In this document: in pieces, positions 1-64,000 of the stretch
Position numbering within the stretch: position 1 is the first letter of the stretch
Layout of the letters: each line of letters starts with the position of its first letter
NCBI GenBank assembly: GCA_021432605.1
Contig: MU271144.1
Span: 372,001-436,000, forward strand
DNA length: 64,000 bases
Origin: Coniochaeta sp. PMI_546
Lineage: Eukaryota; Ascomycota; Sordariomycetes; Coniochaetales; Coniochaetaceae
Direction of reading: 5' to 3'
Translations under genes and position numbers: made by a program
The notes under the pieces: generated by a model
The model's database searches: none
What the model saw: only the letters and a program-made list of their open reading frames with translations
Told to the model about the DNA's origin: nothing

Positions 1-1823
1 ACGAGATCAAGGCCAACGTCTCCTTCACCCCGAAGGAGACCGACATCTACAAGATCCACCAGTCCGGCGACCTCGCCAACCTCGACGGGCTCGACGACGC
101 CGCCCTGCAGAAGCTCCCCTCCCTCCTGGCCCTGCGCGACGCCCTCTACTCCGAGACCTTCCGGAACTACGTCTCCGCCATCACGGACTGCGGACCCTTG
201 TCGGGCCGCAAGACCGACATGGCCATCAACGTCTACACGCCCGGCTGCTACCTCCTCTGCCACGACGACGTCATCGGCTCCCGCAAGGTCTCCTACATCC
301 TCTACCTGACCGACCCGGACACCCCCTGGCAGCCCACCTGGGGCGGCGCCCTGCGCCTGTACCCGGTGTCGGACCGAGTCAGCCACTCGGGCGAGGTGGC
401 CAAGACCCCGTCCCCGGACTTCACAAAGGTCATCCCCCCGGCCTGGAACCAGCTCTCCTTCTTCGCCGTGCAGCCGGGCGAGAGCTTCCACGACGTCGAG
501 GAGGTGTACCGCGCCGCCTCCAAGGCCGAGCTGGACTCGGACGGCGGCCGGATCCGCATGGCCATCAGCGGCTGGTTCCACATCCCGCAGCCGGGTGAGG
601 AGGGCTACGTGGCCGGGGCCGAGGAGAAGGCCGCCGCCAGGAGCGGGCTGATGCAGCTGCAGGGCAACCCGGACCAGTACGACCGGCCCGAGGCGAGGGC
701 CGTGCCCGTGCCCGCGGCCGACAGGATGGAGACGCGGGAGGCGGAGGAGATGCTCAGTGCCGAGGACATGGACTTCCTGCTCCGGTATCTGGCGCCGACG
801 TACCTGACGCCCGACACGCTGGAGAGGGTGTCGGACCACTTTGACGAGAACTTTAGCATCACGCTGCCGGGGATACTGCACCCGCGGTTCGCGGAGAGGC
901 TCCGGGGTTATGTCGAGGAGAGGGAAAGGGAGGGCCTGCCGGAGGACAGCGGGGAGATTGAGAAGGGGGGGCCGTGGAAGGTGGCTAGGCCGCCGCATAA
1001 GCACCGGTTCTTGTACATGCGGCCCGGAGACGAGAAGGAGGAGAGTCCGATCAGGGAGCTGCTCGAGGTGCTGCTGCCGAGTCGGCAGTTTAGGGCCTGG
1101 CTGCAGCTGGCGACTAAGAGTGTGGTTGAGAGCCATGACTTTGTGGCTAGGCGGTTCAGGAGGGGGAGGGACTATACGCTTGCTACGGGCCATGAGGGGA
1201 AGCCTAGGCTGGAGATGAATATTGGGTTTACGCCTACGGGGGGTTGGGGGGATGTTGATGAGGAGGAGGATGAGGATGACGAGGAAAGTGAGGCGGAGAG
1301 TGAGGCGAGTACGATTGATGGGTCGTCGGGCGCCAAGGTTGTTGCTGCAAAAGGGAAGGGGAAGGGGAAGGGCAAGGCGAATGGTTCCGAGGCTAATGGT
1401 AAGGGCAAGGAGAAGGAGGGCGGAAAAGATGCGGAGAGGGGCGTAAATGGAGATAGGAAAGACGGAGAAGAGGAGGAGGAAGAGGATGTCGAAGTAGGCG
1501 GCCACGAAGTGTACATGGCCGGCGACGGCGACGAGGACGAGGACGCGGCGGTGTACAAGAGCAGCAACGAGGAGGACAACATCCTGTTCTTCCAGGCGGC
1601 GGCGTGGAACAAGATGACGCTGGTGCTGCGCGACAGCGGCACGCTGCGGTTCGTCAAGTATGTCAGCCGCAGCGCCAAGGGAGACAGGTGGGACATCAGC
1701 GGCACGTTTGAGATCGAGGAGCAGGACGAGGAGCCGGACGAGGATGAGGTTGTGGGGGTGCAGGATGACACTGAGGAGGAGTTTAAGGGGTTCTCGGATA
1801 GCGAGGAGAGTGAGAGCGATTAG
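1..1823 (+). CDS. TPA1: Prolyl 3,4-dihydroxylase TPA1/Ofd1 (2OG-Fe(II) oxygenase), 5' partial
   Basis: The open frame enters from the left edge (first full codon at base 3) and stops at 1821-1823; about 606 residues are visible. It matches the Tpa1/Ofd1 family, which hydroxylates a proline of ribosomal protein uS12 and acts in translation termination and oxygen signalling. The catalytic double-stranded beta-helix is visible: the iron-binding HxD lies at about bases 261-269 in the context LLCHDDVIGS, and the distal His is at about 579, with an upstream Arg expected to bind 2-oxoglutarate (RIRMAISGWFH). The second, non-catalytic domain follows from about base 750. It is interrupted at 1255-1500 by a Lys/Glu/Asp-rich low-complexity insertion, and the C-terminus is strongly acidic. 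No intron is needed in the visible part. The N-terminus and promoter are outside the window. Confidence 0.9.
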   Translation, partial: EIKANVSFTPKETDIYKIHQSGDLANLDGLDDAALQKLPSLLALRDALYSETFRNYVSAITDCGPLSGRKTDMAINVYTPGCYLLCHDDVIGSRKVSYILYLTDPDTPWQPTWGGALRLYPVSDRVSHSGEVAKTPSPDFTKVIPPAWNQLSFFAVQPGESFHDVEEVYRAASKAELDSDGGRIRMAISGWFHIPQPGEEGYVAGAEEKAAARSGLMQLQGNPDQYDRPEARAVPVPAADRMETREAEEMLSAEDMDFLLRYLAPTYLTPDTLERVSDHFDENFSITLPGILHPRFAERLRGYVEEREREGLPEDSGEIEKGGPWKVARPPHKHRFLYMRPGDEKEESPIRELLEVLLPSRQFRAWLQLATKSVVESHDFVARRFRRGRDYTLATGHEGKPRLEMNIGFTPTGGWGDVDEEEDEDDEESEAESEASTIDGSSGAKVVAAKGKGKGKGKANGSEANGKGKEKEGGKDAERGVNGDRKDGEEEEEEDVEVGGHEVYMAGDGDEDEDAAVYKSSNEEDNILFFQAAAWNKMTLVLRDSGTLRFVKYVSRSAKGDRWDISGTFEIEEQDEEPDEDEVVGVQDDTEEEFKGFSDSEESESD

Positions 1824-2041
1824 ACGGTGTGGGATGCGAAGGAAAGTACCTGGCATAGAATGGATGATACCATGGACAATGTTGGACATGACACGAGAAT
1901 TAAACATAACAAGTATGACTCGAGTGATACCTGTGAAGCTGTGGGCCGGAGTAGGGTGGCTTCGTGCCCTCTTGTTCCCACAAAGGGCCTGGTCTCGGTC
2001 CACGAAGTAAAATAACGCAGTGACTCCTCCAACAATCACCC

Positions 2042-2173
2042 AGCTGCGTGGCGCAGTGGAAGCGCGGTAAGTCTCTGAAACTCACTTGTGATAGACTCGA
2101 ATCATGAACTGACTCTCTCTCCTCAGCCGGGCTCATAACCCGGAGGTCCTCCGATCGAAACGGAGCGCAGCTA
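2042..2173 (+). tRNA. Initiator tRNA-Met (CAT) with a 60-nt GT-AG intron between positions 26 and 27
   Basis: Removing 2067-2126 leaves a perfect 72-nt eukaryotic initiator tRNA. The acceptor AGCTGCG (2042-2048) pairs fully with CGCAGCT (2166-2172). The D arm is 2051-2065, and the anticodon arm CCGGG-CTCATAA-CCCGG is 2127-2143 with anticodon CAT at 2134-2136. The variable loop is AGGTC. The T arm carries the initiator-type loop ATCGAAA (2154-2160), with A54 in place of T54. A and B boxes are intact, and T runs follow. The anticodon arm is contiguous, so there is no canonical 37/38 intron. The initiator identity rests on the A1:U72 pair, the three G:C pairs in the anticodon stem and the T loop. 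Confidence 0.93.
2067..2126 (+). other. mRNA-type (U2-like) intron inside the initiator tRNA gene
   Basis: The 60-nt insert begins GTAAGT, carries a fungal branch-point match CTGAC (2109-2113), then a pyrimidine run and a terminal CAG. The branch A lies 14 nt from the 3' end, as in this genome's protein-coding introns. It sits between G26 and C27, not at 37/38 where eukaryotic tRNA splicing endonuclease acts. Excision restores an exact tRNA. Confidence 0.85.
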
Positions 2174-2177
2174 CTTC

Positions 2178-2190
2178 TTTTTGTCTTTTT
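2178..2190 (+). terminator. RNA polymerase III terminator of the initiator tRNA gene
   Basis: Two runs of five T (2178-2182 and 2186-2190) start 5 nt after the discriminator base. This is the usual Pol III termination signal and back-up. Confidence 0.8.
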
Positions 2191-2648
2191 GTTCTCTTTA
2201 TATCTATCTCACTTTGCCAAAGCTGTGTGCCATTATATCACATCTCTTGTAGACCTAATACCAATCAATCCTATTAGACCTACATGATTTGACCCTGTAC
2301 AAGGTTAGTTGGCATGCTTGTGAACTGAACAGGCGATGTACAATTCTTGAATCTGATTTGTGAAATGCATAATAATAGTACTTGAGTGGATACGGTGTCG
2401 TGGTATTCGACTAACCATTCCTGGCTTAGCGTTGATTGAGGGTCGACAAGGAGAACTCGAGTCCAAAAAATTCCAGAGCCAAATCTGCAGTTATCGTGCG
2501 ACCCGCGAACCTCAATACAGTACAAGATAGACTCTACATCCCATACACAGGACAACACACCATCTTCCAACTTCTCTGCACCACCTCATCCTTGCTTTCC
2601 ACCTCTCCTCATACTATCTCACATCCGATCCACTCAATACCACTCAAC
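2191..2648. other. Intergenic region with the promoter and 5' UTR of the RRM gene
   Basis: No coding frame with recognisable protein character was found. The last 80 bases are C- and T-rich (2570-2645), as is common in fungal promoters and leaders, and run directly to the split start codon of the next gene. Confidence 0.5.
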
Positions 2649-3760
2649 ATGTATGTCAAACTGCTACTCTCAGGTCTCCTCTGAGCAAAGAAGATCCCAG
2701 AGCAAGACTAACCACCTTATGATAAAACAGGCAGTCCATCCGTCGTGTCGCACTGCGCTCCGTCGCCTCGGCGGCTCGCTCTGCCGCTCCCAAGGCCCCC
2801 TCCAGCCAGTTCGCCGGCCAATTCGTCGCCAAGAACGTCGTCAAGCCTTCAGCCGTGTCGTTTGCGCGGTACTTCTCCCAGTCCGTCCGCAGGATGAACG
2901 AGAGCGAGAGCAGCAATGTCGAGTCGCAAATAAGAGAGCAGGCCCAAGGTGAGAAAGCCACTATCGTTTTCGGCAGATGTCGAAGGTAGCTAGATAGGAG
3001 GTCCCCTAACACAAACCTCGCAGACTCGATCGAAACCTCGACACAGCAGCAGCCAAAGTCGGACCCGCCTCACGGCATCTGGGTGCGCAACTTTGTGTTC
3101 GATGTCAACGAGGACCACCTTAAGGAGTTGTTTGGCAAGTTCGGCACCGTCGTTGACGCTCGTATCGTCCGCGACCCCCGGGGACTTAGCAGAGGGTATG
3201 TCTTCACCAAATTTGCTACAGCAGGCATTGTGGTCCCTTCTCTCTCTCCCAGCAACCGGCAACTCCTAGAAATCAGTGTGGTTGGCTAATCGCTGTTCTT
3301 CCCGTGCTCTAGATTCGGCTTCGTCTACATGAGCTCCGACAATGAGGTCAGCAACGCCATCGCGGAGCTCAACGGGTCCTTCTGGCACGGCCGGCGCGTG
3401 CACATGGAGAAGCAGACGGGCGAGCGCAAGAGCCGGGTCAACCCGACGAGGCGGGCCGACATGCCGGCCGAGCCGACCAAGTACCTGTACATCGGCAACA
3501 TCCCCTACGAGGCCACGGACGCCGAGCTGAACAAGATGTTCCGCGGCCTGGAGAACCTGGAGGACGTCCGCGTGGCCGTCGACCGGGTCACGGGGTTTCC
3601 GAGGGGATTCGCCCACGCCGACTTTACGGATGTCGAGGCTGCTAAGAAGGCGTTTGAGAAGCTGTCTGGGTTCGAGATGGGGGGCCGCCCGCTGCGGGTT
3701 GATTATGCTGGCAACGCTGTGCAGACGAGGAAGCCCAGGACTGGTGGCCGGAGGGAGTAG
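2649..3760 (+). CDS. Mitochondrially targeted protein with two RRM domains; start codon split by an intron
   Basis: The model is join(2649..2650, 2731..2948, 3024..3195, 3313..3760), 279 aa. The first intron (2651-2730, GTATGT, branch CTAAC at 2708-2712, AACAG) interrupts the start codon as AT|G. The resulting N-terminus (MQSIRRVALRSVASAARS...) is Arg/Ala/Ser-rich without acidic residues until about residue 60, a typical mitochondrial presequence. RRM1 covers about residues 91-165, with its RNP1 rebuilt across intron 3 as RGFGFVYM. RRM2 covers about 186-262, with RNP2 LYIGNI and RNP1 RGFAHADF. The C-terminus is short and Arg-rich. It probably binds mitochondrial RNA, but no specific ortholog is recognised. 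The role in RNA metabolism is inferred from the domains only. Confidence 0.85.
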
Positions 3761-4871
3761 AGTCTTGTACACGGGGACGCAGACCGAAGGAAGGAGAAGG
3801 TTGATACCACGGTGCTCTGACCGTGGACCGTGAACTGTGTTTCGGGGCGTCATCAACCAAGGGATTGTGGCCTGCCACCGGCTCGAGCCTGGTGCGGGTT
3901 GAGCATGTCTAACGCAACTGTGGACGGTTTGAGGGTCTTGAGGGCAGAGACTGTTTGCTTCGAGAGGCTGTATTTCGAACCATCATAATCTTGTGAGGGA
4001 GAAAATACCCCTGTTGTGCGTCGTCACTGTCATGGACCGGACTGGGGCTGCATGTACAGTAGGGAGTCATTTGGAATGGTCTTGGATGATCACGGCGGGT
4101 GTAAACATCTCGTGTGTAGGATATGAAGTGCTGCTGTACAATTAAAACTATATATAACGATCTCACTTCAACGGCTGGCTGTACTGTGTTGTGTGCATTC
4201 CTCTCATATAGCTAGAGAGATGTCCACTCGATCATCTTCTTGGATGTACCACAGTAGACACCCAGACTTGAATCTCTAAGTGAAGGACACCTCCTTGGTA
4301 CCTCTTTGGTATCTCTACTCACTGCATAGTAGTACACGTGAAGGTACATGGCATGGTAGTACGTACCGCAGAACCGGGGAACGGGTCCGGGCCACATGCG
4401 CCGGCAAAAGGTGGAGTCCGGGGTTGCAATTCCCCAGCTGCCTCGGCACAACCGGGTTTGGGCCACTACCATAGTCGAGTCATTAGCAATAGCCAGGCAC
4501 AGCACCTCCAGCAACTCCAATGTGGCGGCGTCCAAATGGCCGAAAGACCCCTCCAATAAATAATACATTATATTACATTACAGAGCATCCAACATTCAGG
4601 CCTCAAATCCAAACAAAATACAAACGGAAATAAACAACACTATAACAGACAACAGTCATCTTCACCGGCCGTCAAGACGCCTCTCTCTCTGCCTCTCTCT
4701 CTCTCTACCGCATTCTGCGCCTGTCACCGGTCAGCAAACTGAACATAATACCTGTCGAGACAGACATACATACGAACAGACTATCAGTCCTACCCGTCGA
4801 CCTTCCTTGCCGTCCAACAGTGTGCTGCTGGCCACAGACACAGACACAACACAGACACTACACTAGCCACC
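3761..4871. other. Intergenic region with a CT microsatellite
   Basis: It holds the 3' UTR of the RRM gene and the promoter and leader of PEX5. A CT-rich simple repeat lies at 4679-4707 and A/C-rich leader sequence at 4740-4870. No supported gene was seen. Confidence 0.5.
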
Positions 4872-6889
4872 ATGTCCTTCCTCGGGGGCGCCGAGTGCTC
4901 CACGGCCGGCAACCCGCTCAGCCAGTTCACCAAACACGTCCAGGATGACAAGAGCCTCCAACGAGACCGCCTCGTCAACCGCGGGCCGAATGCTGGCTTC
5001 AACGGCTTCAGGAACGCCGGCATGAACTCACCACAACAGGACGAGGTATGCTTGCCTCTTGCTTTCTTCTTGTTGTCTTCTTTTCGCCTGTGTACATTGT
5101 ACTAACCTGTCGCAACCAGATGGTCAACAACTTCCTCAACCAAACCCCTACCCTCCCCGACATGCCCCTCGAGCACGCCCAGACACCCTTCCAGTTCGTC
5201 CGCCCAGACCCGGCCGGCCAAGGCGTGCACCTGCGCGCCCAGTCCGCCTCCCCGACCTGGGCCGAGTCCAGCCAGACGCCCATGGAGGCCGCCTTCAACG
5301 CCCCGCCCGGCACGCACTTCAGCGCCGACGAGTTCGCCCGCTTCCGCCAGATGAACGGCTCCGCCTCCTCCGCCCGCGCGAGCCCCATGCCCTCCCAGTC
5401 GCACCAGCAACCACCCCAACTACAACACACGCCGATGATGGGCATGACCGGCTACGGCATGATGGGCCGCTCCGCCTTCCAGCCCATGTACGGCGGCCAG
5501 CAGTCCTACACCCCGCAGCAGCAGCGGCAGCAGGCGCCCGCCGACCTCAAGGGCAAAGGTAAAGTGGTCGAGCTGGACGACCACCAGTGGGAGGAGCAGT
5601 TCGCCCAGATCGAGCTGCAGGACAAGGCCGAGCAGCAGCAGGACGAGAACCTGGCCGCCGAGCCCGAGCTCAACGCCATGGACGAGGCCCACCTGCACTC
5701 CGAGACCGGCATGGGCGACCTCGAGTCCATCTGGCGCGGCATCCAGGCCGAGCAGGCCGCCCTCCGCGACCTCGACCAGGAAGAAGAGTTCACAAAGTTC
5801 GACGCCGACACCTTCTCCAACCTCGGCGCCGGCTGGAACTCCCGCGTCGGGCCGGACCCGGCAGTGGAGGAGTACCTCTTCGAGTCCGACAACCTGTTCG
5901 CCTCCCAGCCGGACCCCTTCGAGGAAGGCCTCCGCATAATGTCCTCGGGCGGCAACCTGAGCCTGGCCGCCCTCGCCTTCGAGGCCGCCGTGCAGAAGGA
6001 CCCCTCCCACGTCGAGGCCTGGGTCCACCTCGGCAGCGCCCAGGCCCAGAACGAGAAGGAAGAAGCCGCCATCCGCGCCCTGGAGCACGCCATGAAGCTC
6101 GACCCCAACAACCTCTCTGCCCTGATGGGGCTGGCCGTGTCCTACACCAACGAAGGGTACGACAGCACCGCCTACCGCACCCTCGAGCGCTGGCTCTCGG
6201 TCAAGTACCCCTCGGTCCTGTCGCCTGCCGACCTCAGCTCCGCCGCGGAGCTGGGCTTCACCGACCGCGAGCAGCTGCACGCCCGGGTCACCGAGCTCTT
6301 CATCCAGGCCGCCCAGCTGTCGCCCGACGGCGAGCACATGGACCCGGACGTCCAGGTGGGGCTGGGCGTGCTCTTCTACGGCGCCGAGGAGTACGACAAG
6401 GCCGTCGACTGCTTCACGGCCGCGCTGCACAGCTCGGAGCTGGGCGCGTCCAACCAGCGCGACCAGCTGCACCTCCTCTGGAACCGGCTGGGAGCCACCC
6501 TGGCCAACTCGGGCAGGAGCGAGGAGGCCATCGCCGCGTACGAGAAGGCGCTGAGCCTCAATCCGAATTTTGTCAGGGCCAGGTATAACCTGGGCGTGTC
6601 GTGTATCAACATAGGGTGCCATGCCGAGGCGGCCGGACACCTGCTGGCGGCGCTGGATATGCACAAGAGTGTCGAGAAGGAGGGGAGGGAGAGGGCGAGG
6701 GAGATACTGGGCGGGGCCGAGGGGGGGGTCACGGATGAGAGGCTGGAGGCTATGACGATGCAGAACCGGAGTACGACGCTTTATGATACGTTGCGGAGGG
6801 TGTTCTCGCAGATGGGGAGGCGGGATCTGGCGGAGCAGGTTGTTGTGGGTGTCGATCCGGATGTGTTTCGGGGCGAGTTTGATTTCTGA
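4872..6889 (+). CDS. PEX5: Peroxisomal targeting signal 1 receptor PEX5
   Basis: The model is join(4872..5045, 5120..6889), 647 aa, with one phase-0 intron (GTATGC...ACCAG). PEX5 binds C-terminal PTS1 signals of peroxisomal matrix proteins in the cytosol and delivers them to the PEX13/PEX14 docking complex. The N-terminus carries the conserved Cys at residue 9 (GGAECSTAGNPL) that is mono-ubiquitinated for export. The disordered half holds Trp motifs for PEX14/PEX13 binding, including a WEEQF motif at residues 215-219 and further Trp sites near 105, 263 and 297. The C-terminal half (about 340-620) is a tetratricopeptide array with clear repeats such as AWVHLGSAQAQNEKEEAAI and LWNRLGATLANSGRSEEAI. 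Length is normal for fungal PEX5. The start is set by the Cys motif. Confidence 0.95.
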
Positions 6890-7452
6890 CGGGGTCGGTA
6901 GGCGGGTCGGGGTGGTCGTTGTGGTGGATCGGGGTTTGGAGAGGGGAATGGTGTGGCATTTGAGGGGGACGGGGAGGAGGAGGAGGGCTGAGGAGTGATG
7001 CTAAGCTACTGGCTTGTGAGGCAGCGGCACATAGGGCTGGTATGGTCGGTGTGACAGACCGAGAGAGAGAAACAGAGACAGAGAGGAGGAGTATTCCCTG
7101 TACGTCTAGAGTCTAGGGTATATACCAGCGCTACCAACATAGGACAGCAGCGGGGGAAAATGATAACTTGGCACAAGGTATCCATCCATGTTGATACTCT
7201 ATTGTGCCTCTGCATGTGTATCTATCTTCCTTGGTCGAGCATCGACGTGAAACATACATATCTATGGGTATCTTGGGAGCCCTAGCCCCGACCGTGATGC
7301 CTGCCCCAACCCATGCCATTGAGTCCTGCCACCCCTAGCCATCGCTACAAGATCTCCTCGCGCAGGTGCAGAGCAAGTCAGAAACACTACTCTGGCCATC
7401 CCATTCCTGTCTGGCTAGACAGCCACTCCACAAGGAGCAGATGTAATGGCGT
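6890..7452. other. Convergent intergenic region
   Basis: It holds the 3' ends of PEX5 and REX1, which face each other. No gene or RNA was recognised. Confidence 0.5.
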
Positions 7453-9570
7453 CTATTTCACACCAATGAACCCAATCCCATTCCTCGCCCTCCTCACAGC
7501 CCGCTTGAGCGCCTGGTCCTCCACATCCGTCCACTGGACACTCAACCTGTCCCAGTTAGACCCGGGCGTGTTATACTCCCTCTTGAACGCGACGTGCTGC
7601 GCCTGCAGCCGGCTCATCTCCCTCGGATCGCCCGTGCCGCTAAACACAATAAACGCCGTGCAGGGCGGCAGCGCCGCATGTATCCTCGCCAACCGCTGCG
7701 CGACCTCCGTCAGCTTCGCCTTGAGCTTGCCCCCCTTCGCCCCCTCTTCCCCATCACCGCCACCGTTGTCTGCCCCGGGCGGTCCCCCCGCCTGATTATC
7801 ATCCGTCATCTTGTTGCGGTTCCACCAACCCTGCAGCTCCTCCAGCTCCCTCATCCGCGCCCAGACGAACTGCACGCCCCCGCCCGGTATCTCCCGCCCG
7901 TCCGGATCCCCCCTCACAGCCCGGAGTACACCAGCCTCCACCTCCGCGTCCGAGGCACACGCGATCCTGTACGTGGCGGCCCCGCACTGGTTCCGCTCGA
8001 GATCGCCCCAGTCCACAGCCGCACTGGTCTTGCCCGTGGCGGCCCCGCCCTTGGCCCCGGGTCCAGCCTGGTTGTAGTACGACGTGCCCGCCCGCGTGAG
8101 GCGCCTGAACAGGTTCTCCCCCTGGGCCTCGCCGGCGGCGGCCCAGGCCTTCCCTTTCTCGCACTTCCTCTTGACCAGGTCGAGACACGTCCTGGCGTCC
8201 TCGATGCTGTCGTGCCCCGCGTGCCCGCCCTTCTGGACCTCGCGGTTGAGGTACTTCTGGGCGAGGAACTTGAGGCTGTTCTTGAGAGGGGGCCCGCGCG
8301 CGTGCGGGAACAGGACCGAGGTGTCCACGATGAAGGGGTGGGTGAGCCGCATGGCCTTGAGGTCGGAGTCGAGGCTGTGGCCCACCAGGATGGTGCGGGG
8401 ATGCAAGATGTCGAGCAGGCGGGCCTGGATGTCTTTGAGGGTCGTGGTGACGGGCGCGAGCATCTCCTCCGTGATGCCGGAGAAGCGCGTGACGTAGTCG
8501 ACGATGGGCTTGTCCGGCTTGACCAGCTCGTCCAGCACGACGGTGCCGTCCCAGTCGACCAGGCTGATGCGCGTGAGCGAGAACTCCTTCTCGCCCGTCA
8601 TGCACATCTCGCAGTCGAGGGCCAGGATCTGCCGGCCGGCCGTGACGCTGCCCTGCTCGATCTCGTCCTCTGGCACGTCCCCGTCCTCCAGCCTCTCGAC
8701 GCGGGTGTGCACCCAGCCCTCCGGATCTGTAAAATCCCTCCGCAGCTCTTCCGACAGCAGCGCGGGATGCGTCTGGAAGCCGTGCTCGATGTACTCGGCC
8801 GGACTGATGAGAAACTCGGTGATCCTGGTCCGCTCGTCCTTCCACCCTTTGGGCTCCCTGACGGCCTGCACGCCGTTCCCTCCCTTGCTCTTCGGCGCCG
8901 GCGCGGTGAGGAAGGTCTGCATGGGGCTGTGTATGCGGCCCGTCTTCTCGTCGCCGGGGGCCTTGACGGGCCAGAGGTGCTTGAACATGTCGGCGAACGG
9001 CTTGACGGGGTCCGCCAGGTCGTCCTTCTTGAGCAGGCGCGGGTAGTAGTCGTCCGGGCTCGTGGCCACCCGGTCCGTCTCCTTTGACCTGTCATCGTCG
9101 TTGTACGTCTCAAAGTCCACGCCGGGCTTGAACATGGCCTCCTCCAGGCCGGGCACCCACAGGGCGACGATCTTCCTGAACTCCGGGCGGTGCTTGACGG
9201 ACACCCACTGGGGCCCGCCGCCGTCGGCGAAGATGTAGAGGACGAGGTCGCGCAGCTGGGAGAGGTTGACCTTGGCCTGCAGCCTGGCGGTGGGGGAGAA
9301 GTCGATGCCGGGGTAGCTGCCTGATCCGGGCTTGGGGGTCTTCTTGGACTTCTTGACGGGGCGGCCGTTCTTGATTATGCTCCAGCCTTCGTCCTCGTCG
9401 GCGTCGGCGGCGGCGTCGTGCGGGCTGGAGCGCTTGAGGCTGCCGGAGGAGGAGGACTTGCGGTCGTCCATTGCTGCGGTGGACATTTCAACATCGACGT
9501 CGACGTCGATGTCGACTTTGACGATGGTAGATGTGTTTTCTGCTTCTGCCAGGTCGGCTCTGTTCCGCAT
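7453..9570 (-). CDS. REX1: RNA exonuclease REX1/RNH70 (DEDDh 3'-5' exonuclease)
   Basis: This is a single exon of 705 aa, longer than the yeast protein of about 550. REX1 trims 3' ends of 5S rRNA, 5.8S rRNA and tRNA precursors in the nucleus. All exonuclease motifs are present: Exo I LALDCEMCM with Asp and Glu at 319 and 321, Exo II HSLDSDLKA and Exo III HDSIEDART with the DEDDh His. The substrate-side motif FSGIT lies between them. The N-terminus is acidic and Ser-rich, with a basic stretch (KKSKKTPK) that could act as a nuclear signal. A Gly-rich, low-complexity C-terminal extension follows the exonuclease fold. REX1 is favoured over REX3 by length and by the DCEM and HDSIEDA contexts. Confidence 0.85.
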   Translation of the reverse strand: MRNRADLAEAENTSTIVKVDIDVDVDVEMSTAAMDDRKSSSSGSLKRSSPHDAAADADEDEGWSIIKNGRPVKKSKKTPKPGSGSYPGIDFSPTARLQAKVNLSQLRDLVLYIFADGGGPQWVSVKHRPEFRKIVALWVPGLEEAMFKPGVDFETYNDDDRSKETDRVATSPDDYYPRLLKKDDLADPVKPFADMFKHLWPVKAPGDEKTGRIHSPMQTFLTAPAPKSKGGNGVQAVREPKGWKDERTRITEFLISPAEYIEHGFQTHPALLSEELRRDFTDPEGWVHTRVERLEDGDVPEDEIEQGSVTAGRQILALDCEMCMTGEKEFSLTRISLVDWDGTVVLDELVKPDKPIVDYVTRFSGITEEMLAPVTTTLKDIQARLLDILHPRTILVGHSLDSDLKAMRLTHPFIVDTSVLFPHARGPPLKNSLKFLAQKYLNREVQKGGHAGHDSIEDARTCLDLVKRKCEKGKAWAAAGEAQGENLFRRLTRAGTSYYNQAGPGAKGGAATGKTSAAVDWGDLERNQCGAATYRIACASDAEVEAGVLRAVRGDPDGREIPGGGVQFVWARMRELEELQGWWNRNKMTDDNQAGGPPGADNGGGDGEEGAKGGKLKAKLTEVAQRLARIHAALPPCTAFIVFSGTGDPREMSRLQAQHVAFKREYNTPGSNWDRLSVQWTDVEDQALKRAVRRARNGIGFIGVK

Positions 9571-10070
9571 GGCGCTGTAAGAAGTTGACAGGTGCGCCTC
9601 GGGAAGTCACCGAGAGGCCAGAGAATGAGCAGAATTCCGATTTCTTGCGTCAAAGTGTACTGTCGTTGGATGGATGGATGATTGGTATTTGCTAGGGAGA
9701 AGTACCCGTTCTGCTGTTGGAAGCGACAGAAAATAAAAGTCACTGGGCAGGGGACCTGCTATGGCGTAGCGGGGCTGTGGCGCTGTCTTCTGGGATTTCT
9801 TGCGATCTTTAGTGCAATTGGCGAATCAAAGCGGGGTAAATCCACTGCACCTTACACTACCTTAGTGACCCAACTGAGGTGAATAGGTACTGAGGTACAC
9901 ACCGATTGCCACCGTGATAGCTTCACTTTACATTTCAAACACGTAATCTACACGTCTCGACACGTCTCTTCGACGCGTCTCCCCTCCCCCCCCCCTGCGA
10001 CAGAGACAAGTTAACAAGAATCTGTATTGCTTCAACATCCAACACCTATGCAGTGATTCTGGTCAAAACA
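9571..10070. promoter_or_regulatory. Divergent promoter region between REX1 and the Mis18-domain gene
   Basis: This 500-bp stretch lies between oppositely oriented start codons and must contain both promoters. It includes a C-rich tract at 9982-9997 and A/T-rich sequence at 9840-9960. No discrete factor site was identified with confidence. Confidence 0.5.
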
Positions 10071-11701
10071 ATGGAGATAATCACATTCACTTGCAAAGCC
10101 TGTGGCAGTTCAATTGGCGACTTCACCAACCTGTGGACGCAGATCGGCAAGAGCTACTTCAGCCCCATCATCGATCCACGGCACAGTCCAGACATCAAGC
10201 CGCACGGGCCGTTGAGGTCTGGCGAGAAGGGGACTCTGGTTGAGGGATGGTATGACTGAACCAGTGTGTTTTCGTGCAAGGCATTCCCAGAGTGTGCTCA
10301 TCATGACTGACGCCATGCTCCATTCTCACAGTCAGCTGCAGGACATAGCATGTTGCAGCTGTGGTGCCGTCCTGGGCATCACATGCATCACCAGCCCGGT
10401 CAACCACGTCCTCGATGAGTGTGTATTGCTTCTCTTTGTGTATCCTTATCTACCTTACTCAAGTGGCACGGAATGCTTATACGGTGAACAGGAATCAACT
10501 TCTCTTCCGCATCACCACGGTCCTGCCACTGAGCCACGCCGATGGCCGTGAGGTCGACCTAGTCGTCAAGAGGTACCTGAAGCTACGAGAGACTTCGAGA
10601 GCGAGCACCGAGAAGCCTCTGGGCGGTGCCTCCGCTGGTCCTTACGATGATCCTTCCGGGGCTGGTGCTGCCGAGTTGTCCCTCCTGCATGCCCAGCTGG
10701 AAGCGCAGCGAACCGACATCGAGAGGATCGACAGTGCCGGCTTCAAAGTCATCTCCGGCCTGGATGATGCCGTCAGCCGGGTCGAGGGCGACCTCGGCAA
10801 GATGCGAGACACCCTGTCCGAGCTGCGCCGGGAGCTGCGCGGTAACCATGATGACATGGCATCGCTGAAGACCGAGATCAAGGACGTCAAGAAGCAGTGT
10901 CAGGACCGCACCGTCGTCAAACGCCTCGAGGAGCAGCTCAACTCTGCACACGAGACCCTCGAGAACCTCAGGCACGAGCTAAATGACCTGGCCGCCAAGT
11001 TTGAAAATGAGCTCCACGGCGTCAAGGCAAGCCTACGGCAGAACACGAAGGACGTAGAGGATATCAAGTCCCTCGTCCGAGACCGCGTCTCTACCCGAGA
11101 CCACGCAAAGGACATGGCATCCGTGAGAGGCGAGCTAGCCCAACTGAGGAAGCAGATGGAAGAGAGCCGGGCGAAACCGCCAGAGCCCTTCCCGTCGAGA
11201 GAGCTGGATATTCTGACCAGCAACATCGCCAAGATCGGCAACCGTGCGAGTCAGGTCGAGAGCCTCCAGATGGAGTTCGAGATCTTCAAGGGCCGCGTCG
11301 AGAGAATGGAGGCAGCTGGCCAGGCTCGCCAGGTTCCCGTATCCAGTGCCGAGACGACGTCGGCATACGACCGGTACGACGACCACAGCTATCACCAGCA
11401 AGACCTGCGGTCGTCTCGGAGGAAGAGACCATCGTCCGGACTAGAGACCACGCCGCTACCAGAGTCCAGCTCTAAGCGAGCTGCTACCTCCTCCGATCCC
11501 GCCGAAACTGTCATCGCGACTCAGTGGTCGCAAAGCTCACCAAGCTCACCGGTCCCGGTCCCGGAAGCGCGAGCGAGGACAGACAACACTCGTCTAACCA
11601 AGAGCGGCAAGGCGGACAAGAGAAGCCAACGTCCGGCAAGACGGCCCCTCATCGGAATAAGCACTGACAACAAGCTACCACACTCGAAAAGAAGAGGATG
11701 A
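10071..11701 (+). CDS. mis18: Mis18-domain (Yippee-like fold) protein with a C-terminal coiled coil
   Basis: The model is join(10071..10249, 10332..10418, 10492..11701), 491 aa. Both introns have GT-AG ends, and the reading frame across them rebuilds one domain. The N-terminal Mis18 domain shows two zinc-binding pairs, CKAC near residue 8 and CCSCG after intron 1, followed by the conserved beta segments LLFRITTVL and VDLVVKRY. Mis18 proteins prime centromeres for loading of the CENP-A histone. Residues from about 155 to 330 form a long charged heptad-rich coiled coil, and the tail is Ser/Arg/Lys-rich. The domain assignment is strong; the orthology to kinetochore Mis18 is inferred. The 3' end lies 43 bp from the convergent SET/MYND gene. 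Confidence 0.75.
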
Positions 11702-11744
11702 AACACACAAAATCGTGGTTTTAATTAGCAACAAACTACAATAT

Positions 11745-13682
11745 TCAAGGACTATAGACCAGCCGCCTCAGCGACGCAGGCGGAGCCCTCAGCGCCAGCC
11801 CGTCGTCACCCCGGAGCTCCTTCTCGAGTATCCCAATCGCAAACTCCGCCAGCTCATCGATCGGCCCCAGCACCACCTCCTCAAAGAAGGCCCTCGCGTC
11901 CGGCCGCTCGGGCGTACTCGCCCAAACCCGCACGGCCATGGACTCCCTCTCCCGCCCCCGCAGCTGGCCGATATCCTCCAACAGCTCCCGCGCGCCCCGC
12001 GCCACCTCCCAGTCGTCCGAGTGCCCCAGGGGACCGTAGTGCACCACCAGCCGCAACACGGCCTCGCACACGGTCACCTGGTCCATCCGGCCCAGTCTCG
12101 CGACCAGCTCGCGGTCGGAACAGGTCTGGCCCAGCTCGCCCGCGGCGGACAGCGGGGCGGTCTGGCTGAGCAGCTGGGCGGTCATCATGAGGCCCTTGAC
12201 GCGCCAGGGCTTGAAGGGCGGGACGTGGGCGAAGGGGTGGCATTTGGTTGCGAGGAGGCAGGAGAGGGCGAGGGCGTGGGCGAGGTTCTGGTCTGCCGCT
12301 GTCTCGTGGCGGACGACGAGGTCGTGCAGGACCGAGGGGAGGGGTTCGATTGCGTATGTCTTTGCTTCGAGGAGGGGTTTGCACTTTTCCCAGAGGGGGT
12401 GCTTGTCGGTATTCTTAGCTAGAGGGAGGGGAGACTTTTGGAGGGCTGCGCGGTTGATGGGCGGGTCTGAGTAGAGCGCCAGGTCTGGCTGGAGACTCAA
12501 GATGTTGAGAGGGATGGTCGGGGATGACTGGCAGACCTGGTAGACGTCCAGGTCGTCCCGACAGCGGCGGCATTGGCACCGGAAGTGGTATAGCTCCAAC
12601 GCCTTCTGCCGCTCTTCTTTGGATAGAGTATTGTCTGAACCCAAGTTAGCAAGCCGCATATCAAAGGAGAAACTTCCCCTCCAGTACAAGCTCTCTCGTA
12701 ACTGCTTACCGATATAACTGATCTCAACCTCCTCCCCCTCCCTGATCTCCCTCTCCGCCCTCAGAACCGCCGACCTGCCCACGAACACCACATGCGCATT
12801 CGGCACACACGAGTGATTCGCCATGGCCAGATCGACATCCAAAAACACGCCGGCGGCACCGACGTCCTCGTCCCGTCTATCAAACGCATTCGTCTGCACC
12901 ATGCACAGCATCCGCCTCACCCCCTCGGCCGCCACCTCCGCCCTGTTGTCGTCGGCCCCAACCTCCAGCCCCGCAAAGCTCAGCGCCGCCCTGGCCTGGG
13001 CGCCCAGGTCCTTCCACACGGTCCCGTCTCCGTAGTCCCTGAACCCTTGCACGTTTCCCTCCAGCGCGGCGCCCTCCCCAGCTCCACTGTTGCTGCTGTT
13101 GATGAAAGGCAGGCCTCCGCCGACGGCATCTCTCACCGCCTGGTCGTTCCGCCCGAGGCGAAGGAGGAGCTGCATCGCTGCCCTGACGGGGGTGGGGACG
13201 AACCACTTCTCCTCCCGCGGGTCCGTGGCTTTTTCTCCTCTGGTGCTTCCGAAGAGGGAGTCCTTGATCCTGCAGAGGGCCGGACACTCGAGCTTGTGCG
13301 TCGCTCTCCAGGCCGAGGCCTGGCATTTCTTGGAGCAGTAGGAGGCGTACCTGCAGCGGGTGCAGAGGGAGAGCTTGGTCTGTGGTGCATGTGGAGGGGC
13401 GGTTGGTGAGGATGAGGAAGAGGAGGACGAGGTGCCCGGCTTGAGACACCAGTCGCACGTGGTGCGGACGTGGTCGCCGTCCGGGAGACAGAGGAGGGGA
13501 TGCGGGAAGACGGCTATGGCGCTGCCGGCGGGGAAGGTGGCGGTGGCTTGCAGGCCGCGGCCGCGGGACTGCTGGCGGCTGCCGGTGCGGCGGAGGCCGG
13601 GGTAGGGGAAGTCTGGGCTTGAGGGCGGGGGACAGGGGACTGGGAGGGGGACTTGGGGGTAGCGCGAGGTTGGGTAGGACAT
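11745..13682 (-). CDS. SET and MYND domain protein, probable lysine methyltransferase
   Basis: The model is complement(join(11745..12634, 12710..13682)), 620 aa. The start is the first ATG of the frame (13680-13682); upstream in-frame codons contain no ATG. A MYND-type zinc finger near the N-terminus is split by a Ser-rich loop (CDWCLKPG ... LCTRCRYASYCSKKC). The SET core has the signature NHSCVPNA and the motif SYID, which is rebuilt only when the 75-nt intron is removed. The post-SET Cys cluster FRCQCRRC follows. SMYD-type enzymes methylate histone or non-histone lysines using S-adenosylmethionine. Substrate and location cannot be read from the sequence. The intron length is a multiple of three with no stop, so retention would add 25 residues inside the SET domain. 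Confidence 0.85.
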   Translation of the reverse strand: MSYPTSRYPQVPLPVPCPPPSSPDFPYPGLRRTGSRQQSRGRGLQATATFPAGSAIAVFPHPLLCLPDGDHVRTTCDWCLKPGTSSSSSSSSPTAPPHAPQTKLSLCTRCRYASYCSKKCQASAWRATHKLECPALCRIKDSLFGSTRGEKATDPREEKWFVPTPVRAAMQLLLRLGRNDQAVRDAVGGGLPFINSSNSGAGEGAALEGNVQGFRDYGDGTVWKDLGAQARAALSFAGLEVGADDNRAEVAAEGVRRMLCMVQTNAFDRRDEDVGAAGVFLDVDLAMANHSCVPNAHVVFVGRSAVLRAEREIREGEEVEISYIGKQLRESLYWRGSFSFDMRLANLGSDNTLSKEERQKALELYHFRCQCRRCRDDLDVYQVCQSSPTIPLNILSLQPDLALYSDPPINRAALQKSPLPLAKNTDKHPLWEKCKPLLEAKTYAIEPLPSVLHDLVVRHETAADQNLAHALALSCLLATKCHPFAHVPPFKPWRVKGLMMTAQLLSQTAPLSAAGELGQTCSDRELVARLGRMDQVTVCEAVLRLVVHYGPLGHSDDWEVARGARELLEDIGQLRGRERESMAVRVWASTPERPDARAFFEEVVLGPIDELAEFAIGILEKELRGDDGLALRAPPASLRRLVYSP

Positions 13683-14111
13683 TGTTGACTGTGTTGAGTC
13701 TGGAATTTGGATAGCTTGTGTGAAGTGTTGAAAGGGTTGTTGAAAGCCTGGAGTCAATGCCAGTGACCTGCTGCAAAAGGATCTTTTAGGTTGATCGTGC
13801 TATTTGACGGCTTCTCAAAAACATCATGGAATGCAAGTGGATGTCGTCCGAGCAAAGACGTGGCTGTGTATTCATATCATGTCGTTTGGCGATGATGTTT
13901 ATGTTGTTGAGATTCAAATGTGGAGATATTTTGAAGTCAAGACATACAAAAGAAAAGGCAGAATATAGCAGATGAGCAGCAACGTGAAAGGCAACAGGAC
14001 GATAACGTTTACATAGCGCTCTTGGCACATCTAGTAAATATGATGGTATATGATAATCAGCAATAACTAGAACAGGGTATTTATATTCACTTAAACACAT
14101 TACAGCTCATC
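13683..14111. other. Intergenic region upstream of the SET/MYND gene and downstream of SIL1
   Basis: A/T-rich sequence containing the promoter of the SET/MYND gene and the SIL1 3' UTR. No gene was recognised. Confidence 0.5.
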
Positions 14112-15398
14112 CTACAGCTCATCCCGCCACCGCTCCGTCGCCTTGACCCCCTTCCTCGCCTCCTTCAACTTCCCCCACAGCTCGTGGCTCCAGTGATCCT
14201 GATCCCACCTGTTCTCGCTCGCCAGCCTCTCGACCTCGTAGTCCCAGCACTCCTGCCTGGCGTGCCTCAGCTCCGACGGGAGCGCGAGGTTCCTGCACTC
14301 GCCCTCGCTCATCTGGTCGTCGACCGGCCACTCCCCCAGCGTGGCCCCCAGGTCCGCATCGAGGAAGATGTCCTGCACCAACAGCGCCGCCTTCTCCCTC
14401 GGCGCGTCCCAGTGCCGGTCGTCGGACCGCACCAGCACGTTGAGCAGGACCTCCATGCCCTGGTTCTCGAAGAAGTCCTTCCGGATCACGTCGCTCTTGA
14501 GCATGGCCTTGAGGGCAGAGACGCGCGCCTTGACAAGCGACGGATCCAATGCGGAGCCCTTGCCCTTTCCGTCAGGGGACAGAAGACGGAAGGTTTCGGT
14601 GACGAGATCACTGCCGTCTGCGGGATTACACTTGACCCCCCTGAACTTCTCCCAGTGCTTCTCCACCTCCGCAAGCGCCTTGGGATTGTTCTGCAGCGCC
14701 CCAGCCATGATGTTGGCCGCCTGGCTGCCCCTTTTGATACTCAGTGGGCTGTCACCGTCTTCATACAGCCAGTCCGTGTTGGCGAGACACAACAGGTTCT
14801 TGACAGTGTCGTACTGCTCGGCGATCTTGAGCCCGTAGTAGATGTCGTGCGACAGCTCCTCGAGCTCCCCGAGAGCGTCGTCGAGGTCGAGTCCCTTCTT
14901 GAGGATCTCCAGGGACTCGAAGAAGGTGTCAAACTCCTCGCCCTTGGGCGGTTCCCTGATCTTACCCACGGGCTCATACACCGGTGCCCCGCCGGGGATC
15001 TGGATTTCCTCCTTCTCATTCTCGTAGTTCGATTGTTGATCGACAACTACAACCGAGGAATCTACGGGCAGACCAGCTACCTCCGCGACCTGCTCGTCCG
15101 GGACGTTGATCTTGGCTTCTTTCTGGCCTGTCCATACGTTCAGACGCACGTGGAGGCCGGGAGGCAGATCTTGGTCGTCGTGAACGGTCTGAAACTCATC
15201 TGTCGGGACGAAGACTTTTGGGTAACACTCTGATGGGTTGTCGGTGTGGCATATTAGGTCCACGTCGGCTGCTGGTGAGGGTGTTGAGGCTGGTGGTGAT
15301 GAGGATGAGGATGCGGCGGCGAGTGTGATCATTAAACAGAGGAGGCCGATAAGACTCCAGAGTCCCAGGGATGAGGGCCGGGACCGTGGCCGAGCCAT
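14112..15398 (-). CDS. SIL1: ER nucleotide exchange factor SIL1
   Basis: This is a single exon of 428 aa. SIL1 releases ADP from the lumenal Hsp70 BiP/Kar2 and so drives protein folding and import in the endoplasmic reticulum. The N-terminus is a signal peptide with a basic start and a hydrophobic stretch (LWSLIGLLCLMITLAA). Then come a conserved Cys pair (ICHTDNPSEC) and the segment typical of fungal SIL1, from FVPTDEFQTVH to GLHVRLNVWTG. The middle and C-terminal halves are alpha-helical, armadillo-like, as in SIL1/Fes1 proteins. The last four residues are RDEL, a KDEL-type ER retrieval signal that confirms the lumenal location. It is transcribed away from the complex I gene, with 529 bp between the start codons. 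Confidence 0.9.
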   Translation of the reverse strand: MARPRSRPSSLGLWSLIGLLCLMITLAAASSSSSPPASTPSPAADVDLICHTDNPSECYPKVFVPTDEFQTVHDDQDLPPGLHVRLNVWTGQKEAKINVPDEQVAEVAGLPVDSSVVVVDQQSNYENEKEEIQIPGGAPVYEPVGKIREPPKGEEFDTFFESLEILKKGLDLDDALGELEELSHDIYYGLKIAEQYDTVKNLLCLANTDWLYEDGDSPLSIKRGSQAANIMAGALQNNPKALAEVEKHWEKFRGVKCNPADGSDLVTETFRLLSPDGKGKGSALDPSLVKARVSALKAMLKSDVIRKDFFENQGMEVLLNVLVRSDDRHWDAPREKAALLVQDIFLDADLGATLGEWPVDDQMSEGECRNLALPSELRHARQECWDYEVERLASENRWDQDHWSHELWGKLKEARKGVKATERWRDEL

Positions 15399-15927
15399 CT
15401 TGATGTTATAATTGAGAACTTCCTTGTATGAAGTTGAGTGACGGTGAACGCTGCCCGTTCAACGAAGTGTCCTGTACCCGAAAGAGCGAAATCTCGAAAT
15501 GACGAACGATGTTGAGTACGGCCTAGATAATGAGACCCTGTGGCAAGACAAGACAAGACCCTTTACTGACCCTAAATGAAGACACGACACCATCGACTAT
15601 GACTCAAGCAGAGAATCCGAAAGAAAGGCCAGATATTTATCTCACCGTGAAATGGCCAAGATTTTCGCCTCATGACACTCTTTAAGAGGCAAGGTACCTG
15701 GTACATCCACCTCGAAATCGCCATCATCTATTTGGCGGCTGTTGATTGGTCACTCTGCCGCAGCCGCCACACACGCGCGCTAAACCAGCCCAGTGGCGTT
15801 TGCGGTATTCGACATCACCAAACCCAAAGCTTCCAGCTCCCATGCTTGCCCGCATTTGATCAAGCTCTACATCCGCCCAATTCGCCTACGACGACCGATT
15901 GACCGCCGAACCGGCTATATCCAAAAG
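15399..15927. promoter_or_regulatory. Divergent promoter region between SIL1 and the complex I subunit gene
   Basis: The two start codons face away from each other across this stretch, so it holds both promoters. The right third (15740-15927) is C-rich leader sequence. No specific motif is claimed. Confidence 0.5.
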
Positions 15928-16687
15928 ATGTCGGCGCTCAGGCAACGGGCCGCAACTCTCGCTCGCCGCTCGAGGCCGACGGCCATCCGCAACACGCGCT
16001 CCTATGCCTCGGATCACGGCCACGACGGGCACCACGCCCCTCCCAAGGAGGAGTCTCTAGGTGTACGTTTCCCCCCTCCACCTGTGTTCCCCGAGAAAAT
16101 CAATTATTCGTTCGTTTCTGTTAGCATGTTTCTGGTAGCTAACAATCTGGCCTCTTGATGGACAACAGGCCTCCTTCTACCTGACAGTAGGCGCCATCCC
16201 CCTCTCCATCTTCTTCTACTCCATCTCCCGGCCCGGCGAGGACGGCAAGCCGAGCGGCCTCTCGAACCTCATCGGCAAGTACACCGAGATGTCCGAGACG
16301 TGGAGCGAGCGCAACGCCATGCGCACCGCCATGATCGAGCAGGCCGCCCACGACAAGCACCTGCTGTACAACGCCCCGCGGAACAAGCACATTGAGCTCA
16401 AGTTCCCCGAGTACGTTCCCCTCATTACCATTGCTTGTTCTTATTATCTGGGGTTTGAATTTGAGAGCGAGAGATTGAGTGAGATCGGATAATTGTGGCT
16501 ATGATGGAATGCTAACCGATGGAAAAAAAAAAGGGTCTTCCACGCCGGCTCCCCCTTCAACGTGCCGGCCGGCCACAACGCCAACCTCGACAAGGTGGTG
16601 GAGCACTACAGGCAACAGCATCTGGATGAGGAGGAGAGGAAGGCGACCAAGGCGAGGAGCAAGTGGGATCCGCAACCCAACCCTTAG
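15928..16687 (+). CDS. Mitochondrial complex I (NADH:ubiquinone oxidoreductase) accessory subunit, 17.8-kDa type
   Basis: The model is join(15928..16062, 16169..16410, 16534..16687), 176 aa. The introns use GTACGT donors and GCTAAC branch points (16138-16142 and 16511-16516). The N-terminus is a clear mitochondrial presequence rich in Arg and Ala, followed by a His-rich segment (DHGHDGHHAPPKEESLG) and one membrane-spanning helix at about residues 46-63 that begins directly after intron 1. The C-terminal part has the conserved segments AAHDKHLLYNAPR and GSPFNVPAGHN. This pattern fits the fungal 17.8-kDa complex I accessory subunit described in Neurospora. The exact subunit name is from memory of the family, not from a search. 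Confidence 0.75.
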
Positions 16688-17459
16688 ACTCTGGTTGGGG
16701 CCGCGTGTGTGTAGCATATGATGGGAGGGAGGGCTGTAAGCACGATTGCAAATAGATTACGTTCAATGCAACTTGTCTGTTGTCAAGGATCAGCTTATCG
16801 GAGCTGTGTGTTCCCATGATTATGTCTTGGAGTTGCACGATCTCTCCGATGGATTCGTTCCATGCGTTTCCTGTTGGTGCCTTGCGGCGCTGAACCTGCT
16901 TGCATCTGGCTGTAGTTATGCACATAAGCATGCCACGGAGATATGTTGATGATACAAGGAGTGACAAATACCTCCAGTTTTGCACTGGGGCGTGGCAGGG
17001 TTCATGCTCAAGGTCAGAGACAACATCGTCAAATTTATGCGTACCAAGATAGTAGGCCTTGAGGTTGTCAAATCTCAGGTTTCAGTGTTCAGCGCATGCT
17101 TTCATCTTGCAGTGTATGATAACAGATTCGAAAGCTGCTGCTAGCAGATGTCTAGCCCTCATTTTGATCACAGATTGGATGCATTATCCATTGATTCAGG
17201 CAACCTCAGAAGCAAGTAGTCTGGCAACATCACAGCACACACTGCATCATCAACATGGAACACAACGAGCCAGCACGGTTGGTAGCAGAGAACTCATTCT
17301 TTCGTTCAATCACGAAGCCCGGGTTACTATCATCTCTATGGATAGCATAAACACTTCCGAGCAAAACCGTCCATTTTCGCCGATGACCATGATTGATTGA
17401 ATGCCAAGAACCATTCCGCACACCCTTCCGCGCCTTCTCGTCCTCCAGACTCGATCCGT
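16688..17459. other. Intergenic region between the complex I gene and RPS15
   Basis: Convergent 3' flanks without a recognised gene. Several short open frames here lack codon bias or family resemblance. Confidence 0.5.
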
Positions 17460-18298
<839 letters not shown>

Positions 18299-19698
18299 GA
18301 TTGCGGTGATGGAGGATTGTCAAGATCTCGCTGGTCGATATGCGTGCGCTGGCGTATATCGAGGAGCGAAAATCCGATTTGGATGGGTGTCGATTTGGTG
18401 AAGGTAGTTTGGAAAGCGGGTCTGACTGGGCGAGGCGAGACAGGCTTAGCTCCGCTCACAAGTGCAAAAAAATGGGCGACTGCTCAGTGCGTAGGGTTGA
18501 GTTGCCCTCTGAGCCCCGCTCACGTGACTGTCATTTAGGCTTTCGTCCGGTGGGGCAGTCAACTCGAATGTAACACGTGATCACAAGCCCCCATGTAACA
18601 AGCGGAAGTTCAACGACATTGCCATCGAGGCTCGTCAGATAGCTTCATGCGACTTTGCATATGACAGAAAATCAACATGATTTACATTGCTTCGGCCGAA
18701 CTTCGATCATGTTCACGTAGCACGGAAGTATAGATGTGCACAAGGCACCTTGCGGAGTAAGGCGCCCTCCTCTTCAAGTCGTACTTCATGACGAGGACAA
18801 CACCACTTTCGAGGTGCTGTTGCGCAAATCCAGGCATGGAAACTTAGTCACTTCAGCGCCAGTCTCATTTCAGGCATGCTGCCTACAGAGCCGGAGCATT
18901 CAAGGCACTAGGGGATTTTTGCACTTGAAAATGACTGATGGTCACCCGCGTTCATTGATCATTACCAAGCTGGAAGCTAGACGAATCCCTGAAATCAGAC
19001 TTAGTGCAATAGGTTGCAGGCCAGTGCCTCACCTAGCAATTCAAGACGGCCAGTCCATACTTCGCACCGAGGTCTCATAGGTTCTCTTCTCTTTGTTCCT
19101 GAGTCGGCGGCTTTCGTTCTGTAACTGCATCTTCAATGGTCCATACTTGGCCACCGTCCAAGTCCCGTCTCAAATATCCTTGACCACATCCTCATCATGG
19201 CGTCGGACCTCTGAGAACGAACTCTTGATTCGAGGGATCCTATTTCATGACACAGGGAGCTTGAAGTTTTTATGCAACATCGCTTGACTCTTTGCGCTGC
19301 CCGCGTGCAAAGGTGGCAGACCTACTTTGACTACACAAATCTTGGATGGCTTGGTGCTCGACCGGTATGCCTGGACCTGTTTGACAAAGATAGGCCGCGG
19401 CGGGAAGAGTCTTCTGAGCTCATTTGGCTTTACATCAACTTGTCGGCGTTGCCTCTCTCTGATATTGTGAACTGGACGACCAATATTGAGGACGGAGATC
19501 CTTTCCCGTGCACCAGTACCCTGGCAGTCTGATGACAAATTCTGAGCCTTGGAATGATGCGTCACTCTCTATTTCCTATTCGATTCGGATGCAGTTGTGT
19601 TGTTATGGATCCGAATGTCATTTGATAGTTCCCCGTGGCTGCCTTACACCACAGTTCCACGTGCCGCTCTTCCTCAAGCACGCCCTGTGCGACTGGAC
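18299..19698. other. Intergenic region between RPS15 and the GH53 gene
   Basis: It contains the RPS15 promoter next to 18299 and the 3' flank of the galactanase gene. Short open frames (for example 18736-19080) have no recognisable features. No RNA gene was seen. Confidence 0.5.
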
Positions 19699-21727
<2,029 letters not shown>

Positions 21728-21846
21728 ACGTACAACATCAGGGATTCCCCGGTGGTCACCCACCCGAGTACTAGTCTGACGATTACTGGTTTATCTAGGG
21801 GAGAGCGGACGGGATCCCGAGTTTTCCAGTATCTATGGTCGTACGT
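21728..21846 (-). rRNA. 5S ribosomal RNA, single dispersed copy
   Basis: The 119-nt minus-strand sequence begins ACGTACGACC and ends GTTGTACGT; these termini pair over nine positions to form helix I. The loop and internal promoter region keep the 5S consensus (GGAAAAC, CCCGTCCGCTC, GGGTGGGTGACCACC, GAATCCCTG). Dispersed single 5S genes are normal in filamentous ascomycetes. It differs at several places from common types, as expected for 5S subtypes, but the helices remain intact. Confidence 0.9.
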
Positions 21847-22019
21847 GAAAGATCATGCTGTGCAAACGGTTGATAAGCGTTGTGATGGTCAACGTTTACT
21901 GCTATTGCGATGCTTTTATCCCGGTGGGTATAAGTCTACATGAACCATGCCCCGCAGGACTTCACCCATGAAGTCCGTTCAGACCAAGACGAAGACAACC
22001 ACATTCCTGACTACAATGT

Positions 22020-23239
22020 TCACTCATCTGCGATCCTCCAAACCAGTTTTTCCCCGCTGACGGCCTGGCTCCTGAGCAGCTGCCGTGCATTCTCCGCCCT
22101 CTCGAGCATCGTCTTACCCTCAACGATCCTCAGCTTGTTAGGCTTGATGACGCCCTGCTCCAGCAGCGCCGGGATTATCTCAGACTGGAGATGGTCCCTA
22201 AAGAACTCGTTCTATACATCTGTGTCAGTATTTCAGAAATATCAAAAGAGGCTCACGGGAACAGAAAGGCACTCACCTTGAGATAAAAATGCGTTCTGGT
22301 CCCCTTCAGCACCACCCCCTCCTTCCAAGCCCCCGGTAGCACCTTGTTCACATCCATCTCATAGACCGGCGCCTCCTTCTCATTCGCATGCTTCACAATA
22401 ACAGGCAGCATGACCGCCACCTTGGTTCCCCGTTCCGCCAGCCCCGCAATCTTCTTCAGCGTCCCCTCCAGGCTCCCAATGCAGTCCAGCACATACGGCA
22501 CCCTCGGTTTGCCCTCCTTGGCCTCACCCACATACCTCAACACCTGCTCCACAACATCCTCATGCGTATAATCAAAACACGCCGTCGCGCCCAGCTCCTT
22601 CAGGTACGCGTGGTGCTTCTCCCTCGCGACAGCAATGACATTCCCAAACCCCCAGTGCCTAAGCACCTGCAGCGCATAATTGCCCACACTGCTCGCAGCC
22701 CCCCACACCACAACGGGGGCATCCCTCTCCTCCCCATCCCCGCTCCCGCCCTCCGGAACGGGCCACGGCAGCCGCAGTCCGAAATCCGTCGTCAGCGCGT
22801 GAAACGCCGTGACCAGGTTGCACGACACCGACACGGCCTCCTCGAAACCGACGCTCTCCGGCAGCCTGCTGACCATGTACCAGTCCGTGGTCAGGTAGGT
22901 CTGGTGGCACTTCTCCTCGCGGCTGCGGAAGGTGAAGCCGAAGACCCTGTCGCCGACGCGTAGAGTCTTCGCGGGGGTGCCGGAGGGCTGGTCCGGCCCG
23001 AGCTGGGCGACGGTGCCGCCGTAGGAGCCGCCCATCAGGGCCGGGTGGGTCACGAGCAGGCCGCCGTCGGCTTGGTGCAGGTCTAGCGGGGTCGAGGATG
23101 TCCAGAGGACGTGGATTAGGACTTGGCCTGGGCCTGGGGCCACGGTGGGGACTTCGAGGGTCTCTAGGGGTGCGCGGGGAGCGGTGGTTACGACTGCTGG
23201 GTGGGTTGGGGGGATGTTTGGGGCGAGGGTGGTCGCCAT
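22020..23239 (-). CDS. Medium-chain dehydrogenase/reductase, zinc-independent quinone/enoyl reductase type
   Basis: The model is complement(join(22020..22211, 22277..23239)), 384 aa, with one 65-nt phase-0 intron (GTGAGT...TATAG) near the 3' end. The GroES-like N-terminal domain (APRAPLETLEVPTVAPGPGQ) is followed by a Rossmann fold with the nucleotide-binding motif WGAASSVGNYALQ. The catalytic zinc ligands of alcohol dehydrogenases are not evident, so it belongs with the trans-acting enoyl reductase/quinone oxidoreductase group common in fungi. Such proteins reduce quinones or enoyl intermediates with NADPH. There is no polyketide synthase beside it, so a role in secondary metabolism is not supported here. 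Confidence 0.85.
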
Positions 23240-23248
23240 TGTGTGATT

Positions 23249-23271
<23 letters not shown>
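23249..23271. repeat. (TG)n microsatellite just upstream of the MDR start codon
   Basis: About eleven TG units lie 10 bp upstream of the minus-strand start codon, so the mRNA leader would carry a CA repeat. Confidence 0.9.
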
Positions 23272-23279
<8 letters not shown>

Positions 23280-24148
23280 TTGGTGGTGTTTTTGCTAGAG
23301 TGAATGCAAATAGATGGTGGTTTTTCGGGTGTGGTATGATGTGATTAAGTCTAGATGTAGGTAATGGTACAGTAAGGCAAGGTAGGCGAGTAAGATAGAG
23401 CTGTTCAGTGCGTGTGAGTGGATGATTTCAGGTCCCTTGCAGTGTGTTTGAGCTCTCTAATGACAGTGTGTTTAGCCAACGCACAAGATTTACAGGGCAT
23501 GAAGTTTATATACTCTCACCATAGTTACAGCGCTTTCGTCATGTACTACAGTATTTGTAAGCAGTGGCCATCCCTTTGACAGTCGGTGGCCATTGATCCC
23601 GTGATCATGATTCTTTGCCAACGAGTTTCGTGTTGGTGTCGATAGAAATCTATCGAAGGATCGACGCTATTAACACGCGCCGCTCCGCCAAGGAAAGCTT
23701 GATCGCATCGCAGATCCCCTCCTTTATTACTAATAAACATGTGATTTGTAACCTCTGTATGACAGTGAATTGTCCAATCACGGTGCGGCCACCCATTGCA
23801 TTCATCCCTTGCTGCTTTGTGTCGCGATAGCCTCCACAGATCGATTCTGTTCGATGTTGTGATAAGTACCTTCTCGTGGTAATGATTGATGACGTTGGAG
23901 TCTCGAGTTGATCGGAGCCGAGTCAGGGCATGACGGCATCAATCAAGATCGCCTTCGAGCGCGGGATTGGTCTCGTACTCCAGTGTGCAACCCGAGTCTA
24001 TGATGTCGGGTGTGTTGGAAGCCAGTATCCAAGTCATCACTGTTCAATCATTGTGATGCCCTGGACTACCTGCAAGGATAAACGCCATAACGCCATGCAG
24101 ACGACACTCGTGCCCGAAGCTGATATAGGAAGTTAGGAACTGCGTTAC
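23272..24148. other. Intergenic region
   Basis: It includes the MDR promoter, rich in GT and TAGG words up to about 23430. No supported gene was seen. Confidence 0.5.
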
Positions 24149-24427
24149 TCAGTTCATTCTCGTACTCCGCTTGTCGGTGAAGACGCTGTCGCCATATATA
24201 CCGTACTCCGGTCGGTTCTTCCCATTCAGGACGTCGTGGTGGTATGTTGGTGGGTAGCCGACCTCCTTGAGCGACTTCTTCAGTCTCTGCCGGAGTGATC
24301 GCTTAGGCTTTGACTCGCTCCCTGGCTGAGATTCGGACGGCTTGGAGAAGGATTGCGTGGTTGAATCCGAGTATGTTGAGTCTGCATACGAAGACGATGA
24401 CTGCTGCTGCTGCTGCTGGGACGCCAT
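24149..24427 (-). CDS. Small basic Ser-rich protein of unknown function
   Basis: A single exon of 92 aa. The ATG at 24425-24427 has a good context (CAACCATGG). The N-terminal half is low-complexity Gln/Ser (MASQQQQQQSSSS), then a basic helix (KPKRSLRQRLKKSLKEVG) and a conserved-looking C-terminus YHHDVLNGKNRPEYGIYGDS. Proteins of this layout occur in filamentous fungi without a known role. An upstream in-frame ATG at 24562 would add 45 residues, but these look like leader sequence. Confidence 0.6.
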   Translation of the reverse strand: MASQQQQQQSSSSYADSTYSDSTTQSFSKPSESQPGSESKPKRSLRQRLKKSLKEVGYPPTYHHDVLNGKNRPEYGIYGDSVFTDKRSTRMN

Positions 24428-27037
24428 GGTTGATGAAAGGATCGATGTGGAACTTTGGAGTAGTGCTTCTGTGCGAATGAGGAAGTTGATTCGGTGTGTG
24501 GCTCGAAGGGCTGCGATGTATCGGTCGTATCTGAAGTTTGATGCAGAGTAAAGGGTATGCAAGCTAAGGTAGACAGATGCTTTTCCTGTGAGATAGAGAT
24601 GGTGCGGATGGATACGAGCGAGGTGGGAGAGAGGAGCTCACTTATAGCCCACGATGATGGATGTCAGGAATGAACGACACGGGTGCTCCTCGAACCACAC
24701 ACGTCAACTTGATGAACTGACAGGGGTTGCGGTTTGCTGCACAGAGGAGAGAGTGCATGAATCCTGGAGCCTGAGCCTCAATCCTGCCTCGTCCGGCACA
24801 CAACACACCATCTGTTGGGGATGCCTAATCCTTCACTTACTTTATGCCTCATCTGCAGTTTCCGCAGACTTGTGTCACTTGCATTTTCGGCAGCTTTATC
24901 TTATTGCTACTGACCCAGGCTTCGCGGTGGCTCAGGCATCAACCCTCAATGTCTGCCTGGCACGGTCGTGACAGCAACAGAGAAATGCCGGCCAGGAATC
25001 CGAGAAGATCTGCAGTTTTGCCGCAATGCTGCTGCCTCGAGGCACAGGCCAGCAGCCGTCTATCCATCGAATCCGACCGCAAACAACGGATGAGACTGGC
25101 TTCGAGTATCAAGCAAAAATATGACGGATGCGGGCAGTCTTGAGATCTATCGCTATCACGGCGGACATCCAGTGTTTGACACTGATGTGCATCCTATATG
25201 CATGTCTCTGACCGGGTGACTCACAGGATTTCCGGCGCCGATTGGAGGTGAATGCAAGTCATAGTATGGAATCCCTGCATTTAGTTCTAAACAGGCTATT
25301 GCACAAGTCCCCTACAGTCGAACCCACCCAAAATACCCAACGATCCTTCAACTGAACAATTTCACGGGCTAGACTCCTTTAGTCATGCTTTATATGCAAA
25401 TGTCCAAAGCTCTACCTGTTTACCATCTTGTTAAACGTGACTATTGCCATAATATCCCTAATTCATTGGATATGAGTGGCTATGAGTCCGTGGTCATCAT
25501 GAGGGCGGATCACCAAAAGTTGACGTCCGAGAGGCCGAGGCGGGAGGCGGACGGAGTGCTGGGAAACGGATGGGAGCACGAGCGGCGCTTGACGCGGGCG
25601 CCGTATCAAGGCTAACGGGATTGAGAGGTGAAGGCTTCGATGTGTGGATAGAGGGTCGCGGTAAGACAATACAGTGATTTCAATCCGACGGCGCCCGAGT
25701 GAAGTGTGATTGTTGCCTCTGAGTACTCAATTGTTGGCTATGAGCTTGGCTGCCCTAATTACGCAAATGAAAGTGCTTTGACAGCAGTTTTCATTGTTGT
25801 CGCGGAAGCCATATGCAAAGCAAGTGCGAGCATACAAAGCTGTCCCTCGGAAAATCTGGTGGACCAAGTAGCCTAGAGTTCGGCTTATGGAGCACGATCT
25901 GTCTTTACCGTGCTTGTGTTTCAAAGGAGAAAAGGAGAAACGTTACGAATGCCACGAGAAAAACTGATTCTGTAATGCTTCTCGATGGCAAGAGATATGA
26001 TCAACTCATCTTGTGGGATGAGATCAGGGCAAGGAGCCTTGACCTGGAACTTAATTAGAAGGCCGCTGGAAGCTGTCCACGAGAATCATGACATATGCTG
26101 TGTTTCACCAGCTCAGAGTCCTTTGAACCTGTCAGCATAGTTATAAAATAAACAGACGTAGGATAGATACCAAAACACTCGACAAGCATTTAGCACCGGG
26201 CTCATCTACGTCGGCCCGTTCTATAAGTCTGACCATACGAATACCGAGTAGTCCAGGTGAGTCGAAACTACAACCGATTGATATTAGTCCTAGTGACTCG
26301 GCCAAGCATCAGCAGCCGTCTGGCCGTACATTATGCTTCAAAGCTCACCATTAATAGCGTATATCACAACCGCAAGTAGCGTTTGGGCTGTCCTTGGAAA
26401 ATAATCATGCTCCTATAGAGTTAGACGTTGTGTCGAAACATAAGCGGCAGAGTTAATCTTGCCACTTGATTACGCTCACAGTTCTTAGAAAGGAGCTTTT
26501 CACGACTTTGGGCATCTGTTGTCACTCGCATACCCAGCTGTGAAGTATGTTGAGAGGCAATGCACAAAGCCCAGATAAAATACATTTCATGATACTTGAG
26601 AGGAACAGCAGTATCGTGCCCAGAACCTCGTAGTAAATACGATATCTTATTGCCAGCCCTTGGCCCCAATTGTGAGGTAAGGATCTGGAAGAGCTGAGCA
26701 GGACCAGCTTCCTGCACCCTAGGCTATAAGACGCCTCTACACGGATAGCTACCTAGATCTACAGGATCATGAAGTTTTACACAACTACCTACTTATACAC
26801 CCTGGGAAACTACGGCGAATATATCGTATAGTACTGAACATATTCAGAGCAATACCTTGCCCGCCTCCCACCACTGCCCCACCTACCAACACCGGGCCCT
26901 GAGCGCCAACAGTGCAAAGTCAAGGCTGCCAAGTTCTGCACTTTGGTGCTTTATGTTATTCCACCCCTCTTCCGCAACGGACACAAGACCTCCGCTCAAA
27001 GATACAGTCAACACTCCTAGATCGCTACAACTTGACC
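24428..27037. other. Long gene-poor stretch
   Basis: This 2.6 kb contains only short open frames without splice support or family resemblance (for example 25385-25615 and minus 26421-26717). Composition becomes A/T-richer after 25700. It marks the change from the housekeeping block to the accessory block. No tRNA or tandem repeat was seen. Confidence 0.5.
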
Positions 27038-27892
27038 ATGGACGACTATCCGCCATGTGAGTTTTCTCGTGGGCTCAAATTCCTGGGACCTCTCACTGAC
27101 AATTCAGGGGATGATGATTTTGAGGAGCAGCAGCTAGCATGGCAGTTTGGGTGCACAGTGACGTTGATACAGCCGGATGTAGTCCTCAAGAGTGGTGCCA
27201 AGGTTCGACCTAACGAAGAACGAGCCATGCGTCTCATTAACGAGTACGCACCGGACGTTCCCATTCCAAAAATCTACATGACATCGTACAGAAAAGGGAA
27301 TGGGCCTATCGGGTACGGTGAGCTGTACATGAGCCCGCTCCCGGGCGTCACTCTGCATTCAGTCTGGGCTGGATTCGATGATGCAACCAAGTTGCGAATA
27401 TGTCAAGATGTCTGGAGTCTCATCGCCCAGATACGGGCAGTTCCGCGTCCCGAGCACCTGTGTACTGGAATGTATTCCACCGCCGACGGTTCTCCTTGTC
27501 TCGACCCTCTCGTTGGGAGCTACTCTGACATTGCCCCGCCTTCTTTCGACGATCAGACGCTTCGGGATCGAATATATGAGCGGTATGTCGCCAACAACGG
27601 CCTCTCATATAAAGATCCTTTCGACCTTCGTGACATACTACCGCGCTCCGATATTTCGGTCTTCACACATGGTGATATCGGCCCGCGCAACATCATGGTG
27701 GACGAGACTGGACACATATCAGGTTTGCTAGACTGGGAATCGTCTGGTTGGTTTCCTGACTACTGGGAGATGACTCAGATAGCCAGGCATGGGCATGGGG
27801 TAGTGCATGACTGGCCTCAGTGCATGGCCGCCACTAGCCCTAAACAATGGGATATTACGGGCATCCAAAAGGCGCGATGGGTTCTTTTCTAG
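27038..27892 (+). CDS. Aminoglycoside phosphotransferase (APH)-fold kinase-like protein
   Basis: A single exon of 284 aa. The start is the ATG at 27038-27040 (MDDYPPCEF); the frame is open upstream but has no other ATG. The APH/choline-kinase catalytic loop is complete (FTHGDIGPRNIMVD), followed by the metal-binding motif GLLDWESSG. The segment GYGELYMSPLPGVTLHSVW forms the hinge region. The C-terminus WDITGIQKARWVLF is the normal end of this expanded Pezizomycotina family, so the gene looks intact. Members are thought to phosphorylate small molecules, but substrates are unknown. Confidence 0.8.
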   Translation: MDDYPPCEFSRGLKFLGPLTDNSGDDDFEEQQLAWQFGCTVTLIQPDVVLKSGAKVRPNEERAMRLINEYAPDVPIPKIYMTSYRKGNGPIGYGELYMSPLPGVTLHSVWAGFDDATKLRICQDVWSLIAQIRAVPRPEHLCTGMYSTADGSPCLDPLVGSYSDIAPPSFDDQTLRDRIYERYVANNGLSYKDPFDLRDILPRSDISVFTHGDIGPRNIMVDETGHISGLLDWESSGWFPDYWEMTQIARHGHGVVHDWPQCMAATSPKQWDITGIQKARWVLF

Positions 27893-28706
27893 GTCATCTC
27901 GATTTTATTTTCTTGTAGCGGTATTCTTGGTACAACCCCCGAGTGTTTCCGGTACTCAGGCGCATTGGCAAATGATACTTAGACTACCCATGTTATGGTT
28001 TCGTACAGCTCTTCACATTTCGTGGTACCAAGAAAAGACTCTCGTGCTGAATATGAAGCACACTGGAAGCCTTGACCGAGTCTAGGATAAGAAAGCAAGG
28101 ACAGATTCAGTGGTGATATCCAGGGCGCGTTGCAAGATGCGCCGTTCGCCAACAGAGGCTTAAATAAGTACTTCTAGAAGTCGTCAGACAGCATTTGACC
28201 AGCGATATACTGCAGAACGGCATGTTGGATTGACAATGTAGGAGAGAGATGAACCTCGATTGTGGCGATTAGAATTGAGTTTGACATCAGGAGAGCTTAA
28301 AGTCCAGGGAAGTAGACTCTTATATATCCAATATCAAAATCCTGTGAAGTCTGAGACTCGTGACAGTTCTGTTTCCGTTCCCAAGCTGAAATAACATCCT
28401 GTTGTTGCTGTCGAACCGGTCATTTTCCGCATATAGTATCACAGCTCTCATACTCAATTCGGCCGTAAAATAAGTATATATACATGTCGCTTTGTATAGT
28501 CTTTTCCGGTTACAAAGTCTGTAGTTAACCTTTCTGCATACCTTCTTCGTTCCTATGTCACCCCATATCTGATCCCAATGTCCTGTGACTACGGTCTTTC
28601 CGGCCCAGCATATCATATGCGCCAAACAACATCGAAAACATCGAAAAACAATATCGACAAAACAACATCGAGTGGTTCGACATCCGCAGTCACTTTCTTG
28701 GCACAT
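27893..28706. other. Convergent intergenic region
   Basis: 3' flanks of the APH-like gene and the MFS transporter. No gene was recognised. Confidence 0.5.
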
Positions 28707-30651
28707 TCAATCCAATTCTATCGAGTATTTCTTTCGAATAGCCTCACCGTACCTGTTGAAGAAGAGTGGCAATATTCCCATTCCCAAGGCCAGAAAGGCT
28801 AGCAGCGTGTTGCCCCAACCAAGGCTAAGGCGGTCGTACATGGGGATGCCAGCTAGTGGAAGTAGAGCACCTGCCAAGCTCCGCAAGACACTGCTCGCGG
28901 CAATGGCGCTGGAGGCGTATTTTGTATACGCGTCGATCATGTACGTCTGGGTCGGGTGCTGCGTTGGAAGCCAATGTTAGGTAGGTAAGGAAGCCTCAGA
29001 TCGACGAGTCTCATATTCGGACTGGACTCACAAACGTGAACATGCTGCCAAAGCCGATGAATGCGGTTGCTATGATGGGTACAGCGCTGGGAACTTGCTT
29101 GTCGGTTGTCCAACCGTACAAAACCAGACCAATTGGAATGGCGACAATGCCGTACAGCAAGCCTCGAAGCCGATATCTTTGATTACACCGCGTTCAGCCT
29201 ATGCACTGTCACGCACTATCCGTGGAGGAGCTACTCATATACTTACTCGGGCTTTTCCTCTCCATGCTTCTTGGTCAAATACATGTAAGTCTTATTGCTG
29301 GCAAAACCAGCAATGAACAACGAGATGAACGTGCCGACAGCCAAGCCAAGATACGCCAGGCCGAGATTCGCCGGGCTGTAGTGGTACTGTTCCTCGAAGA
29401 CCCGCGAGAAAGTGGAGAAGAGGAGATACGTTACCCCGTAGACAAATGCGATGTACAAGGACAGCCCAGTAACGAGCGGGCAGAACAGAAGCATTTTGAG
29501 AGGACGCAAGAAGCTTCTCCTGATCAAGGCTGAGAAGGGCAACTGGCGCTGACCCCTTGCGTATAGCGCAGTGTTTCCGGTCTCCTTCTGCAGTCTCTTG
29601 GCCTTCCTCTCCAGGAGGACCGGCGCATATGTCTCCCTGGTAAAGACAGCATTGATAACGCCGAGTGTGCCCGTCTGGTCGACCGTCAGCCAAGCAAATT
29701 AAAATGAGGAGTGGCTGGATGCAAGATGCTTCCTAGTAAATTTGCCACTCACGAAAATCAGCAACAGCCAGAATACCCACCTCCACCCAGCGGCAGCGGC
29801 CAAGTAGCTTCCTACGACGGGACCAATGACCGGGCCCAACATGAAAGCCATGGAGAAGAACGACATGGCGGCACCCCTTCGGTGAGTTGGGACAATGTCT
29901 GCTATTGTCCCGCCTCCGTTGTTGATGGAACACGAGGCGGCAGCTCCCTGCAGGAAGCGCAAGGCAACGAGTCCCCCGAGAGTCGGGGATAGGGCGCAGC
30001 CGACGGTGGATGCGCAGAAGTCCAGATTGGCAAGGTTGTAGACGATCCGACGACCCCGTAGCTCGGACAGAGGTGCCAGGAAGAGAGGGCCAACAGCGGT
30101 TCCCATGATCTGGAGTCGGCCCAGGTCAGCAGTGATTCCCTGAAGCATCTAAGATTCTAAGTGGCGGAACACGGGAGAACAAACCTCGATCGTCACAACC
30201 AATGTTCCTGCCTCGTCGTCGTTAGATCCGAAGTCTGTCAAGATCTCGGGTATTGCTGGCGCGATTGCGGAAGCAGCGAGACACCTGTGCGTAGAGTTAG
30301 TCGGTGTGGGCTGCCTACAGTTGAGAGAAATCTGCCTCACGTCGAAAATACAATTGACATGGCCATCCCAACGATCACACCGCGTCTTGCAACGGACCAG
30401 TTCATTGGGTTCTGAGGGTCATCCGGTCCATCCCAGTCCACCTCGTTCGGATCCGCGATGCGGGAGACCTTCTCGCTCTCGGTTAGATAAGCAGAAGCCT
30501 CGTTGGCTTCGTTATCTGTGGCATTTGCCGTGGCATTTGTTTTCTCGGCACCATCAACCTGGGTCTGTGACGCCCTCGAGGGACTAATGCCAGAAGCTGA
30601 TAGGCCTTCATCGATGCCATCCCCGACGGTCCGCTTCTCGTTTGCCGACAT
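28707..30651 (-). CDS. MFS multidrug transporter, DHA1 (12-TM drug:H+ antiporter) type
   Basis: The model is complement(join(28707..28958, 29032..29176, 29247..29674, 29753..30109, 30185..30284, 30341..30651)), 530 aa. Five introns of 56-78 nt have consensus ends, and all phases agree. The N-terminal tail carries the DHA1 signature WDGPDDPQNPMNWS. The exon 2/3 junction restores VVTIE|IMGTAVGPLFLAPLSEL, then the loop motif GRR, LRFLQGAAAS and the antiporter motif LGPVIGPVVGSYL. The helix 5 to 6 boundary shows WRWVFWLLLIF, followed by the ETYAPVLLERKA loop. Such transporters export drugs or polyamines at the plasma membrane. No biosynthetic partner lies beside it. Exon 3 could instead begin at an upstream AG (30130), but the family alignment supports 30109. 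Confidence 0.9.
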
Positions 30652-31004
30652 TTTTGTACACCCAAGTCCGCCTGACCATGAGAGACAGTGAGTGGGAAGA
30701 CCAGAAGGAGAGAGAAAAGCGATCTCATTGCAACACGACGTTTGTAACATAAGTGAGCGGGGGAGCACATGTTTATGTAAGTACGGAGAATTCAAGCCTG
30801 CAATTTCCTCTTTAGGCAATCGATTTCCCGGCCCTCACAAAGTGCCATAACTATAATACGGCGGTACCCTAATCTTAAGATATCAACCTGGTTACGAGAA
30901 TACTCAACTTATTTGTAAACATTTTTCTATTAACGTTAATAAATAGTTAGTAAGGGACGTCTTTATCTTTATTAAGTTAAAAAAAGGGTTATTTCTTACG
31001 TATT
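30652..31004. other. A/T-rich tract with RIP-like character
   Basis: From about 30845 the sequence is dominated by TA and AA words (for example TTAATAAATAGTTAG at 30937-30951), unlike the flanking genes. This resembles a relic of repeat-induced point mutation. The left part is the promoter of the MFS gene. Confidence 0.5.
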
Positions 31005-31075
31005 ACGGCCTTAAAGCCATCTAGGTTCTCGGTGCTGACGACGCCGACGACGAGCTTCCGTAGGTCTCCAAACTT
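31005..31075 (+). repeat. Fragment duplicated from 39805-39875, with RIP-type changes
   Basis: This 71-bp piece matches 39805-39875 at 65 positions in the same orientation, at an offset of exactly 8,800 bp. Two differences are CpA to TpA (CCAGG to CTAGG and CGCAGG to CGTAGG). The similarity stops sharply on both sides. Confidence 0.8.
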
Positions 31076-31080
31076 GGCCA

Positions 31081-31704
31081 GACTCGTATCTCAATGGCCG
31101 GTCCTTGGGTCGAGCCTCAAGAGCCTGGAGAGTCTCAACTTCCCTCCTCGCAATCCCGCTTCTAGTGCTATCCCTCTGGGGCTTGATCGACATAAAATCC
31201 CGTCTTGTGAGCATAGTATCAGCAAGGTCCAGCCTAAGAGACCCGAACTGTTGGTGTGGAAACTCAGATGAAGAAGCCACAGCAATAGGTTGGCGGTATG
31301 ACCATTTAGCGGTAGACTAGTTGCCGCCTCATTCTATTGATGACGAGCTTACCAGTGAATTTGATGATGCCGGACCGAATAGGATATGGCCATACTTTAA
31401 ACTGGAAGGAGTTTCGTTCTTAGGACCTTCATACGTCCCTATTGAGGCAAGTGAGATTGACAAGCTGGCGAGGGAGGGGAAGGACTACTATACGACGAGG
31501 GCGTGGCACGTTGCCTATTATATGTTCATCTGGCGCAAGCAGTTCCGCTTGAGGTTCAGCGATGGCTCGATAGAGCCGTGGAACAACAGGGAGAGCCATA
31601 TTAAGCATTGCAGTATGTACATTATGGCCATGCTTGAGATGGGCCAGCGATTAGACGAGGTTGACACTCTCGTTTTGGGAAAGGCACGACATGACGGAGA
31701 CTGA
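31081..31704 (+). pseudogene. Broken UstYa/DUF3328-like membrane protein gene with an in-frame stop
   Basis: One frame runs from 31081 to the TGA at 31702-31704, interrupted only by TAG at 31318-31320. Before the stop lies a single-pass membrane anchor (STSLLAIPLLVLSLWGLIDI) and the motif CWCGNSDEEA. After it come LPPHSIDDELTSEFDDAG, YYTTRAWHVAYYMFIWRK and the metal-site-like HIKHC near the C-terminus. This order is that of fungal single-pass oxidase-like proteins related to UstYa. The stop replaces what is usually a Trp, a change of TGG to TAG that equals CpA to TpA on the other strand. No ATG precedes the anchor in frame. The family call rests on motif memory. Confidence 0.5.
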
Positions 31705-31844
31705 CCTTATGACGTTTGACTCGGTAGAACTACTTTGCAAAGGAAATATATGTTATAAATTAAGCCAGATGATGTGTGCTCCGGGACTGCCCCAGGCTGG
31801 CCCTTCCGTGTGGAAATACTGCTGCTGTCAGTCGAAACACTAAC

Positions 31845-33077
31845 TCAGCCAGAGCCTCGGCAACCAAAATCAGAGGGTGCCCCGGCCTCCTTGCCGGCTT
31901 CTCCTACGCAATGGCGCTGGAACACCCCCGTTCTGAACTTGGCCGTCCATTCGCGGCCGTCTGATCCAAGACCGTATTGGAAATCCCAAGTGTTCGGTAG
32001 CAAGGCACAGTCGTCTATCTGGCCCTGTAGTCCAGCTCCCCAGTCGTCCGTAGCCCACGCTTTGCCCCACATAACATACTCGTTGAACAGGAATTTATAG
32101 CTCGAGTCACACCCGCCCTTCTTACCGTCCTGCGGTGACTGGCGTAGTGTCTGTGGCTGTACCTGGTACGTAGTTTCACCGACAATCATTCTCCCACCAC
32201 CCTTGAAATTCTCGGGGTTGTTAGGGTCGTTTCCGTCGCACCCATCGATGACATTCCCCAGCAAGTACTTCACGCAGTCTTCGGCCGTTGGTTTGAAGCC
32301 TGCAGGTGCGTTCAGTGTCACCTCTACTTCATCCATTGTGCCCTGATGGTATCTCATTGACAAGGGTCCGTTACGAGCAGCTTCGGGACAGGACTGGTTA
32401 TCGATTATGTCTTTCATCTGGTTCCGGTCCACATAGTGTCGGTCACTCAGGCCGCGGCACTCGTTCTTTTCTACGGGCGGGGTTGCAGGCTCTGGGCTCG
32501 ATGGCTTCACGCCGGAGATACGGTCGCCTCGCATTCGTTGAATGAATGCTTCCTTAAGTGCTGTATGCCCTTGATACTTGGGATGGAAGGGACGTGCAGT
32601 CCATCCAAACCCGTACTGCGCCGGTGCCGCTGGATCGTCGTGGTCTTGGCTGAGGTCGGAAGCTAGAATGGGCGGGAGAGTCTGGGCCGCAACATCGATT
32701 CCTGTCGGGCCAGACATGAACATGATGCCGTTCGCGTCCATGTTGCTCACCCAACGTAGGTCCTCGTTCTTTGGCTCATCGTAATACTGTAAGTTCCACA
32801 GCCAGACGTCTGGGTGATAAAATTGGTCTTCGAAAGTATGGCCCGCCTCGCAAAACCGGTGACCATCGTAGTGGAGGGCAGCTCATGATGGAGACGGTAC
32901 TGCTAGTCTGCCGGTGGAGGCAAGACGTAGCTGCGTATTATATCCGCCTGCATGTTGTTGAACTTCTCGACTTTGTCGTTGATCACCTGCCGCAGGCCTT
33001 TGACCAGCTTGGGCCTCCCTACGCTAAGCCTGTCGTGTGCAAATGTCCACTTGTCGTTCGGTCTTCTCCAGCTGGAC
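31845..33077 (-). pseudogene. SGNH-hydrolase-like gene with a Cys-rich C-terminal domain, 5' part degraded
   Basis: The main open frame runs from 32882 down to the stop at 31845. It starts with the last SGNH block (YDGHRFCEAGH), then a Trp-rich segment (DVWLWNLQYYDEP) and the catalytic His block (RPFHPKYQGHTALKEAF). After a Ser/Pro linker comes a domain of about 200 residues with eight Cys, ending FGCRGSG. An upstream piece at 32903-33077 in another frame (RQVINDKVEKFNNM) looks like the preceding SGNH helix but ends in a stop. The nucleophile block GDS was not found. I infer a frameshifted or truncated gene; an unusual intron is the alternative. Confidence 0.55.
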
Positions 33078-33777
33078 CTGGAATAGGTAGGTAAGGGTGA
33101 GGTAGGTTGTGGCCAAAAGATTGGCCGGCGCTTAACTGCTGGATTCTGCTGCTGCTGACGCCGGGCAGTCACCAACAGTCGCGTCACTACAGGTACCTTC
33201 GCATTTCGTTTCAGAAACAAAAGGCCAACAATAAGGTAGTCCCAACAGCGGTATATCATAGGTACCGTCGCAAAAGGTCTATACGAACGGCAACGGTTCC
33301 GCTCCCGTTTCCAGCGACTCCGATCGAATGGTAGGTACATATACTTGCCGCAAACTTGCTCACAAAATCTCCCACTTTAGAAAGGAAGAGCCGCTCAACC
33401 TTCCGGGTTATCAACCGTAGACTCGAGCCAGCAGTAAAGGTATCGCTCTCTCCATCCCTAATGGGAGATATATGGTCCGTTTGCGGTTGAGGAAAGAGGG
33501 AGCGCAAAAGAGGTAGAGGTAAGGTAGGTAGGTAGGTAGCTGGTTGGGAAGGAGCGGCTGGAAACGTAGACGTAGATTCGCTGTAAGTTCCAGGTTCGCC
33601 GTAAATTTACGGTTCTACTAGATCCACCTGGATCTGCGAACCTGGAAGTCATGGATACTTCCCATCCATCTCATCAACTTCACCTAGGGACCCTCACTTC
33701 TTCCCAACTGCCCAGGTTCTAATCGTCAGCTTCAGTTGCAGTCACTTCATTATCCTATTAGTTACTGCTCTGAAGCC
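33078..33777. other. Intergenic region with a compound inverted repeat
   Basis: It contains TAGG repeats at 33520-33539 and the fold-back structure listed separately. No gene was recognised. The right end is the promoter of the next gene. Confidence 0.5.
33588..33647. repeat. 60-bp fold-back: 12-bp inverted repeat enclosing two palindromes
   Basis: The outer arms TTCCAGGTTCGC (33588-33599) and GCGAACCTGGAA (33636-33647) are perfect inverted copies. Inside lie the perfect palindrome CGTAAATTTACG (33600-33611) and the hairpin AGATCCA-CC-TGGATCT (33620-33635). Both inner elements directly abut an outer arm. The whole could fold as a three-way junction. Confidence 0.85.
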
Positions 33778-34969
33778 ATGGTTCTTCTCTCCAGCATGCT
33801 TGCTCTCGTCTTCTCATTCATACTCCTTTTCCTTAGACTAACTGGCGCTCGGGTTGAGGGCTCGTCAGAGGTTCTGGACTCTGATCAAGCCCAGCATGCA
33901 CTGGCATGTATCTGGAGAGTCTGGTCCCCTCATTGCGCCACCGCGGAACTTCAGCGTTGGCTTCTCTCTTCAGAGCTCGTATGGCGCTGCAGCCATCATC
34001 TTGGTGAACTCCAGCGGACAGCTTGAAACACACACGACTGTTTTCTATGGTGGCTCGCGCTACAGAGAAGTCATGGCCAGGTTATCGCTGGCATCTTCAC
34101 AGCACATAGCGTACTGTTACCCTTTATAAACCCTTTTTCGACGCACCAAGTCTCCTTTTACTAACTGACTCTCCCCTTCCAGACCTCCTTACGAAGACGA
34201 TGGTGCATTCTGGGCAGATCAACCTCGCCGAGCAGGACGCGTAGCGCTGACGTGGGCCGGCCTCCCGGCCTCCTATGAAGTGGGCGTCCTGGCCGATGTC
34301 ATCCATCAACTGCGTACCCAACTCGAACGTGCTTTCAACATCCAGATAACCGAAGCTGTTTTCACTGCGTCTCACCTCATGGCACTCTACAAAGATGACC
34401 TCCAGGACTTAGCTACCCATCTCAAGCTCCGCTATATGAGACCCATGCGTGAATTCCACCCTCTCGTGTGGGAGACATCTTCGGCATATGCAGGCTACGG
34501 CCGCGGTCTCTGCAAAGCGTGGCACAATGATACGGAGTGCTGGCAGGAGGAAGAACGTGAGATGCCGGACGTCCCCTTGCTCAGCGTGCACTACAGCCAC
34601 ACTGCGCTGACCGTGGCATTAGCGGAGATCAACGGCGCCAGCGGTTTGTGGGAGCCCGAGTACCGGCATGTGGAGAATTTCACCCTGGGACGAGACGCAC
34701 TTGATGACTACACGCACGAGAAAGACTATTGGGAAGATGTCCGAGAGCATCTGGTCTTTATCATGGTGGAATATGGCTTTCGCAACCCGGAGTTGGTCAT
34801 GATTACAGGAGATGCGGCAGATGGAGAGTTTCTGGAGCATGTGAAGAGTACGATGTTGAGGCACATGGGCAAAGTCCCGGAGATCATTTCTGAAGACCCT
34901 GTTTTTGCCGCCGCCAAGGGCGCTGCTGAGTTTATGCGGCGTGGACCGCTGGAGCCGTGGTTTAAGTGA
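33778..34969 (+). CDS. Secreted or membrane-anchored actin/Hsp70-fold-like fungal protein
   Basis: The gene runs from ATG 33778 to the stop at 34967-34969 in three probable exons. Exon 1 encodes a strongly hydrophobic signal or anchor (MVLLSSMLALVFSFILLFL). Exon 2 (about 33920-34134) encodes PPRNFSVGFSLQSSYGAA. Exon 3 (34183-34969) follows a clear intron (34135-34182, GTACTG, branch CTAAC/CTGAC, TTCCAG). The first intron is uncertain; the best reading is about 33873-33920 (GTTCTG...GAGAG). The C-terminus has VMITGDAADGEF and DPVFAAAKGAAEF, which resemble the last nucleotide-binding blocks of Hsp70-like proteins. Similar proteins of unknown function occur in filamentous fungi. Confidence 0.6.
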
Positions 34970-36275
34970 GCACAGCGGAGCAGCTCCGTGGCTTTTCACT
35001 TGCCCCTTTTCCCCCTTCTGTGTACTCGTTTTGTTTTTGGTTGTCTTGTTGGGCGATAAACTGTTGGCTTTTGAAGTTATTATTACGACACTCTTCTGAG
35101 TTTCACTGTACCTGATGTTAGTAGCGTAAGGTAGTATTGACGCAACGTAGCACTTGCAACTCAAGTTATTCTGGCCTCACTAGGCCTCGCCTACAACTTT
35201 CCAAAACCCTGAGGACACTGAGCCTGCACATGACCACTAGCAACTGACCACTCACGGCACCCTATTAACCTAAATGTTGGTGCGTATTGTCATCCATGCG
35301 GTGGGACGGAGTGGCACAGTGGTAACAGAGCGGCCCGAATTGGCCCAGAGTCTGCCAGCGATCCCTGGGAGGTCGCAAGTTCAATCCATTGATTCGAGTC
35401 CGTTTCCTACAGGTGCATACCCATGCATTCGTCTCGACGACTCCCGTAGTGTGTTAGAGGTATTGATGATATGGCTTTTAAAATGACTCTTGGCCCACAT
35501 GCTTGAGGAACTGGGATCCTATATTTTTTCAAGTTCCTCTGTTTGTAAACAAGGTATCTGCACTTGGGGTTGAGCTTTATCTGCTTAACCAGTCAGGCGC
35601 AGCCTCCACGGACCTGCGTTGGCCTCTCGGTGTGCCATAGGCCAACTTCCAACGGCCGCGGGCCACCGTACTGGCAACCTGTATTAGGTTCCCGCCTCTG
35701 ATGAGGAGGCCAACACCGAGTGCGAGGCAGCTGCAGCAGAGTTGCGTCACAAAATGTATCTTGGTTGCAAAACAGGGCGACTATCGCTGGCCAATGAGAA
35801 CCTTCGAACGCGCGTTCATGGACCGGCCTGACTGACTTCCCACACTTAAAAAGGGATGCAGCCCCCCTCGTCGGCCCAGATATCACCAACTCTTGTCTCA
35901 TAGAAGGCTTGCTAAGTTGCCAACATGGAATCCACTACCGCTGAAGAGAGGTGAGTACCATTTTTGAGGCCTGTTCACTTATAGTATCGCGTTCCAAGAA
36001 CTACTATTATTACCTCTAAATTAGTTGGTTCTCTACTGTCGATGGTTTCTGTTATGCTTGAAGGGCACGATGCTGCACCTCGCAGCCGTCATAGTAGTAT
36101 GACTATATATATACATATCCCTCATCAGAGTTCTAGCTCTGGAGAGTCATTGAAGCCGTTCTAGTTACAGAAACAAGTGTATCATCTTCCATTATTCGAC
36201 AGCCATTCTCATTATCAAACCAAAAACATCCCGACCTCCAAACTTCGTTGTACTTCTCTTTATTCAAAGCCTAGC
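34970..36275. other. Intergenic region with a tRNA-like relic
   Basis: It contains the tRNA-like element described separately. A short possible first exon (35925-35950, MESTTAEER followed by GTGAGT) has no visible continuation. Nothing else is supported. Confidence 0.45.
35312..35401 (+). repeat. tRNA-derived relic or SINE-like head
   Basis: A good A-box match (TGGCACAGTGG, 35312-35322) is followed 69 nt later by a B-box match of 10 of 11 (GATTCGAGTCC, 35391-35401). The intervening sequence does not fold into a convincing cloverleaf, so a functional tRNA is unlikely. Confidence 0.4.
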
Positions 36276-36337
36276 GTATACCTTGATACCCCCTTTTGTT
36301 TTTTTGGGACGGGACGGCCTTGCAACCGTCACCGCAG
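36276..36337 (+). repeat. Intron-like element, copy 1, just before the subtilisin-like gene
   Basis: It begins GTATACC and ends ACCGCAG, two bases before the start codon at 36340. It shares with the element at 37346-37408 the order CCTTRATACCCC, a T run, GGGAC and CARCCGTCACYGCA. It may be a spliced 5' UTR intron. Confidence 0.55.
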
Positions 36338-36339
36338 TA

Positions 36340-39189
36340 ATGCGTTTTCCTCTTCCATTCTTTCTCTCTCTCTTCCTTATCTTTGTCACTGGCGGCTCGG
36401 CTGCTGATGTTCATCGTATGTTGCACAGTCAACGATCTCCAGGCAAGGACTACTACAATATCTTTCCAACTCCAGGCAGCGACTACGATAGCACAGCATC
36501 CTTCATCAAGACAACTGTCGGAACCGATGATCTCAACCCTTGGACCGATGTAAAGCAGAACCTAGTATCGTGGACGGTTGAGGCCGACGATGACCAGGTC
36601 ACCACACTGGGCAATCATCCAGGTATCAAGCAGATTACCAAGCTGGCCCTGCCCGCTGCCGCTACCCTAACAGGTGCGGATACTACGACACAAGAGGCCG
36701 GGGGCAGCTCCTCGGCCCTCACCAACCGACAGGAAGAGGTGCAAGAATGGATTATTCTTCCGACTAACCCTGCGGACATGGTCCAGGTCAATGAAACGGC
36801 CCAGTTCCTACGGTCACTGACCGGCTCGGAGCCGACGCAGTACTTCGAAAACAATGACAAGGATTTGCAGTTTTGGCTTGTCCGCATGACAGATTCCCAG
36901 CACGACCAGGCTGTCAAGAACCCTGGCATAAGTACTGTGGGCCTCAACGTGCCTTTCACTCAAGATTCAGTGAGCGACCTGGCCGCCGCAGTTTCACTCC
37001 CAAGGTCGAAGAGAGACTTGAGTTACAGCACCCAGAAAGATGCCGTGAGAGAACTGGTTTCAATCAGTCAGCCCAGGTACGTAACCCAGTATCACGCACA
37101 GAGAGATATGGAGCGATATTATACCGTTGCGGCCGAGTGGCTGGATTAACAACCGTATGGCGTCCTGAAAAAAAGGGGTGAGTGGCGGTGTACTGACCGA
37201 GTACGATGAACCTTTAGCACAGTTCCTGACATCAGCCAACTGAGGAATTACGTCTCTGAGAGCCATCAAGGTGATAAGGTTGTCATTTACCATATCGAGC
37301 AAGGTGTCGCCTTTCTTAATCAGCCTGCAGTATGTCCCTATTCACCTTAATACCCCTTTTCTTTTTTTCTCTCTTTTTTTTTGGGACAGCTTTACAGCCG
37401 TCACTGCAGTCCCTATTCACGCTAGACTCACGGCTAAGCTACTGCCCTTGCCTCATCCTATCGCTAATCTTTTATAGGAATTTCCCCATGTCTCAGCAGA
37501 ACACCTCTTTACTCCTGTAGCTAGAATGGAAGGAAAGAAAGCTGGGGAGGACAACTCGATAGGCGGAATGCCTTTTCACGGCACCTGTACCGCCGACAAG
37601 GCGCTTGGTGCACAATACGGGGCCGCCAAGAAGGCCACCCTCACCACTGTTGTGATGGCCAGGGCCATGTTAGCTGAGATACTCTCTGCCTTCAGCCAGA
37701 TCGCGACTGACCTACGAAACCACCCCGAGCGCCGCAAGTTCAGCGTCGTCACTATGTCTTTGAGCGGACCAACCGTAAACTCAGGACATCCTTTGACGAC
37801 ATACCTGCGCAGCACCATCGAATCTGTCATGAAAATGGACGTGCCTGTTGTTGTCAGTGCCGGAAACAACGCCATGCAACCTGGACATGAGCTTGTCGAC
37901 AGCATGCCGGCGGCCTTCGCTGCGCCAGACTATCCACTGATTGTAGTCGGGTCGTCTAACGCTGCCGGTCAGAGGTCTGTTTTCTCTCAGAGGGGCCCTC
38001 AAGTTACGATTCATGCCGTGGGCGAGGATATCACATGTATTCAGAAAGACAGCAATCAGCCCCCAGCTACGAAGCTTCGAGGAACCTCGTTTTGTGAGTC
38101 TTGTCATCACTGCTGAGGCGTCCGCCACTTCGTTCACTACTGACAGGATCTTGTGCACCTCTAGCCGCGCCATTAGTCGCTGGCGAGATAGCGAACTTGC
38201 TGTCCTACGATACTGTGCCCTTCAACTCGAGCGACGGCAACCTAGTTCGGAGCGTGCGCGACTACCTCGTCAACAGCCCCGCCGCCGGCTGGCCGCGCAA
38301 GCCGACAGACGTACGCGTGCTCTGGAACGGCGTCACCGAAGCCAACAACCCCAAGGAATCTCCCCCCAATCCCATGTCGTCACCTCCCCAGCCCGTCGTA
38401 AGCAAGACCTGCGCCGGCCTGGCGGCCGCAAAGTACGTCGGCCGCGAGACCCTCCGGTCCATCATCGAAGACCACTTCTGCCCCGACGCCGTCGCCCAGG
38501 GCGGGCTCGACAAGGACTCCGGCTCGATCTCGCGCCGCTACAACCAGGGCACGATGGACGAGGTGGCCCTGGGGATCGACTATGCTCCTGGCCAGGACTT
38601 CAGGCCCAACATGCCGGACTGCGTGCGCTACCTGCTCGCCGAGCTGACCGATGGGTGCGACGGGAACGATCCCGACAACAACCCGGAGAACTACAAGGGC
38701 GGGGGCACGATGAAGGTCGGTCCCGTGGCGTATCAGATATGGCCCCAGGCGGTGCGGCAGTCGGCCAAGTCGGGGCTGCAGGGCGGGTGCGACGGGACTT
38801 ACAAGTTCTTGTGGGATGAGTTTACCATGTGGGGCCACGGGTTTGCGAGCAGTGATTCCGGCGCGGCGCTGAAGGGACAGGTGGATGACTGCGCGCTGTG
38901 GCCCGATACGTGGGATTTTCAGTACGACACATTTGCGTTCGGCATAGGCTACTCTGCCGGTCTGCCGGGAGGATCTTCATCTCATCCGGTTGGACACATG
39001 TCAGGCACGGGCCGTGGATCACTCCCGAATGCAGCTAACCTGTCCGCGCACGCCATTTGGCAACGTAAGATAACCAAGCTATTGCATCAGCATCGAAACC
39101 TTGTAAGCTCAACCAACTACATAATCCTTGGCTGGAGTATTGATCCCGGAAGTATCTTTTCTTGGCCGCGTTGGTCATTAGCTCGATAG
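36340..39189 (+). CDS. Secreted subtilisin-like (S8) protein fused to a Cys-rich C-terminal domain
   Basis: The model is join(36340..37076, 37218..37329, 37478..38093, 38165..39189), 829 aa. The signal peptide is MRFPLPFFLSLFLIFVTGGSA. The subtilase region lies at about residues 245-520: the Asp block reads VVIYHIEQGV, with Glu or Gln where the catalytic Asp is usual; the His block is FHGTCTA; the oxyanion Asn is in VVVSAGNN. The Ser block GTSFSAPLVAGEIANLL is restored by splicing at 38093/38165. After a Pro/Ser linker (about residue 575) comes a domain with six Cys, also found at 31845-32560. Similarity to that copy stops at WDFQY (base about 38925), and the last 88 residues are unrelated, so the C-terminus seems replaced. 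It may be a catalytically weak or inactive protease. Confidence 0.75.
37334..37420 (+). repeat. Intron-like element, copy 2, flanked by a 12-bp direct repeat
   Basis: The direct repeat GTCCCTATTCAC occurs at 37334-37345 and 37409-37420. The 63 bp between them (37346-37408) resemble the element at 36281-36336. It lies inside intron 2 of the subtilisin-like gene (37330-37477), starts 16 nt after the donor, and ends in TGCAG across its right junction. Confidence 0.7.
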
Positions 39190-39665
39190 CCACACAGCCA
39201 GTCATGTCCCCGTCACGAACACACAAGCCACATCGGGGCCGAATTCCCGGGACTATGGTCTTGGACTGGCACTCCTCCAACGGCCGCCGGGCTGTCAAGC
39301 CCGTAGTGCGCCGGCCTAAGACGGCATGTGCGCCGTGCCAACAGCAGAACAGCTTACAACCTCGGAGGATGAATCGATCACCCGCTTGTCTGAAACAGGC
39401 CAACCTGGAATACGTACGCGAAGTGGTGGCCAATTTCAGGAAATTCTTCCGTCTAACCACCGTATTCGATGAGAAGCAGCCATCTGAGCGGCTATAAAGT
39501 AATAAGGGATAGAGAACGAGCATGGGATTTATCCTTCAATGACAGTGCATTCTCTCTGTAACCGACTGATTCTATAACCGGTGCTCAACGACCTCCCTGA
39601 GATATCCGCTGCGAGGACTCCGGTAAAGGTCCTTAGCGCTTGTCCACTCGACTACCAGTGGGTAA
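39190..39665. other. Intergenic region, no supported gene
   Basis: Overlapping short frames exist on both strands (39162-39497 plus, 39035-39523 minus). Neither shows splice signals, codon bias or a known domain. Confidence 0.4.
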
Positions 39666-40079
39666 TCTCAGACGCGTCTGACACGTACTCGCCCTTCTCT
39701 CCCTTCAGAGAATCTTCAAGCTCCCGATACTGCCTTCTCGATCCTGTACCACGTCGCTTGCGATCCTCAGAATCAGCTCGTCCTTGCCACATTTCCTACG
39801 CGCCACGGCCTAGAAGCCATCCAGGTTCTCGGTGCTGACGACCCCGACGACGAGCTTCCGCAGGTCTGCAAACTTGTAGTTGCTGGACCCGATGTTGAGC
39901 TCGACCGCAACCAGTCCCCGGAGGACAAACTGCCGCCTCGCGCCTACCTCATGGCTTCTGGCAAATTCTGGAGATGGCTTGATGACTTGGTGGATGGGGT
40001 TCGGCTACTAGCGCTGCCACAAGCAGACTTTTATAGCCTTCCACTTCCAGACACTGAGCTTGTGGTCAAGGCCGAGTGA
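39666..40079 (+). CDS. Orphan exon-like coding fragment of unknown family
   Basis: The frame is open from 39666 to the TGA at 40077-40079, with coding-like composition, for example DPQNQLVLATFPTRHGLEA, GADDPDDELPQVCK and WRWLDDLVDGVRLLALPQAD. A splice acceptor-like TTCAG sits at about 39704-39708. No start codon or upstream exon could be assigned. A 71-bp part is copied at 31005-31075. I do not recognise the family. It may be the 3' exon of a gene or a remnant. Confidence 0.4.
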   Translation, partial: SQTRLTRTRPSLPSENLQAPDTAFSILYHVACDPQNQLVLATFPTRHGLEAIQVLGADDPDDELPQVCKLVVAGPDVELDRNQSPEDKLPPRAYLMASGKFWRWLDDLVDGVRLLALPQADFYSLPLPDTELVVKAE

Positions 40080-40891
40080 TGCATTGCCGCCGTTGCTGCA
40101 GAATACACACACAGCTCGAGTCTGAATGTGAAAGCTGCCCGGCCGTAGAAAGTTGCATTGCTTTGCACGCGAGGTTCAACCTATTTAATGCAGTGAACGA
40201 AGAGGTGTGCAGAGGGACGGTAAAAATGAGTTACAGGGAGACGCTGGTGCGTAGGAACGTCACATTACAAATAGGTGAGAAAGGAATGACAACGCCCTGT
40301 TTTCCCTTTCTGCACCAAATCATCCAGATGTCCGCCTGGCTCAACTCCAGCTACGACGCTGTGGTTTTGCACGGTCGTTACCATACCTACACTAGGCCCA
40401 GTGACTTCCCCCCCGTGGCATCGGGCCGCATCGGGCCGCCTTAATTAATCCTCGCCAAGGTCGTCTCTGTAGATCAGAGAGGGGAACTGGTAGTAGCAAT
40501 GCATCAAGCCGAACATTAAGCCGGCACAGGAAGAGTCGACCCCCAGACCGTATACCAGAAACGTACTATACGGCCACCTGAATTCGCCCCGACCGATGAT
40601 TAGCCTGTGGTAGGAAGACACCATTGGAGGAAGATCTAGAATCATGAGAAGCATATACGGGTGAGAAGCCGGGCTTTAAATTTATCTTACATAGACTTTT
40701 GAACATTGCAATAACGATAACCAGGAAAGCTATGTTTCCGCACACTCTCACCTGCGCGCCGGAGGCCTGCAACGGATACAGGACGCTCCGAGAAACTCTC
40801 TCTGCGAACGCCTTTAAGAAGCCCGATCCATCGCCAATCGCATATGGGGGTTCTTCTCCTTGGCAATCTTGACTTGCCACTCTTCTCGAAA
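40080..40891. other. Intergenic region upstream of the GH2 gene
   Basis: No supported gene. The direct repeat GCATCGGGCCGCATCGGGCCGCC occurs at 40419-40441. The promoter of the GH2 gene lies toward the right end. Confidence 0.45.
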
Positions 40892-43531
40892 ATGGCATCT
40901 CAGGATTTCGGCATACACCCGTCTCGGCTGGTCCTTCTAGGCCTGGTGCTGCTTCTCCTAAATCACCTCGCAGGCGCCATCTCCATCACCGGCAATACGC
41001 GAGATGACGCCGTCACCGCCGGTCGTGAGCGCCTCAGCCTCAACGCTGGCTGGCGTTTCCGCCGCACCACTGACAATCCAGACAGTTTGACGTACGCAAA
41101 GATGAAGTCGTGGATCATGCCCTCAGCCAATGCCTTTATAAAGAACGCTTCTAAACGCTACGTACGGCCCGCGGAGCAGCCAGCCAACGTGACGTTCGCG
41201 CAAGCTACTTTCGCCGACAGCGCGTGGGATGTGGTCGACCTGCCGCACGATTGGGCCGTGAAAGGACCATTCTACACCGGACGTAACCCTACCGTTGGTG
41301 CCGGTATGGGCCGTCTTCCGAGCCAGGGTGTTGCCTGGTATCGTCGTACATTTGCGCTTTCCGGAGCAGATGCAGGCAAAGCGATATATCTTGACGTCGA
41401 CGGCGCGATGTCGTATGCCATGGTTTGGTTAAATGGCCAGTTTGTCGGTGGGTGGCCGTATGGTTACGCCTCATGGCGCCTTGATCTCACGCCGTACGTG
41501 GCCCAGGGTGATAATGTCGTCGCCATCAGGTTAGACAATGCCGTGGATAACTCGCGATGGTATCCTGGCGCTGGCATCTACCGTAACGTGTGGCTCACGA
41601 AGGTGCACCCGATTCATGTCGGCCAGACGGGCACGTATATAGTCTCGCGGGAGGTCTCAACCGCATCGGCGGTGCTCGACCTCGTCGTACAGGTTGACAA
41701 CACAGCAACAAATGGCTCCATTGAGATCCAGGTCGGCACCGATGTCCACGTGTATGACGCGGCCACCAGAAGGACTGGAGAAAAGGTCGCCGAATTTCCC
41801 AAGGTGACGCTCAACATCGATGCGGGTAAGACTAAGGCTGCGAACGCGTCAGTCACGCTACAGGATCCACAGCTCTGGGGCCCGCCGCCAACGCAGAAAC
41901 CCAATATGTATATCGCTGTGACGACGCTCTCGCTAGGCATTGAAGTGATCGATACGTATGAGACGCGGTTTGGCGTCCGAACACTCGATTACAAGAACGA
42001 TGGCCTACGAGTCAATGGCGAAAAGATCTACCTCCACGGTCTCTGCCAGCATCATGACTTGGGCTCCCTTGGCTCGGCATTCAATATTAGGGCGGCGGAG
42101 CGGCAGCTGGAGATGCTCCAGAACATGGGTGCCAACGCTATCCGGACGTCGCATAACCCGCCTGCCCCAGAGCTGCTTGACCTGACCGACCGTCTGGGCT
42201 TCGTGGTTCTTGATGAGATTTTCGATACGTGGAACAGTCATAAGACGCGAAACGACTTCCAGACCATATTTGCTGATTGGCACGAGCCCGATCTCCGTGC
42301 CTTTGTCCGTCGCGACCGCAACCACCCTTCCATCTTCGCCTGGAGCTTCGGCAACGAGCTATCGGAGCAGGGCAGCGCCCAGGGTGGTAGCACAGCCAGC
42401 GAGCTGAAAGTGATTGTCAATGAAGAGGACCCGACGCGCCGGACGACAGTGGCAATGAATAGCGCAGGGCCGAACAGTGCCCTCGCCTCAGTTATCGACC
42501 TCATCGGTCTCAATTATCAGGGTGAAGGTGTTCGTACCAATGGCGAGCAGTACCCAGCCTTCCGCTCCAAGTTCCCCGACAAGATGCTCTTCAGCACCGA
42601 GAGCGCGTCAGCCATCAGCTCACGCGGCCAGTACATGTTCCCCGTGGCCGACAGCAACAACGCCAAGGTCAGCGGCAGTCAGGGCGGTGACCCGATGGCA
42701 AAACAGGTCAATGCGTACGACATCTACGCAGTAGATTGGGGCGCATCGGCGGACCGCGTCTTCGAGGTGCAGGACCGCTACTCATATGTCGCCGGCGAGT
42801 TCGTGTGGACCGGCTGGGACTACATTGGCGAGCCGACTCCCTACGACACGCGCAGCAGCTACTTTGGCATCATCGACCTTGCCGGGTTTCCCAAAGACCG
42901 CTACTATCTCTATCAGTCGCGCTGGAAGCCCGACCTGCAGATGGCCCATATCCTGCCGCACTGGAACTGGCCTGACCGGCTCGGTAAGGTGACGCCCGTG
43001 CACGTCTTTTCAGCAGGTAACGAAGCCGAGCTGTTCCTTAACGGCAAGTCGTTGGGAAAGCAAAAGAAGAAGAACCTCACATACCGGTTTCGCTGGGATA
43101 ACGTCACATACGAGGCCGGCGAGCTGCGCGTTGTGACCTACAAGGACGGCAAGGATTGGGCGAACGCCACGGTGCGCACGCCGGGCGCCGCTGCAGGACT
43201 GCAGCTGTCGACGTACAAAAACCGGACGACCATCCAAGCAGACGGTGCGGACCTATCGTTCATTACGGCCGCGGTGGTGGACGACAAGGGCGAATTTGTC
43301 GCGACGGCTACAGACAATATAGCGTTCTCGGTTAAGGGGCCTGGTGAGATCTTGTCGACGGATAACGGTGACGCGACGGACTACGTGGCGTTCCCGTCCA
43401 AGGAACGCAAGGCGTTTGCCGGTCTTGCACTGGCGATCGTGAAGGCCAAGACGGGCGCTACGGAGCCGATCACCGTGACGGCTGAGGCGAAAGGCCTGAA
43501 GGCTGCTGCGATTACAATCAATGTAGCATAA
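40892..43531 (+). CDS. Secreted glycoside hydrolase family 2 (beta-galactosidase-like)
   Basis: A single exon of 879 aa. The ATG at 40892 gives a signal peptide (about LVLLGLVLLLLNHLAGAIS); an in-frame ATG at 40844 would add 16 residues in front and weaken it. Domain order is sugar-binding jelly roll (LSLNAGWRFRR, VDLPHDWAVKGP, AWYRRTF), immunoglobulin-like domain, TIM barrel and C-terminal beta domains. The acid/base Glu is about residue 489 (SFGNELSEQG) and the nucleophile about residue 570 (LFSTESASA). The motif RTSHNPPAPELLDL marks the barrel. It should remove beta-linked sugars from plant or microbial polysaccharides outside the cell. The lack of introns is unusual here but not decisive for transfer. 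Confidence 0.9.
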   Translation: MASQDFGIHPSRLVLLGLVLLLLNHLAGAISITGNTRDDAVTAGRERLSLNAGWRFRRTTDNPDSLTYAKMKSWIMPSANAFIKNASKRYVRPAEQPANVTFAQATFADSAWDVVDLPHDWAVKGPFYTGRNPTVGAGMGRLPSQGVAWYRRTFALSGADAGKAIYLDVDGAMSYAMVWLNGQFVGGWPYGYASWRLDLTPYVAQGDNVVAIRLDNAVDNSRWYPGAGIYRNVWLTKVHPIHVGQTGTYIVSREVSTASAVLDLVVQVDNTATNGSIEIQVGTDVHVYDAATRRTGEKVAEFPKVTLNIDAGKTKAANASVTLQDPQLWGPPPTQKPNMYIAVTTLSLGIEVIDTYETRFGVRTLDYKNDGLRVNGEKIYLHGLCQHHDLGSLGSAFNIRAAERQLEMLQNMGANAIRTSHNPPAPELLDLTDRLGFVVLDEIFDTWNSHKTRNDFQTIFADWHEPDLRAFVRRDRNHPSIFAWSFGNELSEQGSAQGGSTASELKVIVNEEDPTRRTTVAMNSAGPNSALASVIDLIGLNYQGEGVRTNGEQYPAFRSKFPDKMLFSTESASAISSRGQYMFPVADSNNAKVSGSQGGDPMAKQVNAYDIYAVDWGASADRVFEVQDRYSYVAGEFVWTGWDYIGEPTPYDTRSSYFGIIDLAGFPKDRYYLYQSRWKPDLQMAHILPHWNWPDRLGKVTPVHVFSAGNEAELFLNGKSLGKQKKKNLTYRFRWDNVTYEAGELRVVTYKDGKDWANATVRTPGAAAGLQLSTYKNRTTIQADGADLSFITAAVVDDKGEFVATATDNIAFSVKGPGEILSTDNGDATDYVAFPSKERKAFAGLALAIVKAKTGATEPITVTAEAKGLKAAAITINVA

Positions 43532-43910
43532 ATTTTCACACCAATTCGAATCAGCTCATGACGTTCTTTGTAGCAAGCTAATTTTTTACCCATGCTCTTT
43601 TGCTTCGTTGCGATGAATTATGAACCCGCAACTAGGGGAATTTCTAACGCGAAGATCGTATATTAGTGAGGCAGCGCTGTCCTCGAGAAGTTCTCAACCG
43701 CAAATACTTCGTCAGAGTATAGTTAGTGTTGGATGGTCAGGGCATCTAAACCAACTCGTTCCTCGGGTCCAGTATTAGTACTTCAAACTCGGCACGTTCC
43801 CGTAACGCCACGAGGTGACTACCCCTTCGCCTCCCGCAAGCTTCCTATCATAGAGTAAATTGGCTCTAGTTAATCACCATGTCACTGCTCAACTCCTATC
43901 AAATTTGACA
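43532..43910. other. Convergent intergenic region
   Basis: 3' flanks of the GH2 and NmrA-like genes. Nothing recognised. Confidence 0.5.
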
Positions 43911-45143
43911 TCACTTGCTAAGCTGAGATTCCGCCCCCTTGAGGACTGCAACTCTCTCCCCGGTGTACCCGTCTCGCTTCATCCACTCCTCCATTGTTCT
44001 TGCTCTTGATGGTAGGATCTCGTCCAGGAATCCGTAGTCCTTCCTGATTAGCCCCTTATTTCCAGTACTGGCCTTATACAAGTTGAACCAGTTGGTAAAG
44101 TTCTGCTCATAGGTCTGGTTAAGCGCGGCCGGGTCCTTGATGGACTGGAATCCCACTTTGGTTTGGCCCTTCTGAGGGAGGTTTGCCCAAGCTGCCCTGT
44201 TCCAGGCCTCAACGGGCATATCCTTGTATATCGCCTTTTTACCGGTGGCTGCCGTATAAGCTGCAGCTAGAGTCTTCAGGCCGGCGTGCTCTATGGCGAT
44301 TCCGAAATCGAGACCGCGCGATTTATCTGGGTTAGAGAGGACCCAGTCAACATACCATCCAAAGTCGATCAGAGAGACAAACGGCATCTCCCCCTCCTCT
44401 CCAAGCGGTAGTTGGAACACGGCAGTGCCATCCTCCTGGAATACGGGTCCTAAGTGTTCGCTCAATGTCTCGGCATATGGCCCGGACCTTATGATAGTCC
44501 AGGCCATGGGAAAATCTTTTCCTTGCGCGTGCATCCATTCTTTTGTAGAATATATTGATTAGCCCCAACGCACTTGTGTGACGAGGGTTGCCGCTTGGTG
44601 GGTATCGACTCACCTTGAACACGCGCCTTGCCTTCGAAGTGTCCAACGTAGAGATCAGGGTCATAATTGCTCGCTTTGCCGTTATAGTCCAATCCGCTGT
44701 AAATGAGATGCTTCACTCCAGCTCTTGCGCTTAGCTCGAAGAGGCGGATGCCCCAGAACGTCTCAAGAGCCTCGCCCAGTGCAAAGCCATCAGTATTGAC
44801 GAAGACGGCGTCAGATCGAGCAGCAAGCTTGGAGAATACGTCTTGGTTGTAGCCGTACTCAGCATTGCTGGCTAGGACCTCGACATTAGGCAGGGCAGCG
44901 AGACTCTTGGCTTGTGACGACGAGGTATTGCGAGTGGTGGCGATGATATGATACCTACCCGTAGATGCGAGCACTTTGATGATGGCTTGACCTTGAGCAC
45001 CAGTGCCTATAGAGGAGAGGATTACTATTTGTGACACTCATGCGGAAAGTCCCAAGGTGGACTAGGCGACTAGGTTTGAGGATCATCAGGTGATTAGCCT
45101 ACTCACCTCCGATAACAAGAACAGTCTGTTTTAGAGTTGCCAT
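43911..45143 (-). CDS. NmrA-like NAD(P)-binding protein
   Basis: The model is complement(join(43911..44539, 44614..45006, 45107..45143)), 352 aa. Removing the first intron joins MATLKQTVLVIGG to the Rossmann motif as GGTGAQGQAIIKVL; the second intron (44540-44613) is a GTGAGT...AAAAG intron. The extended SDR fold lacks the catalytic Tyr-x-x-x-Lys, as is usual in the NmrA group, which senses or uses NAD(P). Conserved points are the strand HIIATTRN, the segment VKHLIYSGLDYNGKAS and WTIIRSGPYAETL. Such proteins act as redox sensors or isoflavone-reductase-like enzymes; the specific role is unknown. Confidence 0.87.
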
Positions 45144-45914
45144 TATTTCCTGGTAAGGTTATGAGACGATAATGTAGAAGACAGTACAGTATAGAGGCTA
45201 TGTGCCTATTATCTGATGGACTTTTTATCTTGGATATGAGTTTCTATTGCAGCCGGTGGGAAGTTATTGTCTGCGTGGGACGTCCAATTCAATTGAGGGC
45301 CCTCGTTTCAGAAACGGTTCCTCATGCTTCTCACTATATACACGGCGCCGGCAAGACTGAACATACATACAAGTATCAGCAGTTTGTAGACGTAAACCTT
45401 TCCTGTGCAAGGTATTACTAACACAGCCGAGGCGAATCAAATATTAAGAGTTCCGGGGCGCATGCGGCATCTAAAAGTCTGCTGGGTTGAGAAGTGAGGG
45501 CTATTACTAATCCCTCAGCATCAACTGGCACTGTCGAGGCATGAAATAGACGATAAGCCAATGATATTGCCTTGTGACGCCTGCCTTGGATCACTGATCA
45601 TCGCTAAACAAGATTTAAGGAAGCCGAGGGTCAGTTGTCTGTCATTTACTCATAAAATATAACGTGAACAGATATTTGTCTAATCATTCCCTTCTCGATG
45701 GCAAAACCAGGTCCGATCCTCAATTGCCAGCGACTCCGTGCTTTCGCCTCGTTACAGCTCTCCCCCCCATCCCCATGGACAGGAGTCGTTGGCTTCGTCG
45801 CTGGCTGACCCAGCTCTCAGGGCGTTTGTTACCTCCTGTAGTCAGTTCCTTTTCCTCCGAGACATCACTAGCCTCGCTTTGTGTTCCCTGTTCTGTCGGA
45901 GAGTCTGTCGACTA
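45144..45914. other. Intergenic region, no supported gene
   Basis: It includes the promoter of the NmrA-like gene. Open frames around 45664-45993 show no recognisable domain or splice structure. Confidence 0.45.
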
Positions 45915-47413
45915 TCACCATGTCAGTTTTCTCATGCAGTGTGACCGAAAGCAATGTTTGGAGTTGGTAATTACCCGTGAAGGAAAAATATGACTATTAG
46001 GAAACGAAAGATGAATCACGTCCTCTTCTGGTGTGATTCTTTTGCGCTTTTTAGAGAAAATCTGAAGACTCGCCGATGAAGACTCCTGCTGCGCTTCAGC
46101 AGAGCTCCTCATCCTTGAGGTACCTTCTGCGGTCGGTGGAGCAGACTCAGCAGAGACCGACGTGTTGGGTGCTGGCGGTTTCGGCGTTTCGGACGTCAGA
46201 GCATCGTAGTTCCATGAAACTTGGTGGCCATTCCCTGCAAGAATGTGCACAAACCACAATGCTAGATTCATGGTCCAGTTTATTCTTTCCGCAGAGTTTT
46301 CCTGTCGGTAGTTGTCCCATGGCACTGAAACATATTCCATGATTTCGTCAACCGCCAACCTTCTTTTTAGGTCTTTTCTATCACTAGGTCCTGTCACGTG
46401 GATAGGGCCTGAACTGCTTTAATGATCGATTCTGTATCAAGGCTGCAGTGGCACTTACCAGGTCTAGCTTCGCGTGGCTTGATCCTGAAAATGAAAGCCT
46501 CTGCAGTTGTGAGAATACAACCATACCGACATTCATGACGGACACAGTATGAATATATCTGTCGGATTGGCATGAGGTCATTCTTGCGGGAAAGGTTCGG
46601 CTTCCATTGCCCAGTCTCTTGAACGAGGTATTTCTCAAAGACGGCTGAACTCTTCCACTTCGATGCGGTCTTGTATTCTTTGGGAAAAGACTCAGTTAGC
46701 TGTTGTGATCCATTTGTCGTATCCGTAGATCGAGAAGATGATATTGAGCCTCCTGCATCGGGTCGTAGCCTCCTTGAAGACCTTTTCCTTCCATAACTGA
46801 TATCTTGGCTGCAAGAACGGGGTCGCCTCAGTTTCGTAGTCTTGTCAGCGACAGAGTTCTCCTCGTCCCTTGTTGTCTGTACCCAAGGAACCCATTCACA
46901 GTGCTGAAACTTCTCGACAGCATCGAGACCTGCTGTGACAATGCTGTGGTTCCATTTTGTCAGCAGGTGTACTGTTGAATCTTCATCCCACACGACGCAA
47001 TCAACTGCGGGTTTGATATATGGATATGGCGGCAAATGGTTGACGATCCGACGAGCTTCATCCATAAGCTCACCGCCATATATAGCTTCCAGGGTCTCAA
47101 ACTTGAATTCGTCCCAGTGTGTGACCTGCCTCGGCGTGAACCACGCCGTAGAGGTGGTATTTGACATGGAGGTAGGTTCGGGGTATTTGACGACCGGGTT
47201 CTTCGCCGTTAGAAGATCGAATATGCATTTTGCTGTTGTTGAGCCCATGACCTTCTTGTTCTTGTAGTGATCTTGAGAGAAGAATTTCACAATATTTGAC
47301 AAGTGGCGGGGCCTGGATTGAGTACTCGGCAGGCTTTGAGTGACGTGCAAGTTCTCAACAGGCTGAGAACAGCGGCGGCTATCGACATTGCCAATACCGA
47401 TTAAAAGCCTCAT
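45915..47413 (-). CDS. Fungal protein of unknown function, divergently paired with an FTA2-like gene
   Basis: The model is complement(join(45915..46390, 46459..47413)), about 476 aa. The intron (46391-46458, GTAAGT...GACAG) joins AFIFRIKPREARPG to PSDRKDLKRRLAVDEIMEY, giving one continuous family segment that continues VSVPWDN and NLALWFVHILAGN. The middle contains a Lys/Arg/Ser-rich variable stretch. Proteins with this RIKPR...SVPW...LALWFLH pattern are widespread in filamentous ascomycetes, but I know no function. The start at 47413 is the first ATG of the frame; a downstream ATG (MGSTTAKCIFDLL) is also possible. The last 30 residues may include an unrecognised intron. Confidence 0.65.
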
Positions 47414-47652
47414 CAAATCCTTTCCATTGACTCAATTGGAGAGACATTGCAGAGTGCAACATTAGCTGGATGTTGTGTGACACAGAGCTGAGATATATTG
47501 GGCAGGCCTGTGATGAGATACCACAGCTGGCATACCACAGTAGGCGGGGTTCAGGCTCGTAGGCATAGAAAATGGCATTATCGCCCACACCATGACATGA
47601 CCACTTCATTTTCATGCACACCATCTTCTCCATCATCCTGCACTCGAAAGCG

Positions 47653-48588
47653 ATGACTGAGGATAGACAGAATTCCAGCCGCAAAAGGGCAGCAGTAATA
47701 GAACTACCTCCTTGCCCAGGACCAAAATTAGGCGCCTTCCAGGATCGAAATGCTCCCATAGAATGGGTGGAGCGACTTGACAAGGACAGAGAGAATTACT
47801 CTGAGATTCAAGGATGCGTGTTCAGGGCAAGAATCAGGTCGAAGGAGTACGCAATCAAGGTCGTCAGTCACAACTTAAACGAAGGGACACAGTCAAATCT
47901 TGGCTAATCTCGTCCGGCCCCCTAGTTGATCCCATTCGACCCGGAAACGACGAGATGGTATTGGGAACCTATCTTAGGAGAGTCATTCCCCGAGGAGACG
48001 GTAACCTTTCATACCGATCCATTCTATGCTGAGTGTCGCGCGTATGGCCGAATTCGAGAGGCACAGATCAAGGGAAAACTGATGCGAGATGTTGCCGTTA
48101 GATGCCATGGATTTCTCATTTTGAAAGAGAAGGACAAGAAGATACTTCGTGAAAGAGGTGATGAACTTGGAATCACGCATCTCGTAGGGGCACTATTTCG
48201 AAAGACGGGAAGAAGTAATGAAGTCCGAGCAATTGTCAAAGACCTTGCACCAGAATCCTCAGGAGTGGACTCAAAAAGTCTAGTCCAAATACTACGCGAC
48301 ATACGCTGGCTGAAAAGGAACAAGATTTACAACAGAGATATCAGAGCGGAGAATTTCAAGGGTGGAAAGCTGGTGGACTTCGGCTCGGCGGTGACTGAGC
48401 CGCATTGCATTCTGGAAACATTCGACAAAATCGCTAAAGAAGAGGCAAGGGACACAAGATCCGAAGACCTAGTTCTGTTTGACGACATGACCGCGGAGGA
48501 AGGACTGACGACCGATGTCAGGGCGATGCCCAGTCTAGACTACTGTCGAAAGCTGCGACAAAAGCCGCCCTCTGTTGGTAAAGACTGA
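47653..48588 (+). CDS. FTA2-like (Sim4-complex FTA2 family) protein with a kinase-like fold
   Basis: The model is join(47653..47862, 47926..48588), 290 aa, with one 63-nt intron (GTCAGT, branch CTAAT, CCTAG). The N-terminus ELPPCPGPKLGAF and the segment IEWVERLD lead into a kinase-like N-lobe (CVFRARIRSKEYAIKV). Then come FYAECRAYGRI, CHGFLILKEKD, RAIVKDLAP and the catalytic-loop equivalent IYNRDIRAENFKGGKLVDFGSA. The HRD motif is NRD and the DFG motif is retained. This is the pattern of the FTA2 family, named after a fission yeast kinetochore subunit but strongly expanded in filamentous fungi, where its role is unclear. It starts 239 bp from the divergent neighbour, so the two may share a promoter. 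Confidence 0.75.
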
Positions 48589-50291
48589 GGACGGGAATTC
48601 TGGCAAGAAGAAAGCTGCGGATGAAGAGATGGTGGTCAGATTTTCCTGTCCTATTTCGCTGTCAGCATCCGTTTTATAGTATCATGCAGTCTGCAAAGCC
48701 ACCCACAGGCGATACAAGTGCCTGAATTCAAGCCAGTTTGACCTAAGAGGAAATCCCTCGCAAAATCTCGTCCCTTTGCAGACTGATTCCGACGGCACGG
48801 ATTTATGCTATGGACATGTATTCTTGTCTATTCTTATATACTCCACCGTCTAGGATCAACGATTGTGAGTGTTGAACGTCCAGTATTATCCCCATTGCGT
48901 AGAGCCGCGCGTGTTGTAAAGGATGTTCATCACCCTCAATGAAACGCCACCGAAACCTTATTCCTATCATTCTAGACTCAGGCAATGTTCAAATATACAG
49001 TTTCTATGACATCTCAAGCTGTGATAAGGAGCAGCATGCTGTGGAGTGTGGATGATTGACTGTGCCAACGTGTCAATTAGCTACGTTCTTGGTTGCACGT
49101 GAAATCATTTCGCATAGTAAGTCACAATCTGCGTAAGATGCTACGTGCTTCATTGCTATAGTTAGTTCATGATCCGTTTGTGTTCATCTTTGCTTCTGTT
49201 CACGGCATACTACACCTAAGCTCTGTTTTTTACTTTCGTCGACTGTAGCGTGAGCGGCCTGTTTTCAGGTGTGCCTATGAGCTATTGGCTTCCTGGATAC
49301 ATTGCTTGTTTTTCCTCACGACTTGCTATCACGGTGCAAGCCATCTCACGATGTGTCTCGTTCTGCCACAACTTGAACAATTGTACCCATTGCAGCCTGA
49401 TCCGATTCCTTTGCCGGAGATGCGCTGTAAGACTAAGACAAACACCTTTCGGCTGTCGACAGCATGTCCTCAGTTCGTCTTGTCCCCATATGTCACTAAG
49501 ATTGCCCTACCGATTCCTTTTGCTAAGTTATAAGATGCGTTCAAGAGTCTTTAAGAAGTGGATATGCCCTGACATTAGACAAGTTCGGTGCAAGCGTGGT
49601 GATTATTTACAGAGCCGTTCATGTTCGTGTTCGTCCGTGATTCACTGTACTGAGGCATCTACACTCGGCTTGTGGCACTGGGAAGTTGAAGCTGTATCCG
49701 CGTCCAGTCAACCAAACGGGCCTTTCCACGAATCCTGGTCGCATTTGCTACCAGAACTCGAGTTAGCGTAGGATTAGGGCAGTGATCAGCACAGGGGTTA
49801 TGACGCCCTGGAAACATCCAGACCGCTAAGACCAGCCCTTCCACGTGACTTAATCGCTGCCGATTAGCCGGATTCGAACCTGTCTGCCCGTGAATCGGGC
49901 CTTTTTAAGGCCGAGCACCATCTTACGCGCCGAGTTGGAACCATGAATAAAACCGATGAAAGCGAAAGTTACGAAGTTCGCCTTTTCCCAACTTATCTAC
50001 AGGTATAATTGTGTTAGAGGTTTTGGTCACGATTCGAACGAGGCCTTGGCCAAGACCCGGACGCTGCCGCCACATATAAACAAGCGCGAGCGACAGCGAA
50101 CTTCGTCTACGTCACCCCCCGGATTCCCCAGAAATTCCCCAGATCCTGCACTCGCGCAGCGCTAAAAAGCTTATCAACGCCAAATCCGTCTGGGCACTGG
50201 GCATTTTGAACAACCATAACCGCATCACGACTACTATCAATCGCCAACGTCTCATTTATCTTCCTACAACACCCGAGAATCCGCTCCCAAG
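48589..50291. other. Intergenic region with a tRNA-like relic
   Basis: Apart from the tRNA-like piece, it holds short frames without support, including a 173-codon frame at 49250-49771 with no recognisable domain. The right end is the promoter and leader of the small membrane protein. Confidence 0.45.
49867..49935 (-). repeat. tRNA-like relic with a perfect B box and a variable-arm-like hairpin
   Basis: On the minus strand a perfect B box GGTTCGAATCC (49870-49880) is preceded by the hairpin GCCCG-ATTCA-CGGGC (49886-49900), which resembles the long variable arm of Leu or Ser tRNA, and by GGCC-TTAAAAA-GGCC, which resembles an anticodon arm. The acceptor arms do not pair, so it is probably a pseudo-tRNA. 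Confidence 0.4.
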
Positions 50292-50639
50292 ATGGCCAAC
50301 CTCTCCATAGTCCTGCCCTGCGCCGTGCTAGGCGCCATCTGCGCCATCATGCTCGTCTTCATCTGGTGGTGGTTCCCGCGGACGTGGAAGAAGGGCACCA
50401 AGGGCGACACAGAAGCCATCGGGATGTCCATCGATGTCGGCCACGAGAACGATGGGCTCACGCCAGAGGAGAGGCGGCGTCAGGCGGGACAAAGGGCGAG
50501 GGAGTATCTTCAAGCCGTCGACGCCAGGAATAAAGCGCGGGCCGAGGGACGGGAGCCCGATGAGCCTTTGCCTGCTTATCAGCCGCAGGGCTTTGGAGGT
50601 GGGCGCGAGCCTACGCCGGCGCCGGAGTATGCGGCTTGA
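50292..50639 (+). CDS. Small single-pass membrane protein of unknown function
   Basis: A single exon of 115 aa. The N-terminal 25 residues form one membrane helix (LPCAVLGAICAIMLVFIWWW), followed by basic residues that predict a cytosolic C-terminal tail. The tail is charged and helical (LTPEERRRQAGQRAREYLQA), then Pro-rich and ends PEYAA. The ATG follows a C-rich leader in good context (CCCAAGATGG). No family is recognised. Confidence 0.65.
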   Translation: MANLSIVLPCAVLGAICAIMLVFIWWWFPRTWKKGTKGDTEAIGMSIDVGHENDGLTPEERRRQAGQRAREYLQAVDARNKARAEGREPDEPLPAYQPQGFGGGREPTPAPEYAA

Positions 50640-51819
50640 CATACGGTCGAGAGACGTGCTTTTGTGTCGGCTCGTTTGGCTTTATAATACTTGGATATAT
50701 GCACCAGAGTCACGCAGATCTTGCGTTGAGATAATGGATACATGAGAATAATATGGAAAGGACGGTCTAATCATCAATGTCAACGGTCTCCTGCTGATGC
50801 AGAATGAGCTTGCGGACAACTCTCCTGGCCGAACTTCGCCATTCTTCCTCCAACGGTCCTGTGTAACACAAGTAATAGCAACTCCGTGTACGACAATCCT
50901 TCCTATACCTCTCGTCTATTCGTCGCTAGATGCGTACGCCTCAAGTTGGTGGTGCGGATTCTGCGATTCTTATCATTTACTTACTGAGTATGTACAGGCA
51001 CAAATCAGCCGCTACTTACCCATGCAGGTTCCAGTCACGCTCAGGAGGGGTCAGGCAGATAGATGGTGGATCCAAAATTTGCGCGTACCTTGACGTTTCC
51101 AGCAACTTCAGCACACCTGCGAAATTTAGCGATGGGCACAACTACATAAAAGAAGTATGTGGAGAGTCGCAAGAGGAACAGGCCTTGTCAGTTCTAATTG
51201 ATACACATTGTGTGTTTGTGTCTTAGAGCTATCCTTAAGATTGTTGACGTCTCGGTATACAGAAGTGTGCATTTACACCTACTGCGGTAGTTGTTGCATC
51301 ACCTGACTGTCTGCCCCAATCGCGATTGTAGGCACGCAATTGCAATACATCTATCAGATATATATCTGATGGGGAAAATGGTCAGGGGTCAGGGGGTTCC
51401 TACAAGCGATTCAGGGACTGACTACAAAGGCGAACTGATCTAGGCGCTATGATGCCTTATTGAACGAGGCTTGGTTTTAAATCAAGCTGAAGAACACTAT
51501 TGAGTCTTAGTGGCCAATTACAGGGTACGGAAGAAACCACCTAGAGAACCGTGAGCCTGACATTGCAATACCTAGTGCGAGCTAGTGAACACTAACTGAC
51601 AATAGTGCTGAGAAATTATACTGACAACAGCCGGGCCCCCGTCTGGAGTGACTTATCGCCTGCTAATGGATTTTCAGCTTCGATGACATACAGTTCTGGA
51701 TAGGGGATATAATATAGTATGTTCTCCAACTACGTTTCAATTGCGGATCTGCGTCTTCCGTCCCTTGGCATTTCTAGCTGTCGACCAAGTCAACTGCGCG
51801 TCTTGTGGTTCTGTCCAAG
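50640..51819. other. Intergenic region with an 18-bp palindrome
   Basis: The perfect palindrome ATCAGATATATATCTGAT lies at 51353-51370. The rest is the promoter of the next gene and unassigned sequence. Confidence 0.5.
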
Positions 51820-54122
51820 ATGCGTTTCGCAGATGTAGTTCTCGCCACGCTCAGCGCAGTCTCTGCTGCTTCGGCATTGACCACCCTAACGACATGCCAT
51901 GCCAATAACTGCCTGCGAGGTATGCGACCTGCATCCTGCGCTACTTCCTGGGTCGAAGCTTTGCAGAGTGTCTAACTTTGGTATATATAGCTGTTCGTGC
52001 GACGGAGTCGCCGCAATATCAGTCCGACTGCGTCAGCTTCTTGAAGACAACCTTATACCCCTCGACGGTCACATCGTATACCACGATAACATTCTCATCT
52101 ACAGCATCAGCCACCGAATCCTTGGTAACTACTACAGTGAAAGAGGCGACTGGGACCGATATTTTGGAGGCCACCGAGACAGACAGCGCTACGACCTCTA
52201 TCTCGGTCACTAGCACTGAAATCTCGGAAGCAACTTATACGGAAACGCTCCTAGACACCGCCACGTCAACATCGGTGTCTGTCCACCTGGTCACATCGAC
52301 CTCCACGGCTATCGACGAGGAGACCTCAACTCAGCCTGCTACCATTACGGCCACCGCAAGCAGCTTAGCAACAAATGTCATTACCGAAACTCTGACTTCC
52401 ACGATTGAGGAAACCGACACGGTTTCGATTATAACTACCTCGACGTCGCATAGTACCGAGATCGACGTTTCGACTTCTACGTCTGTCTCGACGGATCAAG
52501 AAACGAGCACTTTTACTACGACCATAACCAACACAATTCAAGCCTATGAAACAGCATATCAAACGGACGTAATCTCACAGACCGTAGAGGCCACTTCAAC
52601 TGTAGATGTCTACGCGACCACGACCTCGACTTCTGTCACGGTTTCGACGAGTGTCAGCACATTGACAGACACTATTCACCAGACCGGAGCTGTTGTCACA
52701 GTGACGGACTATGCCAGCACGACCGTCACGGTCACCGTGTCCCTGGGGCTCACGAGTACACAGTCTACCACGGCAGTCACTACTACCAGTCTCGCAAATC
52801 TGAATAAGCGGCAGGTAGTGTCGGCCCCGAGCTCGATCCCAGCGTACGCTTCTGCTTGTGACAATCTCTCATCCTATGTCAGCGCCTGCTCGTGCGTTGG
52901 AGCAGTCGGAACCACCGTCACAATGCCTACCCCAACTACATATATCACCGTTTATGCCACCGTCACCTTCGCTACCAGGACTTTCACGAGCGTCGCGTCT
53001 ACGGAAACAGACTTCTTGACAGACACCACAATTACGTCTACTATCACAGACAAAACTGTCATCAACACGCTGGCAGTGACCATCCCCACCACCATAATTC
53101 TTACCACCACCGACAACACAGCTAGTGAGACCTCGACAGCCTGGACATCAATCACCTCGATATATGATACTACAACGGGGATCATAGTGACGTCCACAAC
53201 GCTCGACGTCGAAACGTCAACTGAGACGGACGTCGAGACGGTGACCCAGACGGTCGATACTACGACAAGCATAACCGTACCATTCACAACCACTGATAAG
53301 ACTGTCACCGATACGGAGACGGACGGAGCATCTGCCGTCACGACTATCCAGACCACGACAGGTGTGATAATCGGATTTACAACGACCGATGCCACGATGA
53401 CGGTCTCGGAGTCTACCAGCACAACGATAACGGAAACCAGCATATCCACCACAGAAACCACGGCCCTGACGACGGTCACCGATGCTACAGTTTCATCGAC
53501 CATCACGGAGAGCACCGTCGTGACCTCTTCCTCCACGGTCGAGCAGGACACCACGATCGCGACAACGGTTACGGACAGCACGACGTCCCAACACGTCACC
53601 CAGACCTCTACCGGGACGGCATCTACCACAGTTTATACCACTACCGTGACCAAGACGTACACAGCCGCCACGCAGAGCGCCACTTCCTTTGAAATCAGCG
53701 TCCAAGGCGGCTTCAACATCGGAACCTGCTACCAAGGCGGCAACTACCTCGTGCTGGCTTCGTCAAGCACGACGACATCCACCACCAGCAACAAAGCTGT
53801 CGGCTCCGATTTCACAATCAACAGCCAAGGAAACCTCGTCGGCCCCGCTGGCCAGCTTGCCTATGTCGCCAATGCCGTCGCAGGACCCAACCCCACGAAC
53901 GTGCTCTGGAGCGCCAGCCCGCCTGCCGGCTCGGCCCTGCTCCTGTGCAGCTTCAGCGGTCTGCAGCTCTCCTGCAACACTGGCTCCACCAGCGCGCAGG
54001 CGTACGACACGCTCGGGCTGACTCCTAACGGTGTTCTCAGGATCGGGACCGCTAGTAGTGTGTTTACGGGCTACTCTGGGTCGGGCTGTAATGTGAATTT
54101 GAAGGGCATAAGACCTAATTAG
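51820..54122 (+). CDS. Secreted Thr/Ser-rich cell-wall-type protein
   Basis: The model is join(51820..51919, 51991..54122), 743 aa. The intron (51920-51990) has a GTATGC donor, branch CTAAC and ATATAG acceptor. A signal peptide (MRFADVVLATLSAVSAASA) is followed by a short Cys-containing segment and about 550 residues of Thr/Ser/Val-rich irregular repeats (patterns such as TTTSTSVTVSTS and TETDVETVTQTVD), expected to be heavily O-glycosylated. A short Cys-bearing break (YASACDNLSSYVSACSCVG) sits near residue 310. The C-terminal 160 residues are globular, starting EISVQGGFNIGTCYQGG, with paired Cys. No GPI signal is obvious at the end (KGIRPN). It resembles fungal adhesin or wall proteins. It converges on the TcA-like gene. 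Confidence 0.75.
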
Positions 54123-54553
54123 GGTCCTAACCTGTGAATGTATAATTTGACGTAAAATTGTCAACTATAATATCAATCCATGTCTCCAGTGATTAAGGCC
54201 AACCGCAGCCGTGTCCCCTTCTTTTCTGTCCGCTGTAGTCCCTGTTGGATACGACACAAGCCGCATTCATGTTTGTAGGCACATCCGAGCTCAGGTGAAC
54301 GAAGCGTCGGTTCGGGTCTATACAAAGATAACGAGAAATGTAAAGGGCAAGTTTCGGAAAATATGCAATATGGTATTGCATTTGTTGTAATGAAGTTTGA
54401 TGGTCTTCATAGTGAGTCAGTCCAAAGGTCTCGTAAGATTATCCTATTCCAGGTCTTTACCAGCATAACTGCCATCATGCAATCTCTGAATACTGTTATA
54501 CAAGAACATAATACATAATAATCCAACACCTTCGTAGACCGGACTTAATGACC
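54123..54553. other. Convergent intergenic region
   Basis: 3' flanks of the wall-type protein and the TcA-like gene. Nothing recognised. Confidence 0.5.
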
Positions 54554-57500
54554 TCAGTACCTATACTTAATGATTAACCACAGACCATCAAACCCGCCGG
54601 ACTCGCCCTTAATCTTCAACGTCCAATCTGTCATCTGCATCTCATTCCCACTGCTTACCGCAGCGACTAGATCCTTGAGCGTCATACCCGCCGTACCCTC
54701 CTGGAACGTCGCGGGCGGCGCATCCCCCGGCTGAAGGGTGAGAGACACGTCTTGCGGCTCCAGCTTGCCTCCCTTGGCCACCAGGACCATATCGGTAGCC
54801 AGGATCTTGTCCGGCGCCACGTGTTTGGTAAAAACGGGCAGACGCTCGTACAACTTCCGCAACTGCATCTCCCTCGACGGATTGGCGCCCCCAAAGGCCG
54901 CGTACCACTCGGCAGCGAAGTCGGCGCGCAGGTCGACCAGCGTGAACATACCGCCCTCGGACGCCTGCTGGTCCGTGGACTTGATCCACTCAGATACCGT
55001 TTTGGCCGCGATGTCGCGCAGCTTGTCGCCGCCGTCCAGCGACGTGTAGCGGATGGTCAGCACGACGTCGGAGATGGTCGAGTAGTCGAACTGCCGGAAC
55101 CCGTCCGGCAGTTCGAAGCGCCAGCGGCTGATGACCCCGGCGCCCTCGAACGGGCTGTACCGCTCCGTGATCTGCCCGCTCGGGTCGTGCCTGCCGTTGT
55201 CGTTCTGTGCGCTGCTCAGCACCACCGACGAGATGGGCACCTGCGTCACGGCGAAGCGGTCGTCCTCGCCCGGATCGCCGATGCCGCCGCCGCCGCTCCC
55301 ACCTTCTGTCGACTTGGGGTAGTCTGCCACCGACGCGGCTCGCGGCTTGGTCCGGATCTCGTGGCTCAGAAGGCGCAGCGTACAGCCTATGGATGTGAAA
55401 GGCCCTACTACGCAGGGGATTGTCACCGACACGGAGGTGATGCGCCGCATGTAGTGGCCTGGAAAGTCCATGTCGAAGAGGATCTCGGGCAGCTGCAGCT
55501 CGAAGGCGCCCGTGTCACGAAACTCGACCAGGGCCAAGGGAGCCCACTGCCGTACCGACACGGCCTTGATCGCCTCGAAGTCGTAGCCCAGCTTGGACTG
55601 GTAGGCTGCCTCGAGCTGCTTGAGGCTCAGGTACAGCTGCTCGCCTGCCAGCAGACCGTCGCGGGAGCTGTTCCAGTAGCCGACCTTGACGAACTGCTGC
55701 GCCGACCCCGCGCCGCTCCCGGGTGCGGATGGCCGCTCGAAGTTGTACGCCTTTTCAGCGCGCTTGGCGAGGTCGAAGGCGAGGTCGTACGCCTGCTTGT
55801 AGAGCGTCTTGGTTGTCCCCTCCATCCAGGCGTACAGCTCTTCGTTGGTGTACTTGCTCCGCAGAAACTCCTCTACCTTTTCGGCCTGCTCCACCACGGA
55901 CTCTTGGTTGGTCACCTCCTTTTGTGCGGTTGTGACTCGCATCTTCTGCACTGTGATTTGCCTATCGATGTTCTTCAGCTCGAATCCAGTGCTGTTGGCT
56001 TGGAGCACGCGGTCCTGCAGCTGACGCAGCAGCGAAGCTCTCCGAGCCGCGTTGGCCGACGACGCGCTCAGCCACCCGGTATAGATCTGGAGCCCCCGTG
56101 CCGCTGCCGAGGCTGCGTTGCCCATGTTCACGCCGCCCCAGTAGAGACCCGCGCCGGCACCCATGGGCTTGGCGGCTGCCTCCGTCGTCGGCCATGCGTG
56201 GAAGATTGCTGCCAGGGTCTCGACACCACCGACTAACAGGTTCCACTTCAGCGCTGCGTCGGCCTTATCCACCTCCTCCTTCTCGCTGGGTATGAGCATC
56301 AAGTCGTCGCTCTCTGTCGGTGCCTCAAGCGAGGCATTTGGGATCTCGTTGAAGTCGTCCACCTCGGTGGGCGCGCCATCCGTTACGCCCACCAGGGATT
56401 TGAAGTATTGCAGACGATAGACGGGTCCTTCGCGGCTCCGCTGGATCTGTGTCAGGGTCTCCTGGGCCTCTTCATATTGGCGGTTCTTGATATCCAACAC
56501 GAGATTGCTCATGAGCGTCTCGTGGGTGGTGCGGAGGACGGCGAGTGCCTCGGCATCGCGCTTCTCTTTGATGGTGAGGAACTGGCTGCCCAACGACTTC
56601 AGCTCGGAACAGAGCTCCAGAGCCTTTTGCACGAGGAGCAAGAACCTGTAGTTCGGAATCGGCCCGCTGATGTCAAGTAGCACCGAGTCCAGACTGATTC
56701 CCTGCGCCACTGCCTGGACCAGCAGGCCCGGGTCGATTGGCGGGTCAAAGAGGGGCAGATTCCGGACGACGCCGTTGATGTCCATGCAGTGGCGGATCTT
56801 GAACAGCCGGTCGTCGATCGTGTCCCGCAGCTCGCGAAGCTTGGGATTGTCTGGAATGCAGAAATATAGCGACGTCGCGAAGCCGAAGATGTTTGCAAAG
56901 CCAATCACGCCGTTGGTGCCGCCGATCGGGAGGGACGTCTGGTTCGAGAATGGGAACTCGACCTCAAGCTGCACGACGGCATTGCCAAAGGCATCCCACT
57001 TGTCGAGGAGTGACATGTATGTCTGCGGTTTCTTCTTGCCTCGCATCGGGATCTTCTGGCCCCTGGGCCCGTAGACGTGAGATGCGATGACGTAGCACTG
57101 GATGGCGTTTGGGATCGTCTCCAGACTGTTCTGGCGGAAGTAGTAGTCGCCGTACGCTATCATGATCTCGATGTACTTCATGGCAATCCACTTCATGTAA
57201 GCTACGGGCCTCGTCCGCGCTACTGCGTGGGGGGAGAATGGGTTGTCGCGCCATTCTGTGATCTCGTCATTCGGTGTTTGCGGTTGAAGCTGAAGAAATG
57301 TCGCCTCCAGGCTGTCTTTGGCATCTGTGTTGGCCAGGGCTTTGAAGGGGTAGAACTTCCAGTACTTGGAATTATCTCCGTCTGGAGCCGTTGGATCGGC
57401 AATGGCGCTGGGATCAAAGATCTTGTGGCAGATGCTCAAGGCGTCGTCGAACTGCTGAGCTTTCAGGAGGCTATCAATGAGCGTCATCGGTGCGTGGAGG

Positions 57501-60500
57501 CCCAGCTCCCAGTTGTAGATGGCGTTGGGGCTCTTGCCCTCGTGGAAAGAGTTGCCTGACGAGCCGAAGGGATCATCCTCTACGGCACTATCGGCCTGCT
57601 CCGAGAGGGTGGTAAAAGATGCGAAGAGATCGTCGATCTTGCTCGACGCCGTAATGGATTTCAATAGCGGATCGATGAAGGTGTGGTTGAATGTGCGCTT
57701 ATAACTATCATTGACCGAGACGACGGACTTGGAACCAGCAACCTGCTTCTTGTCGTACACAACCATCGGCAGCAACCCGTAGTATTGGGGTACGTTATTG
57801 CTGTCATCGGCCTGAAAGCTGTGCATCTCCATCTTGTCGTTGTTAGTCTTGAAGTGGAAGATCGTCGTTGTGCTGGTGCCGAGACCGCCTGAATCCTGGA
57901 CGGCATGGGACACACCCCCATTGGAGAAGATGAAGTGGCCGATGATGATGTCGCTTCCGTGCCATATGTCTATGTTGATTTGAGGGTCCCCGCCGCTTAC
58001 ATCGGCATTCCGGGGGTTCATCTGATACAGTGTCTGGTCTGGCAGCGGGTACACGTCGAGCGTGTGGCCTGCTTCCCTCGGGTTCGGCACTTGCACTGCT
58101 TTCGCTCGGTGTCTCAAAGAGTCGCTGGACAGCTGCTTCTGCGTCCACTTGCCGTTCTGGTATATCGTGTAGCCCAGTCTGATCTCCCACACAGGAATCG
58201 GGGGATACTGATTCAAGCTATCGCCCCCGAGTCGGTCTTGCATTGTCTTCGAATCGTCACCCTTTCGCGGTATGCTCTTTTGGACCATCTGAAGGAAGAA
58301 TAGGATCGGCTGCGCCTGCCAAATAAAAGGTGAGACGAAGGAGCCAGAGCCGAGAAGCTTGCCATTCTCATCTTCCACGTCGAATGTCGGAATGTCGACG
58401 GGAATCTTTACCCACGGTGTCCAGAGACCATCAATTGTGTAGTCACGACTATACCAGTGGTATGGCGCATTCATCCGGCGCGCCGCAATGTGTACACCGA
58501 TCTTCTTGCTGTCAGGTGTCTGGGTATCTCTCTGTAAGAACAAACCGTAGACCTTCATGTTTGCAACTTCGGTAACGGCGTAAATATAGCTCTTCAGACT
58601 CTCAACAGCATTAGCCAGACTCACGTCCTTCTGCAGGAGCGCTGACTCCAAATCGAGGAAGAACGGTGTCTTGTCGTCTCGGAGGCTCGGGACTATCCAG
58701 TTTTCCGGGTAGAGGTAGACCTTACGGTTCGCCTCCCATATTCTGTACCTCTTCATCCACTCCCACCTGGTACGGCTGATCCGATCGCTCTCCTTGACGC
58801 CAACTTCGGCCTCGAGTCCGAGCAGGCATCGCTGGACGTACAGCTGAACAGTGGAGATTGCCTGCTTGATACGACTGGTCTGCAGACAAGAGCTCATTTG
58901 ACAATCGATGAAGAAATACTCAAAGAGGCCATCCGCGTCAACAACAATGCCTGTCTTGACTAGAGATTCCTCCACGAGCAGATACGCCACCAAGGCATCT
59001 CTCTGATGAATTCGCAGCGTGTCGAAGAGGGATTTCGCCGCTTGCTCCCACTCCGTCGCCGAATACCTCGCCCGTAGCGCGTTCTTAAGGGCTTCCGACT
59101 GCGACACTAGAGCTGTGTAGCCGCTATTGGACACCCATACGGGCTTCGACCACTCGAACATCGCTTTGACGTCAAGGTTGACTTTCTTGACGAATTCGAG
59201 TGCCCGTTGGAGTGTGACCAGCACGACCTCATTCTTGAAATGCGATACTTCGACACTATTCCACCCTGTAAGGATGTCTCTAACTCTCGTTGCGTCCCAC
59301 GACGGCGCGAGCTTGGCAATCTGCGGCACGACATCCTGTCCCGCCGACGAATCCGTAGCTGCCCACTTGAAGAGGTCAATGAGCCGGAATTTCTGCTTGG
59401 GCAATTTGTTGCGAAGAATGGTGTAAGCATTGATTCGTTTCCAAAGATTTAGATCCGGGGTCTCAAGCGTGACATCATTTTGACCTGATGGGACGAAATC
59501 TATGATGTGCTCGTGGAAGTAGATGATCTCATCCAGAGAGAGCTCGAAACCCTGGATGAGTATCGACAGCTTTTTGAGTTTTGCGAGCACCCCTTGCACA
59601 GAGTTCGATGACAGAGAGGGAAGCCAAGCACTGCTGACGATGGCAGTCATCGGGCTCGTAGTCGTACTCCACGACAGCTGAGATGAACTAATTCCGTCGA
59701 GAGCCACCTTATACAACGTGCCCGAAGCCATGGGAAAAGGAGCGGAAGACCAGAGATTAGATGGATCCTCTGACTGAGTGGGAAATGGAACGGCGACATC
59801 AGATATCTTCATGGGCAGTGGCTGAGTGTCGCTAGTCACAGTGAAGGTGAAGGTATCGGTCGTTGGCGGGATCAGAAGCCCTTCCCAGGTGGTTGTTGCG
59901 ACTTGATCAGCAGACCTTAGTTCCAGAAGATTGTCGATGGCCGTCTTCTCAGGGCTCACTCGCACAGCGGACAACAGGTACGAGGCAATCTCTAGCGGAA
60001 GCTGAACAGAGTCTGCTACGGTACGTTGGATCATGCTCTTGGCCAGCGAGGCTCGAAGGATAGGGAGGAAGTATTTGAGGAAGTATAGAGCTTTCCCCTT
60101 AGCAGTATTTTCCGAGTCTGGCTGGAGTAATGTCGGATTCTCTTCGGCGGGGAAGAAGGTAGCGAGGGTCTGGCTGTAGAACTTGACCGCCTGCTTCTGT
60201 AAGCGCTCGATTGCCGCTTTCCACAGGGGGTGATTAGAGAGTGCCAGTGCGTCGTTGGTCTCATCAAGACTCATTATACCGGTGACGGTGAGCTGAGCGG
60301 TCGGGGGCGTGGCGGTCTTATTCTCAACGTACTTCAGCTTGGCTGGAATTGTGCCAACCATTATTAAGTTGCTTGGTGCATTAGTCGTAAACTCATACTG
60401 TCCGTTGATGAACTGTGCGATCTTGGCGGCGAGCTCTGGGGCGAAAAATAGGGCCAGCTTTGTGGAGAGCAGTTCGGGCAGGGCGATGATGCCATCTTCG

Positions 60501-63500
60501 ATATCCTTTGCAGACACATCCGGATGCTGTACGTCAATGGCGAGAAGATTGTCAAGTAATGTCTTAGTCAGTTTCAAGGTGGTTGTCTGTGTAGGAGCAA
60601 GAGGTCGTGAGATGTTGTCCTGATCACGCAGGACGTAGTTGACTTGTTCGAATGTGAATCCGGCATCGCTTATCTGCGTCCATGTGTCGAGGAACTTGAA
60701 CGTGACAGCTGCATTCTCGAAAATATACCCAAATACCACTAGTATATCTGCTAAGAGCGGAATGCGGATTCGCAAAATGCCAGCTAGCTTGGCCCAACGG
60801 AACAATGCAGAGACATTTTTGATATTGAGGTCGTCCTCCACCTTGAATATGTCCCCCTTTGCTAGCAGAAATGTGACATCGTCCGGTGACAAACGAAGTG
60901 CTGCTTGAATGACGGTCAGATGTTGAGTAATCTTCTCAGCACCAGCCAGGTAGTTTCCATTCTCGTCTCCTTGGAAGACGGGATCCAACCGGACTAGATT
61001 ATGAGTGAGGAATGTCTTGGCGTAGAGGCTGCCTTCACCTCTGGTGGGTATGTCGGCCCAGAAGGTTAGCAGAACGGGCAGCTGAAGGCCAGTGAAGTCA
61101 AGCAGCTTCTTGACCGAGACGAGCTGTTGTATAAGTTCCGGCGTGATATCTCTCGCTCCCGCTCCTGCTTCTTTATCAGGGCCGTTGCCACCGCATACGT
61201 CGCTATCCTTGTCCGATTCTACCTCGCTTTCAGGGTCGTCACAGTCATCGTCGGGACTGGGAGTCACCGGACTGGTTCCAAGCCCCGAAATAGCGACATC
61301 GGTCTCCTCAATGCTCCACGCCATCTTATTCTTCAACCGCAAGAAGCGCTGCATTCGGTCATATTCTTCGGAGGTGACCGGTGATCCGTCCAAGTGGATG
61401 AGTCGAACTTTTTCAATGTTACACGTATCCTGTGGCGGAGTATACGAGGCTCTTTTGGGCGACCTCTCCCCGTGCGAATAGTTGTAGTAGTAGAGGCGCC
61501 CTTGGCTCCTCTCGCCAGCCGAAACAAAGCCGATCCTCTTGTTCCAGACTCCCACATCTTCATCGGCCATGTACAGTGTTATCTCAAAGGACTTATCCTG
61601 CCACTGTTTGTAGAGAGGTTTGCCTGTGTTGATATCCACGATAATGCTGTCGACGCCGACTATGCCTACGGCTTCGCCGTCGTCGCCCACAATACTTCCA
61701 TCATGGTCCAGTGTCCCAATGAGCTGTGAGGACTCGTTCACCGAGGGTTCGGTGACATCCGTGGCTGCCAATGAGAGTGATTCGGAGCTACGTGCGACTG
61801 CTGACATGCGCTCTGCCCAGAGCCGGCCGCGAACTGGAAGACGCGGGCCCTCGCCCGATTCCAGGACGATGAGCTTCCCGACCTTCTCAAACCAGCACCA
61901 CACCCAACACCTCCATTCAGACTCACTCTGACAGTGGCAATCGCAGGGATTCTTCGTCTTGCCGCAGCCGCAACCACTCTGTCCTTTGCTCCCTCCACAA
62001 TTTCCTGTGATGCCCGCGCATGGATCTGTCTGTGCCTTTGCCCACTCGATCAGGGGGATCAGCGGCTGAGCTAGACACAAGAACCACACGAGTCGGCTGT
62101 ACTTGCGCTGCTTGCTCGTGTGGCTGGGGTGGACGAGCAGCGACAGGAACCGATAACTGAAGCGGATCTTCTCCATGGTCACGAGGGCCTTGCCCGTGGG
62201 TAGGTTCGGATTGATGTATTTGGTCTTAAGAAGGGAGACTAGGTCCGTGTATTGAATGCCGGTCCGCTTGAGAAACTGGGCTTTGACCCAGGTGAGACCC
62301 GTCTTGTTGGTCTCATCTAGGTCTTGCATTGCGGCCTCGGTCTTGTACCCGTAATACTCCCAGGGTTGTCTGAGCTTGATTTTTGCAGCGTATCGAGATG
62401 CGGACCTCGAACCACAGTCATGGCACGCGCATGAGTGCGCGTGACCCGAACACTTGGGTTTGAAAAAGCCCTGCCTGGTAAGAATGATGTACTCTTCCTG
62501 TGAAATAAGATTGAACTCGGCGCTGTAGGCTCTTATGGCCGCCGTGTCGGTTTCAGCCGTCTGGCTCTCAGATGTGGTCAGGTCTGAATTCGCCTCCACT
62601 TGAGAAAATACTTCGAGCATCTCAGCTCGGGAGGTTTTCAGAAATGTGAAGAACACCCTCATGACGTCAAGGGCAAAGTTATACGGGAGGTTGAAAGGAT
62701 AGACCCAGTCTCTTAGAATCTCATAGGTGGCCAGATCCGTGTGCTGCGGCTGGCAGAGGAGTTCCCCGCTCGTCTCGCCGTCTACGTTGTATGCCTTTAT
62801 GGTTGCGTGGACGACGTACGACTCCATGACCTCCAGGGCCAAGTCGATGTACGGAATCAACGTGTTTGTGTTCTCGCACGTGAGTTGAAGACACGCGAGG
62901 TCGGGGCGCCGTCGAAGAAGCTGCTCTAGCTGTGTTCCTTGCACATTGGATGGATTTGATAGATTGTGATTATCAGGTCGCAGGTTATTATGGCGCAAGA
63001 ACTCGAGAAGCTCGACATAGTACGACGCCGGGCTGTAGACCGAGGTGCAATCCGAACAGTCGCAGTAGTCCAGAGAACCAAAGAGCTTTTCGAGGTTCAC
63101 TTGCGTTTTCGCATTGCTGGCCGCGGCATCGAAAGCCTGGACCCGCCTCTCGACTCCGAGCTTGCTCGCCCCTCCGTCGATGACTCGAAAGCCAGAGCCC
63201 CGAACTGTTTGCAGAGCGGACACGAGAAAGTGCTCATTCCTGGCTCTCGACGCTACTGCGTGCCGATGGATGATCAAGGCTTGCTTCTCACTCCCAAATT
63301 CTTTCTCGAAACTAGACACGAAGTGCTCCTCCGGCATGTTGGAGATCTGGTGCGCGGACGTCACGCCTCGCTTAACCAAGACTGGCAGTGCATCCGGAGC
63401 AGGTACCAGCGCCTGTATCCGTTGCAGGGTCTTGAGGTCCGCTTCCACAGTTGGCCTCGCATCAATGCTGAGATTTTGGAAGGCCTCTGAGCTGCTCAGC

Positions 63501-64000
63501 AGGCTCGATATGGGGGTAGTTCGGATGTTGAATTCGGGTTTGTCGTCAAATATCCTCGGCGCCGCAAGATGGGACTCGTGGCTAAGAGTTATTTCGTCGT
63601 CTACTATCATCTTTTGCATAGTCGCTGTGGGCTCTGCTTCAAAGATTCTCTGGCGCAACCGCGCTACCTGCGCTGCCAAAGCAGGCTCCAAAGAAGCATC
63701 ATCACTACGGACGGCGAGCGGTGAGGCCGGACCACGTGCAGAAGCTCTGATAAGACGCTTCAAGTCGTTCTTCCCCAAGCTCAATGCAACATCACGGGTG
63801 CTGACGGCTTCTGGGCAAGTGCTGTGGACTTCCTTGAGAACGCTAGCGTCGTCCTCAAATATGTCGGCTAGACGATTGATGAGACGGAGCTTGTCCGTCG
63901 TGAGCAACGTTGTGCTAACAGACGCTGGGTCACTTGCCACGACCGACTCATTCCATTCAGTCAGTGCCGCATCAATGTCGCCGTTGGCAGATTGTAAGGA
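54554..64000 (-). CDS. Tc (ABC) insecticidal toxin TcA-subunit homolog, 5' partial
   Basis: One uninterrupted frame of 3,148 codons runs from the right edge to the stop at 54554; the true start is outside. In bacteria TcA forms the pentameric receptor-binding and translocation channel of Tc toxins. Visible blocks in order are an N-terminal helical shell region; the conserved Cys-containing segment that leads into the SPASYY motif (about 63000-63070); two Cys-rich insertions (about 62405-62455 and 61925-62035); a neuraminidase-like and receptor-binding middle (about 57100-60000); a long alpha-helical, coiled-coil pore segment (about 55800-56600); and a C-terminal TcB-binding-type beta domain (about 54560-55500). 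No intron, frameshift or premature stop is visible. TcB- or TcC-like partners are absent from the window. Fungal homologs of unknown function are known, and this one looks intact. Activity is not shown. Confidence 0.85.
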   Translation of the reverse strand, partial: SLQSANGDIDAALTEWNESVVASDPASVSTTLLTTDKLRLINRLADIFEDDASVLKEVHSTCPEAVSTRDVALSLGKNDLKRLIRASARGPASPLAVRSDDASLEPALAAQVARLRQRIFEAEPTATMQKMIVDDEITLSHESHLAAPRIFDDKPEFNIRTTPISSLLSSSEAFQNLSIDARPTVEADLKTLQRIQALVPAPDALPVLVKRGVTSAHQISNMPEEHFVSSFEKEFGSEKQALIIHRHAVASRARNEHFLVSALQTVRGSGFRVIDGGASKLGVERRVQAFDAAASNAKTQVNLEKLFGSLDYCDCSDCTSVYSPASYYVELLEFLRHNNLRPDNHNLSNPSNVQGTQLEQLLRRRPDLACLQLTCENTNTLIPYIDLALEVMESYVVHATIKAYNVDGETSGELLCQPQHTDLATYEILRDWVYPFNLPYNFALDVMRVFFTFLKTSRAEMLEVFSQVEANSDLTTSESQTAETDTAAIRAYSAEFNLISQEEYIILTRQGFFKPKCSGHAHSCACHDCGSRSASRYAAKIKLRQPWEYYGYKTEAAMQDLDETNKTGLTWVKAQFLKRTGIQYTDLVSLLKTKYINPNLPTGKALVTMEKIRFSYRFLSLLVHPSHTSKQRKYSRLVWFLCLAQPLIPLIEWAKAQTDPCAGITGNCGGSKGQSGCGCGKTKNPCDCHCQSESEWRCWVWCWFEKVGKLIVLESGEGPRLPVRGRLWAERMSAVARSSESLSLAATDVTEPSVNESSQLIGTLDHDGSIVGDDGEAVGIVGVDSIIVDINTGKPLYKQWQDKSFEITLYMADEDVGVWNKRIGFVSAGERSQGRLYYYNYSHGERSPKRASYTPPQDTCNIEKVRLIHLDGSPVTSEEYDRMQRFLRLKNKMAWSIEETDVAISGLGTSPVTPSPDDDCDDPESEVESDKDSDVCGGNGPDKEAGAGARDITPELIQQLVSVKKLLDFTGLQLPVLLTFWADIPTRGEGSLYAKTFLTHNLVRLDPVFQGDENGNYLAGAEKITQHLTVIQAALRLSPDDVTFLLAKGDIFKVEDDLNIKNVSALFRWAKLAGILRIRIPLLADILVVFGYIFENAAVTFKFLDTWTQISDAGFTFEQVNYVLRDQDNISRPLAPTQTTTLKLTKTLLDNLLAIDVQHPDVSAKDIEDGIIALPELLSTKLALFFAPELAAKIAQFINGQYEFTTNAPSNLIMVGTIPAKLKYVENKTATPPTAQLTVTGIMSLDETNDALALSNHPLWKAAIERLQKQAVKFYSQTLATFFPAEENPTLLQPDSENTAKGKALYFLKYFLPILRASLAKSMIQRTVADSVQLPLEIASYLLSAVRVSPEKTAIDNLLELRSADQVATTTWEGLLIPPTTDTFTFTVTSDTQPLPMKISDVAVPFPTQSEDPSNLWSSAPFPMASGTLYKVALDGISSSQLSWSTTTSPMTAIVSSAWLPSLSSNSVQGVLAKLKKLSILIQGFELSLDEIIYFHEHIIDFVPSGQNDVTLETPDLNLWKRINAYTILRNKLPKQKFRLIDLFKWAATDSSAGQDVVPQIAKLAPSWDATRVRDILTGWNSVEVSHFKNEVVLVTLQRALEFVKKVNLDVKAMFEWSKPVWVSNSGYTALVSQSEALKNALRARYSATEWEQAAKSLFDTLRIHQRDALVAYLLVEESLVKTGIVVDADGLFEYFFIDCQMSSCLQTSRIKQAISTVQLYVQRCLLGLEAEVGVKESDRISRTRWEWMKRYRIWEANRKVYLYPENWIVPSLRDDKTPFFLDLESALLQKDVSLANAVESLKSYIYAVTEVANMKVYGLFLQRDTQTPDSKKIGVHIAARRMNAPYHWYSRDYTIDGLWTPWVKIPVDIPTFDVEDENGKLLGSGSFVSPFIWQAQPILFFLQMVQKSIPRKGDDSKTMQDRLGGDSLNQYPPIPVWEIRLGYTIYQNGKWTQKQLSSDSLRHRAKAVQVPNPREAGHTLDVYPLPDQTLYQMNPRNADVSGGDPQINIDIWHGSDIIIGHFIFSNGGVSHAVQDSGGLGTSTTTIFHFKTNNDKMEMHSFQADDSNNVPQYYGLLPMVVYDKKQVAGSKSVVSVNDSYKRTFNHTFIDPLLKSITASSKIDDLFASFTTLSEQADSAVEDDPFGSSGNSFHEGKSPNAIYNWELGLHAPMTLIDSLLKAQQFDDALSICHKIFDPSAIADPTAPDGDNSKYWKFYPFKALANTDAKDSLEATFLQLQPQTPNDEITEWRDNPFSPHAVARTRPVAYMKWIAMKYIEIMIAYGDYYFRQNSLETIPNAIQCYVIASHVYGPRGQKIPMRGKKKPQTYMSLLDKWDAFGNAVVQLEVEFPFSNQTSLPIGGTNGVIGFANIFGFATSLYFCIPDNPKLRELRDTIDDRLFKIRHCMDINGVVRNLPLFDPPIDPGLLVQAVAQGISLDSVLLDISGPIPNYRFLLLVQKALELCSELKSLGSQFLTIKEKRDAEALAVLRTTHETLMSNLVLDIKNRQYEEAQETLTQIQRSREGPVYRLQYFKSLVGVTDGAPTEVDDFNEIPNASLEAPTESDDLMLIPSEKEEVDKADAALKWNLLVGGVETLAAIFHAWPTTEAAAKPMGAGAGLYWGGVNMGNAASAAARGLQIYTGWLSASSANAARRASLLRQLQDRVLQANSTGFELKNIDRQITVQKMRVTTAQKEVTNQESVVEQAEKVEEFLRSKYTNEELYAWMEGTTKTLYKQAYDLAFDLAKRAEKAYNFERPSAPGSGAGSAQQFVKVGYWNSSRDGLLAGEQLYLSLKQLEAAYQSKLGYDFEAIKAVSVRQWAPLALVEFRDTGAFELQLPEILFDMDFPGHYMRRITSVSVTIPCVVGPFTSIGCTLRLLSHEIRTKPRAASVADYPKSTEGGSGGGGIGDPGEDDRFAVTQVPISSVVLSSAQNDNGRHDPSGQITERYSPFEGAGVISRWRFELPDGFRQFDYSTISDVVLTIRYTSLDGGDKLRDIAAKTVSEWIKSTDQQASEGGMFTLVDLRADFAAEWYAAFGGANPSREMQLRKLYERLPVFTKHVAPDKILATDMVLVAKGGKLEPQDVSLTLQPGDAPPATFQEGTAGMTLKDLVAAVSSGNEMQMTDWTLKIKGESGGFDGLWLIIKYRY

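Follow-up and report, generated by a model that had tools for sequence, protein, structure and literature searches.

A predicted mRNA-type intron in the initiator tRNA genes of Coniochaeta sp. PMI_546

The split initiator tRNA gene in the window

Within the 64,000-nt stretch of DNA analysed here (the window), from Coniochaeta sp. PMI_546 (Sordariomycetes, Coniochaetales), positions 2042-2173 read as a 72-nt initiator tRNA-Met gene carrying a 60-nt insert after tRNA position 26. The gene is made up of the following features.

2042..2066, plus strand: exon 1, 25 nt (acceptor 5' strand, D arm and G26), from sequence and fold; identical in five of five copies
2049-2059, plus strand: A box, within exon 1, from sequence
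2067..2126, plus strand: predicted mRNA-type (spliceosomal) intron, GTAAGT...CAG, 60 nt, at the boundary of D stem and anticodon stem; position common to all five genes found
2067..2072, plus strand: predicted 5' splice site GTAAGT, preceded by G; invariant in five of five copies
2109..2113, plus strand: predicted branch site CTGAC, from sequence, branch A at 2112, 14 nt to the intron end; the sole CTRAY of the intron
2124..2126, plus strand: predicted 3' splice site CAG; CAG or TAG in five of five copies
2127..2173, plus strand: exon 2, 47 nt (anticodon arm with CAT, variable loop, T arm with A54, acceptor 3' strand); identical in five of five copies
2152-2162, plus strand: B box, within exon 2, from sequence
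2178..2182, plus strand: T5 run, likely Pol III terminator, 5 nt 3' of the gene; a T5+ run in five of five copies

Exon 1 covers tRNA positions 1-26 without position 17. When the exons are joined, the minimum-energy fold of the 72 nt is a cloverleaf of -32.1 kcal/mol in which all 21 helix pairs are Watson-Crick. The marks of eukaryotic initiator tRNA include A1:U72, G29-31:C39-41, and a CAU anticodon, and sequence and fold place all of them in the joined product, along with A54 in the T loop. The available text of PMC3978253 lists A54U55C56 as an initiator tRNA feature. The initial annotation had described a perfect initiator tRNA once a 60-nt insert at 26/27 is removed, and its coordinates prove exact, as do the GTAAGT, CTGAC, and CAG that it read in the insert. 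Cutting at 25|26 or at 26|27 gives the same spliced product, and only the 26|27 register yields GT-AG, so that the position it assigned is the right one.

Elsewhere in the window, positions 54554-63940 on the minus strand hold a single open frame of 3128 codons.

Initiator tRNA genes across the genome

Searching the Coniochaeta sp. PMI_546 assembly (33.5 Mb in 24 contigs, with match counts as lower bounds) with the window gene, we found at least five initiator genes, all of them split at 26/27 and dispersed over four large contigs: C1, C2 (two genes, including the window copy), C3, and C6. Patterns for single arms, with one to three mismatches allowed, lead to the same loci: across the genome, the T-arm pattern gave 13 matches (5 exact and 8 with three mismatches, against 10 for the reversed control), the D-arm pattern 18 (5 exact), and the anticodon-region pattern 14 (5 exact), and the exact matches of all three fall on these five loci only. 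The joined 72-nt query gave ten matches at E <= 10, lying at the same five loci, and each of them is broken after nucleotide 25. No uninterrupted initiator gene was found in the assembly with this query or with the D-arm, anticodon, and T-arm patterns. It had been supposed from the window that this might be the sole initiator gene type in the genome, and several uninterrupted genes elsewhere had been named as the observation that would mark the window copy as a pseudogene; what was found in the assembly agrees with the supposition and is the opposite of that observation, five split genes that are uniform in intron position and splice signals. Sequence search also places GCTCATAACCC at 17 sites, and the surroundings of the 9 on the plus strand of the locus were inspected; the pattern and joined-query searches above address the same question. 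Viral contigs and contigs of prokaryote genomes gave no match, a result uninformative on distribution, as fungi are not expected there and the search had no positive control.

Standard tRNA finders handle these genes poorly. Run without introns, ARAGORN calls no tRNA in the window; run with introns, it inserts spurious introns into the anticodon loop and labels the five genes as Gln, Arg, Glu, Arg, and Cys tRNAs. At E up to 0.5, the Rfam tRNA model matches none of the five loci, and in the tRNA census none of the tRNA matches listed (at least 62, with 63 of 897 candidates scored) lies on them. The miscalls of the one and the misses of the other may explain why such genes are easily overlooked. 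Among other tRNAs of the genome, the same intron was sought with two D-loop layouts followed by GTAWGT: the first layout recovers the five initiator genes only, and two matches of the second were set aside as not tRNA-like by eye. Elongator tRNA-Met was not found in the genome with two anticodon-region patterns, and ARAGORN calls no tRNA in any of the nine one-mismatch matches of its pattern; a 37/38 intron could hide this gene.

Splice signals and alternative explanations

The five introns, 60, 56, 60, 56, and 58 nt long, carry a common set of signals. All have the donor G|GTAAGT, in agreement with the fungal consensus G|GTRAGT, and all end in YAG (CAG in two, TAG in three). Each contains a single CTRAY, which is CTGAC in four and CTAAT in one, with 10-14 nt separating the branch A from the end of the intron. 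Shuffled intron bodies place a CTRAY 10-14 nt from the end in about 3% of cases each, giving 2.8e-8 for all five if independent, a figure to be taken as a guide only because homologous copies are not independent. Of the five introns, that of the window copy has the pyrimidine tract of the initial annotation and that of the C6 copy has it approximately; the remaining three are A-rich ahead of the acceptor, with no pyrimidine-rich stretch, which counts against a spliceosomal intron, as does the C that follows the acceptor. Going by excerpts of PMC5677156, fungal introns can do without the polypyrimidine tract, and YAG|R makes up 94% of acceptors in Fusarium, so that the class with C next is rarer. 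The same excerpts give coding introns of this other sordariomycete a median of 57 nt and CTRAY in 91%, and the initiator-gene introns match them in length (56-60 nt), G|GTAAGT, CTRAY, and YAG. These published introns serve as our yardstick because a crude scan of the window for the genome's own coding introns was visibly noisy and lent the spliceosomal reading no support (14 candidates, GTAAGT donor in none, TTTT in 5). Avoidance of T runs as a Pol III constraint was considered and rejected: TTTT occurs in none of the five introns, but shuffled sequences behave alike (P 0.53).

Five split genes could still be decoys or pseudogenes if working initiator tRNA came from uninterrupted genes missing from the assembly, and there is some room for such genes, the search counts being lower bounds in an assembly of 24 contigs whose completeness is not stated. 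However, the exons are identical at 72 of 72 nt across the five dispersed copies, whereas the intron bodies between the splice signals have strongly diverged, with 46-69% pairwise identity against 47-53% for shuffled bodies. They form two subgroups, the window and C6 copies in one and the other three in the second, with about 63-69% identity within and 46-55% between subgroups. Pseudogenes would have drifted, and gene conversion strong enough to hold the exons at identity should also have made the intervening introns alike. Identical exons across old copies with diverged introns therefore argue for purifying selection on the exons and against pseudogenes. Neither drifted exons nor a lost promoter or terminator is seen in any of the five: the A and B boxes are intact throughout, and a T5+ run follows each gene at a distance of 5-9 nt. 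Moreover, with five copies on four large contigs, zero uninterrupted genes appear even at E <= 10. The copies thus look old and under selection as tRNA, and we regard the decoy explanation as improbable.

Two further explanations accept the genes as working and differ in how the tRNA is made. In one, the insert is an ectopic endonuclease-type intron of the kind found in Cyanidioschyzon merolae or archaea, cut by tRNA splicing endonuclease and then sealed by tRNA ligase. That nuclear tRNA introns of eukaryotes sit at 37/38, as the initial annotation had stated, is too strict a rule, since ectopic introns occur in some eukaryotes (parts of PMC4090602 and PMC3978253), those of the red alga C. merolae being endonuclease-type introns (PMC4090602, in part). 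The pathway is also presumably present for other tRNAs of Coniochaeta, given that ten further tRNA loci in the genome carry short introns of 14-29 nt according to ARAGORN. However, the initiator-gene introns are well above that length, their junction lies at 26/27 in five of five copies and not at the canonical 37/38, and invariant GTAAGT, CTRAY, and YAG play no part in the endonuclease pathway. No bulge-helix-bulge (3-nt bulges around a 4-bp helix spanning the junctions) is present in either of the two registers compatible with the spliced product; the central helix has only two of four or one of four pairs, which makes this route very unlikely. In the other, the tRNA would be derived from longer Pol II transcripts that are spliced like any mRNA and then trimmed. 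This would do away with the puzzle of an uncapped substrate, but the intact internal boxes of all five copies and the T runs shortly downstream of them fit Pol III genes, and we consider a Pol II origin extremely improbable.

We therefore favour, as by far the most probable reading of the sequence, a genuine cytoplasmic initiator tRNA gene with a predicted U2-type spliceosomal intron. RNA polymerase III would transcribe the gene, directed by the A and B boxes within it and stopping at the T run. U1 would then recognise G|GUAAGU, U2 would recognise the CURAY branch site, and the intron would leave as a lariat with G26 joined to C27. With the insert placed between D stem and anticodon stem, the cloverleaf helices can, by computation, form before splicing. 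In the minimum-energy folds, all 21 cloverleaf pairs are present in three of the five precursors; the other two keep 17 of 21, with the D arm replaced, which counts against this expectation.

Upstream of the genes, the window copy on C2 and the C3 copy have GTAAAATAACGCA in common about 25-35 nt before the start, a possible Pol III upstream element.

U6 RNA, consequences, and known systems

Other small RNA genes of the genome were surveyed as well, and two of them are U6 copies.

C2, about 3339185-3339414, plus strand: U6-like gene with two predicted mRNA-type introns (55 and 64 nt), from Rfam and sequence
C3:77062-77161, minus strand: second U6 copy, intronless; Rfam 63.1 bits, above the cut-off
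C6:1586775-1587054: signal recognition particle RNA, family match end to end, without large insert
Window 21727-21846, minus strand: 5S rRNA gene, dispersed single, full length, without large insert; 91.9 bits

In the U6-like gene, intron 1 reads GTAAGC...CTAAC...TAG, lies before GATACAGAGA, and has a B-box-like GTTCGAATCCC inside, and intron 2 reads GTATGT...CTGAC...CAG and follows GCCCCTG; these signals are of the same kinds as those of the initiator-gene introns and offer the spliceosomal reading a parallel within the genome, although the intronless, higher-scoring copy stands against taking it too simply. The U6 gene of Schizosaccharomyces pombe likewise has its B box inside the intron. 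Piece 1 of the U6-like gene was assigned by eye, and pieces 2 and 3 score 27.9 and 23.0 bits with Rfam, both below the cut-off of 44. In its core, the gene fits the U6 consensus in pieces 2 and 3 save for one extra T, and the intronless copy departs from the consensus in the conserved core. Either of the two may be the working U6, and the intronless copy may be that gene, a variant, or a retro-copy.

In standard teaching, nuclear tRNA introns belong to the tRNA endonuclease, and an mRNA-type intron in a Pol III RNA is a rare feature found in U6. With no uninterrupted copy turning up in the assembly, Coniochaeta sp. PMI_546 would require the spliceosome to make initiator tRNA and hence to start translation. 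On the sequence evidence, we think it likely, with only slightly less confidence than in the intron itself, that every cytoplasmic initiator tRNA of this fungus passes through the spliceosome, and that all initiation requires a Pol III transcript to be spliced in the manner of an mRNA. If so, a tRNA is an obligate spliceosome substrate, splicing gains direct control over translation initiation, and the genes offer a natural assay for how Pol III transcripts that are neither capped nor polyadenylated are spliced. Should the intron-bearing U6 gene be the one that works, splicing and translation initiation would be bound in a mutual loop, because U6 itself would also need splicing. Standard tRNA finders would misname such initiator genes, and more fungal cases may be hidden.

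An intron in an initiator tRNA gene has reportedly been described before, in work by Biniszkiewicz in 1994; that intron is said to be bacterial and self-splicing, and the likeness ends with the gene that carries it. Searches of an open-access library, with subscription papers and tRNA databases outside their scope, brought up no account of spliceosomal introns in nuclear tRNAs, though one may have been published, and the available text of a 2014 tRNA intron review contains zero occurrences of "spliceosom" (PMC4090602). Excerpts of a 2017 paper name U3 snoRNA and U6 snRNA as the only small structured RNAs so far known to be often interrupted by introns (PMC5832005). The precedent in U6 snRNA of yeasts, invoked by the initial annotation, is sound: mRNA-type introns are described in U6 of S. 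pombe and other fungi (PMC10484740, in part), and Canzler et al. 2016 on U6 introns is cited in the accessible portions of PMC5832005 and PMC9518982.

Thus, the initiator genes resemble U6 in having an mRNA-type intron in a small structured Pol III RNA. However, U6 belongs to the spliceosome itself, and reverse splicing near its catalytic nucleotides is the proposed source of its introns (PMC10484740, as excerpted), whereas a tRNA is no spliceosome component. Fungal U3 introns are likewise canonical introns in a small structured RNA (available text of PMC5832005), but U3 is a snoRNA and the product here is a tRNA. With canonical eukaryotic tRNA introns the genes have in common an intron in a nuclear tRNA gene; those introns lie at 37/38 and are cut by the tRNA endonuclease, in contrast to the 26/27 position, GT-CTRAY-AG signals, 56-60 nt length, and lack of a bulge-helix-bulge found here. 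The ectopic introns of C. merolae and archaea share a position away from 37/38, but they use bulge-helix-bulge motifs and the endonuclease (PMC4090602, in part), whereas the initiator-gene introns of Coniochaeta carry the signals of mRNA introns.
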